From contig NZ_VOBR01000005.1 in NCBI RefSeq assembly GCF_007845675.1, positions 62,001 to 126,000 on the forward strand: a stretch of 64,000 nt of DNA, written 5' to 3'. The position numbers and the translations under genes were made by a program. Each line of letters begins with the position of its first letter. Within the stretch, counting starts at the first letter, position 1. A model generated the notes under the pieces. It made no database searches. It saw nothing but the letters and a program-made list of their open reading frames with translations, and was not told where the DNA came from. Positions 1 through 64,000 of the stretch are shown in pieces. Source of the stretch: Lentzea tibetensis (lineage in GTDB: Bacteria > Actinomycetota > Actinomycetes > Mycobacteriales > Pseudonocardiaceae).

Positions 1-101
1 CCGGTGAGCGTCCACCCCGAGTTCGCGGGTTGGGCCGCCCACGCGGGTGTGGCCAGGCAGGCGACGAGCAGCGCGGGAACCAGCGCCTTCACGAAACGCA
101 T
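1..101 (-). CDS. N-terminus of an exported protein (partial)
   Basis: Only the first 33 residues are in the window; the gene runs off the left edge. They read as a classical Sec signal peptide: MRF-VK, a hydrophobic Ala/Leu/Val core, and an Ala-Trp-Ala cleavage site near residue 22. The ATG is preceded at good distance by a G-rich ribosome-binding site (complement of 109-115). The mature protein is not visible, so no function can be given. Confidence 0.6.
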   Translation of the reverse strand, partial: MRFVKALVPALLVACLATPAWAAQPANSGWTLT

Positions 102-299
102 CCAGAATCCCCCTCGAACCGACAAAAGTCCGACGGCAGTTCTATTACCGCGGCGCATTGCGCCACAAGAGACCAAAGAAGGGTTTTGCCGCTGATATCA
201 TGCACCGAGCAAAAATCGGATTTCCGAGAATTCTCCCGGTTTTCCGGTGAACGGGCCCGCGTCTTCCGCGAGTTCCGCTGACGATCTAGCGTGAGCCCC

Positions 300-716
300 A
301 TGTTGCGCAAAGCAGTGGCTGTCGCCCTGACGCTCGCCCTCCTGCCCGCGACGGCGTCCGCGACGCCTTCGCGTGGCGTCACGGCGCGGATCATCACGCA
401 GAAGACGGTGGGCGACAAGGACTACGTCCTCCGCGAGGTCACCATCGCACCGGGCGGCAGCACCGGGTGGCACTACCACGACGGCACCCTCTACGCCGTC
501 GTCAAGAAGGGCACGATCACCCGGACGTTCTCCGACTGCACGACCACCGAGGTGCACCACCGGGGCCAGGCGCTGACCGAGCCGAGCGGCGCGGACCACG
601 TCCACATCGGACGCAACCTGGGCAGCACGGACATGGTGCTCGAGGTGCTGTACGTCCTGCCCAAGGGCAGCCCGCTGGCCAGGGACGCGGCGAATCCCGG
701 CTGCGACTTCGACTGA
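300..716 (+). CDS. Secreted cupin-domain protein
   Basis: The 138-residue product starts with a signal peptide (about residues 1-21, ending ATASA) followed by one compact cupin barrel. His58 and His60 in a WHYHDGT motif and His100/His102 in DHVHIG are the expected metal-binding histidines. The C-terminal cysteine (NPGCDFD) and the one in SDCTTT could form a disulfide outside the cell. Small exported single-domain cupins are common in actinomycetes but their substrates are unknown. The ATG at 300 is chosen because the signal peptide begins there; an in-frame GTG at 291 would add three residues. There is no strong ribosome-binding site, so the transcript may be leaderless. Confidence 0.8.
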   Translation: MLRKAVAVALTLALLPATASATPSRGVTARIITQKTVGDKDYVLREVTIAPGGSTGWHYHDGTLYAVVKKGTITRTFSDCTTTEVHHRGQALTEPSGADHVHIGRNLGSTDMVLEVLYVLPKGSPLARDAANPGCDFD

Positions 717-736
717 CTCGGGTTCATAGTGGAGGC

Positions 737-1006
737 ATGTGCCGAAACATCCGCGTGCTCCACAACTTCGAACCGCCCGCGACGAGCGACGAGGTCCACG
801 CGGCCGCGTTGCAGTACGTGCGCAAGGTGAGCGGCGCGACCAAGCCGTCTGTCGTGAACGCCGAGGCGTTCGACCAGGCCGTCGAGGAGGTCGCGGCCGC
901 CACCAGGAAGCTGCTGGACAGCCTGGTCACCGCCGCGCCGCCGAAGGACCGCGAGATCGAGGCCGCCAAGGCCAAGGCGCGGGCGGCGGAGCGCTACGGC
1001 ACCTGA
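737..1006 (+). CDS. DUF2277 family protein
   Basis: A short soluble protein of 89 residues beginning MCRNIRVLHNFEPPAT, the invariant opening of the DUF2277 family. The family has no established function. A GGAGG lies only one base before the ATG, which is too close for normal initiation, so either the transcript is leaderless or translation is weak; the conserved MCRN start makes the ATG secure. The 3' end overlaps the end of the convergent SARP gene by 13 bp. Confidence 0.88.
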   Translation: MCRNIRVLHNFEPPATSDEVHAAALQYVRKVSGATKPSVVNAEAFDQAVEEVAAATRKLLDSLVTAAPPKDREIEAAKAKARAAERYGT

Positions 1007-3873
1007 AGCACGCCCATGTCGCGGTAGTGCCCCGCGGCCTCGTCGACCCGGCCGAGGCCGCGCAGCGCGTGCGCGAGCTCGATGCGGTACTCGATGCGCC
1101 GCGCCACCTCCAATGCCTGCTCGAACGACCCGGCCGCCTCAGGTGACCCGAGGTCGCGCTGCACGGAGCCGAGCACGTTCAGCGCGCCGGCCAGGTGGTC
1201 GACCAGCACACCCCGGCGCAGGTCGTCGACCACCTCGGACGCGACGGCCAGCGCGCGGTCCAGGTGACCGGCCCTGCGGTGGCCGTCGGCGAGCTTGATC
1301 CGGCCGCGCACGGTGTAGTCGGTGTTGCCGACCTCGCGCGCCAGCTCGAGGCCCTCGTAGAGCAGCCGCAACGCCTGGTCGTGCTCGCCCTGCCTGCTCA
1401 GCGTCGCGCCGAGCCCGGAGAGCACGGACGCCTCCTCGCTGCGTTCCCCGATCTCCTGGCTCTGGGCGAGCGCCTTGCTCAGCAGTCGCGACGCCGTGTC
1501 GAGGTCACCGGTCACCAGCGCGATGCGGCCCAGGTTGCCGACGCAGATCGCGACCAGGCGGTAGTCGCCGCTGTTCGCGAACAGCTCCAGCGAGCCCTGG
1601 TTGCACTCGCGGGCGCGGGCGTGCCTGCCGAGCCGCTGGTTCAGCAGGCCCAGCACGACGAGCGCGTACGCCTGCCCGGTCACGTCGTCCAGCGAACGGG
1701 TCAGCTCGAGGTTGCGCTCGGCGTGCACCAGGCCCTCCCGGTAGCGGCACGCCATGTAGTACGTCATCGCGACCTGCGACTGGTTCACCGCCTGCGCCCG
1801 CGTGTCCCCCAGCCTGCGCACCGCCTCCAGCCCCGCCTCCTGCAGTGCGACGAGTTCGTCGATGCGGTGCGAGATGATCAGGTAGTGGCCGACGTGGCGC
1901 GGCAGGTCGCGCACGTGCCGGTCGCAGCCCTTGCGCGCGGCGTACGCGCCCGCCGCGAGCAGGTTCGGGTGCTCGACCGCGAACCACCTCATCGCGTCCG
2001 GCAGCGTGAACACCGACGGCAGCGACGCGGGCGGGTGCACGATCTCCGGCTCGGCGCGTCTCCTGCCCGGTTGCAGGGAGTCGGCCGCCCGGTCGGTGAC
2101 CGTGAGGTAGTAGTCGAGCAGGCGGCCGTCCACCTCGGCGGGTGAGTCCGATTCGGACACCAGCGTGAGCGCGTGCGCGCGCAGCAGGTCGTGCAGCTGG
2201 AAGCGGTCGCGTGCCCGCTGCTCGATCAGGTGGTGGTCGAGCAGGTCCTCGATCAGGTCCTCGGCCCGCGTGCGCGGGAGTGCGGTCAGCGCGGCGGCCG
2301 CGTGCACGTCCACGTCCACGCCGGGATGCACGCCGAGCAACCGGAACATGCGCTGCTGCGCGGCGTCCAGGTAGGTGTAGGACAGCGTGAACGCGGCGGC
2401 GACGTCCCGGTCGTCGATCGCGAGCTCGGATAATCGCTGTTGTTCGGTGCGCAGTCGCTCGACCAGGTCCGCCACTGTCCACCTCGGACGATGACGCAGC
2501 CGTGCCGCGGCCACGCGCACGGCCAGCGGCAGGTACCCGCACAGCGAGACGAGCTCGGCGACACCGTCACCGCGCTCCTCCCCCACGACCCTGCGGAACA
2601 GCTCCTCCGCGTCGGCGGGCGGGAGCACCTCCAGCGACAGCGGGACGGCGCCGTCCAGGTTCGGCAGTCGCCGCCTGCTGGTCACGACGATCGCGCAGCC
2701 CGGTGAGCCCGGCACGAGCGGGCGCACCTGCGCCGCGTCGACCGCGTTGTCGAGCACGATCAGAGCCTGCTTGCCCGCCATCTCGGTGCGCCACGCGACG
2801 ACGCGCTCGTCCACGTCGTTCGGGATCTCCCCCGACGGCACGCCGATCGACCGGAGCAGCACCCCCAGCGCCGCGTGGGGTTCGACGGGCGACCTCGACG
2901 GGGTGAACCCGTGCAGGTCGACGAACAGCCGTCCGTGCGGGAAGCGGGACGCGAGCTCGTGCCCCGCGCGCACGGCCAGCGCGGTCTTGCCGACCCCGGC
3001 CATGCCGTCGATCGAGATCACGCCACCCCGCGTCGCGACCGTGTCGATCAGCCGGGCCAGCTCACCGGTCCGGCCGGTGAAGTCCGGCAGGTCGAACGGC
3101 AGGGAGTCCGGCACGCGGACCGCGGCCGGTGCGACGACGGCGGCCGGTTCCGCCCGGCTCAGCCCCGGATCGGCGCGGAGGATCCGTTCGTAGAGCGACT
3201 TCAGCTCGTCGCCGGGGTCGACACCGAGGTCGTCGGCGAGCAGACGGCGGCACTCCTCGTACCGGCGCAGCGATTCGGCCTGCCGTCCGCACCGGTGCAG
3301 TGCGAGCATCAGCAGGCCGATCAGCTTCTCCTGGTACGGGTGTTCGGCGCACAGGGTCGTGAGCTCGCCGATCACCTCGCGATGTCTGCCCAGGTCCAGC
3401 TCGTGCTCGACCCACTCCTCGACGACGGCGAGCCGTTCCTGCACGAGGCCGTCGCGCAGCCGGTCGAGCACCGCGGACCCGGCGACGCCGTCGAACGGCG
3501 TGCCCCGCCACAGCGCGAGCGCCTTGAACAGGCCGGCCGCCGGTTCGTCCGACGCCTTGGCGTCCGACACGAGCCGCCGGAAGACGTGCAGGTCGACCTC
3601 GGCGTCGAGCGCGTAGCCGGGCGAGCGCCGTGCGATCTCCAGCCCGGCGGGCTTCAGCAGCTTCCTCAGCCGGGAGATGTAGCCGTGCACGAGGCCGCGC
3701 CAGTCACCGGGCGGCTCCTCGCCCCACAACGCCTCGGCGAGGCGGTCGACGGACACGCCCTGCCCCGCGTTGAGCGCGAGCATCGACAGCACGCAGCGCT
3801 GTTGCGGGGCACCGGCGGCCACGCGTTCCCCGCCGTGCCAGATCTCGACCGACCCCAGGATCCCGATCTCCAT
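994..3873 (-). CDS. SARP/AfsR-type transcriptional regulator (BTAD, NB-ARC, TPR)
   Basis: About 959 residues in the AfsR order. Residues 1-95 form an OmpR-like winged helix (EIGILGSVEIW, then YISRLRKLL), followed by a bacterial transcriptional activation domain to about 240. Next is an NB-ARC ATPase with a P-loop (DGMAGVGKTALAV), an ALIVLDNA Walker B segment and an LPLAVRVAAARL arm. The C-terminal half is TPR repeats. Such proteins activate adjacent secondary-metabolism or exported-enzyme genes by binding heptamers spaced 11 bp. Exactly such repeats lie just upstream of this gene and of the divergent muralytic gene at 3970, so autoregulation and activation of the neighbour are likely. The ATG at 3873 is preferred; a GTG at 3885 adds four residues. 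Confidence 0.92.
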   Translation of the reverse strand: MEIGILGSVEIWHGGERVAAGAPQQRCVLSMLALNAGQGVSVDRLAEALWGEEPPGDWRGLVHGYISRLRKLLKPAGLEIARRSPGYALDAEVDLHVFRRLVSDAKASDEPAAGLFKALALWRGTPFDGVAGSAVLDRLRDGLVQERLAVVEEWVEHELDLGRHREVIGELTTLCAEHPYQEKLIGLLMLALHRCGRQAESLRRYEECRRLLADDLGVDPGDELKSLYERILRADPGLSRAEPAAVVAPAAVRVPDSLPFDLPDFTGRTGELARLIDTVATRGGVISIDGMAGVGKTALAVRAGHELASRFPHGRLFVDLHGFTPSRSPVEPHAALGVLLRSIGVPSGEIPNDVDERVVAWRTEMAGKQALIVLDNAVDAAQVRPLVPGSPGCAIVVTSRRRLPNLDGAVPLSLEVLPPADAEELFRRVVGEERGDGVAELVSLCGYLPLAVRVAAARLRHRPRWTVADLVERLRTEQQRLSELAIDDRDVAAAFTLSYTYLDAAQQRMFRLLGVHPGVDVDVHAAAALTALPRTRAEDLIEDLLDHHLIEQRARDRFQLHDLLRAHALTLVSESDSPAEVDGRLLDYYLTVTDRAADSLQPGRRRAEPEIVHPPASLPSVFTLPDAMRWFAVEHPNLLAAGAYAARKGCDRHVRDLPRHVGHYLIISHRIDELVALQEAGLEAVRRLGDTRAQAVNQSQVAMTYYMACRYREGLVHAERNLELTRSLDDVTGQAYALVVLGLLNQRLGRHARARECNQGSLELFANSGDYRLVAICVGNLGRIALVTGDLDTASRLLSKALAQSQEIGERSEEASVLSGLGATLSRQGEHDQALRLLYEGLELAREVGNTDYTVRGRIKLADGHRRAGHLDRALAVASEVVDDLRRGVLVDHLAGALNVLGSVQRDLGSPEAAGSFEQALEVARRIEYRIELAHALRGLGRVDEAAGHYRDMGVLQVP

Positions 3874-3891
3874 GACGGGAGTCACGATAGC

Positions 3892-3920
3892 CGTACAGGT
3901 TTCGTGCAGACCTGCGTTCT
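3892..3920 (+). promoter_or_regulatory. Putative SARP operator (11-bp direct repeats)
   Basis: CGTACAG at 3892-3898 and CGTGCAG at 3903-3909 are direct heptamer repeats separated by four bases, with a weaker third unit (GCGTTCT) at 3914-3920. A TAGTGT at 3920-3925 could be the -10 element. Heptamers with an 11-bp period just before the -10 box are the known architecture of SARP targets. The site sits between the SARP gene and the muralytic gene at 3970, and its CAGGTTTCGTG core recurs at 8314-8324. Confidence 0.55.
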
Positions 3921-3969
3921 AGTGTTCCTCCCGAACGCACCGGATACGCCACATGGGGGATCGAACACG

Positions 3970-5193
3970 ATGTCCAGACGCCTCTGCGCCCTGCTCACCG
4001 CGGCTGTACTTCCTCTCCTCTCCACGACCGTCATCACCGGCCAGGCACAGGCCGACGACCACGGACCCGAGGTGTGCGCCTACCACGCCGACCAGGCCGG
4101 GTTCGCCGGTGACGCGCTGATCGAGGCGATCGCGGTCGGCATGACGGAGTCGGACTGCCGCCCGGACGCCACGCACCGCAACCCGAACGGTCAGCTCGAC
4201 CAGGGTGTGTACATGATCGGCGCGGCGAACGGCGAGGTGAACCCCTGCTACCTGAACCCCTCGTGCAACTCCGAGGTCGCGCACGACATGTACAAGGCGC
4301 AGGGCGACTCGTGGCTGCCGAAGTGGAAGGCGAGCTACGGCACGGCGCGCTACCAGCGGTGGCTGCCGGTCGCCCGGCAGGCGGCGGAGCCGTACCTGGA
4401 GCCGCGCATCGGACGCGTGGGCGTCCTGTCCGGCACCACGTTGCTGGTCAAGGAGGGCACCCTCTGGGAGCAGTGGCTGAACCAGCGCGGCGACGTCGCC
4501 AGGTTCGAGATCGACGGCAACCGCATCGGCGTGCTGACCACCGGCGGCGAGGTGCTCGTCAAGGAGGGCGACCTCTACGCGCAGTGGGTGCCGCAGCTGG
4601 GTGGGGTCAAGGACTTCCACCTCGCGGGCAACCGGATCGGGGTGCTGCGCACCGACGGTTCGCTGGCGGTCAAGGAAGGCACGCTCTGGGCGTCCTGGAC
4701 GGAGCAGACGAAGGGCGTCGTCGACTTCGACCTCACGCCGAACCGCATCGGCGCCGTGTTCGGCGACGGCAACGCGAGCGTCAAGGAAGGCAGCCTGTGG
4801 GACGGCTGGATCAACCAGCTGCCGGGCGCGAAGGGCATCGAGCTGGCAGGCAACCGGATCGGCGTGCTGCGGCAGAACGGCACGCTCGCGGTGAAGGACG
4901 GCACCCCGTACGCGTACTGGACCGAGCAGAGCGGTGACGTCGCGGACTTCGACCTCACGCCCACCCGCGTCGGCATCGTGCACAGCGGTGGCCTGCTGCG
5001 GGTCAAGGACGGCGACCTCTACGCGGGCTGGGTCGACCAGCTGGAGCAGGCCGTCGACGTCGAGCTGTCCGGCAACCGCGTGGGCGTCCGGCAGAGTCAC
5101 GGCGCGTTCCAGGTGAAGGAGGGCACGCTCTGGGCCTCCTGGACGAATCAGGCGCCCTCGACCTCCCAGGGCGACCTGACCCACCGCCGCTAG
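3970..5193 (+). CDS. Secreted lysozyme/transglycosylase-like enzyme with seven-repeat propeller module
   Basis: The 407-residue protein has a signal peptide (about 1-28). Residues 33-140 form a small lysozyme-like domain: Glu60 in VGMTESDC is the likely catalytic acid, followed by LDQGVYMI and Cys pairs. From residue 149 to the end come seven repeats of about 37 residues, each with R(I/V)GV, a VKEG turn and a conserved Trp (LYAxW). This suggests a seven-bladed propeller, probably a wall- or glycan-binding module. The same module is fused to different catalytic domains in the next two genes. The ATG at 3970 has a GGGGGA ribosome-binding site nine bases upstream. The domain assignments come from motif reading only. 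Confidence 0.8.
   Translation: MSRRLCALLTAAVLPLLSTTVITGQAQADDHGPEVCAYHADQAGFAGDALIEAIAVGMTESDCRPDATHRNPNGQLDQGVYMIGAANGEVNPCYLNPSCNSEVAHDMYKAQGDSWLPKWKASYGTARYQRWLPVARQAAEPYLEPRIGRVGVLSGTTLLVKEGTLWEQWLNQRGDVARFEIDGNRIGVLTTGGEVLVKEGDLYAQWVPQLGGVKDFHLAGNRIGVLRTDGSLAVKEGTLWASWTEQTKGVVDFDLTPNRIGAVFGDGNASVKEGSLWDGWINQLPGAKGIELAGNRIGVLRQNGTLAVKDGTPYAYWTEQSGDVADFDLTPTRVGIVHSGGLLRVKDGDLYAGWVDQLEQAVDVELSGNRVGVRQSHGAFQVKEGTLWASWTNQAPSTSQGDLTHRR
4414..5187 (+). repeat. Seven ~111-bp in-frame repeats (blades 1-7)
   Basis: These bases encode seven consecutive ~37-residue repeats opening with RVGV, RIGV, RIGV, RIGA, RIGV, RVGI and RVGV. Odd and even units differ (the WTEQ type alternates with the WxNQ/WVPQ type), so a two-unit block was probably the duplicated ancestor. 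Confidence 0.8.
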
Positions 5194-5205
5194 GAGCAGA
5201 CGCCG

Positions 5206-5237
5206 AAAGGGCCGCCCTCTCGCGAGGGCGGCCCTTT
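5206..5237. terminator. Bidirectional terminator
   Basis: A perfect 14-bp stem (AAAGGGCCGCCCTC at 5206-5219 and its complement at 5224-5237) closes on a TCGC tetraloop. It has a T run at one end and an A run at the other, and lies between the convergent muralytic genes. Confidence 0.92.
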
Positions 5238-5251
5238 TCACTCTGTCGCGA

Positions 5252-6667
5252 TCAGTGGCGGTAGCAGGTGATCTGGCTGTCCGCGACGGGCAGCGAGCCG
5301 CCGTTGAAGTACCGCAGCGCCGACTTGAAGTCGTTGCAGCGCTCCAGGTCCTCCGCCGAGCTGGCCGCGTAGCCGACGTAGCGGGAGATCAGGCCCATGT
5401 CGTAGTGGTCAGCGGCGTTGTTGGAGTCGGAACGCGCCACCGTCCAGTACCACCGGGCGATCGCGGCGCTGTACTGCAGGCTCGCGGCGGCCTCCGGGTT
5501 CGACACGAGGTCGACGCCCAGGTGGTTGCCAGCACCCCGGTAGTTGGCCTCGCTGGTCAGCTGGATGAAGCCGCGGCCCTTGTACGTGCCGGACACGCCC
5601 TCCAGCGCGTTGTAGCGGAAGCCGCTCTCGTTGCGCAGGGTCGCGAGGAACGCGGCCTTGCGCGCCGGGGTCGTGATGCCGCCGCGCACCATCTCGGCGT
5701 TCAGGCTCTCCAGGCCCTGCGAGACGGTCGCCTCGTTGGGGATGGAGCCGTAGATGTTGCGCAGGTCCTGCAGCGACACGACCTGGCCCGGTGCGGACGG
5801 CGAGGTGAGGTCGGCGGCCGTGACGCCGCCCGCCTGCTCGGTCCACGCGGCGTAGAGCGACCCCTCCTTCACGGCGAGCGAACCGTCGTTGCGCAGCACG
5901 CCCAGCCGGTCGCCGGACAGCTCGACCTCCTTGACACCGCCCATCTGGTTGACCCAGCCCGCGTAGAGGTTGCCCTCCTTGACGGAAGCGATGTCGTTGC
6001 CGAACACCACGCCGATGCGGTTGGTCGTCAGCTCGAAGTCCTTGACGCCACCGGCCTGCTCGGTCCAGCTCTCGTACAGCGTGCCGTCCTTCACGGCCAG
6101 CGAGTTGTCGTTGCGCAGCACGCCGATCCGGCCCCCGGCGAGCTCGATGTCCTTGGTGGCGCCCATCTGGTTGACCCAGCCCGCGTACAGGTCGCCCTCC
6201 TTGACGCTGGCCAGCCCGTCGGTGAACACCGCGCCGATCCGGTTGGGCGTCAGGTCGAAGTCCGCGACGTTGCCCGCCTGCTCGGTCCAGCCGGCGTACA
6301 GCGAGCCGTCCTTGACCGCCAGCGAACCGTCGGTGCGGAGGACACCGATCCGGTTGCCAGAGAGGTGGAAGTCCTTCGCGCCGCCGAGCTGCGTCGTCCA
6401 GCCCGCGTAGAGGTCGCCCTCCTTGACCATGACGTCCCCGCCGGTGGTCAGGACGCCGATTCTGTTGCCGTCGATCTCGAACTTGGCGATGCCGCCGATC
6501 TGCGGGACCCAGCTCGCGTACAGGTTTCCTTCCTTCACCGAGAGGGTGCCGCCCTGCAGGATGCCGATCCGGGGGCCGGTCTCCGCCGCCTGCGCGGCCG
6601 GGGTGGACATCAGAGTGGTGGCGATGGTGGCGCCGATCAGTGATGCGGCGACTACTGCGTTCTTCAT
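5252..6667 (-). CDS. Secreted GH19-like chitinase/lysozyme with N-terminal seven-repeat propeller module
   Basis: The 471-residue protein has a signal peptide (1-27, ending AAQAAE). The seven propeller repeats come first (about residues 33-291). The C-terminal domain (about 300-471) has the glycoside hydrolase 19 fold signature: Glu347 in RNESGF and a YKGRGFIQLTSEANY segment, matching GH19 endolysins and chitinases that cut chitin or the peptidoglycan glycan strand. The domain order is reversed relative to its two neighbours. It follows the M15-like gene by 26 bp on the same strand with a GAGGAAA ribosome-binding site, so the two form an operon. Whether the substrate is chitin or peptidoglycan cannot be decided from sequence. 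Confidence 0.85.
   Translation of the reverse strand: MKNAVVAASLIGATIATTLMSTPAAQAAETGPRIGILQGGTLSVKEGNLYASWVPQIGGIAKFEIDGNRIGVLTTGGDVMVKEGDLYAGWTTQLGGAKDFHLSGNRIGVLRTDGSLAVKDGSLYAGWTEQAGNVADFDLTPNRIGAVFTDGLASVKEGDLYAGWVNQMGATKDIELAGGRIGVLRNDNSLAVKDGTLYESWTEQAGGVKDFELTTNRIGVVFGNDIASVKEGNLYAGWVNQMGGVKEVELSGDRLGVLRNDGSLAVKEGSLYAAWTEQAGGVTAADLTSPSAPGQVVSLQDLRNIYGSIPNEATVSQGLESLNAEMVRGGITTPARKAAFLATLRNESGFRYNALEGVSGTYKGRGFIQLTSEANYRGAGNHLGVDLVSNPEAAASLQYSAAIARWYWTVARSDSNNAADHYDMGLISRYVGYAASSAEDLERCNDFKSALRYFNGGSLPVADSQITCYRH
5795..6571 (-). repeat. Seven ~111-bp in-frame repeats
   Basis: The blades open RIGI, RIGV, RIGV, RIGA, RIGV, RIGV and RLGV. Several are nearly identical to the same-numbered blade of the gene at 6694-8034 (blade 4 differs at few positions), indicating recent duplication or gene conversion between the two genes. 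Confidence 0.8.
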
Positions 6668-6693
6668 GGCCTTTGTTTCCTCAGTCGGAAGAA

Positions 6694-8034
6694 TTAGCGG
6701 TGGGTGAGGTCGGCGGAGGTGATGGGAGAGGCCTGCTCGGTCCAGGCGGCGTAGAGCGAACCCTCCTTGACCGCGAGCGAACCGTCGTTGCGCACCACAC
6801 CGATGCGGTCGGCCGAGAGGTCGATTTCCCTGGTGCTGCCCATCTGGTTGACCCAGCCCGCGTAGAGGTCGCCTTCCTTGACCGAGGCAATGCCGTTGCC
6901 GAACACCGCACCGATGCGGTTGGTCGTCATTTCGAAGCTCGTGATGCCACCGGCCTGCTCGGTCCACGACGCGTAGAGGGAGCCGTCCTTGACCGCCAGC
7001 GAGTTGTCGGTGCGCAGGACGCCGAGGCGTCCGCCGGCGAGCTCGATGTCCTTGACGCCGCCCATCTGGTTGACCCAGCCGGCGTACAGGTCGCCTTCCT
7101 TGACGCTGGCGAGCCCGTCGGTGAAGACGGCGCCGATGCGGTTCGGGGTCATGTCGAAGTCCGCGACGTTGCCCGCCTGCTCGGTCCAGCCGGCGTAGAG
7201 CGAGCCGTCCTTGACCGCGAGCGAACCGTCGTTGCGCAGCACTCCGATGCGGTCACCGGCCAGGTGGAAGTCCTTCGCGCCGCCGAGCTGCGTCGTCCAG
7301 CCCGCGTAGAGGTCGCCCTCCTTGACCAGCACCTCGCCGCCGGTCGTGAGCACGCCGATGCGGTCGCCGTCGATCTCGAACTTCGCGACGTTGCCGAGCT
7401 GCGGGACCCAGCCCGCGTAGAGGTTGCCCTCCTTGACCGACAGCGTGCCGCCCTGCAGGACACCGATCCGGCCGATCTGCTGCGCGGCCTGCGTCCACCA
7501 GGACGTCTGCTTGTACGCGCCCGCCCAGCTGAAGCTGATGTGGATGTGGTCCTGGTGGGGGCTGTCACCGCTGTAGGGCGTCCAGCCGCTGCCCGGCCGG
7601 TAGGCCTCCCAGATCCGGTTGTTCCAGATCACGTACATGACGCCGAGCCGGCGGGCCATGGCGTGCGCGTTGCCGTGCTGGTCGGTGGCGAGCAGCCAGC
7701 TGAGGAAATCCTCGGCCTTGGCCCGGTCCGCGGTGTCGAAGTAGTTGAAGTGGTAGTCGAGCGCACGGCCCTCGTGGTGCTCGCTGACCGAGCCGTCGCA
7801 GTTGCGGACGATGCCCGCCGTGTGGGTGCCGTAGGTCGTGTTGAGCAGGTCACGCACGCCGATCGGGCCGGCCTTCGCGCTGCTCTCGCACGTCTTCTGG
7901 CCGTCGTAGGACGAGTACGGGTCGATCTGGGCGCCGAAGCTCGGCGTGTTCGGCGCGGCCTCCGCCTGCACCGGCATGAGCCCGAGCGTGATGCTCGCGA
8001 CGACCGCGGCGAGCACCGTCTTCATTCCACGCAT
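6694..8034 (-). CDS. Secreted M15-type peptidase-like protein with seven-repeat propeller module
   Basis: About 446 residues with a signal peptide ending near QAEAA. Residues about 30-180 resemble the metal-dependent D,D-carboxypeptidase/endopeptidase fold (VanY/M15): SEHHEGRALDYHF supplies the zinc ligands His86 and Asp93, and DHIHIS supplies His165. This family cuts peptide stems or crossbridges of peptidoglycan. The seven propeller repeats fill residues about 189-446. ATG 8034 is chosen because GGGAGA lies six bases upstream; the ATG at 8040 would abut that site. It is the first large gene of a two-gene operon with the GH19-like enzyme. Together with the gene at 3970, the set can attack glycan and peptide bonds. 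Confidence 0.83.
   Translation of the reverse strand: MRGMKTVLAAVVASITLGLMPVQAEAAPNTPSFGAQIDPYSSYDGQKTCESSAKAGPIGVRDLLNTTYGTHTAGIVRNCDGSVSEHHEGRALDYHFNYFDTADRAKAEDFLSWLLATDQHGNAHAMARRLGVMYVIWNNRIWEAYRPGSGWTPYSGDSPHQDHIHISFSWAGAYKQTSWWTQAAQQIGRIGVLQGGTLSVKEGNLYAGWVPQLGNVAKFEIDGDRIGVLTTGGEVLVKEGDLYAGWTTQLGGAKDFHLAGDRIGVLRNDGSLAVKDGSLYAGWTEQAGNVADFDMTPNRIGAVFTDGLASVKEGDLYAGWVNQMGGVKDIELAGGRLGVLRTDNSLAVKDGSLYASWTEQAGGITSFEMTTNRIGAVFGNGIASVKEGDLYAGWVNQMGSTREIDLSADRIGVVRNDGSLAVKEGSLYAAWTEQASPITSADLTHR
6697..7470 (-). repeat. Seven ~111-bp in-frame repeats
   Basis: The blades open RIGV, RIGV, RIGV, RIGA, RLGV, RIGA and RIGV. This is the third copy of the module in 4.5 kb. The alternation of blade types is the same as in the other two genes. 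Confidence 0.8.
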
Positions 8035-8036
8035 GG

Positions 8037-8213
8037 TCATTCTCCCAAGATTTCCGTTGCGATTGATTCGGCTTTTTCCCGAGTAGCCGCGAGCACGTGA
8101 GCGAATACTTGGAAACCGGATTCGTCGACGCGAACCTTCAGGTTCTCGAGCTTTGTTCCCCTGAGTGCGTCCGTATCCACGTTCGTTTTCAGATTTCGTT
8201 CGATCAGGAACAT
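8037..8213 (-). CDS. Possible small protein, 58 residues
   Basis: An open frame ends in a TGA two bases before the start of the M15-like gene. Its product is charged and looks protein-like (MFLIERNLKT at the start, SIATEILGE at the end), but third codon positions are much less G/C-rich than in neighbouring genes and no ribosome-binding site precedes the ATG. It may be a small gene of foreign composition or merely the 5' leader of the muralytic operon. No family is recognised. Confidence 0.3.
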   Translation of the reverse strand: MFLIERNLKTNVDTDALRGTKLENLKVRVDESGFQVFAHVLAATREKAESIATEILGE

Positions 8214-8298
8214 CGTGGAATGAAGATTGCCCTGCCGACCATTGCGGAACAAGGGTTTCAGGGCGTCCTGAAATGCCCTGGCCGGATCAGGACATCGG

Positions 8299-8338
8299 CG
8301 TGCAGGGTCCGTCCAGGTTTCGTGAGCTTCCTGTGCAG
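8299..8338 (+). promoter_or_regulatory. Putative SARP operator with four 11-bp-spaced heptamers
   Basis: Four heptamers start exactly 11 bp apart: CGTGCAG (8299), CGTCCAG (8310), CGTGAGC (8321) and TGTGCAG (8332). A possible -10 (CAATAG) lies at 8346-8351 before the LuxR-type gene. The 11-mer CAGGTTTCGTG is shared with the promoter of the muralytic gene at 3970, arguing for one regulator, most simply the SARP at 994-3873. Confidence 0.6.
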
Positions 8339-8361
8339 GGCGGCTCAATAGCGTTGCCGGC

Positions 8362-8910
8362 ATGCGTACAGACGACGTGCAGGAACTGGTCATGCGAGCA
8401 CAGGCCGAGATCGACCTGTGCATGTCGGGCGGAGTGGGCGAGCTCGTGGACGTGCGCTTCCTCCCGCGGGGGACGCCGGTGCGCGTCCTCTACCCGGACG
8501 ACGTCGACCGGGAGTCGGTGCCCGCGTTCCTGCGCGGGCACGACCAGGTCCGGATGTGCGCCGGACTGCCGTCCGGGCTGGTGCTGTGCGACCAGGAGAC
8601 GGCGGTCGTGCCGGGGCCGACGCCGGTGGTCATCAGATCGGCGGAGACCGTCGCCCTGCTCAGAGCGTGGTTCGACCACCTGTGGGCGGGCGCGATGGCG
8701 GCGGACGTCCGCGTGGTCGGCGGGTTGACCGAACAGGAGCGGGTGATCCTGCGGCTGCTCGCGGCGGGCGCGACGGACGACGCGGCGGCGGCGCGGCTGG
8801 GCACGTCGGCGCGGTCGGTGCGGCGCGTCATGTCCGGAGTGATGGGCAGGCTCGGCGCGCGGAGCCGGTTCCAGGCGGGCCAGCTGGCGGCCCGGCGCGG
8901 CTGGCTCTGA
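8362..8910 (+). CDS. LuxR-type HTH transcriptional regulator
   Basis: The 182-residue protein has no receiver-domain motifs. Residues about 1-110 resemble the C-terminal half of TrmB/helix-turn-helix sensors of actinomycetes. The last 65 residues form a GerE/LuxR DNA-binding domain (LTEQERVILRLLAAGATDD, then ARLGTSARSVRR and MGRLGARSRFQAG). It lies divergently from the muralytic operon and directly behind four SARP-like repeats, so it may be a second tier of control over the lytic genes. The ATG at 8362 lies about a dozen bases from the predicted transcription start, so the message may be nearly leaderless. Confidence 0.85.
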   Translation: MRTDDVQELVMRAQAEIDLCMSGGVGELVDVRFLPRGTPVRVLYPDDVDRESVPAFLRGHDQVRMCAGLPSGLVLCDQETAVVPGPTPVVIRSAETVALLRAWFDHLWAGAMAADVRVVGGLTEQERVILRLLAAGATDDAAAARLGTSARSVRRVMSGVMGRLGARSRFQAGQLAARRGWL

Positions 8911-8956
8911 TTAACCGTTGGCCACACGTCTGCCCTGATCACTACGGTCTTTCGCG

Positions 8957-9835
8957 ATGACTGACTTGGTGATCCGCCCGGCTTCAGCCGATGAGTTCTC
9001 GTCCCTGCCGGATCCGGGCCTCGTGGGGTTCGCCCTGCGCGGCCCGTTCGATCCGAGCGACTACCGGCCCGAGTGGCTGTGGGTCGCGGTGCGCGACGGC
9101 ACCGTCGTCGCGCGCGCCGCGTGGTGGGCGGGCCCGGACAACGACGAGCCGCAGGCGTTGGACTGGTTCGACTTCACCGACCACGACGCGGCGGTGCGGC
9201 TGCTGAAGGCGGCGCCGTGGCGCCCGGAGTTCCAGTTCCTGCTGCCGGTCGACTGGCGCGAGCGCCCTGACGCGTTGGCCGCGGCCAACGCCCGGATCGA
9301 GGCGGCGACGGCGGCGGGCTACACACCGCTCGTCGAGCGCTACCGGTACACCTGGACCGCGGAGTGCGGCCTGCCCGAGCGCCCGGACCGGCTCGTCTAC
9401 CGCACCGGCCCGTCCGACGACGAGGTGCTCGACGCGTTCCGCCGGGTGCACGTCGGCACGCTGGACGCGCACGCCAGGCGCACCTTCGAGGAGTCGGGGC
9501 CGGACGCGGCGGCGCGGGAGTCCATCGACTACCTGGAGTGGATGCCGAGCCCGCGCGAGTGGTGGCGGCTGGCGTACACGCCGTCCGGCGACCTGGTCGG
9601 CCTGACGATGCCGTGCCACCACTACAGCTCAGCGGTGATCGGGTACATCGGCGTGGTGCCGGAGCAGCGCGGCCACGGCTACGCCTACGACCTGCTGGCC
9701 GAGGCGACGCACGTGCTCGCCGAACTGGGGCACGAGCGGATAGTGGGTGCCACGGACGTGAGCAACGTGCCGATGGCGCGGAACTTCGCGCGGGCCGGTT
9801 ACCCGGTCAGCTACCGCCGCCTCGATCTGACCTGA
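8957..9835 (+). CDS. GNAT family N-acetyltransferase
   Basis: The 292-residue length and two GNAT-like halves suggest a tandem fold. The N-terminal half (WLWVAVRDGTVVARAAWW) lacks the acetyl-CoA motif. The C-terminal half has it (IGVVPEQRGHGYAYDLL) followed by ATDVSNVPMARNFARAGY, typical of active GNAT enzymes. The substrate is not deducible; many such proteins acetylate small amines or antibiotics. It stands alone, and its 3' end overlaps the convergent membrane gene by 29 bp. Confidence 0.88.
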   Translation: MTDLVIRPASADEFSSLPDPGLVGFALRGPFDPSDYRPEWLWVAVRDGTVVARAAWWAGPDNDEPQALDWFDFTDHDAAVRLLKAAPWRPEFQFLLPVDWRERPDALAAANARIEAATAAGYTPLVERYRYTWTAECGLPERPDRLVYRTGPSDDEVLDAFRRVHVGTLDAHARRTFEESGPDAAARESIDYLEWMPSPREWWRLAYTPSGDLVGLTMPCHHYSSAVIGYIGVVPEQRGHGYAYDLLAEATHVLAELGHERIVGATDVSNVPMARNFARAGYPVSYRRLDLT

Positions 9836-10115
9836 CCTGCGGACGGGCGTCGAGCGCCATGCAGATGAGCTTGGCCGCGGTGCCCGCCGCGCCGATGATG
9901 AACGCCTGGTCCGGCCCGAGCAGCACGGCGATCGCCCACAGGAGCAGCGCGATCAGCACGAGCAGGACGGTCACCTGGACCGCGTGCGGCCAGCGGCCGG
10001 GATGGCTGGGCCAGTGCGTCGGCTTGCGCGGCTGAGGCACGTCGATCTCGTCCTCACCACTTTCGGGTGAGTGGCGCTTCCTCAGCCCGGCAGGCTGAGC
10101 CCCTCTCGGCGCCAT
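9807..10115 (-). CDS. Small membrane protein, unknown
   Basis: A product of 102 residues: a charged Pro/Arg-rich cytoplasmic N-terminus (about 1-45) followed by one strong transmembrane helix (VTVLLVLIALLLWAIAVLL) and a second weaker hydrophobic stretch (AFIIGAAGTAAKLICMAL). The ATG at 10115 is favoured by a GAGGAG sequence just upstream; an upstream in-frame start would add six residues. No family is recognised. Confidence 0.65.
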   Translation of the reverse strand: MAPRGAQPAGLRKRHSPESGEDEIDVPQPRKPTHWPSHPGRWPHAVQVTVLLVLIALLLWAIAVLLGPDQAFIIGAAGTAAKLICMALDARPQVRSDRGGGS

Positions 10116-10447
10116 CGTGCTCCTCACGTACAACTGGCCTGGTCGACACCATTCTGATCAGATGATCTTGTACGCACAGTTACACGCGCGGTCTGTGCGG
10201 TGAGCGTTCGGTGAGCGTCGCCGAGCGGCGGACGAACGGTCGTCGCACTGATCAGCAACCGCGTCGTTACCTTCCGTCTACCGACTGAGGTCGACAACAC
10301 TCCAAATCGCACTCTCTAACGGGTGATGACTCCACTCTCCGTGGTATGCGCGCCACCCCCTCCACTGGACCGTTCGGAGCAGTCCCGTTCTTGTCAGACC
10401 TCGTCGCTAACGTGGGGTGTCGTAAGGCGGTACGAGGGGAGAATTCG
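10116..10447. other. Intergenic region with 11-bp direct repeats
   Basis: No gene is supported in these 332 bases. At 10198-10241 four units of 11 bp follow head to tail: CGGTGAGCGTT, CGGTGAGCGTC, GCCGAGCGGCG and GACGAACGGTC. The first two are almost identical. This is the spacing of one helical turn and could be a regulator site for either flanking gene. The last bases hold a strong ribosome-binding site for the gene at 10448. Confidence 0.4.
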
Positions 10448-11071
10448 TTGCTGGACAACGTGAGCGTGACCGCACTGTCGTTCACCGAGTACGTGATGAG
10501 CGGCCAGCGGGGGCGCATCAACATCGTGTCGGAACAGCGGGGCATGTACCTGGCCGAGGACCCGCGGGTGTGCGGCTTCTACAACCCGATCCGCTCGGCG
10601 ATGCGCCGGGCCGCGAACTCGACGGAGCCGCTGCTCGAGCTCAAGCAGGCGGTGCTGGACGCGAACCGCAACGGCCAGCCGCGCGCGTTCGAGGAGATCG
10701 CGGACGGCTTCCTGCCGTGGCTGGAGAAGATGCGCGCGACGGGCGTCCCGGTCGACGCGACGGTGTGGCGCTCCGGCGACCTGACCCTGAAGGTGCGCCC
10801 GCACCTGGGCCTGCGCCGCAAGGACGGCACCAGCTACGCCGTGCTGGTGCACACCAAGGAGGCACCGCTCACCCGTGAGGCGGCGAACGTGGGGCTGCGG
10901 ATCCTCCAGCACACCGTGGAGGACAACCTGCCCGGCGCGGTGCCGATGGTCCTGGACGCGCGCAGGGGCAAGGCGTACCAGATGGCCGCCAGGACCAACC
11001 TGGCCAAGCTCGACGTGCTGATCGCCGCCGAGGCCGTCGGCTACGTCACGCACTGGCGGATGAGCGCCTGA
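10448..11071 (+). CDS. Conserved hypothetical protein, possibly nuclease-fold
   Basis: A soluble protein of 207 residues. The TTG at 10448 is chosen because a GAGGGGAGA ribosome-binding site ends six bases before it; no ATG is suitably placed. The segment TLKVRPHLGLRRKDG, a strand with VLVHTKEAPLTREAAN, and a later VPMVLDARRGKAY are weakly reminiscent of PD-(D/E)XK-like folds, but the key acidic/lysine motif is not clear, so no activity is claimed. It is monocistronic, followed by a strong terminator. Confidence 0.72.
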   Translation: MLDNVSVTALSFTEYVMSGQRGRINIVSEQRGMYLAEDPRVCGFYNPIRSAMRRAANSTEPLLELKQAVLDANRNGQPRAFEEIADGFLPWLEKMRATGVPVDATVWRSGDLTLKVRPHLGLRRKDGTSYAVLVHTKEAPLTREAANVGLRILQHTVEDNLPGAVPMVLDARRGKAYQMAARTNLAKLDVLIAAEAVGYVTHWRMSA

Positions 11072-11077
11072 CCCGCT

Positions 11078-11115
11078 GCCCGCCGCCCCTGTCCGGGGGG
11101 TCAGGGGCGGCGGGC
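11078..11115 (+). terminator. Transcription terminator
   Basis: A perfect 14-bp G/C stem (GCCCGCCGCCCCTG at 11078-11091, complement at 11102-11115) with a 10-base loop lies six bases after the stop of the preceding gene. It has no T run, as is usual in actinomycetes. Confidence 0.85.
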
Positions 11116-11191
11116 GGGCTCCACCGGCCGGAACCACAAGGAACGCCAAATAGATCGAACGCGGCCGGTACCCGCACTTAGCGTCCTGATC

Positions 11192-12868
11192 ATGCGCACT
11201 CACGGCAGGCTGCTGGCCACGGTCATCGGGATCGTGCTCGTGATGTTCTCGGTGCCACCGGCACAGGCCGCGTCAGCGGCCGGAGAGCTCGACCGCTACT
11301 GGACACCGCAACGGATGCGAGACGCCGTCCCCGCGGCCGGCGGACCGCACGTCGCGAGCACACAGTTCGACGGCATCCCGATCGTGGGGCAGTTGTTCAT
11401 CACCGAAGACGGCGAGGACAAGCTCTGCACCGCGACCGTCGTCCAGAGCCCTGGCAAGAACCTGCTGGTGAGCGCCGCGCACTGCTTCCTGGACGACGAG
11501 CGGCAGACGAACCTCGCCTTCGTGCCGCAGTACCACGACGGGCAGAAACCGTTCGGCGTCTTCCCCGTCAAGCGCGGACAGATCTACTTGGACGACCGGT
11601 ACGTGCAACTCGGGGTCAACCGCGGGGCGGACCTGGACTTCGCGTTCCTCGTGGTCGAACCGCGCGAGGACGGACGCAACGTCGAAGAGGTCGTCGGCGG
11701 TGCTGAACTCGGCATCAACCTGCCGTTCGAGCACGATCCGGCCCGGCTCATCGGCTATCCGGGTGAGCGGGACGGCCCGCTCGACTGCGTGAACAAGACC
11801 ACCCGGTTCAACAGCCCCGAAGCTGACATTCCCGGTAGCTTCCTGAAGATCGACTGCGCGGGTTTCTCACCGGGCACCAGCGGTGGCCCGTTCCTGCTGC
11901 CGCACGGTGACGGTTTCCAGGTGTTCGGCGTCGTCGGCGGGTTCAAGACCGGCGGAGACACCGACGACACGTCCTACAGCTCGTACTTCGACGACGACGT
12001 CGTCGCGGAGTACCGCAAGGCGGTCGGCGAGAGCGACACCGGCCACCCGGTGCTGGGCAACGCGCGAACGTGGCAGCACGCCAAGATCCTCACCTCGGGC
12101 CACTTCACCGGTGATCCCGACTCCTCGGACCTCGTGGTCGTGTGGGACGACGGCGAGCTCACCCTGTACCGGGGAGCCGATGAGCAGACCGGCTACTTCG
12201 ACCAGGAGATCACCCTGGCCCGGCCGCGCAGCGTGTGGACGCACGCGGTCACCGTGACCGCGGGGGACTTCGCCGGCGGCGCGGGCGACGACCTGGTGGT
12301 CCGCTGGGCCGACGGTGAGCTGACCCTGTACCCGGACGTCAACGAGACCGGCCTGCACGGCGAGATCCAGCTGCAGCCGCCGAACGGCCTGTGGACGCAC
12401 GCCAAGTCCATCACCGCCGGCAGCTTCACGAACGACAGTGCCGACACGGACGACCTGGTCGTCGGCTGGGACGACGGCGAGCTCACGCTCTACCAGAACG
12501 TCGACGGCGCGGGCCTGCACGCGGAGACCCAGCTCGCCGCACCGGGCGGCGACTGGTCGCACGCCGTGACGGTGACCTCGGGTGACTTCACCGGCAACGA
12601 CAACTACGACCTCATGGTCCGCTGGGTGGACGGCGAGGTGACCCTGTACCCGGACGTCGACGAGGACGGTCTGCACGGCGAGCACCGGATGCAGCCGCCG
12701 AACGACCTCTGGAAGCACGCCGTGGTGATCTCCGCGGGGAGCTTCAACTCGAACGGCTGGCCGGACGATCTGATCGTGCGCTGGGTGGACGGCGAGCTCG
12801 GCATGCACACCGACACGGACGAGGCGGGCCTCCACGCGGAGGTCACGTTGGTCGATCCTCCGCTGTAG
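11192..12868 (+). CDS. Secreted trypsin-like serine protease with C-terminal FG-GAP-like repeats
   Basis: The product has 558 residues: signal peptide about 1-27 (PPAQAAS), then a chymotrypsin-fold domain with the triad His97 (SAAHC), Asp149 (ADLDFAF) and Ser230 (GTSGGP), and Cys79/Cys98 likely paired. From about residue 290, five repeats of roughly 55 residues follow, each with an HAxxxTxGxF start, a DDLVVxW motif and a DGELTLYPDV turn. These resemble FG-GAP/VCBS propeller repeats and may bind calcium, wall or protein. It is probably a secreted scavenging or processing protease. Its promoter region (11116-11191) is short and shows no distinctive operator. Confidence 0.9.
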   Translation: MRTHGRLLATVIGIVLVMFSVPPAQAASAAGELDRYWTPQRMRDAVPAAGGPHVASTQFDGIPIVGQLFITEDGEDKLCTATVVQSPGKNLLVSAAHCFLDDERQTNLAFVPQYHDGQKPFGVFPVKRGQIYLDDRYVQLGVNRGADLDFAFLVVEPREDGRNVEEVVGGAELGINLPFEHDPARLIGYPGERDGPLDCVNKTTRFNSPEADIPGSFLKIDCAGFSPGTSGGPFLLPHGDGFQVFGVVGGFKTGGDTDDTSYSSYFDDDVVAEYRKAVGESDTGHPVLGNARTWQHAKILTSGHFTGDPDSSDLVVVWDDGELTLYRGADEQTGYFDQEITLARPRSVWTHAVTVTAGDFAGGAGDDLVVRWADGELTLYPDVNETGLHGEIQLQPPNGLWTHAKSITAGSFTNDSADTDDLVVGWDDGELTLYQNVDGAGLHAETQLAAPGGDWSHAVTVTSGDFTGNDNYDLMVRWVDGEVTLYPDVDEDGLHGEHRMQPPNDLWKHAVVISAGSFNSNGWPDDLIVRWVDGELGMHTDTDEAGLHAEVTLVDPPL

Positions 12869-12896
12869 AACGCCGCTTCCGAGGTGCTCGCCGTGC

Positions 12897-14426
12897 TCAA
12901 CGGCGGTGAGCGAACTCCCCGCCCACGAGCGTGGCGAGCACCTCGACGTCCGCGATCTTCGACGCCTCACGAGGGTCTTCGGCCAGCACGACGAAGTCGG
13001 CGAGCTTGCCGGGCGTCACGCTCCCCAGCAGGTGCTCCATCCGGCACGCGTAGGCCCCGCCCAGCGTGTACGCGGTCAGGGCTTCCTCGACGGACACGGC
13101 CTCGTCAGGTCCGACGGCCCGCCCACCGGAGGAGGTGCGCGACACCATGAACTCGATGCCCCGCAACGGAGCCCCGTCCACCACCGGCCGGTCAGAGCTG
13201 CCGGCGACGGTGATGCCGTGGTCGAGGAACGCCCGCCCGCGGTACATCCACGGCGCCCGAGCCGCGCCCATGATCTCGGCGTAGTCGTCGCCGTACGCCC
13301 ACAGGAACGCGGGCTGGACAACGGGGATCAGGCCCAGCGCGGCGATGCGCTCCACCTGGTCCGGCCGCACGAGCCCGCAGTGCTCGATCCGGTGCCGGGC
13401 GTCCGGCCGGGGCAGCAACGCCTGCGCCTCGGCCACCGCGGCCAGGGCGAAGTCGACGGCACGGTCACCGATCGCGTGGATCGCGAGCTGCCACCCCGCG
13501 CGGTGCCCGTCGAGGATGTGCGCCCGCATGACGTCGGGATCGTCCTGCAGCTGCCCGATGTTCGCCGTGCCCTCGTACGGGGCGGTCAGCGCGGCGGTGC
13601 GCGCCATCATCCCGCCGTCGGTCCACAGCTTCAGCGCGCCCAGCGAGAGAAACGGGTCGCCGAAGCCGGTGTGCAGCCCGAGGTCGATGGCGCGCCCGAT
13701 GCCGTCCGCGGGGTGCGCGCCGACGGGGTGCAACGCCGTCGCGGACACCATGAGCTGCACCCGGACCGGCAGCCGGGCCCGCTGGTAGGCGGCGATCTCC
13801 ACGGGCGTGCTGCCGATGAGCCCGGTACCCACGCCCGCCTCGGCGCACAGGGTCACGCCCTCGGACAGCACCTGCGCCGCCGAGGCCCGCAGGTCCTCCA
13901 CGACCTCGTCGATCGAGTACGGCAGCCGCAGCGACCGCGCGGCGAGCTGGTCCCCCTCGGTCAGCCAGCCGTCGGAGGTGATGCCGGGAAGTTCCTTCAA
14001 CACCACCGAGTTCACCACGCACGCGTGGCCGGAGAGATCGGCGACGTAGATCTTCCGGCCGCGGCTGACCTGGTCCAGGTCGGTCGCGGTCAACGGCAGC
14101 GCGCGCCGGTCGTAGCCGGACGCCTCCACCCACTCGCCGTCCGGTGCCGCGTCCAGCAGCGCGAGCAGCTCCGCCACCGACGTGCACCCGGACACGTCGA
14201 CGGTGCGGCGGGACCGGCCGTTCCAGGCGAGGTGCGTGTGCGCGTCGACGAAGCCCGGCAGCACGGCGGCTCCGCCGAGGTCGACGGTCTCGCGCGCCGG
14301 CAGGTCGGCGACCTCGTCGTCCAGGCCGGCGATCCGGCCCTGCCACACGCCGATCGTGGTCGCGGACGGGCGCGCCGGGTCCATCGTGAGGACCCGGCAG
14401 CCGGTCAGCTTCAGGTCGAGGATCAC
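12897..14426 (-). CDS. YtcJ-like metal-dependent amidohydrolase
   Basis: A protein of 509 residues in the amidohydrolase superfamily. The metal motif FVDAHTHLAW is near residue 60, IHAIGDRAVD follows in the middle, HRIEHC supplies a further metal ligand, and AGSSDRPV the catalytic Asp. The C-terminal GKLADFVVLAEDP strand belongs to the second small beta domain. YtcJ-type enzymes hydrolyse N-acyl or cyclic amide substrates; the actual substrate here is unknown. It overlaps the end of the ornithine hydroxylase gene by four bases (ATGA), so the two are translationally coupled and iron-controlled transcription probably extends into it. Confidence 0.9.
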   Translation of the reverse strand: MILDLKLTGCRVLTMDPARPSATTIGVWQGRIAGLDDEVADLPARETVDLGGAAVLPGFVDAHTHLAWNGRSRRTVDVSGCTSVAELLALLDAAPDGEWVEASGYDRRALPLTATDLDQVSRGRKIYVADLSGHACVVNSVVLKELPGITSDGWLTEGDQLAARSLRLPYSIDEVVEDLRASAAQVLSEGVTLCAEAGVGTGLIGSTPVEIAAYQRARLPVRVQLMVSATALHPVGAHPADGIGRAIDLGLHTGFGDPFLSLGALKLWTDGGMMARTAALTAPYEGTANIGQLQDDPDVMRAHILDGHRAGWQLAIHAIGDRAVDFALAAVAEAQALLPRPDARHRIEHCGLVRPDQVERIAALGLIPVVQPAFLWAYGDDYAEIMGAARAPWMYRGRAFLDHGITVAGSSDRPVVDGAPLRGIEFMVSRTSSGGRAVGPDEAVSVEEALTAYTLGGAYACRMEHLLGSVTPGKLADFVVLAEDPREASKIADVEVLATLVGGEFAHRR

Positions 14427-15679
14427 GCCGAGGCGAGCACTCGTGAGGTGGTGTTGGTGAGCACGGAGTCGAGGATCTCACCCGAGCGCACCGCGACGTT
14501 GGACAACAGCGACGACGTGATGCCGTGCGTGTGCTCGGTGCCGCCCTGCAGGTACAGGCCGCCGCGCAGCGACGTGACCAGCCGGTAGTCGCGCGCCACG
14601 GCGAAGCGGCCCGCGTCGTCGCGGGTGCAGGTGGCCGCCAGCGAGCCCAGCAGGCGGGTGGGGTCGGCCTCCCGGTAGCCGGTGGCGAGGACGACGACGT
14701 CCGCGTCCAGCACCTCCAGCGCGCCGGTGGCGAGCGAGCGCACGACGGCCCGCGCGCCGGTGCCGGTCTCGGTGACCGCGTCGAGGCGGCAGACGTTGAG
14801 GAACCGCAGGCGTTCGCGGCCGAGCACCTTCTCGCGGTACGCGGTGCGGTAGAGCTGGTCGATGAGGTCCGTGTCGACGACCGAGTAGTTCGTGTTGCGG
14901 TGGTACGCCATCAGCCGCTCTTTGAACGCGTCCGGCGACGAGTAGTAGGTGTCGACCGCGGCCGGGTCGAAGATCCGGTTCGCGAACGAGCTGTCGTCGG
15001 CGGGGCTGAAGCCGTAGCGGGAGAACACCGAGCAGACCTCGGCGGCCGGGAACTCGCGGTGCAGGTACGCCACGGCCTCCGCGGCGCTCTGGCCGGCGCC
15101 GACCACGACGACGCGCTTCGGGGCGGTGAGCGACGAGACGCGGTGCAGCAGCTGGCTGTTGTGCCACACGTGGTCCGACAGCGCGACACCGTCGGGGACC
15201 TCGGGCACGAGTCCGGTCGCGAACACCAGGTTGCGCGCGCGGTACCGCTCACCGGAGGCCGTGACCACCTCGAACAGGTCGTCCGCGAGCGCCGAGACGG
15301 ACACCACGTCCGACTCGTAGGCGACGAGGTCGTCGACCTGGGCTGCGGCCCACTCGAAGTAGTCGTGGAACTCGACGCGCAGCGGGAACAGGTTCTTGTG
15401 GTTGACGAAGTCGATCAACCTGCCGCGTTCCTGGAGGTAGCACAGGAAGCTGAAGCGGCTGACCGGGTTCCGCATCGTCACCAGGTCCTTGAGGAACGAG
15501 ACCTGCATGGTGGCGTCTTCCAGCAACATGCCCCGGTGCCAGCCGAACGTCTGCTGACGTTCCAGGAACACCGCGGTGACCGGGGTCTCGGCGTGCTCGT
15601 TGTGCTCGGTCAGAGCGATCGCGAGCGCCAGGTTCGAGGGGCCGAACCCGATGCCGACGAGGTCGTAGATCGGAACCAT
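14423..15679 (-). CDS. L-ornithine N5-monooxygenase (siderophore biosynthesis)
   Basis: The 418-residue length is typical of SidA/PvdA/IucD N-hydroxylating flavoproteins. The FAD motif is GIGFGPSNLALA (residues 9-20), the substrate segment includes HRGMLLEDATMQVSFLKDLV, and the NADPH motif is VVVGAGQSAAE. The late ATGYR segment is also present. The enzyme hydroxylates the side-chain amine of ornithine (or lysine), the first step to hydroxamate siderophores. It is divergent from a formyltransferase, and two iron boxes lie between them. A lysine substrate cannot be excluded, but the formyltransferase partner favours formyl-hydroxyornithine. Confidence 0.92.
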   Translation of the reverse strand: MVPIYDLVGIGFGPSNLALAIALTEHNEHAETPVTAVFLERQQTFGWHRGMLLEDATMQVSFLKDLVTMRNPVSRFSFLCYLQERGRLIDFVNHKNLFPLRVEFHDYFEWAAAQVDDLVAYESDVVSVSALADDLFEVVTASGERYRARNLVFATGLVPEVPDGVALSDHVWHNSQLLHRVSSLTAPKRVVVVGAGQSAAEAVAYLHREFPAAEVCSVFSRYGFSPADDSSFANRIFDPAAVDTYYSSPDAFKERLMAYHRNTNYSVVDTDLIDQLYRTAYREKVLGRERLRFLNVCRLDAVTETGTGARAVVRSLATGALEVLDADVVVLATGYREADPTRLLGSLAATCTRDDAGRFAVARDYRLVTSLRGGLYLQGGTEHTHGITSSLLSNVAVRSGEILDSVLTNTTSRVLASA

Positions 15680-15690
15680 GATTCCCGAAC

Positions 15691-15709
15691 TTAGGGCAGC
15701 CTAAGCTAA
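15691..15709. promoter_or_regulatory. Iron box 1 (DmdR/IdeR-type operator)
   Basis: TTAGGGCAGCCTAAGCTAA matches 15 of 19 positions of the actinobacterial iron-box consensus. It lies 12 bases upstream of the ornithine hydroxylase start, in a position to block its transcription when Fe(II)-loaded regulator is bound. Confidence 0.82.
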
Positions 15710-15724
15710 ATAACAAGCCCAGAG

Positions 15725-15743
15725 TTAGGTTAGCCTGACCGTA
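15725..15743. promoter_or_regulatory. Iron box 2 (DmdR/IdeR-type operator)
   Basis: TTAGGTTAGCCTGACCGTA matches 15 of 19 consensus positions and lies 30 bases before the formyltransferase start. Together with box 1 it gives each divergent gene its own operator. Confidence 0.82.
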
Positions 15744-15772
15744 CCCGACGCCTACCTGAAAGGGGCACCCCC

Positions 15773-16711
15773 ATGCGGGTCGTCATGTTCGGCTACCAGA
15801 CCTGGGGCCACCGCACGCTGCAGGCTCTGCTGGACTCCGAGCACGAGGTCGTGCTGGTGGTGACCCACCCCGACGGCTACGAGACCATCTGGAACGACTC
15901 GGTCGCCGAGCTGGCCGCGGCGCACGGCGTCGAGGTCGTGGTCCGCGAGCGCCCCGACGACCAGGAGCTGCTGACCAAGCTCAAGGAGGTCGAGCCGGAC
16001 GTCATCGTCGCGACGAACTGGCGGACCTGGATCCCGCCGCAGGTCTTCACGCTCCCCAAGCACGGCACGCTGAACGTGCACGACTCGCTGCTGCCGTCCT
16101 ACGCGGGTTTCTCGCCGTTGATCTGGGCGCTGATCAACGACGAGAAGGAGGTCGGCGTCACCGCGCACATGATGGACGACACGCTCGACGCAGGCGACGT
16201 CGTGCTGCAGCGGTCCGTCCCGGTCGGCCCGCGCGACACGACCGCGATCCTGTTCGAGAAGACGCTGGCGCTGTTCGGGCCGATCACCGTCGACGGGCTG
16301 AACGAGATCGCGTCCGGGAGGACGGACTTCGCCGAGCAGGACCGGTCGAAGGCGAGCTTCTTCCACAAGCGCGCACCCGAGGACTACCGCGTCGACTTCA
16401 CCTGGAGCGCCGAGGAGCTGGACCGGCTCGTGCGGGCGCAGTGCGCGCCGTACCCGAGCGCGTTCTGCTTCCACAAGGGCCAGCGGCTCGAGATCGTCGA
16501 GGCGGACGTGTCCGCGGCCGTCTACGGCGGCACGCCGGGCCGGATCTTCTACCGCGAGGGCGACGGCGTCGCGATCGTCGCGGGCGCCGAGGCACGCCGC
16601 GGCCGGAGCCGCGCGTTGCTCGTGAAGCGCGTCCGGACGGCCGATGGTGTTGAACTCCCCGCGCAGGAGTACTTCACCCACATGGGCGGATACCTCACCT
16701 CCCGCCCGTGA
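15773..16711 (+). CDS. Siderophore N-formyltransferase (methionyl-tRNA formyltransferase-like)
   Basis: A protein of 312 residues with the formyltransferase fold. Asn101 and His103 in LNVHDSLLPSYAG and Asp139 in TLDAGDV are the expected catalytic triad for transfer from 10-formyl-tetrahydrofolate. The C-terminal domain (about 200-312) is OB-like. Proteins of this type in coelichelin- or rhodochelin-like clusters formylate N5-hydroxyornithine. A housekeeping Fmt role is unlikely because the gene faces the ornithine hydroxylase across two iron boxes. A GGGG ribosome-binding site precedes the ATG. No peptide synthetase is nearby. Confidence 0.87.
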   Translation: MRVVMFGYQTWGHRTLQALLDSEHEVVLVVTHPDGYETIWNDSVAELAAAHGVEVVVRERPDDQELLTKLKEVEPDVIVATNWRTWIPPQVFTLPKHGTLNVHDSLLPSYAGFSPLIWALINDEKEVGVTAHMMDDTLDAGDVVLQRSVPVGPRDTTAILFEKTLALFGPITVDGLNEIASGRTDFAEQDRSKASFFHKRAPEDYRVDFTWSAEELDRLVRAQCAPYPSAFCFHKGQRLEIVEADVSAAVYGGTPGRIFYREGDGVAIVAGAEARRGRSRALLVKRVRTADGVELPAQEYFTHMGGYLTSRP

Positions 16712-16739
16712 CGAAGAGGAAAGGTCTAGAGTCCCCCGC

Positions 16740-19295
16740 GTGAAATTTGGGGTACTCGGTTCCCTCGAAGTGATGGATGACGAGGGAAGACCCATCGCGC
16801 TGCGTGGGCGGCACCAGCGGACGTTGCTGGCGGTGCTGCTCATGCGCGCGGGTCAGCAGGTGTCCGTGGACCACCTCATCGACGCGTTGTGGGAAGGCAG
16901 GCCACCCAAGTCGTACCTGTCCAACCTGCACACCTACCTGTCCCGGCTGCGGGAACGGCTCGACGTCAGAATCGAGCACCACGACGGCCGGTACAAGCTC
17001 GAGGTGGACAACGTTGACTCGCTCGACCTCCAGGCGTTCGAGGAACACGCGCGCGCCGGGCGTGAAGCCGCACGTCAGCACGACGCGGCCAGGGCGATCG
17101 CGCACTTCCGGACGGCGCTGTCGCTGTGGCGCGGCCGTCCGCTCGCGGACCTGACGGTTCCCGCGCTCGAGCCGGAGATCGTGCGGCTCGAGGACATCAG
17201 GCTGAACCTGGTCGAGGACCGGGTCGACCTGGAGCTCGCCGTCGGGCACCACGCGGAGGTCGTCGACGAGCTGGGCGTGCTGGTCGCGCAGCACCCGCTG
17301 CGGGAACGGCTGGCGGGCCAGCTGATGCTCGCGCTGTGCGCGACGGGCAGGCAGGCCGACGCGCTCGCCGTGTTCCGCGCGACCCGCAACACGCTCGTCG
17401 ACGCGCTCGGCGTCGAGCCGGGCGCGGACCTGCAGCGCGTCCACGAGCAGGTGCTGCGCGGCGACGACACGTTCCCGGTGTGCCAGCTGCCGCCGGACAC
17501 GCCGGACTTCACCGGCCGCCGCGACGAGATCGACGCCGCCTCGGGCGCCCTGCTCACGCGCGCGACCGTGCCGGTCGTCGTGCTGAGCGGTGAGCCGGGT
17601 GTCGGCAAGTCCGCGCTCGCCGTGCACGTGGCGCACCAGGTGCGCGCGGAGTTCCCCGACGGCCAGCTGTTCGCGCACCTCGCGGGCAAGGACGTCGGCG
17701 AGATCCTGGCGACGTTGCTGCGCGCGGCCGGGTGTTCCGGTGCCGCGATCCCCGAGCTCGTCGAGGAACGCGCCGCCGCGCTGCGGTCGCGGCTCGCGGA
17801 CCGGCGGGTGCTGCTCGTGCTGGACGACGCGGCGAGCATCGCGCAGGTGCGCGACCTCGTCCCCGGCACGCCGGGCTGCGCGGTGCTGGTGACGAGCCGC
17901 AAGCGGCTCAGCGGACTGCCCGGCGCGCGGGTCTTCCGGATCACGCCGCTCTCCCACGACGACGCGCGCATGCTGCTCGCGCGCGTGACGTCCAGCAGCC
18001 GGGTCGCGTCCGAGGCATCGGCCGCGGACCGGATCGCGACGATGTGCGGCAACCTGCCGCTGGCGCTGCGCATCGCGGCGACGCGCCTGTCCGCGCGGCC
18101 GCACCTGTCGCTGCGCTACCTCGCCGACCGGATGGACGACGAGCGCAAGCGGCTCGACGAGCTGTCCGTCGGCGAGCTGCAGGTGCGGGCGAGCCTCTCG
18201 CTGAGCTACGACGCGCTGAGCCCGTTGGCGCGCAAGGCGTTCCGCAGGCTCGGCATGCTGTGGCAGTGCTCGATCCCGACGTGGATGGTGGCGGCGCTGC
18301 TGGAGGTCGACGACGCGGACGGTGTCGTCGAGGAGCTGGTCGAGGCGTCGCTGCTGGAGGCGACCGGCGAGCTCCACCACCGGATGCACGACCTGCTCCG
18401 CCTGTACGGCCGGGAGCACGCCGACTCCGACGACCACGGCGCCGAGCGCTCGCTGGTGCGGGTCGCGCTCGCGCTGACCGACGCCGCGGCCCGCAAGGTG
18501 CCGCGCACACTGCTGATCGCGCGGCTCGCCGATCAGGTGGAGCCGGTGCCGTTCACCGCCAGCCTGCCCGCCGACCAGGCGAACCTGATCGCCATCGCCG
18601 AGCTGGCCCGTCACCGCGGCTGGCCGGAGGCCGGGCTGCTGATGGAGCGGGTCAGCGTGCTGCTGTGGCACGACAGCGCGTGGAACGAGCTCGCCGCGCT
18701 GCACGACGGCGTCGACGAGCCGGTCTCGCGCTACTCGATCGCGCTGATCCACTACGCGCGCGGCCGGTACGACGAGGCGGAGGCCGGTTTCGCGGAGTGC
18801 GAGTCGTCGCTCGACGACCAGGGCAAGGCGTGCGCGCTGCTGGGCCTGGCGCAGGTCGCCGCGGTCCGCGGCGACCACGAGCGGGCGCTGGCGATGGCCG
18901 ACGACGCGTCCGTCCACTTCGGAGGGACCAACGACCGCCACGGCCAGGCTTCCGCGTTGCGGATGGCGGCCATCGCGGCGGGCAGGCTGGGCCGGTTCGA
19001 GGAGTCCCTCGACCGCAGCCGCACCGCGCTGGAGCTGGCCCGCGACCTGGAGCCGGGACACACGGCCCTCGCGTTCGCCGAGGTGGCGCTGAGCCACCTG
19101 TTCCGGTTCGACCTGGACAGCGCGCGCACCGCGCGCTCGGAGGCGATCGCACTGCTCGGCGAGCACGCGAACCCGTTGCACGATCTGGGAATCGTCGACG
19201 AGCCCGGCGACGCCGAGGATTCGGAGACCACCATCACCAAGCGCATCCTGCTCGGTCTCGCGGGCGGGGGCTGGCACGGCATCGACAACGCGTGA
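16740..19295 (+). CDS. SARP/AfsR-type regulator, second copy
   Basis: The 851-residue protein begins with a winged helix (KFGVLGSLEVM, then LHTYLSRLRERL) and a BTAD to about 240. The NB-ARC ATPase has the P-loop SGEPGVGKSALAV, Walker B LLVLDDAAS and an LPLALRIAATRL arm. Degenerate TPRs end at a short C-terminus. The TPR part is shorter than in the SARP at 994-3873. The GTG at 16740 is chosen because it opens the winged helix; a purine-rich stretch lies somewhat far upstream (about 16715-16723). It starts 28 bases after the formyltransferase on the same strand, so it could be cotranscribed. Its targets are unknown; no 11-bp repeats are evident directly before it. Confidence 0.9.
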   Translation: MKFGVLGSLEVMDDEGRPIALRGRHQRTLLAVLLMRAGQQVSVDHLIDALWEGRPPKSYLSNLHTYLSRLRERLDVRIEHHDGRYKLEVDNVDSLDLQAFEEHARAGREAARQHDAARAIAHFRTALSLWRGRPLADLTVPALEPEIVRLEDIRLNLVEDRVDLELAVGHHAEVVDELGVLVAQHPLRERLAGQLMLALCATGRQADALAVFRATRNTLVDALGVEPGADLQRVHEQVLRGDDTFPVCQLPPDTPDFTGRRDEIDAASGALLTRATVPVVVLSGEPGVGKSALAVHVAHQVRAEFPDGQLFAHLAGKDVGEILATLLRAAGCSGAAIPELVEERAAALRSRLADRRVLLVLDDAASIAQVRDLVPGTPGCAVLVTSRKRLSGLPGARVFRITPLSHDDARMLLARVTSSSRVASEASAADRIATMCGNLPLALRIAATRLSARPHLSLRYLADRMDDERKRLDELSVGELQVRASLSLSYDALSPLARKAFRRLGMLWQCSIPTWMVAALLEVDDADGVVEELVEASLLEATGELHHRMHDLLRLYGREHADSDDHGAERSLVRVALALTDAAARKVPRTLLIARLADQVEPVPFTASLPADQANLIAIAELARHRGWPEAGLLMERVSVLLWHDSAWNELAALHDGVDEPVSRYSIALIHYARGRYDEAEAGFAECESSLDDQGKACALLGLAQVAAVRGDHERALAMADDASVHFGGTNDRHGQASALRMAAIAAGRLGRFEESLDRSRTALELARDLEPGHTALAFAEVALSHLFRFDLDSARTARSEAIALLGEHANPLHDLGIVDEPGDAEDSETTITKRILLGLAGGGWHGIDNA

Positions 19296-19296
19296 C

Positions 19297-19316
19297 AGCC
19301 CCGCCCGGCGGGGGCT
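19297..19316. terminator. Weak bidirectional hairpin
   Basis: AGCCCC and GGGGCT arms around a G/C core lie between the converging SARP and membrane-protein genes. The stem is short, so termination is only possible. Confidence 0.4.
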
Positions 19317-19840
19317 CACCGCTTGGATGCCTTGCGGGCAGCGGCGTAGTTGTTGACCGCGGGCAGCCAGATCAGGATGGCCGCGACCAGTCCGACCACG
19401 AGGCTGATGGCACCACCGGCCTTGGTGACGGTCGGCGCCATGTCGCGCAGCACGACGAACCACGCCAGCCCGGACAGCGGCAGCACGACGGTGAAGAACA
19501 CCCGGCCGCCGAGGCCACCGTTGCGCAGCAGCAGCGCCGCGATCAGCATGAGGCCGCAGCAGAACACGACGAGCCCGGCGCGGACCGCCAGCTTCTGGTA
19601 CGCGTCGGCGAAGATCTCGTCGAACGCGGCGTTGCCGATGTCCTCAGGCGTGAAGCCGAGCTCGCCACCCATGGTCTCGACAGCCAGCTCGGCGACCATC
19701 TTCTTGCCACCGATGAAGATGGCGATCGCACCGCCGATGCCGGCGAGCGCGGACAGCAGCGAGGCGAAGAACCCGGCGGTCAACACCCCCGGACGCTTGA
19801 CGGGAGCGGGGGCGGCCTGGGTATAAGGGATAGCGGACAC
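19316..19840 (-). CDS. Four-helix membrane protein, unknown
   Basis: A product of 174 residues. GTG 19840 is chosen because GAGGAG lies four bases upstream. Four transmembrane helices are predicted: about 20-45, 87-107, 115-135 and 145-165. A polar loop between helices 1 and 2 carries GFTPEDIGNAAFDEIF. No family is recognised. It is divergent from the secreted nuclease gene. Confidence 0.75.
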   Translation of the reverse strand: MSAIPYTQAAPAPVKRPGVLTAGFFASLLSALAGIGGAIAIFIGGKKMVAELAVETMGGELGFTPEDIGNAAFDEIFADAYQKLAVRAGLVVFCCGLMLIAALLLRNGGLGGRVFFTVVLPLSGLAWFVVLRDMAPTVTKAGGAISLVVGLVAAILIWLPAVNNYAAARKASKR

Positions 19841-19968
19841 TTTTCTCCTCGTGAGGGTCATGCTTTCGGGGTTGACGGGCGGCAATCTTTCGCATCGACG
19901 CCACACCGCCACCACACGGAAGGCCCCTGGTGATCACCCCGTGATCCGCATCGCTGATCATTGGGCGC

Positions 19969-20595
19969 ATGAATCGTGCCGCGGTGACGAGCCTCCTCGT
20001 GTTCCTGCTGCTCGTCGGGCTGGCCTGGTACCTCAGCGACCTGCAGTCCACCCCGCCGCCGGCCCCGACCGGAACCGGCAGCGCTGAGCTCTCGACGCTG
20101 ACCATCGCCCCCGAGGGCAAGATGGCGGGCTACAGCCGCGACCGCTTCCCGCACTGGAGCTCACAGGGAAACTCCTGCGACACCAGGGAGATCGTGCTCC
20201 AGCGCCAGGGCGCGGACGTCCGCACCGACAAGAGCTGCAAGGCCACCGCAGGCAAGTGGACCAGCCCCTACGACGCCGTGGTGGTGACCGACGCGGGCGA
20301 CGTGGACATCGACCACACCGTGCCCCTGGCCGAAGCCTGGCGCTCGGGCGCCGACAAGTGGACCGACGACGACCGCGCCAAGTTCGCCAACGACCTGGGC
20401 GGCATCCAGCTGCTGGCGACAACCGCTGCCAGCAACAGGTCCAAGGGCGACCAGGACCCCGGCAAGTGGAAGCCGCCGGTGCGGTCCTACTGGTGCACCT
20501 ACGCCACGCACTGGGTGCAGGTGAAGAACACCTACAAGCTCACCATCGACCAGGCCGAGCACGACGCACTGGCGAGCATGCTCGCCGCCTGCTGA
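19969..20595 (+). CDS. Secreted HNH endonuclease-family protein (DUF1524/GmrSD C-terminal-like)
   Basis: The 208-residue protein has an N-terminal signal peptide or anchor (about 4-22). The catalytic core is DIDHTVPLAEAWRSGA followed by NDLGGIQLLATTAASNRSKGDQDP, the His-Asn-His-type motif of exported DUF1524 nucleases. CDTRE, SCKAT, WCTYA and the terminal AAC cysteines probably form disulfides. Such enzymes are assumed to degrade extracellular DNA for nutrition or competition. It stands alone on its strand. Confidence 0.88.
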   Translation: MNRAAVTSLLVFLLLVGLAWYLSDLQSTPPPAPTGTGSAELSTLTIAPEGKMAGYSRDRFPHWSSQGNSCDTREIVLQRQGADVRTDKSCKATAGKWTSPYDAVVVTDAGDVDIDHTVPLAEAWRSGADKWTDDDRAKFANDLGGIQLLATTAASNRSKGDQDPGKWKPPVRSYWCTYATHWVQVKNTYKLTIDQAEHDALASMLAAC

Positions 20596-20875
20596 CTCCA
20601 CTTGCCCGCCGACACCGCCGCCCTGCTGGCGAGCGTCGGCCCGCTCGGTGTGAGTCGGACTGACTCGGGCGCTGATCCGCTGGGGTGCTGGGCTCGCCAG
20701 GGGCACAGCGGTGCGCGCACACGGCGCAGGTTTCGGCGTGTCGACGTGCCGGGTCGCCTGCTGGGCCTCGGCCGCGCTCAGGCAGGCGTCCCCCGCACGT
20801 GAGAACCCCCCGATCCATGCTCTCAGCCAGCACCGACAACTCCGCGCCCGCAGAAGCGGAGGCGGGCAAAGCGAG
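20596..20875. other. Intergenic region without recognisable gene
   Basis: These 280 bases downstream of the nuclease gene carry only conflicting short frames without ribosome-binding sites. The sequence leads directly into the tandem repeats at 20876. Confidence 0.5.
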
Positions 20876-21115
20876 AACCGGCAGGTGCGTGGCGGGCACG
20901 ACGGCACCGCCAAAACCGGCGCGAACAAGGCCAGCACCGCCCAATCGGCAGATCCCAAGTGAGCACCGACCCAACCGGCACGCACCAAGGGAGCTCCAGC
21001 GAACCGGCGGGCACCAAGAGAGCACCAGCGAACCGGCAGATACCAAGAGAGCACCGCCAAAACCGGCAGATACCAAGGGAGCCCGACGAAACCGGCAGGT
21101 ACCAAAAGAAAAGAG
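20876..21115. repeat. Degenerate ~29-bp tandem repeat (minisatellite)
   Basis: About seven to eight head-to-tail units begin AACCGGCAG (for example at 20914, 20943, 20973, 21002, 21031, 21061 and 21090), each continuing approximately as ATACCAAGAGAGCACC. The period is 29-30 bp, not a multiple of three, so the array does not encode a repeated peptide. No unique spacers separate the units. Confidence 0.8.
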
Positions 21116-21207
21116 CGCCCGCCGCACCGCCAACCCCCGCCCTGCCCCCCGCGCGCGGCCCCCGCCCACCACCCGGCGGCCGAACGATCCCACGCATCCG
21201 AAGGGCC

Positions 21208-21288
21208 GGGGGTGGGGAGGTCCTCGCTGATCAGGCGCAGCCTTGCCGCGACCGTGAGGTGATCAGCGAGGCCCCCCCACCCCACCCC
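21208..21288. terminator. Long hairpin downstream of the coiled-coil gene
   Basis: CCTCGCTGATCA (21222-21233) pairs perfectly with TGATCAGCGAGG (21260-21271). A G-rich run (21208-21221) and a C-rich run (21272-21288) extend the stem. It lies 18 bases past the stop of the minus-strand gene, consistent with a terminator. Confidence 0.65.
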
Positions 21289-21306
21289 GAAACACCCAAG
21301 ACTCAG

Positions 21307-22113
21307 CTACTGCAACCGGAAAACAGCACTCAACGACGCCAACTGGGACACGATGTCGGCGTGCACCTCAGTCCGCCGAACCCAGGCCGCAGACCCGGAC
21401 GACGCAGACGGCACGGCCCCGAGCGGGTTCACCGGATCATCCACGCCGTACTCGAGCCGATACGCCACGAGCGCAACGGCGGCCCGTAGCCAAGGAGCCG
21501 GGTCGGGCGTGGTGATCTCGCCGACGCCAACGCGGAACCACACCGGCATCCTCAACGAAGCACCCAGCGCCGAGGAGACCCGCGCGGCGGCGAAGTCCTG
21601 CATCTCGGCGCGCGCCTTGTCGCCGGCCACCACGGCTTCCTGGCGCCAGTCCTCGGTGGACGCGTCCTCGTCGGCGGCGAGCCGGTCGGATGCCGACGCG
21701 AAGCTCGCCTCGGAGGCGCCGATCTGCCACTCGAGCTGACGGGCCTCGTGGTCGAGGTGGTCGCGCTCGTAGCGGGACACGCCGCGGCCGCCGAGCTTGG
21801 CGCGCAGTGCCGCGAGGCGGCTCTTCATGCCCTCGAACTCCGCGACCTCCTGGCGCAGCGCCACCCGCACCTTCTCGGCCAGCAGCTCCTGCTCGGCGTC
21901 CCACGCCGCGCGCAGCGCGGACACGAGGGCGGCGCACTCGTCGACCGAGTCCAGCGCGGCGACGTCGCCGTCGCCCGCTCCGGACAGCCGTCGTTCGAGC
22001 ACGACCAGGCGCGCGGTGACGCGCGAGAGCTCGTCGGCCAGCTGGGCGACGTGACTGATCAGGGTGGCGACCTTCGGCTCGACCGCGTCGAGCCGTTCCT
22101 TCTCCGTTGGCAC
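21307..22113 (-). CDS. Coiled-coil protein of unknown function
   Basis: The 268-residue product starts with long amphipathic helices: Val/Leu heptads from about 5-45 and Glu/Arg/Leu-rich coiled coil across about 65-170 (EQELLAEKVRVALRQEV, MKSRLAALRAKL). A globular C-terminus has MPVWFRVGVGEITTPD and ends in ASLSAVFRLQ. No signal peptide, transmembrane helix or known family is recognised. The GTG at 22113 begins the polar coiled-coil part; an ATG at 22167 would add 18 residues of hydrophobic character. It could be a cytoskeletal or scaffold protein, but this is a guess. Confidence 0.7.
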   Translation of the reverse strand: MPTEKERLDAVEPKVATLISHVAQLADELSRVTARLVVLERRLSGAGDGDVAALDSVDECAALVSALRAAWDAEQELLAEKVRVALRQEVAEFEGMKSRLAALRAKLGGRGVSRYERDHLDHEARQLEWQIGASEASFASASDRLAADEDASTEDWRQEAVVAGDKARAEMQDFAAARVSSALGASLRMPVWFRVGVGEITTPDPAPWLRAAVALVAYRLEYGVDDPVNPLGAVPSASSGSAAWVRRTEVHADIVSQLASLSAVFRLQ

Positions 22114-22264
22114 GCCACCAGCGAACCCCACGAAAGCGGCGTTCCGGGTGTTGATCAACAAAACCACGCGGACGTGAGAGCGGATCCGCCCGCACAGGGC
22201 AGTCGATCATCACGCACGGTCACGGCCCCATGTGAACTGCGCCAAAACGAGGTATGAATACAAA

Positions 22265-23761
22265 ATGACGACCTCGATGAACGAGACCGAACGCAAATAT
22301 GAGGCCGCCTCCGGCACGAACCTGCCCGAGCTGAGTCACGTGCCGGGCGTGGCCGCCGAGGCCGGTCCGGAGCAGCTCGATCTCGAAGCCGTCTACTTCG
22401 ACACCGACGATCTCCGCCTGGCCAGGGCGGGCCTGACGCTGCGCAGGCGCACCGGTGGCGACGACGCCGGCTGGCACCTCAAGCTGCCCAAGGTCAACGA
22501 CACGCGCGAGGAGCTGAGGCTGCCGCTCGGGCGCGCCACGAAGAAGCCGCCGAAGGACCTGGCGAGCCTCGTGCGCGTGCACACCCGCGGCGCCGACCTC
22601 GGGCCGGTCGCCCAGATCCACACCAGCCGCAAGCGCTGGCAGCTCGTCGACAGCGACGGCCAGCTGCTCGTCGAGGTCGTCGACGACGTCGTCACCGCGC
22701 AGACCATGGGCTCGTCGACCACGATCAACACGTGGCGCGAGATCGAGGTCGAGCTCGGTGAGAGCGGCACGCCCGACCTGCTCGACACGGTCGAGGAGCG
22801 GCTCGGCGACGCGGGCATCCACCGGTCCAGCTCGTCGTCGAAGCTCGCGCAGCTCCTCGGCGACCGCATCGGCGAGAAGCCGAAGACGCCCAAGGCCGGC
22901 CGGAAGGCCACGGCAGGCGACGTCGTGCTGGCGTACCTGCACGAGCAGACCGCCGCGCTCAAGCACCACGACCCACGGGTGCGCCGCCAGGAGCACGACG
23001 CCGTGCATCAGATGCGCATCGCGACCCGGCGGATGCGCAGCGCGCTGCAGGCGTTCGGCAAGGTCGTCGACCGCGACCGCACGCGAGAGCTGACCGACGA
23101 GCTCAAGTGGGTCTCGAACGCGCTCGGGCAGTCGCGCGACCTCGAGGTGCTGCGGATGCGGTTCGAGGACGCGATGCACGAGCTGGAGCCGGAGATCGTG
23201 CTCGGCGACGTCGCGGCCCGCCTCACCCGGTACTTCGCCCCGCTGGAGGCCAAGGCGCACAAGGACTCCATCGCCGCGCTGGACAGCCCGAGGTACTTCG
23301 AGCTCCTCGACGGGATCGACCGGCTCCTCGCCGACCCGCCTCTCACCGAGCTGGCGGGCGAGCCGGCCAGGGACGTGCTCCCCGGCCTGATCACGAAGGC
23401 GTACCGGCGGCTGGAGGAACGCACCGAGCACGCGCTCGAACTGGACGCGGGCAACGACCGCGACCTCGCGCTGCACGACTGCCGCAAGTCCGCCAAGCGC
23501 CTGCGGTACGCCACCGAGGTGTCCGGCCCGGTGTTCGGCAAGGCCGCGAAGTCCTACCGCAAGCAGGCCAAGGAGGTGCAGACGCTGCTCGGCGAGCACC
23601 AGGACGCCTACGTGGCCCGACCGGTGCTGCGGCACCTCGGCGCCGGCGACGAGAACGGGTTCACGTTCGGCGTGCTGCACGGCCGCGAGACAGCGATCAT
23701 GCGGCGGACGGAGGAGCGCTACCCGAAGCTGTGGGCGAACCTCGGGAAACCGAAGTTCTGA
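22265..23761 (+). CDS. CYTH and CHAD domain protein
   Basis: The product has 498 residues. An N-terminal CYTH tunnel domain carries the diagnostic ExExK (Glu7, Glu9, Lys11) and further basic/acidic strand residues to about 200; it binds triphosphate or polyphosphate with divalent metal. The C-terminal CHAD domain (about 215-490) has paired helices with conserved His and Arg/Lys (HDAVHQMRIATRRMRSALQAF, and later HDCRKSAKRLRY). CHAD proteins bind inorganic polyphosphate granules, so a role in polyphosphate metabolism is likely. The ATG at 22265 precedes the motif by six residues. Confidence 0.92.
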   Translation: MTTSMNETERKYEAASGTNLPELSHVPGVAAEAGPEQLDLEAVYFDTDDLRLARAGLTLRRRTGGDDAGWHLKLPKVNDTREELRLPLGRATKKPPKDLASLVRVHTRGADLGPVAQIHTSRKRWQLVDSDGQLLVEVVDDVVTAQTMGSSTTINTWREIEVELGESGTPDLLDTVEERLGDAGIHRSSSSSKLAQLLGDRIGEKPKTPKAGRKATAGDVVLAYLHEQTAALKHHDPRVRRQEHDAVHQMRIATRRMRSALQAFGKVVDRDRTRELTDELKWVSNALGQSRDLEVLRMRFEDAMHELEPEIVLGDVAARLTRYFAPLEAKAHKDSIAALDSPRYFELLDGIDRLLADPPLTELAGEPARDVLPGLITKAYRRLEERTEHALELDAGNDRDLALHDCRKSAKRLRYATEVSGPVFGKAAKSYRKQAKEVQTLLGEHQDAYVARPVLRHLGAGDENGFTFGVLHGRETAIMRRTEERYPKLWANLGKPKF

Positions 23762-23763
23762 CG

Positions 23764-23779
23764 ATTGGTTCAGACCTTG
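23764..23779. promoter_or_regulatory. DasR-like operator (dre) candidate
   Basis: ATTGGTTCAGACCTTG contains the two conserved half-sites of the N-acetylglucosamine regulator DasR (TGGT and AGACC) and matches roughly 11 of 16 consensus positions. It lies 73 bases upstream of the secreted N-acetylhexosaminidase, a typical DasR target. Confidence 0.5.
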
Positions 23780-23851
23780 ACAGCCTCAACCGGGGCTGAA
23801 ACCGTTGCCTCTCCGCCGCCGCCCGGTTTCGCCCTGGCCAGGAGGATGGCA

Positions 23852-25417
23852 GTGGTCACAAAGAGAGTGCGGACCGCACTCGTCGCACTGGTGCTCGGAG
23901 CTAGCGGAATGGTCGTCGGAACGGCGGACGCCGCCCCGAATTCGTCGTTGCAGGAGCTCGTCCCCGCCACTGTCGAGGTGCAGCCGCGCACCGACATCAC
24001 GTTCACCCTCGGTGCCGCTGCCAAGATCCAGGCAGGCGCGCCGGAAGCGGTGAAGCCCGCCGAGTACCTGGCCGGGATCCTGCGCCCCTCCACGGGTTTC
24101 GCGCTGCCGGTCGAGCAGGGCGTCTCCGCCGAGGGTGTCGTGCTGCTGATCGGCGCGGACGCCCGCGTCGGTGACCACGGCTACCAGCTCGACGTGACGC
24201 CGAAGAACGTCGTGATCCGCGCCAAGACGGCGTCCGGCCTCTTCTCCGGCGTGCAGACGCTGCGCCAGCTGCTGCCGGCGAAGGTCGAGGCGAAGACGAA
24301 GCAGGCCGGTCCGTGGACCGTGCCGGGCGCGAGCATCGTCGACTACCCGCGGTTCGCCCACCGCGGCGCGATGCTCGACGTCGCGCGCCACTTCTTCACC
24401 GTCGACCAGGTCAAGCGCTACATCGACCAGATCGCCGCGTTCAAGATCAACTACTTCCACCTGCACCTCGCGGACGACCAGGGCTGGCGGATCGAGATCA
24501 AGAGCTGGCCGGAGCTGACCAAGATCGGTGGCAGCACCGAGGTCGGCGGCCGCAAGGGCCAGTTCTGGTACTCGCAGGCGCAGTACAAGGACCTGGTGTC
24601 CTACGCGCAGGACCGCAACATCACGATCATCCCCGAGATCGACATGCCGGGTCACACGAACGCCGCGCTCGCGTCGTACGCCGAGCTGAACTGCGACGGC
24701 AAGAAGCGCCCGCTCTACACCGGCACGGACGTCGGCTTCAGCTCGCTGTGCATCGCCAAGGACATCACCTACAAGTTCGTCGACGACGTCGTGCGCGAGA
24801 TCTCCGCGATCACGCCCGGCCCGTACTTCCACATCGGCGGCGACGAGGCGCTGTCGACGCCGGACGCGGACTTCGCGAAGTTCATGGGCAAGGTGCTGCC
24901 GATCGTCGCCAAGCACGGCAAGACGACCGCGGGCTGGCACGAGTTCATCAAGACCACCAAGGACATCACGGCCGTCCCGCAGTACTGGGGCACCACGACG
25001 TCCAACGCCGACGTGGCCGCGGCGGCCAAGCGCGGCAACAAGGTGGTCATGTCGCCGGCGAACAAGATCTACCTCGACATGAAGTACAACAAGAACACGA
25101 AGCTCGGCCTCAACTGGGCGGGCTACATCGAGGTCAAGGACGCCTACAGCTGGAACCCCGGCTCGTACCTCAGCGGGGTCGGCGAGAACGCAGTGCGCGG
25201 CGTCGAGGCTCCACTGTGGACGGAGACCATCAAGACGTCCGCGGACATCGAGTACATGGCGTTCCCGCGCCTGCCGGTCGCGGCCGAGCTGGGCTGGTCG
25301 CCGTCGTCCGCGCTGAACTGGGGCCAGTTCGCGCCCCGACTGGGCGCGTTCGGTCCGCGTTTCAAGATCCAGGGCATCAACTACTACGCCTCACCGCAGG
25401 TGCCCTGGCAGAAGTGA
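23852..25417 (+). CDS. Secreted GH20 beta-N-acetylhexosaminidase
   Basis: The product has 521 residues with a signal peptide (about 1-30, ending TADAAP). A GH20b-type alpha/beta domain covers about 35-155 and the catalytic TIM barrel about 160-510. The hallmark HIGGDE supplies Asp331 and Glu332 for substrate-assisted catalysis; HLHLADDQGWRIEI and PEIDMPGHTNAA line the site. It releases terminal GlcNAc/GalNAc, for example from chitin oligomers or wall fragments. The GTG at 23852 is preferred because AGGAGG lies six bases upstream; an ATG at 23846 abuts that site. A DasR-like site precedes it. Confidence 0.95.
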   Translation: MVTKRVRTALVALVLGASGMVVGTADAAPNSSLQELVPATVEVQPRTDITFTLGAAAKIQAGAPEAVKPAEYLAGILRPSTGFALPVEQGVSAEGVVLLIGADARVGDHGYQLDVTPKNVVIRAKTASGLFSGVQTLRQLLPAKVEAKTKQAGPWTVPGASIVDYPRFAHRGAMLDVARHFFTVDQVKRYIDQIAAFKINYFHLHLADDQGWRIEIKSWPELTKIGGSTEVGGRKGQFWYSQAQYKDLVSYAQDRNITIIPEIDMPGHTNAALASYAELNCDGKKRPLYTGTDVGFSSLCIAKDITYKFVDDVVREISAITPGPYFHIGGDEALSTPDADFAKFMGKVLPIVAKHGKTTAGWHEFIKTTKDITAVPQYWGTTTSNADVAAAAKRGNKVVMSPANKIYLDMKYNKNTKLGLNWAGYIEVKDAYSWNPGSYLSGVGENAVRGVEAPLWTETIKTSADIEYMAFPRLPVAAELGWSPSSALNWGQFAPRLGAFGPRFKIQGINYYASPQVPWQK

Positions 25418-25426
25418 TTTTGAAGG

Positions 25427-25466
25427 CCGCGCCGGGTCCCCCCTGCCCCATGGGGACCCGGCGCGG
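25427..25466. terminator. Bidirectional terminator
   Basis: A perfect 15-bp G/C stem (CCGCGCCGGGTCCCC at 25427-25441 and its complement at 25452-25466) with a 10-base loop lies between the converging hexosaminidase and aldehyde dehydrogenase genes. Confidence 0.9.
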
Positions 25467-25480
25467 GTCTCACTGCGGCG

Positions 25481-26830
25481 CTAGAAGAAGCCTTGAGCCT
25501 GGTCCGAGTAGCTCACCAGCAGGTGCTTGGTCTGCTGGTAGTCGGACAGCACGGCGCTGTCGGCCGGGTAGGCGTGGTAGTTGTTCACCCACACCCGGTC
25601 GGCCTGGATCTCGCGTCCCGCCCGGTGGGCGAGGTTCCCGTCGCGGCACCACACACCGGCGCCGAGCCCGCGCCGCGTGTCGTTGGCGATCTTGATGGCG
25701 TCGTCGAAGTCGTCGAACCGGGTGACCGCGACGACGGGCCCCAGGATGTCCTCCTGGAAGATCCGCATCTTGTTGTCGCCCTCGAAGATCGTCGGCGTGA
25801 CGTAGAAGCCGCCGGAGAACTCGAACGCCTCGCCGCCCGCGATGAGCCGGGCACCTTCGCGCTTGCCGACCTCGACGTACCGCAGCACCCGGTCGCGCTG
25901 CGCGCGGCTGACCTGAGCGCCGATCATGGTGTCCGTGTCGAGCGGGTCGCCCTGCCGGATGTTCCGCGTCCGCAGCGTGGCCGCGTGCAGGAACTGCTCG
26001 TACATCGCCGTCTGGATCAACGCGCGCGACGGAGCGGTGCACACCTCGCCCTGGTTGAGCGCGAACATCGCGAAACCCTCGAGCGCTTTGTCGAAGAAAG
26101 CGTCCCGTTGGGACGCGACATCGGCGAAGAAAATGTTGGGGCTCTTCCCAGCCAACAAAGTCTCTTCACCCGATCCGGTCACGACGTTCACCACACCGGG
26201 CGGCAGCAGATCGGCGATGAACCCCATCAGCACGTGCAGCGACGCCGGTGTCTCCTCGGCGGGCTCCAGCACGACGGTGTTGCCCGCCGCCAGCGCGGGC
26301 GCGAGCGTCCACGCGGCCATGAGCAGCGGGAAGTTCCACGGCAGGCGCTGCCGGACGACGCCGATCGGCTCGTGGAAGTGGTACGCGACGACGTCCTCGC
26401 CCGCCGGGACGAAGGCGCTCTGCTGCGCCCTGATCGCGCCCGCGTAGTGCCGGAAGTGCTCCACGACCAGCGGGATGTCGAGCGTCAGCGTCTCGCGGAT
26501 CGTCTTGCCGTTGTCCCACGTCTCCGCGACGGCGAGCTCGGTGAGGTTCTCCTCGACGCGGTCGGCGATCTCGGTCAGCACGTTCGCGCGCTCGGCGGCC
26601 GACGTGCGGCCCCACGCCCGCGCGGCGCCGTGCGCGGCGTCCAGCGCGCGCTCGACGTCCTCCGGCCCACCCTTGGCGACCTCGGTGAACACCTCTCCGG
26701 TGACCGGGCTGACGATCTCCGTGTACCGCCCCGACGACGGGGGAACGTCGTCACCGCCGATGAAATGGTCGTACCGCGACCGGTACGCGACCACACTCCC
26801 CGGTTGTCCGGGTGGCGCGTACTTCGTCAT
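25481..26830 (-). CDS. Aldehyde dehydrogenase with two internal deletions (probably inactive)
   Basis: The 449 residues clearly belong to the acetaldehyde dehydrogenase (ExaC/AldA) family, normally about 505 long. The NAD-binding half is recognisable ([20 protein letters not shown]) and the catalytic Cys is present in [13 protein letters not shown]. However, after [11 protein letters not shown] the frame jumps to GKSPNIFF, losing about 38 residues including the FTG segment and the LELGG motif with the catalytic Glu. Near the end, HAYPAD jumps to YQQTK, losing about 16 residues of the KQSGxGRE segment. Both losses are in frame. It faces a GAF regulator, the usual partner of this gene. Loss of the Glu predicts little or no dehydrogenase activity. 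Confidence 0.85.
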
Positions 26831-26886
26831 TTCTCGACTCCCGCTTGAAGGCAGTTGGTGGGAAGGTGAGAAGCTACGAAGCAGAA

Positions 26887-26904
26887 CGTTGCATGCTCGT
26901 TGCA
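26887..26904. promoter_or_regulatory. Direct repeat in a divergent promoter
   Basis: CGTTGCA occurs twice, 11 bp apart (26887 and 26898), between the aldehyde dehydrogenase and the GAF regulator. It could be the regulator's own binding site. Confidence 0.35.
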
Positions 26905-26920
26905 CTATCCGGATGGATCG

Positions 26921-28408
26921 GTGGCCCAAGACCCCGCCCACCACGCGCTGTTGCTAGGCCGACTGCGTGAGGCCGTGCTGAGTGGTACTCGCACGGCTGA
27001 TGCGCCACGCTCCGTCATCTCAGCGTCGTGGCAGCGCTCACTCGCCGCGAACGTCAACCCGGACCTCCACACCGCGCCGACCGTGTTCCAGGCGGACGAG
27101 GTCGCGGACATCCGCGAGCAGCACCTGCTGCACTCCGCGCTCCCGATGCTGCGGGAGACGCTGCTCGGCTTCGGCGAGGAAGCCCGGCAGATCATGATCA
27201 TCTGCGACGACGTCGGCCACATCCTCTGGTGCGAGGGATCCAAGGACGTCCGGCTAGACGCGGAGAACGTCGGACTCGGCGAGGGCACCCGCTGGTCGGA
27301 GGACGCGGCGGGCACGAACGCGATGGGCACGGCGCTCGCGGTGAACTCGACGGTCACCGTCCACTCCGCCGAGCACCTGGTGCGGACCTACCACGGCTGG
27401 ACGTGCGCGGCGAGCCCCGTGCGCGACCCGGACACCGGCCGCACGATCGGCGTCGTCGACCTCAGCGGGCCGCTGGAGACCATGCACCCGGCGATGGTCG
27501 CGCTGGTCGCCGCGTCCGCGCGGCTCGCGGAGAGCCAGCTGCAGGTCCGGCTCGCGCAGCAGGACGAGTCGCTCCGGGCCCGCAACATGCGCCACCTGAT
27601 CGCGTTGCGCGGCGAGCCGGGCGCCCTGCTCTCCCCCACCGGGCGGGTGCTCGTCGCCGAGCCGCACGGCCTGCTCCCGTCCAGGATGGACGTGACGTCG
27701 GACCGGATGACGCTCCCCGACGGCCGCGAAGGCGTGCTGGAGCGACTCCCCGAGGGTTACCTGCTGCGCATCCCGCGCGAGCACCGGCCGGCCAGGCTGC
27801 CCGTGCTGACGCTGTCGTTCCTGGGCACGGACCCGCCGGTGGCCGTGCTCGACGGCCGCGAGGTCCCGCTGACCCTGCGGCACGCCGAACTGCTGACCGC
27901 GCTCGCACTGCACGGTGCCGGATCAATCGGGGCCGGCTCGACCAGCGGCGGCCTGACCGCGGAGCAACTCGCACTCCGGCTGTACGGCGAGCGCGGCAAC
28001 CCGACGACCGTGCGCGCCGAGATGCACCGGCTGCGCGCCCAGCTGGGCAACGTCGTGCTGAACACCCGCCCGTATCGGCTGCACGCCGAGTTGCGCGCGG
28101 ACTTCCTCGCGGTGCGCCGCGCGCTGGGCAGCGGTGACGTGCGGCAGGCCGCGCTGCAGTACCGCGGCGCGTTGCTCGCGAGGTCCGAGGCGCCGGTCGT
28201 GCGCGACGAGCGGGACGACCTCGCGGCGGCCGTGCGGCGCGGCGTGCTGGCGCGGCACGACGTCGAGGGGCTGTGGCGGTTCGCGCAGACGGACTCGGGC
28301 GAGCACGACGTGGAGGTGCTGGAAGAGCTGGTCAGGCTGCTGCCGGGCAACGACGTCCGGTACGCGCTCGCGTCCGGCAGGCTGAAACGCGCTCTTCTGG
28401 ACAGTTGA
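26921..28408 (+). CDS. GAF-domain transcriptional regulator of the aldehyde dehydrogenase
   Basis: A product of 495 residues. The N-terminal part (about 1-70) precedes a GAF sensor (about 75-215) typical of AcoR-like activators: [28 protein letters not shown] and [14 protein letters not shown]. No sigma-54 AAA domain follows. The C-terminal part has a winged-helix-like segment ([30 protein letters not shown]). This architecture is common next to exaC-type dehydrogenases in actinomycetes, where it senses an aldehyde or alcohol. GTG 26921 opens the conserved region; a TTG at 26900 would add seven residues. Confidence 0.82.
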
Positions 28409-28458
28409 CAAGAGTCTCACCTCCTGAATATCTTCCTCACTAAGAGACTTAGTGAGGA
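28405..28458 (+). promoter_or_regulatory. Promoter with palindromic operator
   Basis: TTGACA at 28405-28410 (overlapping the previous stop codon) and TATCTT at 28429-28434 are 18 bp apart, a good vegetative promoter. Directly downstream, TCCTCACTAAG (28434-28444) and CTTAGTGAGGA (28448-28458) form a perfect 11-bp inverted repeat around AGA. It spans the start region and ribosome-binding site of the monooxygenase gene, ideal for repression by a dimeric regulator, which is not encoded next to it. Confidence 0.72.
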
Positions 28459-28465
28459 GAGAGTC

Positions 28466-29791
28466 ATGCGCGTACTGGTGATCGGGGCGGGGACCGGCGG
28501 ACTGTGCTTGGCCCACGGGCTGCACCGCGCCGGGGTGGACGTCACCGTGTTCGAACGCGACAGGGACCCACAACACAAACTGCTCGGGTACCGGGTCGGC
28601 ATCAGCCCCGACGGCAGCAGGGCGTTAGCCGAGTGCCTGCCACCGGAGGTGTTCGCGGAGTTCGTGCGCACCTGCGCGCGGCCCATCCGGCACGTGCACA
28701 TGCGGACCGAGAAGCTGAGGACGCTGCTGTCCGCGGACGTGGAGCCGGGGGACGACCCGATCCGCAGCGAGAAGTCGGTGAGCCGCACGGCGATGCGCAA
28801 GGCGTTGCTGACGGGGCTGGAGGACGTCGTCGAGTTCGACAAGACGTTCACCCGCTTCGCCCGCAACGACGACGGCACCGTCACCGCGTTCTTCGCGGAC
28901 GGCACCAGCGCGACCGGCGACGTGCTGGTGGCGGCGGACGGCGCGAACTCCCGCGTGCGCAAGCAGTACCTGCCGCAGGCGCAGGTCGTGGACTCCGGTG
29001 TCACCGCGATCGCGGGCAAGGTGTGGCTGACGCCCGAGACGCGCGAGCTCGTGCCGTCCGACGCGGAGGAAGCGATCACGCTGCTGTTCGCGCCGCGCGG
29101 GGCGAACCTGATCGTCCACCACATGGTGTTCGAAGGGGAGCCGGCCGACGTGAGCTCCCCAGCGGAGGGCGCATCCAATGCTGTCGAGCCGGACTACGTC
29201 ATGTGGGGTTACTCGGCGTCGCACGACAAGTTCCCGGACCTGAGCGGCGCGACGCCGGAGCGGCTGAAGCAAGCGGTGCTGGACCTGACGCCGAAGTGGC
29301 ACCCGAACCTGCGCGCGCTGTTCGCGCAGGCCGATCCGGAGACCGTCTTCAAGATCGGCATCCGCACGTCGGAACCGTTCGGCGCGTGGGACTCCAGCAA
29401 CGTGACGCTGCTCGGTGACGCGATCCACACCATGACGCCGGGCCGCGGCATCGGGGCCAACACGGCGCTGCGGGACGCGCAGGCGTTGTGCCGCGAGCTG
29501 GTCGCGGTGCACCGCGGCGAGGCCTCGCTGATCCCGGCGATCGCGTCGTACGAGGCGGACATGCGCGAGTACGGGTTCAGGGCGGTGCTGGAGTCGCGCG
29601 ACCAGATCGACGGCAGCTCGCCGGTCCACAAGCCGGTGATCGGCCGGGTCATGCTCGCGATGTTCCGCACGTTCCTGCGCGTGACCAACGCCGTGCCCGC
29701 GTTGAAGCGAAGGTTCATGGCGAGCGAGAACGAGCTCCGCGACACGGAGGGTCAACTAGATTCGAATCATGAGGTTCTTCGCGCCGGGTGA
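28466..29791 (+). CDS. FAD-dependent monooxygenase (PHBH family)
   Basis: The 441-residue protein has the Rossmann FAD motif IGAGTGGLCLAHGL at residues 6-19, the DG motif (VLVAADGANSRVR) and the GD motif (VTLLGDAIHTMTPGRGIGAN) of class A flavoprotein hydroxylases. These enzymes insert oxygen into aromatic or polyketide-like substrates using NAD(P)H; the substrate is not apparent. A tight palindromic operator covers its promoter, suggesting induction by its substrate. Its 3' end overlaps the DUF402 gene by 23 bp. Confidence 0.9.
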   Translation: MRVLVIGAGTGGLCLAHGLHRAGVDVTVFERDRDPQHKLLGYRVGISPDGSRALAECLPPEVFAEFVRTCARPIRHVHMRTEKLRTLLSADVEPGDDPIRSEKSVSRTAMRKALLTGLEDVVEFDKTFTRFARNDDGTVTAFFADGTSATGDVLVAADGANSRVRKQYLPQAQVVDSGVTAIAGKVWLTPETRELVPSDAEEAITLLFAPRGANLIVHHMVFEGEPADVSSPAEGASNAVEPDYVMWGYSASHDKFPDLSGATPERLKQAVLDLTPKWHPNLRALFAQADPETVFKIGIRTSEPFGAWDSSNVTLLGDAIHTMTPGRGIGANTALRDAQALCRELVAVHRGEASLIPAIASYEADMREYGFRAVLESRDQIDGSSPVHKPVIGRVMLAMFRTFLRVTNAVPALKRRFMASENELRDTEGQLDSNHEVLRAG

Positions 29792-30311
29792 CGTGGCGGT
29801 GCGCCGCGAGGTGCTGCACGGGCAGGTCTGGTCCGAGATGCCGACCAGGGTGGTCGCCGACTCACCGGATCTGCTCGCGGTGTTCGTCGAGCCGGGCACC
29901 CGGCTCACCTACCCGCCCCACGAGCACCCGCATCCGTGGGACCGGCCGGAACGGGGTTTCTGGCGCGGCAACGGGAAGCTGATGCTGCACCGGCCCGGCG
30001 ACGCGTACTCGGTCGACCTGTTCTGGCGCGGCCCGGACCGGGTGTTCAGCGACTACTACCTCAACCTCCAGGCGCCGTTCGAGCGCACGGCCGACGGGTT
30101 CGACACGCTCGATCACGCGCTGGACTGCCGGATGCACCCCGACGGCACCTGGGAGCAGCTGGATCTCGACGAGTTCGAGCGGTACGTCGCGATGGGCAAG
30201 TACTCCGCCGACGAGGCCGACGCGATCCGGCTGGAGGGCAAGAAGATCGAGGCGATGCTGTCGTCCGGCACCATCTGGTGGGACACGGCGTGGGCGGACT
30301 GGACCCCGTGA
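29769..30311 (+). CDS. DUF402 domain protein
   Basis: A protein of 180 residues with the DUF402 beta barrel: FWRGPDRVFSDYYLNLQAPF, then DHALDCRMHPDGTWEQLDLDEFERY. Family members hydrolyse nucleoside di- or triphosphates or phosphodiesters with divalent metal bound by the Asp/Glu cluster. The ATG overlaps the monooxygenase gene in another frame. The stop overlaps the next gene's GTG (GTGA), so the three genes are probably one transcript. Confidence 0.87.
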   Translation: MRFFAPGDVAVRREVLHGQVWSEMPTRVVADSPDLLAVFVEPGTRLTYPPHEHPHPWDRPERGFWRGNGKLMLHRPGDAYSVDLFWRGPDRVFSDYYLNLQAPFERTADGFDTLDHALDCRMHPDGTWEQLDLDEFERYVAMGKYSADEADAIRLEGKKIEAMLSSGTIWWDTAWADWTP

Positions 30312-30898
30312 AGGTTCGTCCCCTGACCGCCTCGGCGCTCGTGTCCGAACTCCTCTCGCGGATCTCCGCGCTGCCCGGCCGGGCTCGGGTGATCATCGAC
30401 GGCGCGCCGGCCGCCGCTCCCGGCTCGCTGGCCGACGCGCTGGTGGAACCGTTGCGCGCACTGGGCAGGCCGGTGATCAGGGTGTCCGCGGCGGACTTCC
30501 TGCGGCCCGCGTCCGTGCGGTTGGAGCACGGGCGCACCGACCCGCACTCCTACCGGCACGACTGGTTCGACTTCGGCGCGCTGCGGCGCGAGGTGCTGGA
30601 GTCCGGCGACAAGGTGCTGCCCACGCTGTGGAACGCCGAGACGGACCGGGCGAGCCGCGCCGAGTACGTGCCGTTCCCGGACAACGGCGTGGTGCTGCTC
30701 GACGGCACGCTGCTGCTCGACCAGTGGCTACCGGCCGAGCTGACCGTCCACCTGCACCTCTCCCCCGCCGCGCTGGCCCGCCGCACGTCCCCGGATCTGC
30801 AGTGGACGCTCCCGGCCTACGACGACTACGCACCCACTCCGGACGTCCTCATCCGCTACGACCACCCCACCCGTCCAGGCTGGGTCGTGAGTGATTAG
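30308..30898 (+). CDS. Uridine-kinase-like protein with degenerate P-loop
   Basis: This 196-residue protein resembles actinobacterial uridine kinase-like P-loop proteins: VIIDGAPAAA at the nucleotide site, then RVSAADFLRPASVRLEHG, SYRHDWFDFGALRREVL and VVLLDGTLLLDQW. The usual GKT/S of the Walker A is replaced by GSLAD following APAAAP, so ordinary ATP binding is doubtful. It starts on a GTG overlapping the DUF402 stop, indicating coupling. Confidence 0.8.
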   Translation: MKVRPLTASALVSELLSRISALPGRARVIIDGAPAAAPGSLADALVEPLRALGRPVIRVSAADFLRPASVRLEHGRTDPHSYRHDWFDFGALRREVLESGDKVLPTLWNAETDRASRAEYVPFPDNGVVLLDGTLLLDQWLPAELTVHLHLSPAALARRTSPDLQWTLPAYDDYAPTPDVLIRYDHPTRPGWVVSD

Positions 30899-30930
30899 GA
30901 GCGCTCTGGGCCTCCCGATCACTCACGACC
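30883..30930. terminator. Inverted repeat at the end of the kinase-like gene
   Basis: GGTCGTGAGTGAT (30883-30895) pairs perfectly with ATCACTCACGACC (30918-30930). The left arm overlaps the last codons and the stop of the kinase-like gene. It could terminate transcription or partly insulate the membrane-protein genes that follow. Confidence 0.6.
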
Positions 30931-30947
30931 TCTGTACGCTCGGATTC

Positions 30948-31232
30948 GTGATCCGACCGGAGACCAGAGCGCGCCTGCAGTTGCTGCTGGCCGTGTTCCT
31001 GCCCGGCGTGTTCGCCTTCACGTTCTTCCACAACCCCGCCGAGTTGATCGCCGCCGTGGCCGCCATGGCCGTGATCGTGCTGCTCGTGGCCCCGCGCCTG
31101 CCGCAGGCCGTACCCGCACGGGTCCACTCGGCCGCTTTGCGCGAACGCGCCGAACGCGCCGCCCAACTCCGTCTCCGCGACCCCGACGCCGCGGGCCGTC
31201 CCCGTCCACGAGCACCGGGATGCCAGGGCTGA
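30948..31232 (+). CDS. Small membrane protein next to YidC (DUF6412-like)
   Basis: The 94-residue product starts at a GTG right after the upstream hairpin without a ribosome-binding site. Two hydrophobic helices (LQLLLAVFLPGVFAFTFF and LIAAVAAMAVIVLLVAP) are followed by a polar Arg/Ala-rich tail. Small proteins of this kind commonly precede an accessory YidC-like insertase in actinobacteria; no function is established. Family assignment rests on size and context. Confidence 0.7.
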   Translation: MIRPETRARLQLLLAVFLPGVFAFTFFHNPAELIAAVAAMAVIVLLVAPRLPQAVPARVHSAALRERAERAAQLRLRDPDAAGRPRPRAPGCQG

Positions 31233-31273
31233 TCTCCCGCCCTCGTCCCAACTCAAGACGGAGAACCACCACC

Positions 31274-31891
31274 GTGTTCCACGACCTGGGCTCTGCCCTG
31301 GCCGGGCTCGGCTCGCCCGCGCTCGCCATCGTCCTGTTCACCGTGGCCGTGCGGCTGCTGCTGCACCCGCTCTACCGCGCCGCCGTGCGCGGGGAGAAGG
31401 CCAAGGCCGAGCTCGCTCCCGAGATCCGCAAGCTCAACAAGAGGTACGGCAAGGACCTGCAGAAGCTCTCGCAGGAAACCCAGAAGGTCTACAAGAAGGC
31501 CGGGGTGTCCATGTTCGCGGGCATCCTGCCGATGCTCGCCACGATCCCGTTCTTCATGGTGATGTACCGCCTGGTGACGACGCCGAACCCGTTGCTGGAC
31601 GGGACTTTGTTCGGCTTCTCGCTCGGCACGCACTTCACCAGCGGCTACGCGTGGGTGTTCCTGGTGCTGTTCGCGTTGCTCGCGGTCGTGGCGTTCGTGA
31701 CGGTCCGCTGGCAGAAGGCGCAGGTGGGCCCGGACGCGCCGCAGGTGCCGTTCGCGCGGTTCCTGCGGGTCCTGCCGTACGGGACGGTGCTCGTCGCCGC
31801 GTGGCTGCCGCTCGCGGCCGGGCTCTACCTGCTGACGACGACCAGCTGGACGATCGCCGAACGGGCCCTGCTCTACCGCATCCTCAGCTGA
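31274..31891 (+). CDS. YidC/Oxa1-family membrane insertase, accessory copy
   Basis: A product of 205 residues with the five-helix YidC core but without a periplasmic P1 domain: a first helix (LAIVLFTVAVRLLLHPLYR) with the conserved Arg after it, then the cytoplasmic hairpin KAKAELAPEIRKLNKRYG, a helix with MLATIPFFMVMYRL, and three more segments to the C-terminus. It inserts or folds membrane proteins. The short form suggests a second, specialised copy. GTG 31274 has a CGGAG ten bases upstream; an ATG at 31220 is possible. Its end overlaps the pucR gene by 19 bp. Confidence 0.88.
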   Translation: MFHDLGSALAGLGSPALAIVLFTVAVRLLLHPLYRAAVRGEKAKAELAPEIRKLNKRYGKDLQKLSQETQKVYKKAGVSMFAGILPMLATIPFFMVMYRLVTTPNPLLDGTLFGFSLGTHFTSGYAWVFLVLFALLAVVAFVTVRWQKAQVGPDAPQVPFARFLRVLPYGTVLVAAWLPLAAGLYLLTTTSWTIAERALLYRILS

Positions 31892-33378
31892 AGCTGGGCG
31901 AACAACCGGACGAGCGGGTCGTCCAGATCGAGGTCGACTCGCTTGAGCCGGTACCGCAACGTGTTCGGGTGCACGTGCAGCCGTTCCGCCGCGGCCCGCA
32001 CGTCACCGAGCGCGTCGAGCCACGCCAGCAACGACTTGGCCAGCTCGGCGTCGAGCGCGTCGATGCGCGGGTCGCGGATGCGCGGGTGCTCGGCCAGCAG
32101 CGCGAGCGTTTCGCTGACCAGCACCTGCGAACGCACGTCGGCGAGCGTCGCGACGTCGGTCTCCAGGTCGCGCGACATCGCGTCGAGCACGCGGTCGGCC
32201 TCCTGCCGCGACGTGCGCGCGTCGTCCAAAGTGGACACCGTCGACCCGACGGCGGCCCGGACGGCGATGCCGAGGTGCCGTCGTGCGGTGGTGACGATCT
32301 CCCTGGTGAGGCTGAGCACCTGTGCGCCGCCCGCGAGATCCGGCAGCAGCACGTAGGTGCGCCCGCCCGCCTCGCTGACGAGTGCGCTGCGGCGGTACGC
32401 GGCCGCGTGCACGGAGATCAGGCCGGTCATCTCGGAGCGGCGCAGCTCGATCTCGGTGCGCCCGCCCTCACCGCGCAGCGCGAAAACGACCACGGCAGCG
32501 GGTTTCGCGGGGTCGGCGCCGATCTGGCCGGCGACGGTCGCGGCGTCCATCCGTCCGTCGAGCAGTGCGACGAGCAGGTTCTCGCGGAACCTGCTCGTGG
32601 GCTGGTTCCGTTGCTGGATCAGGTGCAGCGCGGTGACGCGGGCCGCGCCGAGCAACGCGCGTTCGGCCTGCTCGGCGAGCGGGGTGTCGCCCTCCTGCAC
32701 CCAGATCGTGCCGAGCGGCTGGTTTCCCGCGTGGATGCCGACCGCGATGCGCTTGCGGATGCCGAGCTCGGGCCGTTCGTCGATGCGCACGACCTCCTCG
32801 CCGGAGCGCAGCAGGTTGTAGACGCCCCACTCGCGCAGCATCTTGAGGTACGGCTCGGGGCCCTGGCGGCCGAGGATCGAGAGCCTGCGCAGCTCGTCGA
32901 CCTCGTCGGACGAGCGGGAGTACGCGAGCACCCGGCTCGCGGTGTCCTCGATGCTGACGATGCCGCCGGTGAGCGTGGCAATCGTTTGCGCGAGCGCGAA
33001 CAGGTCGCCGAGCACCTCGCCGTCGTCGGTGGCCGTGGTGAGCACGCCGCGCGCGAGTGCTTCGAGGTGTTCCCACCGGACCTCGGGGCGCACGTTGAGC
33101 AGCGCCACCCCGGCGTCGATCGCGGCCTGCTCGAGCAACTGCGTCGACTCCTTGACCGCCACGGCCGCGGCTCCGGCCCGCCCGGCGGCCCTGATCAGCG
33201 GCAACGCGGCCCGGCCTCGGGCGCCGATGACCAGCACGAGATCACCGGGACGCACGTCGGGAGCGTCGTCCGGGTCCATGATCACGACGTCGCGGACCTC
33301 GGTCTCCAGGCCGTGCGGCACGACCTCGACCTCGACCAGCGGGTCGCCGAGTGCGATCAGGATCTGCCGGAGGCTCAT
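31873..33378 (-). CDS. PucR-family transcriptional regulator of proline catabolism
   Basis: A protein of 501 residues. The N-terminal PucR domain (about 1-125) contains VVIMDPDDAPDVRPGDLVL, a GGDEF-like CdaR domain covers the middle, and the C-terminal helix-turn-helix is AAERLHVHPNTLRYRLKRVD. It is divergent from the proline-to-glutamate genes, the arrangement known for PutR/PruR regulators. MSLRQ at 33378 is preferred for its GGAGG-like ribosome-binding site; an upstream start would add six residues. Confidence 0.9.
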   Translation of the reverse strand: MSLRQILIALGDPLVEVEVVPHGLETEVRDVVIMDPDDAPDVRPGDLVLVIGARGRAALPLIRAAGRAGAAAVAVKESTQLLEQAAIDAGVALLNVRPEVRWEHLEALARGVLTTATDDGEVLGDLFALAQTIATLTGGIVSIEDTASRVLAYSRSSDEVDELRRLSILGRQGPEPYLKMLREWGVYNLLRSGEEVVRIDERPELGIRKRIAVGIHAGNQPLGTIWVQEGDTPLAEQAERALLGAARVTALHLIQQRNQPTSRFRENLLVALLDGRMDAATVAGQIGADPAKPAAVVVFALRGEGGRTEIELRRSEMTGLISVHAAAYRRSALVSEAGGRTYVLLPDLAGGAQVLSLTREIVTTARRHLGIAVRAAVGSTVSTLDDARTSRQEADRVLDAMSRDLETDVATLADVRSQVLVSETLALLAEHPRIRDPRIDALDAELAKSLLAWLDALGDVRAAAERLHVHPNTLRYRLKRVDLDLDDPLVRLFAQLQLRMR

Positions 33379-33379
33379 G

Positions 33380-33428
33380 GTTGTCCGATCGTACATCCGG
33401 ACTCGTGAACTTTGGCGAGTTGGACAAC
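33380..33428. promoter_or_regulatory. Inverted repeat between pucR-like and pruA genes
   Basis: GTTGTCC (33380-33386) and GGACAAC (33422-33428) are an inverted repeat spanning the divergent promoter region. It may be the binding site of the PucR-family regulator. Confidence 0.4.
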
Positions 33429-33487
33429 GGCTGGCGCTCGTCGCGGCCCTACATTTCAGGGACCGCAGACGTGAGGAGGAGTTGCCA

Positions 33488-35113
<1,626 letters not shown>

Positions 35114-35119
35114 TCGCCC

Positions 35120-35172
35120 TTGACGAGGGGAGCTTTCTTCAATCACGAGTTGAGGAAAGCTCCCCTCGTCAA
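35120..35172. terminator. Very strong hairpin between pruA and proline dehydrogenase genes
   Basis: TTGACGAGGGGAGCTTTC (35120-35137) pairs perfectly with its complement at 35155-35172. Four further inner pairs plus one G-T bring the stem to 23 bp around a short loop. It starts seven bases after the pruA stop and ends 22 bases before the next start, so it could terminate or attenuate transcription into the downstream gene, or stabilise the pruA message. Confidence 0.75.
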
Positions 35173-35194
35173 CCACACCGTCAGGACGTGAACC

Positions 35195-36118
35195 ATGCTT
35201 CGCAGCACCCTGCTCGCGGCGGCGCGTAGTCCGCACGCCCGCAAGATCGTGGAGAGCACCCCGCTGACCCGGCCCGTCGTCGAGCGCTTCGTCGCCGGTG
35301 ACGACGTGGACGCCGCGATCCGCGCGACCGCGGAGGTCGTCGCGGACGGCCGTCTCGTGACGCTCGACCACCTCGGCGAGGACACCACGGACGAGTCGCA
35401 GGCGACCGCGACGGTCGACGCGTACCTGAACCTGTTGGGGCGTCTGGACTCGCACGGCCTCACGCAGGGTGCCGAGGTGTCGGTCAAGCTGTCCGCGGTG
35501 GGCCAGTCCCTGCCGGTCGACGGCGAGAAGATCGCGCTGGAGAACGCGCGGCGCATCTGTTCCGCCGCCGCTGTCGTGGGCACGACGGTGACGCTGGACA
35601 TGGAGGACCACACCACCACCGACTCGACGCTGGGCATCCTGCGCGACCTGCGCGTGGACTTCCCGTGGGTCGGCGCGGTGCTGCAGGCCTACCTGCACCG
35701 CACCGAGCAGGACTGCCGCGACCTCGCGCACGCCGGTTCCCGCGTGCGGCTGTGCAAGGGCGCCTACCAGGAGCCCGCTTCCGTTGCCTACCAGGACAAG
35801 GCGGACGTCGACCTGTCGTACGTGCGCTGCCTCAAGGTCCTGATGGCGGGCGAGGGCTACCCGATGGTCGCCTCGCACGACCCGCGCCTGATCGGCATCG
35901 CGGCCGAGCTGGCGCGCGGCCGTGCGCTCGACTCGTACGAGTTCCAGATGCTGTACGGCATCCGGCCCGACGAGCAGCGCCGCATCGCCGCCGAGGGCAA
36001 CCGCATGCGCGTGTACGTGCCCTACGGCGACGAGTGGTACGGCTACTTCATGCGCCGCCTCGCGGAGCGCCCGGCGAACGTCGCGTTCTTCATGCGCTCG
36101 CTGCTGACGACGAGCTGA
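35195..36118 (+). CDS. Proline dehydrogenase
   Basis: The 307-residue length is typical of monofunctional PutB/PRODH. It oxidises proline to pyrroline-5-carboxylate and passes electrons through FAD to the membrane quinone pool. Conserved segments are VTLDMEDHTTTDSTL, RLCKGAYQEPA, SYVRCLKVLM, VASHDPRL and the C-terminal YEFQMLYGIRPDEQ, with YVPYGDEWYGYFMRRL forming the substrate helix. It acts with the preceding P5C dehydrogenase. The end overlaps the convergent ATPase gene by 29 bp. Confidence 0.95.
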   Translation: MLRSTLLAAARSPHARKIVESTPLTRPVVERFVAGDDVDAAIRATAEVVADGRLVTLDHLGEDTTDESQATATVDAYLNLLGRLDSHGLTQGAEVSVKLSAVGQSLPVDGEKIALENARRICSAAAVVGTTVTLDMEDHTTTDSTLGILRDLRVDFPWVGAVLQAYLHRTEQDCRDLAHAGSRVRLCKGAYQEPASVAYQDKADVDLSYVRCLKVLMAGEGYPMVASHDPRLIGIAAELARGRALDSYEFQMLYGIRPDEQRRIAAEGNRMRVYVPYGDEWYGYFMRRLAERPANVAFFMRSLLTTS

Positions 36119-38603
36119 CCAGCTCCTCCAGCCGTTTCTGGGCCGCATGGCGGTCGTCGAACGCGTCGATCACGGCGTCGACGGCCGCCAGCGCCAGTTC
36201 CAGCTTGTCCGGCTCGCCACCGATGTCGCGCGTGATCAGCACGGCGCGGTGGGCGAGCACGAGCGCGTTGTCCAGATCGTGCTTGGTCTCCGCGCACAGT
36301 CGCCCGTAGACGGCCAGCGTGTCCGCGTACGCGGCGTGGGTGTCCAGTTCGGACTGCGGCAGCGCCATGTGCCACAGCACGACCGCGAGGTGCGCGGTGT
36401 TGCGCGACTCGTCGAACCGTTCCGCGGCGCGCAGGTTCAGCGAGAGCTGTTGCAGCGCCAGGATGTACGCCAGCGGGCCGGACTGGTTGCGCGGAGCCGT
36501 GGTGCGCCAGATGTCGACGACCTGCTCGATCACCGCGATCGAGAGGTCGTGGTGGTCCAGCTGCGACAGCGCGCGGCCGAGCGAGTGCAGTGACATCGCG
36601 AGGTCCGCGCCGAACGCCATGACCAGCTGGAGCGGCAGCCTGGCGCAGAGGTCCAGCATCTCGCGCACGTGCTCGTCGACCGCTTTGCCGGTGACCACCA
36701 GCTGTTCGGAGTGCGCGGCCAGTGCCCGCGCGAGGTTCACCTGGTGGTGCACGGGATTCGTGCGCGCCAGCTCCCGGTACAGCTCGACGCTCTCCGCCGC
36801 GGCGGCCCGTTCGACCGCGCGGTCCCCCGCCACGTCGACGAGGTTGAGCAGCGCGGCGGCGAGTCCCGCGCGGCCGGCCGCGTCGACGGCCAGCTTCCGC
36901 CACAGCACCACGGACTCCTGCGCGGCGAACGGCGCCTCGTCGTACCGGCCGAGGCCGTCGAGCAGCTGGCTGTGCCGCAGCAGCGCGTCCGCGAGCTCCC
37001 TGGTGAACTCGGGGTTCGCCGCGGTGAGCCTGCGGAACACGACGATCGACTCCTCGACCGCCTCCGCGGCGCGCTCGGGCCGTCCGAAGTCGGCGATCAT
37101 CCCGCCGCACGCGGCCAGGTTGCGGGCCAGCTCCGGCTCGTACCTCGGGTCGTCGCGAGCGATCTCCCGCCAGTTGACCAGGGACCAGTGCATCGCGTCC
37201 GCGGCCTCGTCGCGTCTGCCGACGAGGTAGAGCCGCCTCGCGAGCGCACCGGCGACGCGGGCGAAGTCCACCCGGAACAGCGCCGGGTACAGCTGCGCCA
37301 GCTCCTGGAACATGACGGCGGAACGGCTGATCGCGTCCATCGCCTCCTCGCGCTTGCCGAGCGCCGAGTAGCGGTAGCTGATCTGCTCGAGCGCGGACGC
37401 GAGCTGCGGCATGGTCTCCGGGTCGTCCGTCGCGATCTGCTTCCACAGCTCGATCGCCTCCTCGGACACCTTGATGACCTCGTCGGTGCGGCCGAGCGCG
37501 ATGAGCCGGAGCCCCAGGTCTCCCATGGCATCCGCGAGCAACGGCCGGTTCTCCGGGTCCTGCGCGGCGAGCTCGCGGTAGGCGTCGACCTCGCGCTGGG
37601 ACGCGTCCGCGGCTTCCTCGCGCAGACCGGCGAGCGCGGTGCGGGCGCTGAGGTTGCCCCACATCTCGGCCTGCTCCAGCCAGTCCTCGGAGTGGCGGAG
37701 GTTGTTGTCCACCAACCGTTTCGTGATCATCGCCGGGAGCGCGTCGAGCGCGAACCGCTCGTCCGGGAAGACGCGCCTCGCGACCTGTTCCAGCGGTGGC
37801 AGGCCCGCGGTCGCGGCGAGCGTGCGCAGCGTGGAGATGTCGACCTGGTCGGCCAGCTCCGCGCCCTTGCCGGTGAACAGCTCGTCGACCTTCGGCAGCA
37901 GCTGCGGCCAGCGCGTGGCGGCGCGGACGAGCAGGTCCGGGTCGGGGTCGTCCGGCGGTGCGACGGCGAGGTAGTCCTCGGCGAGCTTGTCCGCGGGCGT
38001 GCCGGTGTCCCGCGCCTTGAGCTGGCGGACGAGCTGCGTGCGGTTGACGTCCGTCGGGTCGCCGTGGACCGCGGTGAGCGCGGCCATGTGCAGGTCGTGC
38101 ACCGTCTCGTCCGCGATGGCGGGAGGTTCCTCGCCGACATGCCCGGCGTTCAGCGCCCGTGCGAACGCCCGGCAGGCCAGCGTGAAGCTGCGCTTGCGGT
38201 TGTCCAGCGACGGGCTGAGCTCCAGGTCGCCCATGACGTAGTCGAGGTCAGCGACCCGCTGCCGCGTCGACGACCACCACCAGCCCGTGGTGCGCGAGGT
38301 GAGCAGCACCCGCTGCGGCCCGCTGCGCATGGACTCCTGCAGCTTCGCGAACAGGTCCGGCCACGCCCACCGGTCCGCGTCGTCGATGACGACGAGCCTC
38401 TTCTCGTCGTCCCAGTCCGCCTCGACCTTGGTGACGAGCCTGGTCTTGCCGCAACCGGCCGGTCCGTGCACGAGGAGCGCGGCCAGCGGTGCGGGGTCGT
38501 TCCGCCACCCGGCCAGCTCCGCCAGCTCGGCGGTCCTGCCGTGGAACGGCACGACCTCCTGACGGGCATCAAGCAATTCAGCAACGCTACGTGCTCGATC
38601 CAC
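36090..38603 (-). CDS. STAND-like ATPase with TPR repeats
   Basis: A product of 837 residues. After FHGRTAELAELAGW, an ATPase domain has a clean Walker A (VHGPAGCGKTRLV) and Walker B (RLVVIDDAD), plus a VLLTSRTTGW sensor segment. Residues about 330-830 are helical TPR-like repeats (REVDAYRELAAQDPE, SVELYRELARTNP and others). This is the layout of actinobacterial signal-transduction ATPases that lack a DNA-binding domain; no effector domain is recognisable, so it may act through a partner. The GTG at 38603 is followed directly by the FHGR region. A small possible gene lies upstream on the same strand. Confidence 0.83.
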   Translation of the reverse strand: MDRARSVAELLDARQEVVPFHGRTAELAELAGWRNDPAPLAALLVHGPAGCGKTRLVTKVEADWDDEKRLVVIDDADRWAWPDLFAKLQESMRSGPQRVLLTSRTTGWWWSSTRQRVADLDYVMGDLELSPSLDNRKRSFTLACRAFARALNAGHVGEEPPAIADETVHDLHMAALTAVHGDPTDVNRTQLVRQLKARDTGTPADKLAEDYLAVAPPDDPDPDLLVRAATRWPQLLPKVDELFTGKGAELADQVDISTLRTLAATAGLPPLEQVARRVFPDERFALDALPAMITKRLVDNNLRHSEDWLEQAEMWGNLSARTALAGLREEAADASQREVDAYRELAAQDPENRPLLADAMGDLGLRLIALGRTDEVIKVSEEAIELWKQIATDDPETMPQLASALEQISYRYSALGKREEAMDAISRSAVMFQELAQLYPALFRVDFARVAGALARRLYLVGRRDEAADAMHWSLVNWREIARDDPRYEPELARNLAACGGMIADFGRPERAAEAVEESIVVFRRLTAANPEFTRELADALLRHSQLLDGLGRYDEAPFAAQESVVLWRKLAVDAAGRAGLAAALLNLVDVAGDRAVERAAAAESVELYRELARTNPVHHQVNLARALAAHSEQLVVTGKAVDEHVREMLDLCARLPLQLVMAFGADLAMSLHSLGRALSQLDHHDLSIAVIEQVVDIWRTTAPRNQSGPLAYILALQQLSLNLRAAERFDESRNTAHLAVVLWHMALPQSELDTHAAYADTLAVYGRLCAETKHDLDNALVLAHRAVLITRDIGGEPDKLELALAAVDAVIDAFDDRHAAQKRLEELVSSSSAASA

Positions 38604-38695
38604 TACTCAATAGTGGCGGGTTTCACGGGGTGTTGGGTACCGCAACCACACGTTCGGTTCTACTTGGACCACAACGTCACCCCGCAGGGGGACCA

Positions 38696-38857
38696 TCAGC
38701 GGTGCGTTTGCCCCAGGGACAATTTTCTGTGCAGAGGCAAGGATCCTGGCTCATCGGCACCTCCACCCACGGGGCCGATGACCACGGTCGAGCAGGGCGT
38801 GATCTTGACTTTGACGACGTCCTCCTCGAGCCGCATCCGCACACCACTGATCGTCAC
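38696..38857 (-). CDS. Possible small protein upstream of the ATPase gene
   Basis: The frame gives 53 residues from a GTG at 38857 (VTISGVRMRLEEDVVKV at the start). The first half has nearly all third positions G or C, as real genes here do; the last third loses this bias. No ribosome-binding site or known family is seen. It lies 92 bp before the ATPase gene on the same strand and could be a partner peptide or a truncated gene. Confidence 0.35.
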   Translation of the reverse strand: MTISGVRMRLEEDVVKVKITPCSTVVIGPVGGGADEPGSLPLHRKLSLGQTHR

Positions 38858-38904
38858 TGTTGGTAGCGATTGACACCGGGGCATCGCAACAGTACTTTCG
38901 AAAC

Positions 38905-39486
38905 ATGTCTTTCAATAGCCCGCGAGTGCTCACGCCGCAGGACTTGCGGGCGATGAGCCATCCGTTGCGCCTGCGCATCATGGCGTTGCTCCAAGAAGAA
39001 GGACCGCTGACCGCCACCGAGGCCGCGGCCCGGCTGGAGACCACGCCCGCCAACTGCTCGTTCCACCTGCGTTTGCTCGCCAGGCACGGTTTCGTCGAGG
39101 AAGCCGAGGGCGGCGTGGGCAGGCAGCGGCCGTGGCAGGCGGTCGAGGAGGTCCGCAAGATCGCCTCGGAGTCGCTCGACGAGGAGGCCATGCCCGCGCT
39201 GCGCGCGCTCGACGAGCTGGAGTTGGAGTACTTCATCCAGAAGATCACGACGTGGCGGCAGACGCGCGACACCTTCCCGTCCGAGTGGCGCCAGGTCTCG
39301 GGCCGCGGCGGCGTGGTCTCCCACCTGACCGCTCCCGAACTGGGCGAGCTGAAGAAGCGGCTCTTCGCACTTCTCGACGAGTACGTCGAGCTGGGCCGTC
39401 CGTCGAAGCGCCGCGAGGGCACGGCCCCGGTGATGGTCGACTTCGCACTCATCCCCCTGCGCAAGCCGGAGGTGCACGATGCATGA
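38905..39486 (+). CDS. ArsR-like winged-helix regulator
   Basis: A protein of 193 residues. Residues 10-90 form a winged helix (LRAMSHPLRLRIMALLQ, then ATEAAARLETTPANCSFHLRLLARHGFVEE) as in ArsR/HTH_20 regulators. The C-terminal part (about 100-190) is an effector-binding or dimerisation helix bundle with the YFIQKITTWR segment. TTGACA at about 38870 may be its -35 box. No metal-binding Cys cluster is seen, so a metal signal is unlikely. The stop overlaps the next ATG by eight bases. Confidence 0.87.
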   Translation: MSFNSPRVLTPQDLRAMSHPLRLRIMALLQEEGPLTATEAAARLETTPANCSFHLRLLARHGFVEEAEGGVGRQRPWQAVEEVRKIASESLDEEAMPALRALDELELEYFIQKITTWRQTRDTFPSEWRQVSGRGGVVSHLTAPELGELKKRLFALLDEYVELGRPSKRREGTAPVMVDFALIPLRKPEVHDA

Positions 39487-39736
39487 GATCTCCGAGTCCC
39501 CCGACGGCCGGTGGCTGCTCGCCGCCGACTCGTCCGGCGTGCTGCACCTGCTCGACCTGGCGTTCCCCGACGAACCGCCGTGGCCGCTGACGCTGACCGG
39601 TGTGCCAGGGCCGTGGGCGCGCGACTCGTCAGGCTTCCGGGTGATGACGGCGTCCGGTCCGCGATTCTTCTCCCTGCTCCGCGGCTCGAGCCCGAAATTG
39701 TCAGACCTCTCCGACACAATCGGAGCGTGCTGGTAG
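39479..39736 (+). CDS. Small protein with a WD-like strand motif, unknown
   Basis: The product has 85 residues, and third codon positions show strong coding bias. ISESPDGRWLLAADSSGVLHLLDL resembles one propeller strand pair, but one blade cannot fold alone; it may be a fragment or interact with another protein. It overlaps the regulator upstream by eight bases and the polymerase downstream by ten, so all three are probably cotranscribed. Confidence 0.65.
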   Translation: MHEISESPDGRWLLAADSSGVLHLLDLAFPDEPPWPLTLTGVPGPWARDSSGFRVMTASGPRFFSLLRGSSPKLSDLSDTIGACW

Positions 39737-41388
39737 CGGTCGTCTCTGAACCTGGTGACACAGCGAACGCCGGCCGGTTGCGCGAGATCTCGGAGGACGG
39801 GTCACCCGGTGGACCCGTCGTCGAGACGGCGGACCTGCCCGCGTCGGTCGCCGAGCTGGAGCGACGGCACAAACCCCGCTGGGTGTGGGCGTCGACGCCG
39901 GACGTCTACCCGGACCTGTTGACGGCCGGTGTCCGGGTGGAACGGTGCCACGACCTCGCGCTCACCGAGGGTCTGTTGCTGGGGTACGCCGGGCGGCACC
40001 GGGAGCCGCGCGAGCTTCCCGCCGCGATCGCCCGCCTGCAGGGCCTGTCCGCGCCGGAGGACACCGGCCCGCGCAGGCGGGAGTCGCAGCCGACGTTGTT
40101 CGAGCCGGAACGGGAGAAACTGCCGGGAGGTGCCGACCCGCTCGACGCGGTGGGTCAGGTTTACGGTGCGCAGCAAGGCAATCCCCTCGCCGAGCGGCTG
40201 CGGTTGCTGATCGCGGCGGACTGCGCGAGCTGGCTCGCCGCGTGCGAGATGACCTTCCACGGGCTGCCGTGGCGCGAGGAGGTGCATCTCGAGCTGCTCG
40301 AGGAGTTGCTCGGCCCGCGCACCGCACCCGGTGTGCGCCCGCGCAAGCTGGCGGACCTCGCCGACCGCATCGTGGCGGCGTTCGGCGGCAGGTCGATGAA
40401 CCCGGACCATCCGGGCTCGATCGTGCGCGCGTTCGCACGGGAGGGCATCGACATCCCGTCCGCGCGGGCGTGGATCCTGCGCGACGTCGACCACCCCGCG
40501 GTCGAGCCTCTGCTGGAGTACAAGGAGCTCCAGCGGCTGTGGGTGGCGCACGGCTGGTCGTGGCTCGACGCGTGGGTGTCGGGCGGCCGGTTCCGCCCGG
40601 AGTACGTGGTGGGCGGTGTCGTGTCCGGCCGCTGGGCCACGCGTGGTGGTGCCGCGTTGCAGATCCCGCGCACCCTGCGCCGCGCGATCCACGCCGACCC
40701 CGGCTGGACACTGGTGGCCGCCGACGCCGCCCAGCTCGAACCCCGCGTGCTGGCGGCGTTGTCCGGCGACGCGCGCCTGGCCGAGGTGTGCGGCGACGAC
40801 GACCTGTACGGCGGCATCGCCGCGGACTCGTTCCACGGCGAACGCGCGAAGGCCAAGATCGCCATGCTGTCGGCGATGTACGGCGGCACGTCCGGCGAGG
40901 CCGGTCCCCTGCTGGCCGTGCTGCGCCGCCGCTTCCCGGACGCCGTGGGCTACGTCGAGTCCGCCGCCGAAGCGGGCGAACAGGGCCGCATGGTCCGTTC
41001 CCGCCTCGGCCGGACGAGCCCGTCCCCGTCCGACTCGTGGCGCGAGCTGACCGGTGCGGGCGACGACGCGGGCGACTCGGGCCAGCCCTCCCGCCAGGCC
41101 GCCCGCAACTGGGGCCGCTTCACCCGCAACTTCGTCGTGCAGGCGAGCGCGGCCGACTGGACGGCCGCGCTGCTCGGCGTGCTCCGCACCCGCCTGCCCG
41201 ACGCGTCCCAGCTCGTGTTCTTCCAGCACGACGAGGTGCTGGTCCACTGCCCGTCGGCCCTGGCGGACGAGGTGTGCGCCGCCATCACCACGTCCGCCGA
41301 GGAGGCCACCAAACTCCTCTTCGGCGCCACCCCGATCCACTTCCCCATGCGCGCCGTCCCCGTCGACTGCTACGCCGACGCCAAGTAG
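39727..41388 (+). CDS. PolA-type DNA polymerase (bifunctional exonuclease/polymerase family)
   Basis: A protein of 553 residues. The C-terminal half has family A polymerase motifs: motif A (VAADAAQLEPRVLAALSGD), motif B (AKIAMLSAMYGG) and motif C (FFQHDEVLVH), all with catalytic residues intact. The N-terminal 180 residues correspond to the proofreading region, but the usual Asp/Glu exonuclease motifs are not recognisable, so proofreading is doubtful. Actinomycetes encode this accessory polymerase besides PolA, probably for repair. The GTG at 39727 starts inside a small CTCCGA/TCGGAG palindrome. Confidence 0.9.
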   Translation: MLVAVVSEPGDTANAGRLREISEDGSPGGPVVETADLPASVAELERRHKPRWVWASTPDVYPDLLTAGVRVERCHDLALTEGLLLGYAGRHREPRELPAAIARLQGLSAPEDTGPRRRESQPTLFEPEREKLPGGADPLDAVGQVYGAQQGNPLAERLRLLIAADCASWLAACEMTFHGLPWREEVHLELLEELLGPRTAPGVRPRKLADLADRIVAAFGGRSMNPDHPGSIVRAFAREGIDIPSARAWILRDVDHPAVEPLLEYKELQRLWVAHGWSWLDAWVSGGRFRPEYVVGGVVSGRWATRGGAALQIPRTLRRAIHADPGWTLVAADAAQLEPRVLAALSGDARLAEVCGDDDLYGGIAADSFHGERAKAKIAMLSAMYGGTSGEAGPLLAVLRRRFPDAVGYVESAAEAGEQGRMVRSRLGRTSPSPSDSWRELTGAGDDAGDSGQPSRQAARNWGRFTRNFVVQASAADWTAALLGVLRTRLPDASQLVFFQHDEVLVHCPSALADEVCAAITTSAEEATKLLFGATPIHFPMRAVPVDCYADAK

Positions 41389-41760
41389 CCCGCACGCCAC
41401 GCAGCCAGCCCGCACACGCAGGCTTCCGGCCCGAACACCCCTTCATCGGCCCCGATCCACTTCCCCGACGCACGCAGTCCCCCGTCGACTGCCGAGCCGA
41501 CACCAAGCAGTGGGCTCACACCGCCCACGCGGCCAACTGGACGGTGGCCGTTCCCGGACGGCCCATTCCGCCCATCCACCACCCGTGCACACGCGCCGTC
41601 CAGCCCGAAGCCCGGCCACACCAATGATCAACAGGCACTTTCCCTTTGCGGGCCAACCGAAGCAGCCGAACGCGTACCCATCCGAACAGCACCCGCGCGA
41701 CCGTTCAAGCCCGAACAACCCACGGACCATTACTCCGAACGGGCGCTTCTCTTTTGGTCG
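41389..41760. other. Intergenic region with a decayed copy of the polymerase 3' end
   Basis: Bases about 41433-41510 repeat the end of the polymerase gene (about 41313-41388) with exactly 120-bp offset around CCCGATCCACTTCCCC, followed by CCCCGTCGACTGC and a CCAAGCAG that was the final codons. A second fragment (GCGGCC, ACTGGACGG at about 41529) resembles 41148-41168. No reading frame is maintained, so this is a degraded duplication rather than a gene. Confidence 0.6.
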
Positions 41761-41774
41761 TGAGAGCGCTCTCA
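41761..41774. promoter_or_regulatory. LacI-family (CebR-like) operator
   Basis: TGAGAGCGCTCTCA is a perfect 14-bp palindrome with the central GAGCGCTC core used by LacI-type sugar regulators of actinomycetes such as the cellobiose regulator CebR. It lies 43 bp before the beta-glucanase start. Confidence 0.78.
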
Positions 41775-41817
41775 TAGTCACCAGCACGCTTGCCCGTGAC
41801 AAGGAGGTCACTCGCGC

Positions 41818-43212
41818 ATGAGCCGCCGACGCCGCATCCTCGCGGCCACGACAGCACTGCTCGCCGCGATACCAGTCGCGGTCGTCGCCATGTCCGCCAA
41901 CGCGGCCATACCCCCACCAGCGGCTGGCTGGAATCTCGTCTGGGGCGACGACTTCAACGGAGCCGCGAACACGCTGCCCTCGTCGTCGAACTGGATCGTC
42001 GATCTCGGTCACGCCTATCCCGGCGGTCCCGGGAACTGGGGTACCGGGGAGATCCAGAACTACACGAACAGCACGAACAACATCAAGCTGGACGGCAGCG
42101 GCAACCTCCGCATCACGGCACTGCGTGACGGAGCGGGCAACTGGACGTCGTCGCGCATCGAGACCCAGCGCTCGAACTTCAAGCCCGCACCCGGCGGCAA
42201 GCTCGCCATCGAAGGCCGCATCCAGATGCCGAACGTCACCGGCCAGGCCGCACTCGGCTACTGGCCCGCGTTCTGGGCATTGGGTTCGCCCTACCGCGGC
42301 AACTACTGGAACTGGCCGAGCATCGGCGAGTTCGACATCATGGAGAACGTCAACGGCATCAACTCCGTGTGGGGCGTGCTCCACTGTGGAGTGAACCCCG
42401 GCGGTCCCTGCAACGAGACCACGGGCATCGCGAGCAACCGCGCGTGCCCCGGCACCTCGTGCCAGGGCGGGTTCCACACCTACCGCTTCGAGTGGGACGA
42501 CGGCGCGAAGCAGTTCCGCTGGTACGTCGACGGCCAGCTCTTCCACACCGTCAACCAGGGCCAGGTCGGCGCGGGCACGTGGGACCAGATGACCAACCAC
42601 GCGGGCTACTTCGTCCTGCTGAACCTGGCCATCGGCGGCGCCTTCCCGAACGCGCTGGCCGGCCAGACGCCGACGGCGGCGACCGTGCCCGGTCACTCGC
42701 TGGTCGTCGACTACGTGGCGGTCTACCAGTCGGGCACCGGCACCACGCCGCCGACGAGCACGACGACCACCACCACGACCCCCGGTAACCCCGGCGGTGG
42801 CGGCAGCGCCTACTCCGAGCTCCAGGCGGAGAGCGCACAGGAACGCTCCGGCGGGACCGTCGGCACCGCCACGGACACCGGCGGCGGCCAGGCGGTCGGT
42901 GAGATCGGCAACGGCGGGTACCTGAAGTTCTCCGGCGTGAACTTCGGTTCCTCCACCGCGCGCCAGTTCTACGCCCGCGTGGCGTCCGGCGCGGCAGGCG
43001 GAGTCAGCGGACTCGTCGAGGTCAGACTCGACAGCCGCACAGCGGCTCCGGCAGGCACGTTCGCGGTCGGCAACACCGGCGGCTGGCAGTCGTGGAAGAC
43101 AGTTCCGGCGAACATCTCCGGCATCACCGGCACCCACGACGTCTACGTCACGTTCACCAGCGGCCAGCCCGCGCCGTACGTGAGCGTCAACTGGGTGAAG
43201 TTCGGCACCTGA
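41818..43212 (+). CDS. Secreted GH16 endo-beta-glucanase with C-terminal CBM6-like module
   Basis: The product has 464 residues with a signal peptide (about 1-29, SANAAIP). The GH16 beta-jelly-roll (about 35-305) has the catalytic motif GEFDIMEN, where the two Glu are nucleophile and acid/base, consistent with 1,3- or 1,3-1,4-beta-glucan cleavage. A Thr/Pro/Gly linker (about 306-325) leads to a carbohydrate-binding module of CBM6/35 type (YSELQAESAQERSGG to the C-terminus). A LacI-type operator precedes it, so expression is probably induced by glucan oligosaccharides. It is followed by a terminator. Confidence 0.94.
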   Translation: MSRRRRILAATTALLAAIPVAVVAMSANAAIPPPAAGWNLVWGDDFNGAANTLPSSSNWIVDLGHAYPGGPGNWGTGEIQNYTNSTNNIKLDGSGNLRITALRDGAGNWTSSRIETQRSNFKPAPGGKLAIEGRIQMPNVTGQAALGYWPAFWALGSPYRGNYWNWPSIGEFDIMENVNGINSVWGVLHCGVNPGGPCNETTGIASNRACPGTSCQGGFHTYRFEWDDGAKQFRWYVDGQLFHTVNQGQVGAGTWDQMTNHAGYFVLLNLAIGGAFPNALAGQTPTAATVPGHSLVVDYVAVYQSGTGTTPPTSTTTTTTTPGNPGGGGSAYSELQAESAQERSGGTVGTATDTGGGQAVGEIGNGGYLKFSGVNFGSSTARQFYARVASGAAGGVSGLVEVRLDSRTAAPAGTFAVGNTGGWQSWKTVPANISGITGTHDVYVTFTSGQPAPYVSVNWVKFGT

Positions 43213-43214
43213 TC

Positions 43215-43259
43215 CGTGGTGGGCGTCCGGATGCCTCCTTCCTCCGGACCCCCACCACG
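43215..43259 (+). terminator. Terminator of the beta-glucanase gene
   Basis: A 17-bp stem with one mismatch (left arm 43215-43231 beginning CGTGGTGGG; right arm 43243-43259) lies just after the stop codon. Confidence 0.82.
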
Positions 43260-43295
43260 CCCCAACGAAGGAACCCGCTAAGCTTGTCCGCGCAC

Positions 43296-43367
<72 letters not shown>

Positions 43368-43371
43368 TTCG

Positions 43372-43407
43372 AAACGGCCTCCGGCGAATCTTCGCCGGAG
43401 GCCGTTT
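43372..43407. terminator. tRNA terminator
   Basis: AAACGGCCTCCGGCGAA (43372-43388) and its complement (43391-43407) make a 17-bp stem followed by a T run, directly after the tRNA. Confidence 0.9.
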
Positions 43408-43431
43408 TCGCATTCCTGAGTAGTTGTACCG

Positions 43432-43788
43432 ATGTCGCCGCGAACGCCGGTCGGCAAGCTCGGTTCCGTGACCGAAGTGGATCAGAGCAGGTTCGCCGCA
43501 CTCGCCGGCTTCACCATTCCGGTGGCACTGATGGTGCTGACCATCGTCGCGTTCACGGGCGACTACCTGGACGTCCTCGGCTGGCAGGGCGGCGAGTACG
43601 GCTACGCGTTCCTCTGGATCGCGATCGGCTCGGTGGTGCTCGGCGTGGTGACCAAGGCCGCCGCTCCCGCGCCGTGGCGGTCGGCCGGGTCCGGCATGGT
43701 GCTGGCGGGCACGATCGGCGTGGTACTCACCATCGCGGCGGTGATGCTGTTCATGTGGGCGTTCGCGCACTCCAGCTGGACGTTCTGA
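43432..43788 (+). CDS. Small membrane protein with three helices, unknown
   Basis: A product of 118 residues. Three transmembrane segments are predicted: AGFTIPVALMVLTIVAF, YAFLWIAIGSVVLGVV and MVLAGTIGVVLTIAAVMLF. A short polar N-terminus precedes them. A GTG at 43468 is an alternative start because neither site has a ribosome-binding site. No family is recognised. Confidence 0.68.
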   Translation: MSPRTPVGKLGSVTEVDQSRFAALAGFTIPVALMVLTIVAFTGDYLDVLGWQGGEYGYAFLWIAIGSVVLGVVTKAAAPAPWRSAGSGMVLAGTIGVVLTIAAVMLFMWAFAHSSWTF

Positions 43789-43800
43789 GAACATGGAGGC

Positions 43801-44442
43801 GTGTACCGGGAGCACGAAGCGCCCGCCGGGCTGGCCTGCCTGTGGACCAGAGAGTCCACGGAGCCGTACATCGCGCGCGTCGTCCCGGACGGTTGCACCG
43901 ACATCATCTGGGTGCCCGACACGGACCACCTGTTCGTGGCCGGTCCTGACACCCAGCCGCACCCCACGACCATCGCGCCAGGCCGCATGTTCGGCGTCCG
44001 CTTCCCACCCGGCGCGGGCCCTGCCGTCTTCGGCGCACCCGCCCACGCACTGCGCGACCTGCGCGTACCGCTGACCGAGCTGGTGCCCGGCGCCCGCCTG
44101 TCCACCCCGGACGAGATCGTGGCGTTCGCACTGGACCGGCTGCGCCCCGACCCGTCCGCGCACGCGGTCGCGTCGGCGCTGCGCCGCTCCCCCGTCTCGA
44201 CCGTCGCGTGGGACCTGGGCCTCAGCTCACGCCAGCTGCACCGCCGCTGCCTGGACGCGTTCGGCTACGGCCCGAAGATGCTGCAACGCGTGCTCCGCTT
44301 CGACCGAGCCGTCTCACTGGCCCGCGCGGGCACACCGTTCGCGTCGGTGGCCGCCGAGTCCGGCTACGCCGACCAGGCGCACCTCTCACGCGAGGTGCGC
44401 GAGTTCGCGGGCGTGCCGCTGAGTCAGCTGATCCGCCCGTGA
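43801..44442 (+). CDS. AraC-family transcriptional regulator
   Basis: The 213-residue protein starts with an N-terminal cupin-like sensor half (about 1-110, with VVPDGCTDIIWVP, as in DUF6597). An AraC DNA-binding domain (about 120-213) has two helix-turn-helix motifs (STVAWDLGLSSRQLHRRCL and FASVAAESGYADQAHLSREVREFAG). GTG 43801 is used because the sensor begins there; GGAGG lies only one base away, so initiation may be leaderless. No obvious target is adjacent; the end overlaps the toroid protein gene. Confidence 0.88.
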   Translation: MYREHEAPAGLACLWTRESTEPYIARVVPDGCTDIIWVPDTDHLFVAGPDTQPHPTTIAPGRMFGVRFPPGAGPAVFGAPAHALRDLRVPLTELVPGARLSTPDEIVAFALDRLRPDPSAHAVASALRRSPVSTVAWDLGLSSRQLHRRCLDAFGYGPKMLQRVLRFDRAVSLARAGTPFASVAAESGYADQAHLSREVREFAGVPLSQLIRP

Positions 44443-45257
44443 GCCCGCAGCTTCACCAAGTTCTCGATCGTCACGATCGGCCGCCACTCGAACTTCGTGA
44501 CCGGCGTCCACGCCGCCCACGGGAAGTCCCAGCCGCCGTCTTCCTGTTGCGCCGCAACGAGCTCGTCGAGACTCTTCGCGAACTCCTCGTCGCTGAACCA
44601 CCTCCGCGCCAGACTGTCCGGCCGCGACGCGTAGTCGTGCGGCTTGTGCACCTCGGCGGCGTCCAGCCCGCCGGTGACCAGCTGCTCCTTGACGATCGTC
44701 CCGAGCCGCTCCGCGTGCTTCTCCGCGCGTTCCCGGTCCGGCACCTGGTCGAGGAACATGACGCACGCGTTCGCCTCGTACGGGTGCGCGCTCGTGAGAT
44801 CCTCGATCTGCTGCCAGCAGTACTCGGTGGCCCGGTCGACCCACGGGTGCTCGATCTTCATGCGGTGCAAGGCGGACACGATCTGCCCGGTCAGCAACAA
44901 CCCACCCCGCCCGTCCATCTCGATCCACGGCGCGTGCGGGTACTTCGCACCAGTCGTGAGCCCGAACGGCACCCCGTCGTTCCAGATCTCGCCGAGAAAC
45001 CCGAGCACCGGCGGCACGTGCTCGGGCGCGTTCAACTCACCGAGCAGGTGCAACGCACTGAGCACGTGCAACGGCTGACTGGTCGGCCCACGCCCGTCGG
45101 GCTCCAGCGCGTGCCCGAACCCACCGTCGTCGTTGCGGTACGCGAGCAGCGCCGTCACCACCGGCTCCGCGGGCCCACCGTCGAACAGGAACTCGAACCG
45201 CCGCTGCTCGAGGACGCGGGCGTTGTGCCAGATGAAAGACCTTGCGCGTTCGATCAT
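44424..45257 (-). CDS. Alpha/alpha-toroid protein of the prenyltransferase/squalene-cyclase fold
   Basis: A protein of 277 residues. Helical repeats carry QW-like motifs (NDDGGFGHALEPD, MDGRGGLLLTGQI, QEDGGWDFPWAAWTP), resembling terpene cyclase or prenyltransferase beta subunits. The DxDD motif of squalene cyclases is absent, so it is probably not a cyclase. Similar stand-alone toroid proteins of unknown role occur in actinomycetes. It overlaps the AraC gene by 19 bases, convergently. Confidence 0.78.
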   Translation of the reverse strand: MIERARSFIWHNARVLEQRRFEFLFDGGPAEPVVTALLAYRNDDGGFGHALEPDGRGPTSQPLHVLSALHLLGELNAPEHVPPVLGFLGEIWNDGVPFGLTTGAKYPHAPWIEMDGRGGLLLTGQIVSALHRMKIEHPWVDRATEYCWQQIEDLTSAHPYEANACVMFLDQVPDRERAEKHAERLGTIVKEQLVTGGLDAAEVHKPHDYASRPDSLARRWFSDEEFAKSLDELVAAQQEDGGWDFPWAAWTPVTKFEWRPIVTIENLVKLRAHGRIS

Positions 45258-45547
45258 GTCTCGAACCTAGGCCTCCGCCACGCCACCGGTCTTGAACGAA
45301 ACGGACGTCCGCGTACCCGGTCGGGTTGAGGACGAGCACGGACAGTGGCCTCCCTGAGCCCAGGTGGAGGCCTGTCACCGCCACTGTCCTCCGTGTGGGC
45401 GACGCCCCCGACCACGCTCACCCGCCTGTGTGAGCAGCAGCAGCCGCAGTCATCGAGATGGCGGTATCGGACTAAGTCGATCAGCCCCACATGGAACCAA
45501 CGCTGTGCCAAAATCCTCCAAGGGAGAGGCACTGAGGGGAGCTGAAC

Positions 45548-45970
45548 ATGCCGGCCATCGAGTTCATGGCAAGTACACCGATCATGTCGGCGGTTGGCGA
45601 CGCGGCCGGAGCCGCTGGCGCAGCGGCGATGAAGGCCGCGCAGATGGTCGGGACGACCCAGACCAAGTTCAGCATCGACCCCGCAGAAGCCAGCAAGTTG
45701 ATCAAGGGGCTCGAAGATGCCCGTCGTGAGCTGGAAAGGCTGCACGACGAGGCCATGGATGTCGCGAACGTGAATTCACCGGGCAAGGACATCTACAGCG
45801 GGTTCGCAACCATGGCGGTTCGCAAGGCAACCGGCGCCGAAGAGGGCGGCTACTGCTGGGCGAACGTCAAGGCCCAAGAGGCTCTCAACGAGACCATCAA
45901 GAACATTCAAGACGCACTGAACGTCTACAAAGAGACCGAATCCGGCAACAAGTCCACTTTCAAGGGGTAA
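45548..45970 (+). CDS. ESX-associated small helical protein
   Basis: A product of 140 residues without signal peptide. A helical Ala/Lys/Glu-rich core (EASKLIKGLEDARRELERLHDEA) and a second helix (WANVKAQEALNETIKNIQDAL) suggest a WXG100/EspC-like four-helix partner. It is the first gene of an ESX-type operon, with GGGGAG upstream of the ATG. The precise family is uncertain. Confidence 0.75.
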   Translation: MPAIEFMASTPIMSAVGDAAGAAGAAAMKAAQMVGTTQTKFSIDPAEASKLIKGLEDARRELERLHDEAMDVANVNSPGKDIYSGFATMAVRKATGAEEGGYCWANVKAQEALNETIKNIQDALNVYKETESGNKSTFKG

Positions 45971-45977
45971 GGAACTC

Positions 45978-46586
45978 GTGAATCGTCTCGCGTTGTCCGT
46001 ACTGGCCGCGACCGCTGCAGCAGGGCTCCTTGCCGGGTGCAACTCGAAGGAACCGGGTAACGCCACTGGGGCGCCGGAAACCGGTGGCAACACCCAGAGC
46101 AACACGCCTACGTCTGCACCAGGCGGCGACGAAGCACCCCCTGTGACCGGCCCTGAGATCAGTCTCGACAAGTTCAAGAGCGCGCCGTGCACCCTCGTAC
46201 CGGCTGAGCAGCTCTCCAAGATCGGGGATCTGCGCGAAGGCCGCCCCGCTGACCGCCAAGGCCAGCCCCAGTGCAGCTGGGAACCGAAGGCGTCGACCGG
46301 CGGCGTGGCCTTCACGCTCACCATCAGCAAGAGCACTCTCAGCGACTACTACAAGGGCAAGAGTAACTACAATTACTTCAAGCCCACCGAGATTTCGGGC
46401 TATCCGTCTGCCAACTTCGACGGCACCGAAGGGAAGAACGGACACTGCGGAACCGCGATCGCGTTGGGCAAGGATTCCACGCTCGTGGTGCAGATCACCG
46501 TTCGCGGCAAGGAGTCGCCCAGTTACACGACGCCGTGCGTGGAGTCCGAGCGGATCTCCACTGTCGCGATCGATGGGCTGAAGTGA
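45978..46586 (+). CDS. DUF3558 family lipoprotein
   Basis: The product has 202 residues. A lipobox LLAGC (Cys21) follows a signal peptide, then a Gly/Thr/Pro-rich linker (about 25-60). The DUF3558 domain has FKSAPCTLVPAEQL, QCSWEP and CGTAIAL, with four cysteines probably forming two disulfides. Such lipoproteins are common beside ESX-secreted proteins in Pseudonocardiaceae; function is unknown. GTG start, seven bases after the previous gene. Confidence 0.87.
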   Translation: MNRLALSVLAATAAAGLLAGCNSKEPGNATGAPETGGNTQSNTPTSAPGGDEAPPVTGPEISLDKFKSAPCTLVPAEQLSKIGDLREGRPADRQGQPQCSWEPKASTGGVAFTLTISKSTLSDYYKGKSNYNYFKPTEISGYPSANFDGTEGKNGHCGTAIALGKDSTLVVQITVRGKESPSYTTPCVESERISTVAIDGLK

Positions 46587-46593
46587 GGTAACC

Positions 46594-47916
46594 ATGACAT
46601 CACCTCAAGATCCTGCTATCGACATGGATGTGGCCGGCTTCGGCCTCATGACCATGGGGTTCGGTGCAGACAAGATCTACGGCTGGTTCCACGACGGCAA
46701 GGGCCCCGAGCAGACGACCGACGTGACCGATCAGACGTTCGCCAGCTTGGCCAGTGGCCACAGCAACGTCTCGCAGATCATCAACGACGCGGTCAGGAAC
46801 TCCGGCGCGGCCTGGGAAGGCGCTGCGGGTGACGCCGCCCGCAGCAATACGTCCCCATTGGCCACGTGGGCCGATGCGACCGGCAACAACGCGAGGCAGG
46901 CGTCCGACCAGACGTACCAGCTGGGCAGTGCGTTCCGGCAGGCCAAGAACTCCGTGCAGAAGCCGGTCGACGTACCGGACAAGCCTTGGTACAACAGCGC
47001 AGTTCCGTGGAACACGGACTACGACGACGCGGTCGAGAAGAGCCAGCAGGTCAACGACGCGAACATGCAGGTGCTCAACACCTATGCGTCGAGCGCCAAC
47101 AGCGTCTCCACCGGCATGCCGACGTTCGAGTCGCCCAACGGGTCGCTCGCGAAGATCGAGAAGCCGGAGCCGCCCATTCCGCCGATCATCGAGCCCCCGC
47201 CGCCCGAGTACCCCGGCGACCCCGGTGGTGGCGACAGCAACGGCAAGGACAAGACCGGTGGCGACACCACGGGCACGTCGCAGTGGAAGCCGCCCGGCAC
47301 CACTGGCGGTGGCGACGACACCGGCAAGTCGGACTGGACCGACCCCGGCGGCAAGGACAAGCCCAACCCGCCCGTGCCTCCGCCGTACCCGCCCCCCAAC
47401 GACCGCGACCGGCCGCTTCCGCCGCCCATTCCGCCGCCCGGCGTGCCCGGACGGCCGGGTGACCCGAACGACCCGCGCAACCGCGGGAAGGTGCCGCCTG
47501 GTCCCGGTGGGCCCGGTGGACGCGGTGGTGGCCCTGGCGGCGGACCCGGTGGTGGGCCCGGCGGCGGCGGTGGTGGCCGCGGGCCTGGAGCCGGTGGTCT
47601 CGGTGGGCCGGGTGCTCCGGGCGCCGGGCGTCTCGGTGGTGCGGCCGCCGCGGGCATGGGGCCCGGTGGGTCGTCGGGTGTCATGGGTCAGGGACAAGGG
47701 CAGGGTGGCTTCGGGCCTGGTGGCTCGGGTGCTGGTGGTGCGGGCGCAGGACGGGCCGGCGCCGCGGGTGCGGCCGGTATGGGCGGCATGGGTGCCGGTG
47801 CCGGGCGTGGTCAGGGTGACGAGGACAAGGATCACAAGTCCGCGTCCTACTTGCAGGAGACCGAGGACATCTTCGGCGACGGCACCATGGTGGCGCCGCC
47901 GGTCATCGGCGGATAA
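46594..47916 (+). CDS. PPE-like ESX substrate with Gly/Pro-rich tail
   Basis: The 440-residue protein has an N-terminal helical domain (about 30-190) with a WEG motif in AAWEGAAGDAA and long helices, as in WXG100/PPE proteins. A Pro/Glu linker (PEPPIPPIIEPPPPEYPGDPG) and an extremely Gly-rich, low-complexity region (about 285-410) follow. The C-terminal ASYLQETEDIFGDG and VAPPVIGG resemble the conserved tail of actinobacterial PPE-like proteins. It is probably secreted by a type VII system with the help of the EspG encoded next. Confidence 0.86.
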   Translation: MTSPQDPAIDMDVAGFGLMTMGFGADKIYGWFHDGKGPEQTTDVTDQTFASLASGHSNVSQIINDAVRNSGAAWEGAAGDAARSNTSPLATWADATGNNARQASDQTYQLGSAFRQAKNSVQKPVDVPDKPWYNSAVPWNTDYDDAVEKSQQVNDANMQVLNTYASSANSVSTGMPTFESPNGSLAKIEKPEPPIPPIIEPPPPEYPGDPGGGDSNGKDKTGGDTTGTSQWKPPGTTGGGDDTGKSDWTDPGGKDKPNPPVPPPYPPPNDRDRPLPPPIPPPGVPGRPGDPNDPRNRGKVPPGPGGPGGRGGGPGGGPGGGPGGGGGGRGPGAGGLGGPGAPGAGRLGGAAAAGMGPGGSSGVMGQGQGQGGFGPGGSGAGGAGAGRAGAAGAAGMGGMGAGAGRGQGDEDKDHKSASYLQETEDIFGDGTMVAPPVIGG

Positions 47917-47933
47917 CGGAACCTGGGGGAAAA

Positions 47934-48713
47934 GTGCTGCGTAGCAGGGTCGCCGTCCCTGTCGTCGCGCTGTACACCGCGTGGCAGGCCGCTGGGCTGC
48001 CGCAGCTGCACCGCGCGCTGATCGCTCAGATCGACTTCGACGAGGACCAACTCGCCGAGGGCGATCTGAGTGGTCTGAACGCGTTGGCGCGCAACAGCTG
48101 GGGCGCGCTGGAGCAGCTGGGGCTCGCCCGTGGCGGGCAGATCCACCCGGACCTCGCCAGCACGCTGCGGCTCATCGCCGAGGCGACGACGGAGTACTAC
48201 GCGTTCTTCAGCCACGAGGACAGTCAGACCTGCACCGCGCTCACCGTCCGCAACGGTGACGAGGCGGTCCGGGTGGTGCTCACGCCGGACAACACGTTCG
48301 TGCTCGAGCCCATCCGGCCGGAGGACGCGGCGCAGGCGCTCATCGCGGCACTGCCCCCGACGCCGCCGGGCAAGGGCGGGCCGATCAGCCTGCCCGGTGA
48401 CGCGCTCGAGGCGAAGCCGCAGCGCTACGAGGACACCGGCTCGTTCATGCAGCAGTCCCGGCCGACGAGCACGCCGCACGACCAGCAGGTGCAGCAGCTG
48501 CGCAAGATCATGTCCGAGCAGCGCACCGGCGGCGGCCAGCTGTACGCGGCGTGGCGCGACTCGCGCGGGCGCAAGCAGCGGTGCGAGAACCCGCTGACGT
48601 TCTTCGACACCATCAGCGGCCGCTACATCACGCAGAAGACGTCCGGCTGGCTCAACGTCATGCCCGGCGACTTCACGACGCTCGCGAGGCTCACAGCCGA
48701 GCTGCCCGCATGA
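47934..48713 (+). CDS. ESX secretion-associated chaperone EspG
   Basis: A protein of 259 residues of the EspG family, which binds PPE proteins in the cytosol and delivers them to the type VII secretion ATPase. Conserved features include the N-terminal strand-helix (VVALYTAWQAAGLPQLH), the EYYAFFSHED strand and the C-terminal DFTTLARLTAELPA helix. GTG start; the stop overlaps the next ATG (ATGA). No EccB/C/D core gene is in the window. Confidence 0.88.
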   Translation: MLRSRVAVPVVALYTAWQAAGLPQLHRALIAQIDFDEDQLAEGDLSGLNALARNSWGALEQLGLARGGQIHPDLASTLRLIAEATTEYYAFFSHEDSQTCTALTVRNGDEAVRVVLTPDNTFVLEPIRPEDAAQALIAALPPTPPGKGGPISLPGDALEAKPQRYEDTGSFMQQSRPTSTPHDQQVQQLRKIMSEQRTGGGQLYAAWRDSRGRKQRCENPLTFFDTISGRYITQKTSGWLNVMPGDFTTLARLTAELPA

Positions 48714-49234
48714 CCAAAGGCACGATCGCGATCGGCGCCGTGCTCGTCGTCGGGCTGCTCGGCGTCGCCGCGGTGCTGGAGGAACGTCCGCCGCCCGTCG
48801 ACTCGGCGCTGGCCGGGGCCGTGACGCCGGTGGTGGACGCCGAACTGCAGCGGGAAGGTCCCTGGCGCATCGCGGGCGCGCGGTGGTTCTGCGCCGAGCG
48901 GGTGGTCGAGATCCGCAGGCAGAACGGCGAGCTCAAGGTCGGTGTGCACACGCTGTGCGACGCCTACATCACCGACGGCGGGGGCCTGCGCACCGTCGGC
49001 GGCGAGTCCGGGGCCAAGCTCGTCACGATGACCGAGGCGCCGCACCGGGTGGTGCACGTCGAGACGCCGCCGGACGGCGCGGGCAACGCGGAGTGGATCG
49101 ACGAGAACTTCTCCCGCGCGGGCGCCGCCGAGGTGCACCGGCGGATCGCCACCGGCTCAGGCCTGGCCGACCAGGCCGCGTCGGAGGCGAGGCTCGCATT
49201 CGGGCTGCCCGCGGACACTCCGATCCGTCACTGA
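48710..49234 (+). CDS. Membrane-anchored protein of the ESX operon, paralogue 1
   Basis: A product of 174 residues. One N-terminal membrane helix (TIAIGAVLVVGLLGVAAVL) is followed by an extracytoplasmic domain with two Cys (RWFCAERV and HTLCDAY), probably a disulfide, and a conserved EWIDENFSRAGAAE segment. No known family is recognised. It is translationally coupled to EspG and about half identical to the next protein. Confidence 0.75.
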   Translation: MTKGTIAIGAVLVVGLLGVAAVLEERPPPVDSALAGAVTPVVDAELQREGPWRIAGARWFCAERVVEIRRQNGELKVGVHTLCDAYITDGGGLRTVGGESGAKLVTMTEAPHRVVHVETPPDGAGNAEWIDENFSRAGAAEVHRRIATGSGLADQAASEARLAFGLPADTPIRH

Positions 49235-49262
49235 CGCGATCACTCGGCACCGAGGGGAAGCA

Positions 49263-49820
49263 GTGGCCAAGACGTCTGCCAAGCGCGTGATCGCACTCGC
49301 GGTGGGGGCCGGTGTGCTCGCCTGCGCGGGGGTGTTCGGCTGGTGGCAGTTCGTCGGGAGTCCACCGGAGATCGACCCCGGACTTGCGGCGGCCGTGCTC
49401 CCGGTGATCGACGCGGAACTCGAGCGCGAAGGCCCCTGGGACATCGGGTCGTCAGACCAGCGGGGGCGCTGGTTCTGCGCGGAGCAGCTGATCGAGATCC
49501 GCCGGGCGGACGGGCAACTGGAGGTCGGGCTGCACGCGGTGTGCGACGCGTTCGCGAGCGACGGCACGGCGCTGCGCCTCGTCGGTGGTCAGTCGGCGCC
49601 GAAGCGAGTCATCGTCACCGAGCCGGCGCACCAGGTCATCGAGGTCGAGACGGGGGCGGACGGCGCAGGCCGCGAGAACTGGATCGACAACAACTTCTCC
49701 CTCGCCGGAGCGAGGGAACTGCACCGTCAGCTGGAGAACGCGGGCGAGCTGAGCGACCAGGCCGCGTCGGAGGCGAAGCTGGCGTTCGGCCTGCCTCCCG
49801 ACGCGACCATCCGCCGCTAA
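49263..49820 (+). CDS. Membrane-anchored protein of the ESX operon, paralogue 2
   Basis: The 185-residue protein is a tandem paralogue of the preceding one with the same layout: a membrane anchor (VIALAVGAGVLACAGVFGWW), RGRWFCAEQLIEI, VCDAF, NWIDNNFSLAGARE and the closing LAFGLP. GTG start with GAGGGGAAG upstream. The two presumably arose by duplication and may act as a heterodimer at the cell envelope. Confidence 0.75.
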   Translation: MAKTSAKRVIALAVGAGVLACAGVFGWWQFVGSPPEIDPGLAAAVLPVIDAELEREGPWDIGSSDQRGRWFCAEQLIEIRRADGQLEVGLHAVCDAFASDGTALRLVGGQSAPKRVIVTEPAHQVIEVETGADGAGRENWIDNNFSLAGARELHRQLENAGELSDQAASEAKLAFGLPPDATIRR

Positions 49821-50971
49821 CGCAGGGCGTCCGGCCCCAGTTCGGCCGGGCTCCGGTGCCCCGAGAGCCCCATCGTGAGGTCGAAGTCCGCCAGCAGGCT
49901 GCGCAGCACGTGCCGCACGCCGACCTGACCTCCGTGCGCCAGCCCGTAGGCGAACGGACGTCCGACGAGAACCGCCTTGGCGCCCAGCGCGAGCGCCTTC
50001 ACGATGTCCGCGCCCGTGCGGATGCCGGAGTCGAACAGGACGTCGACCTGCTCGCCGACCGCCGCGACGATCTCCGGCAGCACGTCGAGCGACCCGACCG
50101 CGCCGTCGACCTGGCGGCCGCCGTGGTTGGACACGACGATGCCGTCCACACCGGACTCGACGGCCTTGCGCGCGTCGTCGATGTGCTGGATCCCTTTCAG
50201 CACAACGGGTCCGTCCCAGTGCTCGCGCAGGAACGGGAGCATGTCCCAGCTCTTGTCCTTGCCGGTGAACAGCTGCACCCAGCGCAGGATCGCCATCGGC
50301 AGGTCCTCGTCGGGCGCTTTCTCCAGTCCGGCGCGGAAAGCCGGGTCGCTGAACGGGATCGCGGTGCCGACGGCGCGCAGGAACGGCAGGTACGACTGGT
50401 CGAGATCGCGCGGACGCCACGCGAGCGTCCAGGTGTCCAAAGTGACCACGAGCGTGGTGAACCCTGCCTTGCGCGCGCGGTCGAGGATGCTGGCGCACAC
50501 GTCCGGGTCGTTCGGCCAGTACAGCTGGAACCAGCGCGGGCCGTCGCCGCTGGCCTCGGCAACCTCCTCGATCGAGTAGGACGACGCGGTCGACAGGACG
50601 ATCGGCACGCCCAGCTCGGCGGCGGCGCGCGCCGAGGCGAGCTCGCCGTCCGGATGCAGGATCGACTGCACGCCAACGGGTGCGAGGAGCACGGGCGCGG
50701 GGAGCTCGGTGCCGAGAACGGTGACGCCGAGGTGGCGTTCGGAGGCGTCGCGCAGCATCCGGGGCACGATCCGCACCCGGTCGAACGCCTCGCGGTTCGC
50801 CCGGACGGTCGCCCCGGAGCCGGCACCGCCCGCCACGTACCAGAACGGACCGGGCCCCAGCCGTTCCCGCGCGGACTCCTCGAGCCCGGTCACGTCGGTG
50901 GTGAACGGCGGCACCTGGCCGCCGAGCCCCTGCAGGTAGATCTCGTTCTGGTACGAAGCGAATCCGGTCAT
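49817..50971 (-). CDS. FMN-dependent alpha-hydroxy-acid oxidase, lactate 2-monooxygenase-like
   Basis: A protein of 384 residues with the flavocytochrome b2/glycolate oxidase barrel. FMN and substrate residues are seen in GPFWYVAGGAGSG, VVLKGIQHIDDA, SNHGGRQVDGA (catalytic His) and FDSGIRTGADIVKAL, GAKAVLVGRPF. The opening SYQNEIYLQGLGG and WRPRDLDQSYLPF resemble bacterial lactate 2-monooxygenase, which converts lactate to acetate, CO2 and water. The exact substrate is unproven. The small membrane protein gene starts just upstream on the same strand. Confidence 0.9.
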   Translation of the reverse strand: MTGFASYQNEIYLQGLGGQVPPFTTDVTGLEESARERLGPGPFWYVAGGAGSGATVRANREAFDRVRIVPRMLRDASERHLGVTVLGTELPAPVLLAPVGVQSILHPDGELASARAAAELGVPIVLSTASSYSIEEVAEASGDGPRWFQLYWPNDPDVCASILDRARKAGFTTLVVTLDTWTLAWRPRDLDQSYLPFLRAVGTAIPFSDPAFRAGLEKAPDEDLPMAILRWVQLFTGKDKSWDMLPFLREHWDGPVVLKGIQHIDDARKAVESGVDGIVVSNHGGRQVDGAVGSLDVLPEIVAAVGEQVDVLFDSGIRTGADIVKALALGAKAVLVGRPFAYGLAHGGQVGVRHVLRSLLADFDLTMGLSGHRSPAELGPDALR

Positions 50972-50975
50972 GCGC

Positions 50976-51176
50976 CTACTCTGCTACCGCGGGCTTCTGC
51001 TTGCTAGTCAGCTTCTTCGCCACCAGCAGCAGCACGCCGACCACACCGATGCCGATGCCGAGGACCGGCTGGTAGTCGTCGGCCCAGCTGAGCAGCGTCA
51101 GCCGGTACTCGGTGAACTGGAACAAGATCGCGGACAGGAAGCCGAGAACGACGAGCAGGCCACCCAAGCGAACCAT
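50976..51176 (-). CDS. Small two-helix membrane protein
   Basis: A product of 66 residues: helix 1 (LGGLLVVLGFLSAILFQF) and helix 2 (VLGIGIGVVGVLLLVAKKL) joined by a polar loop, with a Lys-rich C-terminus. It ends four bases before the FMN oxidase start on the same strand, so it is cotranscribed. No function is known. Confidence 0.72.
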   Translation of the reverse strand: MVRLGGLLVVLGFLSAILFQFTEYRLTLLSWADDYQPVLGIGIGVVGVLLLVAKKLTSKQKPAVAE

Positions 51177-51323
51177 GACTAACCCCCAGAATTGTCGGTG
51201 AACGCGGGGAGGTTACTCATCGGACGGTCGCCCCGTCCCGGGAACCGCGAAACTCGGCGAGGGGCAACGGCCGGCACCCAGGTGTAGGCGATTGCAAGGG
51301 GTGGCGCCGACACACTGGCCCGC

Positions 51324-52961
51324 ATGCGAAGCGACACCACCCGACGACGTTTCCTCGCTGCGACCGGAGCGTCCGTCCTCGCGCAGATGATGGCCGGGAC
51401 CGTGCCGTTCGAGGCGGCCGCGGCGCAGGTCGGGAGGCAGGCCGGGGAGTCGGTGCTGCCGCGGGGTTCCGGTGCGGGCACGTCGGTGCTGATCCTCGGT
51501 GCGGGGCCCGCCGGGCTCACCGCCGCGTACGAGCTGCAGCGCGCCGGGTTCCAGGTGCAGGTCCTCGAGGCGCAGGGACGTGCGGGCGGGCGCGTGTTCA
51601 CCGCGCGCAGGGGCACGAAGGTCACCGAGCAGCACGCCGACGGCAGCACGACCACGCAGGTCTGCCAGTTCGACGAGGGGCTGTACCTCAACCTCGGCGC
51701 CGGACGGATCCCGCACCACCACCGCAGGGTGCTGCGCTACTGCGCGGAACTGGGTGTCGCGCTCGAACCGTACACAATGGAGACGACCGCGAACCTGGTG
51801 CAGAGCCCTCAGGGATTCATGGGCAAGGCGCAGGTCAACCGCAGGGTCGCCAACGACACCCGAGGACACCTCGCGGAACTGCTCACGAGGGCGGTCAGGC
51901 GCGGCGCGCTGGACGAGGACCTGACGGCGAGCGAACGGTCGGCGCTGACGGACCTGCTGAAGACGTTCGGCGATCTGCGGCCGGACGGCACCTATCGCGG
52001 CTCGACCCGGTCGGGCACCACGAAGCCGCTGAACGTGGACCAGCTGTACGAGGCGCCACCGCCGCTGCCGTTGCGGGAACTGCTGTACTCGCAGTTCTGG
52101 CACCACAACTTCTACATCCCGCTGCACCACACGTGGCAGCCCGCGCTGTTCCAGCCGGTCGGCGGCATGGACAAGATCATCGAAGGCTTCCTGCGCAAGG
52201 TCGGCGCCAAGGTGCGCTACAACGCGCCAGTCACCGGGATCCGGCTGCTCGCCGACGGCGTCGAGGTGACCGGTGCCGGGTTCACGATGCGCGCCGACTA
52301 CTGCCTGAGCAGCATCTCGATGCCGGTGCTGCAGAAGATCACCAGGACGAACTTCTCGCCGGACTTCGACGAGGCGATCAAGTTCTGCACCATGATCCCC
52401 GCGTGCAAGGTCGGCTGGCAGGCGAACGAGCGGTTCTGGGAGTCCGACGCCTACCAGATCTACGGCGGCATCAGCTGGGTCGACGACATGACCACGCAGA
52501 TCTGGTACCCGTCCTACGACTACTTCACGAGGAAGGGCACGCTGACCGGCGCCTACAACACGCTCGGCAGCGCGAAGAAGTTCGGCGAGCTGAGCCACCC
52601 CGAGCGCCTCAGGGTGGCGCGCGCGGCGGGTGCGCGGCTGCACCCGGAGTTCGCCGACGAGCGGGTCGTGCCCACCGCGCTCGGCATGTCGATCGCCTGG
52701 CAGAAGGTCCCCCACCAGCTGGGCGGCTGGGCGAACTGGTTCGACGAGCCCGCCGACCGGAAGGCGTACGGGCGGCTGCTCGCCCCGGACGGCCGGTTCC
52801 ACGTGATCGGTGACCACGTGTGCCCGCTGCCGGGGTGGCAGGAGGGCGCGATGATGTCCGCCGAGTGGGCCATGAAGCAGATCGTCGGCGTGGAGTCCGC
52901 CGCGGTGCCGGAGGTGCGCAGGGCGCCGGACTCGATCGCGGTGACCGAGTCCGGCTCCTGA
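51324..52961 (+). CDS. Tat-exported flavin amine oxidase
   Basis: The 545-residue protein has a twin-arginine signal (TTRRRFLAATGAS). The FAD motif VLILGAGPAGLTAAYELQRAG and GRAGGRVFTARR follow, and the C-terminal PLPGWQEGAMMSAEWAMKQI closes the FAD domain of monoamine/L-amino-acid oxidases. These oxidise primary amines or amino acids with release of peroxide and ammonia; a cofactor folded before export fits the Tat signal. The substrate is unknown. Its end lies three bases from the convergent secDF gene. Confidence 0.9.
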   Translation: MRSDTTRRRFLAATGASVLAQMMAGTVPFEAAAAQVGRQAGESVLPRGSGAGTSVLILGAGPAGLTAAYELQRAGFQVQVLEAQGRAGGRVFTARRGTKVTEQHADGSTTTQVCQFDEGLYLNLGAGRIPHHHRRVLRYCAELGVALEPYTMETTANLVQSPQGFMGKAQVNRRVANDTRGHLAELLTRAVRRGALDEDLTASERSALTDLLKTFGDLRPDGTYRGSTRSGTTKPLNVDQLYEAPPPLPLRELLYSQFWHHNFYIPLHHTWQPALFQPVGGMDKIIEGFLRKVGAKVRYNAPVTGIRLLADGVEVTGAGFTMRADYCLSSISMPVLQKITRTNFSPDFDEAIKFCTMIPACKVGWQANERFWESDAYQIYGGISWVDDMTTQIWYPSYDYFTRKGTLTGAYNTLGSAKKFGELSHPERLRVARAAGARLHPEFADERVVPTALGMSIAWQKVPHQLGGWANWFDEPADRKAYGRLLAPDGRFHVIGDHVCPLPGWQEGAMMSAEWAMKQIVGVESAAVPEVRRAPDSIAVTESGS

Positions 52962-52964
52962 CGG

Positions 52965-55127
52965 CTACACCACCGCGCCGTCGCGTGAACGGGGAGCTCG
53001 GCGGCGGTTCCGCGACCTCGTCGGCCACCGCTTCTCCAGCGCGATCGCGACCGGCGCGGCGGTGACCACCGTGGACGCGGTGCCCGCGACCAGTCCGACC
53101 AGCAGCGCGGTCGCGAAGTCCGCGAGCGAGCCGTCGCCGAGCACGAGCAGCGCGAGCAGGACGAACAGCACGCCGATGCCGGTGTTCACGGTGCGCGGGA
53201 CGGTCTGCAGCACGGCGTTGCTCACCACGGACGGGTACGGGTCCTTCAACCGCGCCCCGCGCAGTTCGCGCAGCCGGTCGAACACGACGACCGAGTCGTT
53301 GACCGAGTACCCGATCACGGTCAGCAGCGCGGCGAGGAAGACGCCGTCCGCGGTCTTGCCGAGCCACGCGAACACGCCGATCAGCACGGCGACGTCGGTG
53401 AGGAGCGCGACGACCGTCGCCACGCCGAGCCGCCAGTCGAACCGCACGGCCAGGTAGCCGAGCTGCGCGGCGACGGCGATCGCCAGCGCGATGACGGCGT
53501 TGCGGCGCAGCTCGGAGCCGAGGCTGGGGCCGATCAGCTCGTTGCTGGTCTGCTGCGCGCCGCCGACCGCCGAGCTGACCGCCGCGCCGATGCGCGAGGA
53601 CGCCGCGTCGTCGATGGGGCCGGTGCGCACGGACACCTCGTTGCCACCGGAGATCGACACGACCGCGTCGCCGAAGCCGGCGTCGGCCAGCGCGGTGCGC
53701 ACCTTCCCCGCGTCGACGGGGCCGGTGGCCGCGTAGTCGAGCATGCGGCCGCCGGTGAACTCGACGCCGAGGTCGAGCCCGCGCAGGAACAGGCCGGACA
53801 GGCACACCAGGATCAGTGCCGCCGCGGCCAGCAACCAGCGCGCGGGCCTGCGGTAGATCGTGACGCCCCGCAGCTTGCCGCGGACCCAGCCGAGCGTGTG
53901 CAGGCCGCTGATCCTGGGCCAGCGCTCGACGAGTCCCATGGCCCACAGCACGAGCACGCGGCTCAGCACCAGTGCGCTGAACATCGACGCGAGCACGCCG
54001 ATCGTCAGCGTCACGCCGAAACCCTTGACCGGGCCGGTCGCGAGGAAGAACAACAACCCGGCGGCGAGCAGTGTCGTCACGTTCGAGTCGGCGACGGCGC
54101 TCAAGGCGCCCTTGAACCCGCCTTCCGCCGCGCGGCGCAGGTTCCGGCGTTTCTGGTACTCCTCGCGGGCGCGTTCGAAGACGAGCACGTTGGCGTCGAC
54201 GGCCATGCCGATCGCGAGCACGAAACCGGCGAGTCCTGGCAGGGTCAGCGTCGCGCCGACCGCGAGCAGCGCCGAGTACGCGACACCCGCGTAGCCGACG
54301 AGCGCGAGCACGGCCAGCAACCCGGCGAGGCGGTAGGCGACGATCAGGAAGACGCCGGTGAGCGCGACGCCGATGATCGCGGCCTTGGCGCTGGCGTCGA
54401 CGGCCTCGGCGCCGAGCGTCGCGCCGACGGTGCGCTGTTCGACGACCTCGACCGGCACGGGCAGCGAGCCGGAGCGGATGACCAGCGCCAGCTCGTTGGC
54501 CTCCGCCTTGCTGAACTGGCCGGTGATCGAGGTGCTGCCGCCGGCCTGGCCGACGTTGCACGGCGTCTCGCGGCCCACCTCGGGTGAGGAGACGGGCTTG
54601 CCGTCGAGCACGAACGCGATCTGCCGCGCCGGGTTGCCGGACGGGATGCACGCGGCCTCGGCGGTGACCTTCTGCCAGGTCTTGCCCGCCTCGCTGGTGA
54701 AGTCGACGTTGACGATCCAGCCCGCGCCCTGCGGGTTGCTGAGCGCCTTGGCGTCGGTGATCCCCTCGCCGGTCATGACGGTCTGACCGAGGCGTTGCAC
54801 GGTCAGCTGGGCGGTGCGGCCGAGGACCTTGACGGCCTCGGCCGGGTCCTGGACGCCGGGCAGTTCGACGAGGATGCGGTTCTCGCCGGACCGGGCGAGC
54901 ACGGGTTCGGCGACGCCGAGCTCGTCGACGCGGCGGCGCAGCACTTCGAGCGCGCGGTCGGTGGCTTCGGCGTCACCCTTGGCCTCGAGGACGATCTGGG
55001 TTCCGCCCCGCAGGTCGAGTCCGAGGCGTGGATCGGTGGTGAGCAGCAGGAAAGCGGACGCGACGAGGACGGCGAGGGACAACAAGCCCCGCACGAGCAG
55101 ACCTCGCCGCGCATGGGTGCGCGACAT
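52965..55127 (-). CDS. secDF: Fused SecDF protein-export subunit
   Basis: The product has 720 residues: 12 predicted helices in the SecD-then-SecF order. The SecD half has LGLDLRGGTQIVL, the P1 beta region and LAIGMAVDANVLVFERAREE; the SecF half has LGVEFTGGRMLDY and TVIGYSVNDSVVVFDRLRELRG. SecDF uses the proton motive force to pull proteins through SecYEG. Actinomycetes usually have separate secD and secF next to yajC; a fused copy elsewhere is an accessory form, here linked to two other envelope genes rather than yajC. Confidence 0.93.
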   Translation of the reverse strand: MSRTHARRGLLVRGLLSLAVLVASAFLLLTTDPRLGLDLRGGTQIVLEAKGDAEATDRALEVLRRRVDELGVAEPVLARSGENRILVELPGVQDPAEAVKVLGRTAQLTVQRLGQTVMTGEGITDAKALSNPQGAGWIVNVDFTSEAGKTWQKVTAEAACIPSGNPARQIAFVLDGKPVSSPEVGRETPCNVGQAGGSTSITGQFSKAEANELALVIRSGSLPVPVEVVEQRTVGATLGAEAVDASAKAAIIGVALTGVFLIVAYRLAGLLAVLALVGYAGVAYSALLAVGATLTLPGLAGFVLAIGMAVDANVLVFERAREEYQKRRNLRRAAEGGFKGALSAVADSNVTTLLAAGLLFFLATGPVKGFGVTLTIGVLASMFSALVLSRVLVLWAMGLVERWPRISGLHTLGWVRGKLRGVTIYRRPARWLLAAAALILVCLSGLFLRGLDLGVEFTGGRMLDYAATGPVDAGKVRTALADAGFGDAVVSISGGNEVSVRTGPIDDAASSRIGAAVSSAVGGAQQTSNELIGPSLGSELRRNAVIALAIAVAAQLGYLAVRFDWRLGVATVVALLTDVAVLIGVFAWLGKTADGVFLAALLTVIGYSVNDSVVVFDRLRELRGARLKDPYPSVVSNAVLQTVPRTVNTGIGVLFVLLALLVLGDGSLADFATALLVGLVAGTASTVVTAAPVAIALEKRWPTRSRNRRRAPRSRDGAVV

Positions 55128-55164
55128 GGGTGAGAGGACCTTCCAGAAGAGGTGAGTGGGTGGC

Positions 55165-55512
55165 TCAACTTCCGGAAGGGCGGGGCGGGGCGCGGTCGCC
55201 GTGACGGCGCGGCGTGTGCAGCTCGTCCGGCGTGCGGTGCATGCGCTTCGCCGCGGACACGACGAACCGCAGCGAGCGGGGCATGCCCGCGACCGGTGGC
55301 GCGTCGGCGGGCAGCTGGCCGTGCGGCACGAACGCGGCGGTGTCGTTGTGCGGCCTCGGCGCGGCGCCGGGCTGCTGCGCGACGTTCTTGGCGACCGTGA
55401 CGGCCGGTGCGTCACCGGCCGCGTCCTGGTCGAACGGGAGGGTCAGCAGGAAACCGGAGAGGAGCGCGAGGACGAGTACGAGCGCGTAGCGACGCGCCAG
55501 TCCCTTCTTCAC
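55165..55512 (-). CDS. Small exported or anchored protein of the secDF operon
   Basis: A product of 115 residues. An N-terminal signal anchor (ALVLVLALLSGFLLTLPF) is followed by a Pro/Ala-rich extracytoplasmic tail with a SAAKRMHRTPDELHTP segment. GTG 55512 overlaps the preceding TPR gene's stop (GTGA), and the secDF start lies 37 bases downstream. No family is recognised. Confidence 0.7.
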   Translation of the reverse strand: MKKGLARRYALVLVLALLSGFLLTLPFDQDAAGDAPAVTVAKNVAQQPGAAPRPHNDTAAFVPHGQLPADAPPVAGMPRSLRFVVSAAKRMHRTPDELHTPRRHGDRAPPRPSGS

Positions 55513-56456
55513 CGCCTGCCTCCTCCTGCGAACACCAGTGCTCCTGCGACCACGGCGCACAACCAGGAAATCACAAGCGGCTGCATCGTGGTGGCGCCCA
55601 GCGCCAACCCGACCGTCCATCCCGCCACCAAAAGCACCGAAACGCCCAAGAGGGACACCATTGCCGTCAACTTCGGCACCTGGACGAGCGACCTGAAGGG
55701 CCGGAGCCCTGCTGAGACGACGAGACACGCGACGACCAGCGCGCCGGAGAGCCACGCGAGGTAGCCGGTGGGCCGCGGCATGCCCGCGAGCAGCAACAAC
55801 AGCACGCCCGCGACCTGCATGACGGACAGCCGGGACAGCGCCGTGCGCACCCGGCTCCTGTTGAGCGGCTTGGGCGCCTCGGGGCCGCCCCGCTTGCGCT
55901 GGACGGTCGCGAGGTTGGCCTGCGCGTCGGCGTCGGACGGGTCGAGCTTGAGCGTCGTGCGGTAGGCGTGCTCGGCCAGTCCCCAGTCCCTGAGGCGCAT
56001 CGCCGCGTCGCCGAGCACCTGGAACGCGCGGGGTTCGCCCGGCACGAGTCGCGTCGCGTGCTGCGCCACCTCGACGGCTTCCGCGCCCCCGTCCGGGGCG
56101 ACGGACAGGACCTCGGCGAGGACGACCTGGCAGCGCCAGTCCGACGGCTTGCGGTGCACCGACTCCCGCGCGGCCGCCACGGCTTCGTCGTGCCGGTCGA
56201 GGTCGCTCAGCGCGAGCGCGACGAGCCTCGGCGGCCACGTCGAGCGGTCGTCCAGCTCGTACGCGCGCCTCGCCGCGTCCAGCGCCTCCTGCGCCTCGCC
56301 CGCTTCGAGGTGGGCGGCGGCGAGCCTGCACCAGACCTCGGCGTGCCGCGGGTGCGTCACCAGCGCGTGGCGGAGGAGGTCGATGGCCTTCCTCGGCTTG
56401 CCGGCAGCGGTGAGCTCGGCGGCCTGCAGCAGCAGCGCGGTCATCGGCTCGGACAC
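55509..56456 (-). CDS. TPR protein with C-terminal membrane helices
   Basis: A product of 315 residues. Residues about 5-175 are TPR repeats (KAIDLLRHALVTHPRHAEVW, EALDAARRAYELDDRS, LAEHAYRTTLKLDPSDADA). From about 205, three or four transmembrane helices follow (VAGVLLLLLAGMP, LVVACLVVSAGL, LVAGWTVGLALGA, WLCAVVAGALVF). It is probably a membrane-associated adaptor for the export operon. GTG 56456 is used; an ATG twelve bases later is possible. Confidence 0.75.
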   Translation of the reverse strand: MSEPMTALLLQAAELTAAGKPRKAIDLLRHALVTHPRHAEVWCRLAAAHLEAGEAQEALDAARRAYELDDRSTWPPRLVALALSDLDRHDEAVAAARESVHRKPSDWRCQVVLAEVLSVAPDGGAEAVEVAQHATRLVPGEPRAFQVLGDAAMRLRDWGLAEHAYRTTLKLDPSDADAQANLATVQRKRGGPEAPKPLNRSRVRTALSRLSVMQVAGVLLLLLAGMPRPTGYLAWLSGALVVACLVVSAGLRPFRSLVQVPKLTAMVSLLGVSVLLVAGWTVGLALGATTMQPLVISWLCAVVAGALVFAGGGRR

Positions 56457-56553
56457 GGGCCACAGTGTGCCAGCGCCATCACGGGCTCTCGATCGGGTGA
56501 ACGGGTTGTACTGCTCGTACTGCGGCGGAGCTCTGGTGGCCGCCTTCGTCCGT

Positions 56554-56632
56554 GATCGGCTGGAGAGAGCACGCGGGGGCCAGGCGCGCCGCTTCACTGC
56601 GCGCGAGGCCCCCGCGTGGCCTGCAGCCGATC
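56554..56632 (-). terminator. Composite hairpin terminator of the GH97 gene
   Basis: GATCGGCTG (56554-56562) pairs with CAGCCGATC (56624-56632), and ACGCGGGGGCC pairs with GGCCCCCGCGT inside. This two-stage stem lies just past the stop of the GH97 gene, before the TPR gene on the same strand. Confidence 0.7.
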
Positions 56633-56643
56633 AGATGGAGTGA

Positions 56644-58509
56644 TCAGCCGCAGCTCGCGACGGTCGGCGGCACCTGGCACAGGCGCGCCGCGTACCCGCC
56701 GTTGCGAGCGACCGGGACGGCCAGGGCGTCCCCGGCCCTGATCCGTTTGGTGTCGAACGTTACCTTGCCGGTGGGGCTGTCGTGGTACAGCTCCACCAGC
56801 CACTCGCCGGTGCCGAGGAAGCCGCTGGGCACCGACAGGTCGCGAGCCTCCCCCGCGACGTTCGCGCCGAGGAACCAGGTGGTTCCGCTGCGCCTGGCGA
56901 TGACCGCGAGCTTGCCGGGGTCACCCGCCACCAGTCTCGTCTCATCCCACGCCGTCGGCACGCCGCGCAGGAACTGCTCGGCGACCGGGTACGCGGTGTA
57001 GCTGTCCACCTTGTCCGCGAAGTGCTGGACGCCCGACTCGTAGAGGACGCCGAGCGCGAGCTCGGCCGCGTCGCTGTTCGGGCGGACGCCGGTGAACGTC
57101 ACGGGCGTGAAGTCCATGGGGCCGGTGAGGTTCCGGGTGAACGGCAGCGTCAGGTAGTGCTCGATCGGGAACGGCTCGCGGCCGGGACGCGGCTTCGTGC
57201 CCTCGGCGCCCTTCACGGCCTCGACCGACATGAGGTTGGGCCAGGTGCGCTCGGTGCCGCGCGGGATCGGCGCGCCGTGGAAGTTCAGCATCAGCTGGTA
57301 CTTGGCCGCGGCCGCGAGGACCGAGTCGTACCAGCGCATCCGGTCCTGCCCGTCGGACTCGACGAAGTCGATCTTCAGGCCGACGACGCCCCACGACTTG
57401 TACTGGGCGAAGAGGCGCTCGCGTTCGCTGTCGGTGTCGATGGTCTGCCAGCGCACCCAGATCCAGGTGTCGACGCCCTTGGCCTTCGAGTGCTGGACGA
57501 GCGGCGGGATCCAGTCGGCGGCCCAGCCCGAGTCGACGAGGTTGTACTGGTAGCCCTGCTTCGCCGCGTAGTCCGCGTACTTCTTCTGCAGGTCGAGGTT
57601 GCCGGTGCCGTCGCCCCACCAGGACCAGACGGCGCGGCCGGGCTTGATCCACGAGGTGTCCGCGATCTTCGACGGGGACGCGAGGTCGGTGATCAGGTCG
57701 CTCTCGGTCACGGTGGCGAGGTCGCCGACGATCATGGTGCGCCACGGCGTGCTCAGCGGGCCCTGCGCCGTCTCGGCCGGGTCCGGGAGCGTCAGCTTGT
57801 ACTTGGCGCCGTCGTAGGTGATGCGCGAGCCGCCGTAGCGGCCGTCGAGGTCGGACTCGGCGAGCAGCAGCCAGGTGTCTTTGACCTGGAACAACGACGG
57901 GTAGCCGTACTCGACGCCCTTCTCGGGCGTGCGGACGTGCGCGGACTCGTAGTCGCTGCGGCCGTTGTCGTACGGGAGGAGGAAGTTCGACGCGCCGTCG
58001 GGCACGTCGAACTCCGACGCCTCCTCGAGCACGGTGGCCCAGCGCTGGTCGGGCAGGACGTAGCGGTACGCGACCCCGTCGTCGGAGACGCGGACCACCA
58101 CGTCCAGCCGCGATGCCTTGCGCTGCAGGTGGAACGTGGTCTCGCTGCCGACGTAGGCGTGCTTCAGCCGACGGCCGGTCGTCGTCGTGTACTCGTCGTG
58201 CACGAGCCGGTTGTCGAGGCCGACGAAGCGCAGGTCGGACGTGAGATCAGCGTCCGCGGTCCTGATGCCGAGCGCCGACGGTTCGAGGACCGTGGTGCCG
58301 CCGCGCTTGACGCTCAGCGTCAGCTTGTTCTTGTCCAGCCGGACGACCGCTTCGGGTGCGGCCGCTTGTGTTCCTACTTCGCCCTGGGGCGCGGTCACCC
58401 GCCATTCGCCGGACTGAGCGGCGTGCGCGGCGGTCGTGCTGACCGCTCCCCCTGCCGCCGCAGCAGCGCAGACCGCCGCCAGCAGCGCTGTTCGCTTGCG
58501 AGACCCCAT
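56644..58509 (-). CDS. Secreted GH97 family glycosidase
   Basis: The 621-residue protein has a signal peptide (about 1-31). The N-terminal beta-sandwich (about 35-280) is followed by the TIM barrel, where GLKIDFVESDGQDRMRWYD carries the Asp at the nucleophile position of retaining GH97 enzymes, and LMLNFHGAPIPRGTERTWPN is the family signature. A short C-terminal beta-domain ends the protein. GH97 members are alpha-galactosidases or alpha-glucosidases; the Asp favours a retaining alpha-galactosidase-type mechanism. A GGAG site precedes the ATG. Confidence 0.92.
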   Translation of the reverse strand: MGSRKRTALLAAVCAAAAAGGAVSTTAAHAAQSGEWRVTAPQGEVGTQAAAPEAVVRLDKNKLTLSVKRGGTTVLEPSALGIRTADADLTSDLRFVGLDNRLVHDEYTTTTGRRLKHAYVGSETTFHLQRKASRLDVVVRVSDDGVAYRYVLPDQRWATVLEEASEFDVPDGASNFLLPYDNGRSDYESAHVRTPEKGVEYGYPSLFQVKDTWLLLAESDLDGRYGGSRITYDGAKYKLTLPDPAETAQGPLSTPWRTMIVGDLATVTESDLITDLASPSKIADTSWIKPGRAVWSWWGDGTGNLDLQKKYADYAAKQGYQYNLVDSGWAADWIPPLVQHSKAKGVDTWIWVRWQTIDTDSERERLFAQYKSWGVVGLKIDFVESDGQDRMRWYDSVLAAAAKYQLMLNFHGAPIPRGTERTWPNLMSVEAVKGAEGTKPRPGREPFPIEHYLTLPFTRNLTGPMDFTPVTFTGVRPNSDAAELALGVLYESGVQHFADKVDSYTAYPVAEQFLRGVPTAWDETRLVAGDPGKLAVIARRSGTTWFLGANVAGEARDLSVPSGFLGTGEWLVELYHDSPTGKVTFDTKRIRAGDALAVPVARNGGYAARLCQVPPTVASCG

Positions 58510-58628
58510 CGTCGTCGTCTCCTACAGCAGGCGGCGGTAGGTCGGACAGGACGTGCACAAGTCAACAGGGTCGAACGCAATCAGACAAGGATCTGGTGGA
58601 GCAATGCGTCAAAAGTCCACAAGGGACA

Positions 58629-59201
58629 TCAAGCGGCGGCGAGCTCCTTGACCACGCGGTGCGCGTCGGCCAGCGACTCGACGGCCAGCTCGCGGAACTG
58701 GGCGAGCTGCGGGTTGACGTCGGCCAGCGTCAGCTCTGCGTGCACGAACTCGAGGTTCCGGTCGAGCCCGATGAGGTTGAAGACCGCGCGCAGGAACGGT
58801 TCCTGGAAGTCGAAGCCCTCGCGCGGCGTGCCCGGCTTGTACGAACCGCCGCGGGCGGTGACCACCACGACGCGCTTGCCGTGCAGCTCGGCCGTGCCGT
58901 CCTCGCGGACGAAGAAGTCCCTGATCGCGATCTGGTCGATCCAGGCCTTGAGGGTCGACGGGATCGAGAAGTTGTACATGGGCGCACCGATGACGATCAC
59001 GTCCGCCGCCCTGACCTCGGCGACGAGGTCGTCCTGCGGCTCGCCGCCCACGTGCGGGACGGGGTCCTTCGCGAGGTCGCGGTAGACGTGCGCGCCGCCG
59101 GGGTTCGCTTCCTTCCACGCGTCCACGAACGCCTTCGTGACCTCGCGGGACACGGACCCCTCGGTGCGGATGCTCGAGTCGATGTGCAGCAAGTTGCTCA
59201 T
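58629..59201 (-). CDS. FMN-dependent NADH-azoreductase/quinone reductase
   Basis: A flavodoxin-fold protein of 190 residues. The FMN-binding loops are HIDSSIRTEGSVSREV at the N-terminus and APMYNFSIPSTLKAWID in the middle; TARGGSYKPGTPREGFDFQ completes the site. AzoR enzymes reduce azo dyes and quinones by two electrons and protect against electrophiles. It is divergent from a MarR-type gene that probably represses it. Confidence 0.93.
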   Translation of the reverse strand: MSNLLHIDSSIRTEGSVSREVTKAFVDAWKEANPGGAHVYRDLAKDPVPHVGGEPQDDLVAEVRAADVIVIGAPMYNFSIPSTLKAWIDQIAIRDFFVREDGTAELHGKRVVVVTARGGSYKPGTPREGFDFQEPFLRAVFNLIGLDRNLEFVHAELTLADVNPQLAQFRELAVESLADAHRVVKELAAA

Positions 59202-59234
59202 ACCTTGAACGTACGAGGCGAGATGTTCTGAGTC

Positions 59235-59245
59235 AAGAAGTTCTT
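59235..59245. promoter_or_regulatory. Palindrome in the azoreductase/MarR promoter
   Basis: AAGAAGTTCTT is symmetric around its central base and lies between the divergent starts. It is the best candidate for the MarR-family regulator's binding site. Confidence 0.45.
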
Positions 59246-59282
59246 TGTTCGGAACGTCTCGGATCGGAGGTAGGATGTGGCC

Positions 59283-59759
59283 ATGGAACCGCCTGCGACG
59301 TGCGCGAAGGTCGCCGCTTGCGTGGAGAAGTTCGACCTGAACTGGCTCCTGCACCGGGCTGCCCAGAAGCTCGGGTCGGCGTTCCAGGACGAGGCCTTGA
59401 AGCACGGGGTGTCCATGCGCGGGCAGCTCGTGCTGCAGGCGTTGAGCAGCGACGAGTTCCAGCGCACGCAGCTCGCGCTCGGGGCCGCGCTCGGGCTCGA
59501 CAAGACGACGCTGACCAGCGAGCTGGACAAGCTGGAGCGCGACGGGCTCGTCGTCCGGCAGCCGGATCCGCGTGACCGGCGGGTGCGCACGCCGGTGATC
59601 ACCGATCAGGGGCGCGCGCTGACCGCGAAGATCGCTTTGGCGCTCGCCGAGGTGGAGGCCGGGTTCCGGAGCGACCTCTCCGAGGCCGAGTTCGGTCAGC
59701 TCCGAGAGCTTCTGTCGCGGCTCCTCAACGGCGATCCCGTTCCGGGCTCCTGCCTCTGA
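59283..59759 (+). CDS. MarR-family regulator, possibly redox-sensing
   Basis: A protein of 158 residues. The winged helix is RTQLALGAALGLDKTTLTSELDKLERDGLV, with the wing RQPDPRDRRVRTPVIT. Two cysteines near the N-terminus (Cys7 and Cys13) recall thiol-switch regulators of quinone and azo-compound reductases. It faces the azoreductase gene, so oxidation-dependent derepression is plausible. Confidence 0.88.
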   Translation: MEPPATCAKVAACVEKFDLNWLLHRAAQKLGSAFQDEALKHGVSMRGQLVLQALSSDEFQRTQLALGAALGLDKTTLTSELDKLERDGLVVRQPDPRDRRVRTPVITDQGRALTAKIALALAEVEAGFRSDLSEAEFGQLRELLSRLLNGDPVPGSCL

Positions 59760-59893
59760 CCTGCGCTTTTGCTGGGCGCTAGGTAATTCGTTCGGGTGAA
59801 CTGGTCGGCGTCAGGCGTGCAGGCCGGGAACCCGGATCCCGGTTTCTTCGTTGCGCAAAAAGAGGAAGCGCGCGGGGGGATGCGTGCCCGGAC

Positions 59894-61084
59894 TCAGACG
59901 AGTGCCGCCAAGTCCGCGGTGCGGAGCTGCTCCGGCGTGACCGCGGCGTGCGAGTCGACCAACGCCTTGAGCGCGGTGCCGTCGTCCCACGAGTTGACGT
60001 TCATCGCCGCCTGCAGCCGCCCGTCGCGCAGCCAGAACGCGATGAACTCGCGCTTGGAGAGGTCCCCGCGGACGACGAGCTCGTCGCGCTCGGGATCAGC
60101 GAGACCCCGGTACTCCATGCCGAGGTCGTACTGGTCGGAGAAGAAGTACGGGCTCTGCTGGTACGGCTCGTCGAGGCCGAGCAGCGGGCCTGCGACGTAC
60201 GTGCCCTGATCCTTCGCGTTGGCCCAGTGCTCGACGCGCACGCGGTGCCCGTAGCGCGGGTGGTCGTGCGCCGCGATGTCGCCGGCCGCGAACACGTCGG
60301 GGTCGGATGTCCGGAGTGTCGCGTCGACCGCGACACCGCCGTCGGCGATGGCCAGTCCGGCGGCCTCGGCCAGCTCGAGGCGCGGCGTCGCGCCCACGCC
60401 GAGCACCAACACGTCCGCCAGCAGCTCTTCGTCGCCGCGCAACACGACGCCGCGGTCGCTGAAGCCCTCGACGCCGACACCCAGCCGCCAGTGCACGCCG
60501 TGGTCGGCGTGCAGGTCGCGGAAGACCGCGCCCACCTCGTCGCCGAGAACCCGTTGCAGCGGAAGGGCGACCGGGTCGACGACGGTCACCACGGCACCGT
60601 GCTTGCGCGCGGCCGCGGCCACCTCGCACCCGATCCAGCCGGCGCCGACGATCACGACCTGCTTGCCTTCGGTGAGCTCGGCGCGCAGCGCCAGCGAGTC
60701 GTCCCACGTCCGCAGCACGTGGCCGCGCGCGCCGGGGAGCACCCGTGGACGCGAACCCGTCGCGAGCAACAGCCGATCGTACGAATGCACTGCGCCATCC
60801 GAGTCAACAACGGTGCGATCACCTGGACGCAGGTCGGTGATGGGTGTACCGGGCCGGAAGTCGATCTCGTTGTCCCGGTAGAAGCCGGGGTCGTGGACCC
60901 AGGCGGGCTCGTCCTTGTCGCCGAGCAGGACATCCTTTGACAGGGCGGGAAGTTCGTACGGTCGGTGAACCTCGTGGCCGAACATGACGATCTTGCCCGC
61001 GTACCCGCGCTCCCGCAGCGCACCTGCTGCCGAAGCACCGGCGAGACCAGATCCGACGATCACGATGCGTTGCGGTTCCACCAT
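59894..61084 (-). CDS. Ferredoxin-reductase-like flavoprotein
   Basis: A protein of 396 residues with two Rossmann folds: FAD site IVIVGSGLAGASAAGALRE (about 7-25) and NAD site VVIVGAGWIGCEVAAAAR (about 143-160), plus the VFAAGDIAAH motif. The C-terminal domain (HWANAKDQGTYVAGPLLG) is typical of rubredoxin/ferredoxin reductases serving cytochrome P450 or ring-hydroxylating oxygenases. No ferredoxin or P450 gene is adjacent, so its partner is unknown. Confidence 0.9.
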   Translation of the reverse strand: MVEPQRIVIVGSGLAGASAAGALRERGYAGKIVMFGHEVHRPYELPALSKDVLLGDKDEPAWVHDPGFYRDNEIDFRPGTPITDLRPGDRTVVDSDGAVHSYDRLLLATGSRPRVLPGARGHVLRTWDDSLALRAELTEGKQVVIVGAGWIGCEVAAAARKHGAVVTVVDPVALPLQRVLGDEVGAVFRDLHADHGVHWRLGVGVEGFSDRGVVLRGDEELLADVLVLGVGATPRLELAEAAGLAIADGGVAVDATLRTSDPDVFAAGDIAAHDHPRYGHRVRVEHWANAKDQGTYVAGPLLGLDEPYQQSPYFFSDQYDLGMEYRGLADPERDELVVRGDLSKREFIAFWLRDGRLQAAMNVNSWDDGTALKALVDSHAAVTPEQLRTADLAALV

Positions 61085-61255
61085 TTTTCACCCTCCCAGG
61101 TGACTCGCCTGGATGTCACATGCGACGCTATCCGTAGCTCGGCACGGTTGCCCGCCGGAGAACGCCGTCATGGCGCCAACCCGCGTGCGTCTCAACCCCG
61201 CGAGCGCCCGGATTGGTCCGAGCACACGTGCCGAGACACTTGGAGGTCGGGGGCT

Positions 61256-61459
61256 GTGGCAGTCAGCAAGGAGTGGCAGGTCAGTTGCCGCGACATCGCA
61301 TCGCGCCGACGGGACATGACCGTGTTCGTGAGTCAGGGACACGTCGTGATCACCGTCCCGCCGGGCGAGGCCGCGGTTCTGACACCGCTCGAGGTCGGTC
61401 GGTTGCGGGCCGCCCTGCGCGACGCCGTTGTGACGGCGTCGACGACACCCGAGATCTGA
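61256..61459 (+). CDS. Small soluble protein, unknown
   Basis: A product of 67 residues from GTG 61256, with GGAGG nine bases upstream. The compact core VVITVPPGEAAVLTPLEVGRLRAALRDAV resembles small proteins widespread in Pseudonocardiaceae, with no known role. Third positions show coding bias. An opposite-strand frame covers the same bases but lacks such support. Confidence 0.65.
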   Translation: MAVSKEWQVSCRDIASRRRDMTVFVSQGHVVITVPPGEAAVLTPLEVGRLRAALRDAVVTASTTPEI

Positions 61460-61479
61460 TCGCCACGCGGGGTGGCCGG

Positions 61480-61700
61480 ATCGCGTTGGTTGCGACCGAT
61501 TTCGACTTGCTACGACTTACTACGACTGGTAGCGACCGGTTGCGACATATGTAGATATGTAGCGATATATCGGTGGCAATCGCTAGCTATCGGCGACGGT
61601 CGGTACACATCGGTAGGTATTGCGAGCAATCGGAGACGATCCCGACTGTCGCCAGCAACCACAGATGTGACCGGCACCACATCGTGCGAACAGGTTCGAA
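61480..61700. repeat. AT-richer tract with short degenerate repeats
   Basis: This tract is much lower in G+C than its surroundings. It consists of short recurring words: CTACGACTT, CTACGACTGG, TAGCGACCGG, TTGCGACAT, ATATGTAGATATGTAGCG, and later TATCGG and ATCGG. No reading frame has coding bias. It separates the small-protein gene from the acyl-CoA synthetase gene. Confidence 0.6.
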
Positions 61701-61707
61701 CTCTTCC

Positions 61708-61732
61708 TACTCGCAAGTAGGTAGTGCGAGTA
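61708..61732. promoter_or_regulatory. Inverted repeat before the acyl-CoA synthetase gene
   Basis: TACTCGCA (61708-61715) and TGCGAGTA (61725-61732) form a perfect 8-bp inverted repeat ending seven bases before the ATG, well placed for a repressor of the TetR type. Confidence 0.5.
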
Positions 61733-61739
61733 TCGGGTC

Positions 61740-63251
61740 ATGCTGACCCACGTCCGCGCGCTGTTGACGCTGGTCCGGGCCGGAGTGATCCGGCCACTGG
61801 GCCCGAGGGGCCTGAGCGGCGCGGTCAGCGGCTACGTGCACTGGGACATCACACTGGCCTGGGGCTACGCGACCGGCGCCGCCCGCCACCCCGACCGGCC
61901 GGCGATCATCGACGACGACGGTCAGCTCACCTACGCGCAGGTCCACAAGCGGACCACCCGCCTCGCCAACGCGCTGCCGGTGCAGCCGGCCGACCGGGTC
62001 GCCGTGCTGTGCCGCAACCACCGCGGCTTCATCGAGACGCTGACCGCGTGCGTGAAGATCGGCGCGAGCACGGTCCTCCTCAACACCGGCCTCAGCCGCG
62101 CCCAGACGAGCCAGGTGCTGAAAGACCAGAAGGTCACGCACACGATCGCCGACCGCGAGTTCGCGCACCTCATCCCCGAAGAACCCACCACCTGGACCGA
62201 CGAGCTCGACGACCTGATCAAGAGCGGCTCCGACGCGAACCTGCCGCGAAGGCCTCCGCGCGGACGCCTGATCGTCCTCACCTCGGGCACCACCGGAGCA
62301 CCCAAGGGCGCGCGGAGGCCGGAACCCGCGAGCCTGGGCCCGGCGGCGGCGTTGCTGTCGCGGATCCCGTTGCGGCACGGTGAGGTCATCGCGATCCCGG
62401 CACCGCTGTTCCACACGTGGGGCCTGGCGGCGTTCCAGATCGGCCTGGTCCTCGGCGCGACCCTGGTGCTGCGCAGGAAGTTCGAACCGGAGCAGACGCT
62501 CAAGGACGTCGACCAGAAGAACTGCACCGCGATGTTCGTCGTCCCCGTGATGCTGCAACGCATGCTGGACACACCGCGCAGACCGAGACTGCGCATCATC
62601 GCCTCCAGCGGCTCGGCGCTCCCGCCACCAACAGCGACCAGGACGCTCGAGGAGTTCGGCCCGGTCCTCTACAACATGTACGGCTCGACCGAGGTGTCGT
62701 GGGCGAGCATCGCGACGCCCGACGAGCTCAAGAAATACCCTGGCACAGCGGGAAAACCGCCGGAAGGCACCACACTGGCCATTGTGGACGAACAGGGCCG
62801 CGAGGTGGCTGCAGGTGAGACCGGCCGGATCTTCGTCGGCAACGAGATGCTGTTCGACGGCTACACGAACGGCACCGGCAAGGAGGTCCGCCAGGGCCTC
62901 ATGTCCACAGGGGACGTCGGCTACTGGAAAGACGGCCTCTTGTTCGTCGCCGGACGAGACGACGAGATGATCGTGTCCGGCGGTGAGAACGTGTACCCGC
63001 GCGAGGTCGAGGACGTGCTCGCCGCGATGCCCGGTGTCCGCGAGGTGGCGGTCGTCGGGGTGGCCGACGAGGAGTTCGGGCAGCGGCTGGCGGCGTACGT
63101 GGTAGCCCAGAAGGACCTGACCGCCGATCACGTACGTGAACACGTGCGGGAGAAACTGGCCAGGTTCTCGGTGCCGAGGGACGTGGTGTTCCTCGACGCC
63201 TTGCCGCGCAACGCGACTGGGAAAGTTCTGAAACGCCAACTGCACCCCTGA
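61740..63251 (+). CDS. Acyl-CoA synthetase (AMP-forming)
   Basis: The 503-residue protein belongs to the ANL adenylating superfamily. The P-loop-like motif LTSGTTGAPKGA, LFHTWGLAAF, the YGSTEVSWAS motif, STGDVGYW (hinge Asp) and LPRNATGKVLK (catalytic Lys) are intact. It activates a carboxylic acid to acyl-AMP and then acyl-CoA; the chain length is unknown. A repressor-like palindrome sits at the start. The next gene begins 19 bases after it on the same strand. Confidence 0.93.
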   Translation: MLTHVRALLTLVRAGVIRPLGPRGLSGAVSGYVHWDITLAWGYATGAARHPDRPAIIDDDGQLTYAQVHKRTTRLANALPVQPADRVAVLCRNHRGFIETLTACVKIGASTVLLNTGLSRAQTSQVLKDQKVTHTIADREFAHLIPEEPTTWTDELDDLIKSGSDANLPRRPPRGRLIVLTSGTTGAPKGARRPEPASLGPAAALLSRIPLRHGEVIAIPAPLFHTWGLAAFQIGLVLGATLVLRRKFEPEQTLKDVDQKNCTAMFVVPVMLQRMLDTPRRPRLRIIASSGSALPPPTATRTLEEFGPVLYNMYGSTEVSWASIATPDELKKYPGTAGKPPEGTTLAIVDEQGREVAAGETGRIFVGNEMLFDGYTNGTGKEVRQGLMSTGDVGYWKDGLLFVAGRDDEMIVSGGENVYPREVEDVLAAMPGVREVAVVGVADEEFGQRLAAYVVAQKDLTADHVREHVREKLARFSVPRDVVFLDALPRNATGKVLKRQLHP

Positions 63252-63270
63252 CTCGCTACTCTGCACGATC

Positions 63271-64000
63271 ATGAGCGTTCCCGGCCGGGCGAACGACCCC
63301 AGGGCCAACGCGGTGCAGAACCTGCGCGAGGCGCGCATCGCGCTGGATGAAGGCCGACCGGGCGACGCGCTGGAGTTCGCCGAGAAGGCGGTGGCCGCGT
63401 TCGCCTGGCTGGACGACATGGAAGGCGTCGCGGAAGTCGTGCTGGCGCAGTCGGTCGCGCTCGGCAAGCGGGGGTTGTGGCCGAGTGCGCTGGACACGAT
63501 CGACCGCGTGCAGCAGATCGCGTCGGCCAACCGGCACATCGGACTTCAGGCGCGGTGCAGTTTTGCCCGTGCGGTGGTGGAACTGCGTCTCGATTCGCGG
63601 GAACGGAGCTTCAACTCGTTCGCCCGCGCGCTCGGGCTGGCCGAGCTGACCGGAGATCCGGAGCTGATCGGCTCGATCCTGTTCGAGCAGGCGAAGGTGA
63701 TGCGCACGCAGTACCACGAGCACTGCATGATCCGGACGACCGAGAACCGGTGCAGCCTCGACGGCGAGCCGTGCGTGCGGAAGCTGCGGCGCGCGGAGGC
63801 GTTGTGCGCGCAGGTTCGCGACCGGTGGAAGCAGCTCGGTGATCCGGTGCGGCTCGCGATGATGAACCTGTTGCTGACGCACGTGCGGCTCGACCTGGGC
63901 GAGGTCGAGCGGGCGCACCGGTCCTGCCACCGGGCGGACCAGTTGCTGTCCGGACGCGACCGTCCGGTGGCGCACGCGGAGCTGTTGATGGCCCGCGCGC
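63271..64000 (+). CDS. TPR-type protein (partial)
   Basis: At least 243 residues are visible; the gene runs off the right edge. Helical repeats are visible (AVQNLREARIALDEGRPGDALEFAEKAV, and later repeats with GLAELTGDPELIGSILFEQAK); a Cys/Asp insert (CSLDGEPCVRKL) interrupts them. No N-terminal signal or catalytic domain is seen. Comparable proteins often end in a GGDEF or other signalling domain, but that part is missing here. Confidence 0.8.
   Translation, partial: MSVPGRANDPRANAVQNLREARIALDEGRPGDALEFAEKAVAAFAWLDDMEGVAEVVLAQSVALGKRGLWPSALDTIDRVQQIASANRHIGLQARCSFARAVVELRLDSRERSFNSFARALGLAELTGDPELIGSILFEQAKVMRTQYHEHCMIRTTENRCSLDGEPCVRKLRRAEALCAQVRDRWKQLGDPVRLAMMNLLLTHVRLDLGEVERAHRSCHRADQLLSGRDRPVAHAELLMARA

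Follow-up and report, generated by a model that had tools for sequence, protein, structure and literature searches.

Wall hydrolases with binding domains are familiar. Phage endolysins and modular hydrolases join a catalytic domain to a binding domain and use GH19, CHAP, NlpC/P60 or SLT-type catalysis, and in this they resemble the locus reported here. Unlike these, the set described below combines signal-peptide-like starts, a propeller head, several enzymes with one head and an adjoining regulator.

The umbrella toxins of Streptomyces offer a likeness of another kind. UmbA, their receptor-binding part (PMC13274773), combines an inactive trypsin-like domain with lectin domains of many kinds, among them seven families of seven-bladed propellers (PMC13274773, PMC11062931). 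As reported there, UmbA is secreted, and its highly diversified C-terminal lectins, often propellers, address the particle to target cells; the ligand of the six-bladed UmbA4 propeller is a teichuronic-acid-like polymer found on wall teichoic acid (PMC13274773). Both UmbA proteins with an identified target are six-bladed (PMC11062931, PMC13274773), whereas the head studied here is modelled as seven-bladed and carries wall hydrolases in place of a trypsin-like adaptor.

For one of these hydrolases the closest described enzyme is VldE (Spr1875), a characterised peptidoglycan L,D-endopeptidase of pneumococcus. Replacement of H301, D308, H370, D372, H373 or H375 by alanine is reported to abolish its activity, while the E368A variant, altered at the residue that blocks the zinc in the latent state, stayed active (PMC11667670).

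Results

The window, that is the whole stretch of DNA analysed, comprises 64,000 nucleotides of the genome of Lentzea tibetensis, a soil bacterium. Near its start lie three genes for putative wall hydrolases, denoted P1 to P3, between two regulators. The features are:

994..3885, minus strand: AfsR/SARP-type regulator (Trans_reg_C, BTAD, NB-ARC and TPR by Pfam), divergent from P1
3970..5193, plus strand: P1, 407 amino acids, SLT_3 muramidase-like enzyme with a C-terminal head predicted to be a seven-bladed propeller
4054..4404, plus strand: SLT_3 lysozyme-like domain of P1, with Glu60 (PF18896)
4414..5190, plus strand: predicted propeller head of P1, seven repeats
5252..6667, minus strand: P2, 471 amino acids, predicted propeller head followed by a GH19 domain
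5798..6571, minus strand: predicted propeller head of P2, seven repeats
5255..5797, minus strand: GH19 domain of P2, endolysin/chitinase type, with Glu347 and Glu356 (PF00182)
6694..8040, minus strand: P3, 448 amino acids, predicted VldE-type zinc endopeptidase with a C-terminal predicted propeller head
7474..7959, minus strand: VldE-type domain of P3, with H88, D95, H162, D164, H165 and H167 (numbered from the start at 8040)
6697..7470, minus strand: predicted propeller head of P3, seven repeats (fragment modelled, 6697-7479)
8037..8213, minus strand: conserved ORF of 58 amino acids just upstream of P3, kept in two other genomes of the genus, G002 and G017
8362..8910, plus strand: LuxR/GerE-type regulator at the locus border (PF00196, 1.3e-7)

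A first-pass annotation had proposed three neighbouring genes here, and open reading frames at 3970-5193, 5252-6667 and 6694-8040 bear this out. P1 and P2 are convergent, and P3 lies just upstream of P2 on the same strand. P3 has a second ATG at 8034, the start from which its residues were numbered in that annotation. The stop codon of the 58-residue ORF (74% identical in G002, 71% in G017) overlaps the start of P3 (ATGA). The N-terminus of each protein is signal-peptide-like and closes with A-x-A, a reading made from the sequence itself and not with a predictor, and all three are probably exported or secreted.

The head common to the three proteins consists of seven repeats of 37 residues, the first of them 36 residues long, and the motif V-K-[E/D]-G occurs in seven of seven repeats of each protein. 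Self-identity at lag 37 is 0.41-0.48, compared with about 0.065 at other lags, and the best of 2000 shuffles per protein had one motif and no correct spacing (observed, seven and six). The motif count, lag identity and shuffles thus confirm the earlier claim of seven repeats of about 37 residues with a VKEG turn common to all three. Structure prediction modelled the repeat domain as a seven-bladed propeller, with seven four-stranded blades in a closed ring, in agreement with what had been proposed from the repeats; a model lacking a closed propeller was not seen. By this model the heads of P1 to P3, 63-86% identical to one another, would be one seven-bladed, PLL-like propeller.

By sequence the head stands apart from known PLL lectins. 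No DUF346 match was detected in P1 to P3 at E <= 1 (Pfam), a profile of the VKEG head found no PLL chain at E <= 1 among PDB sequences, and identity to the PLL-type lectins of Photorhabdus is 14%. Judged by either a DUF346 repeat or PLL homology, the VKEG head is outside the PLL/DUF346 lectin family. Other Pfam matches of the heads lie below cut-off, for example WG_beta_rep at 16 bits against 25.6, and were not used as evidence. The near-identical blades suggest recent amplification and resemble those of the amplified single-blade propellers described in PMC9218822, the main text of which does not contain the terms VKEG, PLL or tectonin. Relatives of the head occur with six and with seven blades.

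In some cases two heads of one genome are slightly more alike than heads of a given enzyme from two genomes. The P2 and P3 heads are 90% identical over the first 105 amino acids and 86% overall, the G002 head pair is 87% identical over 105 amino acids, and the G017 pair is identical in 40 of 40 amino acids and 124 of 129 nucleotides; between genomes, the VldE heads of L. tibetensis and G002 are 83% identical. The P1 head is 70-73% identical over 105 amino acids to all four heads compared over that length, and in eight of ten genomes with GH19 and CHAP genes the head tree places the two heads in separate clades. Homogenisation of heads within one genome thus appears as a tendency only, which neither the P1 head nor the GH19 and CHAP clades follow.

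The catalytic domains belong to three families. P1 matches SLT_3 (PF18896, E 9.5e-9, 36 bits with a cut-off of 27) and has Glu60, which we take to be the catalytic glutamate of this lysozyme-like domain; MTES is kept in all three rows with a VKEG head (the window and both relatives). The GH19 domain of P2 matches PF00182 (E 1.6e-7, 31.8 bits with a cut-off of 25.5), phage endolysin families (best phrog_181, 5.5e-22) and a solved endolysin (2e-10). Its Glu347 and Glu356, presumably the acid and base of GH19, are invariant in 19 aligned rows, two of these identical.

At E 0.01 neither Pfam nor NCBIfam matches the enzyme domain of P3, and VanY matched weakly in three of 18 aligned P3-type rows (best 0.0021). 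A profile built from all 18 rows, which comprise the window and 17 of the 23 relatives detected, hit two PDB sequences at E <= 0.1, both Streptococcus pneumoniae VldE (best E 2.9e-10), and a Foldseek search with the domain model (pLDDT 94.5) gave five matches at E <= 0.001, all VldE. All 18 rows keep H88, D95, H162, H165 and H167, with D164 conserved to at least 90%; H88, D95 and H167 (His86, Asp93 and His165 from 8034) occupy the places of the three VldE zinc ligands. In the model, the P3 domain is by fold and zinc site a VldE-type endopeptidase (clan MD, M15-like), with the fold and six essential residues in common with the pneumococcal enzyme (PMC11667670). The two differ in that P3 has serine at the position of E368, and in that VldE has a putative N-terminal wall-binding module as its targeting part (PMC11667670), where P3 has a predicted C-terminal propeller.

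The catalytic residues named in the first-pass annotation are therefore in place, Glu60 and Glu347 in P1 and P2 and His86, Asp93 and His165 at zinc-ligand positions. Its assignment to peptidoglycan-active families holds, with SLT_3 and GH19 above the Pfam cut-offs and no unrelated family seen. For P3, described there as M15-like, the peptidoglycan-active family stands and the assignment is refined to VldE by profile, Foldseek and residues.

The module, with three copies in the genome of L. tibetensis, was matched in eight of 25 genus genomes, own included, and not in the other 17. At family level it was matched in at least 29 of 298 genomes, own included, and in at least four of 394 class genomes (own and three that hold head-only proteins); both counts are lower bounds because few candidates per genome were scored, at most eight in the family search and at most six among the class matches listed. 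Three Streptomyces clavuligerus plasmid records also match the module, in two places each, and the one place examined encodes a head-only protein.

The module is joined to wall hydrolases in 20 of the 29 carrier genomes, and in 16 of those 20 a GH19 gene lies beside a CHAP or NlpC/P60 gene. The architectures, for which phmmer searches took domains of the window or of a locus as queries and Pfam was run on 17 proteins outside the window, are GH19 and CHAP (10 of 29, four of these loci also with a head-only gene), GH19 and NlpC/P60 (6), GH19 with a CHAP remnant (1, G055), SLT_3 and VldE (3), inactive trypsin and module (4), an N-terminal region without family assignment before the module (3), head-only genes (1) and a one-blade fragment (1, G016). 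GH19 was seen in one of the three SLT_3 and VldE loci, that of the window; the other two end at contig ends inside heads. Five catalytic families (GH19, CHAP, NlpC/P60, VldE and SLT_3) are thus joined to the module across carriers. All 11 intact CHAP rows and all seven NlpC/P60 rows, two of the latter identical, retain the active-site cysteine and histidine.

Two candidate events were discarded. A CHAP-propeller-GH19 fusion in G055 was rejected because the CHAP match, which lies upstream of the GH19 gene, is a degraded remnant, and G055 was therefore counted as GH19 with a CHAP remnant. Separate histories of the P2 head and its GH19 domain were likewise rejected. The GH19 tree, weakly supported with three of 15 inner branches starred, puts P2 beside CHAP-paired GH19 domains, and since it agrees with the head tree we do not claim a shuffle.

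The two regulators follow the locus. Close orthologues of the AfsR-type regulator (78-80%) occur in two of 24 other genus genomes, the same two that by synteny share the SLT_3/VldE locus; its paralogues in the own genome aside, its remaining matches are at most 44% identical except one at 51% in G002. The LuxR/GerE-type regulator has close orthologues (85-86%) in two of 24, again the two with the locus, and elsewhere its matches reach 40-45% identity. Orthologues this close of both regulators at the borders are thus found only in the three genus genomes with the locus, own included.

In the four genomes with inactive trypsin, three identified by Pfam and the fourth by phmmer, the module follows a trypsin-type domain in which the catalytic histidine is replaced and GDSGG reads GDAGG (four of four); we take these to be the triad motifs of trypsin. 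An ORF bearing ALF lies within about 1.5 kb of the trypsin-type gene in all four, and this arrangement, the VKEG module after inactive trypsin near an ALF (UmbC-type) gene, is that of umbrella toxins. In G044 and G076 a small V-E-D protein, with a motif resembling that reported for UmbB, adjoins an ALF gene, at a distance from the trypsin-type gene of about 10 kb in G044 and 5.6 kb in G076, and in the trypsin-type protein of G282 a VEDY stretch precedes the trypsin domain. An ALF query that found ALF in seven of seven chosen related genomes gave no match in the genome of L. tibetensis; in the three of these seven other than the four with inactive trypsin, ALF genes are present and none of those listed is near the module. 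Pfam detected no trypsin domain in P1 to P3. By sequence, P1 to P3 are not UmbA proteins, being without a trypsin-like domain and without an ALF gene in the genome. No UmbA structure was among the fold-search matches listed, from which we draw no exclusion.

The genome of L. tibetensis holds three loci of one plan, each with a regulator, a divergent SLT_3 gene and a peptidase-like gene. The AfsR-type regulator has three paralogues there (52-54%), two of which adjoin a divergent SLT_3-propeller gene, while the fourth regulator of the group adjoins a polysaccharide lyase (PF14099) instead. Three SLT_3 domains related to that of P1 were found in this genome (E <= 1e-8), each beside and divergent from an AfsR-type regulator. 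Locus 1, in the window, has VKEG heads on SLT_3, GH19 and VldE. Locus 2 (contig 55, 212.7-219.3 kb) has PLL/DUF346 heads, which share homology with PLL lectins solved as sugar binders (E 1.2e-84), on SLT_3 and VldE, and between these genes a weakly GH43-like gene without a PLL head. In locus 3 (contig 15, about 70.2-76.9 kb) the heads are of FG-GAP/VCBS type and are joined to SLT_3, to a protein resembling NlpC/P60 and to one more protein that we read as lysozyme-like. At E 0.01 Pfam gave the NlpC/P60-like protein no NlpC match; its G002 relative matches at 0.0021, which does not reach the cut-off.

Heads are alike within a locus, with 63-86% identity in locus 1, 78% in locus 2 and 76-97% in locus 3. 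The 21 head pairs between loci score 29-55 (mean 40.2), and shuffles score 39.5 on average with a 99th percentile of 62.7; at this shuffled level the heads of different loci are, by sequence, unrelated. Between loci 1 and 2 the VldE domains share 83% identity, and the SLT_3 domains of the three loci share 41-46%. Like enzymes with unrelated heads would fit an exchange of heads by whole sets.

The pairing extends beyond this genome. Seven regulators of the genus are at least 50% identical (own four, G002 two, G017 one), and six have a divergent SLT_3-propeller neighbour. The family search gave 19 SLT_3 hits (E <= 1e-8) in 14 of 298 genomes; 16 of the 19 proteins carry propeller-type repeats (VKEG in three, PLL in three, several FG-GAP/VCBS types in 10) and three do not, by our own reading of the head types, with Pfam run on the three copies of L. 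tibetensis only.

Discussion

Together, these results point to a secreted, lectin-addressed set of wall-lysing enzymes with one address per locus, probably acting against other bacteria, a reading to which we give an about even chance. Three proteins, probably exported, carry different peptidoglycan-active domains (SLT_3 muramidase-like, GH19 and VldE-type L,D-endopeptidase) on one head, which would be common to the set because the set has one address. The propeller would bind a glycopolymer on the bacterial surface, most plausibly a polymer of wall teichoic or teichuronic type, and so hold at the surface the enzymes that would jointly cut glycan strands and stem peptides until the wall fails. 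Two further sets with heads of PLL and FG-GAP/VCBS type would then supply several addresses for one chemistry, and other Gram-positive bacteria would be the most likely targets. That the head is a lectin is favoured by its modelled fold and its genomic company, since the VKEG family takes the position of the UmbA lectins elsewhere and the heads of locus 2 are homologous to sugar-binding lectins.

SLT_3, GH19 and VldE-type domains are common autolysin families, and an AfsR-type regulator fits developmental control. Both count for a set that acts on the wall of its producer, in branching, developmental lysis or germination, with heads that bind its own glycopolymers at particular sites, and so does the report that VldE, the closest characterised relative of the P3 enzyme, is directed to its own septum (PMC11667670). 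We consider such self remodelling possible but unlikely, because a module unmatched in 17 of 25 genus genomes and in up to 269 of 298 family genomes (some candidates per genome scored) is odd for a core wall function, and because parallel sets that differ in their heads, of three types within one genome, and a module common with UmbA-like genes, point outward. General lytic secretion on dead or living bacteria, in which the head is a broad wall anchor with no species address, would draw on complementary cleavages that suit feeding (the glycan by two enzyme families, the stem peptide by a third), and the weakly GH43-like gene of locus 2 and the polysaccharide lyase beside the fourth regulator agree with it; three unrelated head families on parallel sets would be needless for a broad anchor, and we regard this scavenging or predation as distinctly improbable.

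A lesser chance still falls to a head that binds protein and assembles the enzymes into a complex without being a lectin, given the lectin position of the module in UmbA-like proteins and the PLL homology of the locus 2 heads. Descent of the set from phage endolysins kept in the genome, suggested by the match of the P2 GH19 domain to phage endolysin families, seems very improbable: the P2 head was unmatched in 50,697 phage records, viral contigs scanned for its pattern gave three hits and no confirmed relative, and P1 to P3 have signal-peptide-like starts. Between the two roles suggested in the first-pass annotation, a lytic weapon or a wall-remodelling system, action on other cells is favoured by the patchy occurrence, by the link to umbrella toxins and by the presence of three loci that differ in their heads. 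Patchiness and head variety would be better explained by an arms race with other cells than by upkeep of the own wall, and the different heads on parallel sets suggest that the enzymes are addressed to particular cell surfaces.

The first-pass annotation did not recognise the system as a described one. Among the papers listed by full-text searches, outside which lie many subscription papers and bioRxiv preprints, we found no description of propeller-headed wall hydrolase sets, and the claim holds for that scope; the umbrella-toxin paper PMC13274773 does not use the term muralytic anywhere in its main text. Nor did these papers show hydrolase sets that share a lectin-like head per locus, carry different heads in parallel loci and have a head family common with umbrella-toxin-type proteins.

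More broadly, though at somewhat less than even probability, the loci may form an enzymatic counterpart of umbrella toxins, in which actinobacterial hydrolase sets carry an exchangeable propeller lectin per locus and several sets in one genome, beside paralogous AfsR-type regulators, each lyse different competitors. If this is true, actinobacteria would rely on the recognition of wall glycopolymers by lectins to address toxins and lytic enzymes alike, and the heads would provide a ready panel of probes for such polymers.

Genes within and beside the wall-enzyme sets

Directly ahead of P3, the window's gene for a VldE-type domain with a C-terminal propeller head, we noticed a small ORF, which is kept at 71-74% identity in two other genomes of the genus and lacks a signal-peptide-like start.

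8037-8213, minus strand: 58-amino-acid ORF (MFLIERNLK...ATEILGE), overlapping the P3 start through the ATGA at its end

Locus 2, the set with PLL heads on contig 55 of the same genome (G000), carries between its SLT_3-PLL and VldE-PLL genes a further gene. Its product has a signal-peptide-like start, and it occupies the position that GH19 has in the window.

L122:7819-8832: weakly GH43-like protein

Two additional VldE-like proteins are encoded on G000 contigs 1 and 14 (L098, L099). Their long, repeat-like C-terminal regions are of other kinds, with CBM_6 matches below the cut-off, and neither contig has an SLT_3 match. On contig 2, a fourth paralogous AfsR-type regulator adjoins a PF14099 polysaccharide lyase.

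L124, 200.0-202.8 kb of contig 2: AfsR-type regulator

Propeller heads with other partners or none

Searching Pfam at E 0.01 returned nothing for the N-terminal region of the module proteins in genomes G038, G050 and G198 (L060, L063, L064); G050 and G198 each have a tandem pair of module genes with such an unmatched region. Outside the family, heads also occur without an enzyme domain. The 1.8-Mb linear plasmid pSCL4 of Streptomyces clavuligerus has two head matches in its record, and the one inspected is head-only.

L119:6797-7774: head-only protein with the VKEG repeat

L117 and L118, two close head-only proteins likewise from outside the family, have seven and six blades by motif count, suggesting that a blade was recently gained or lost.
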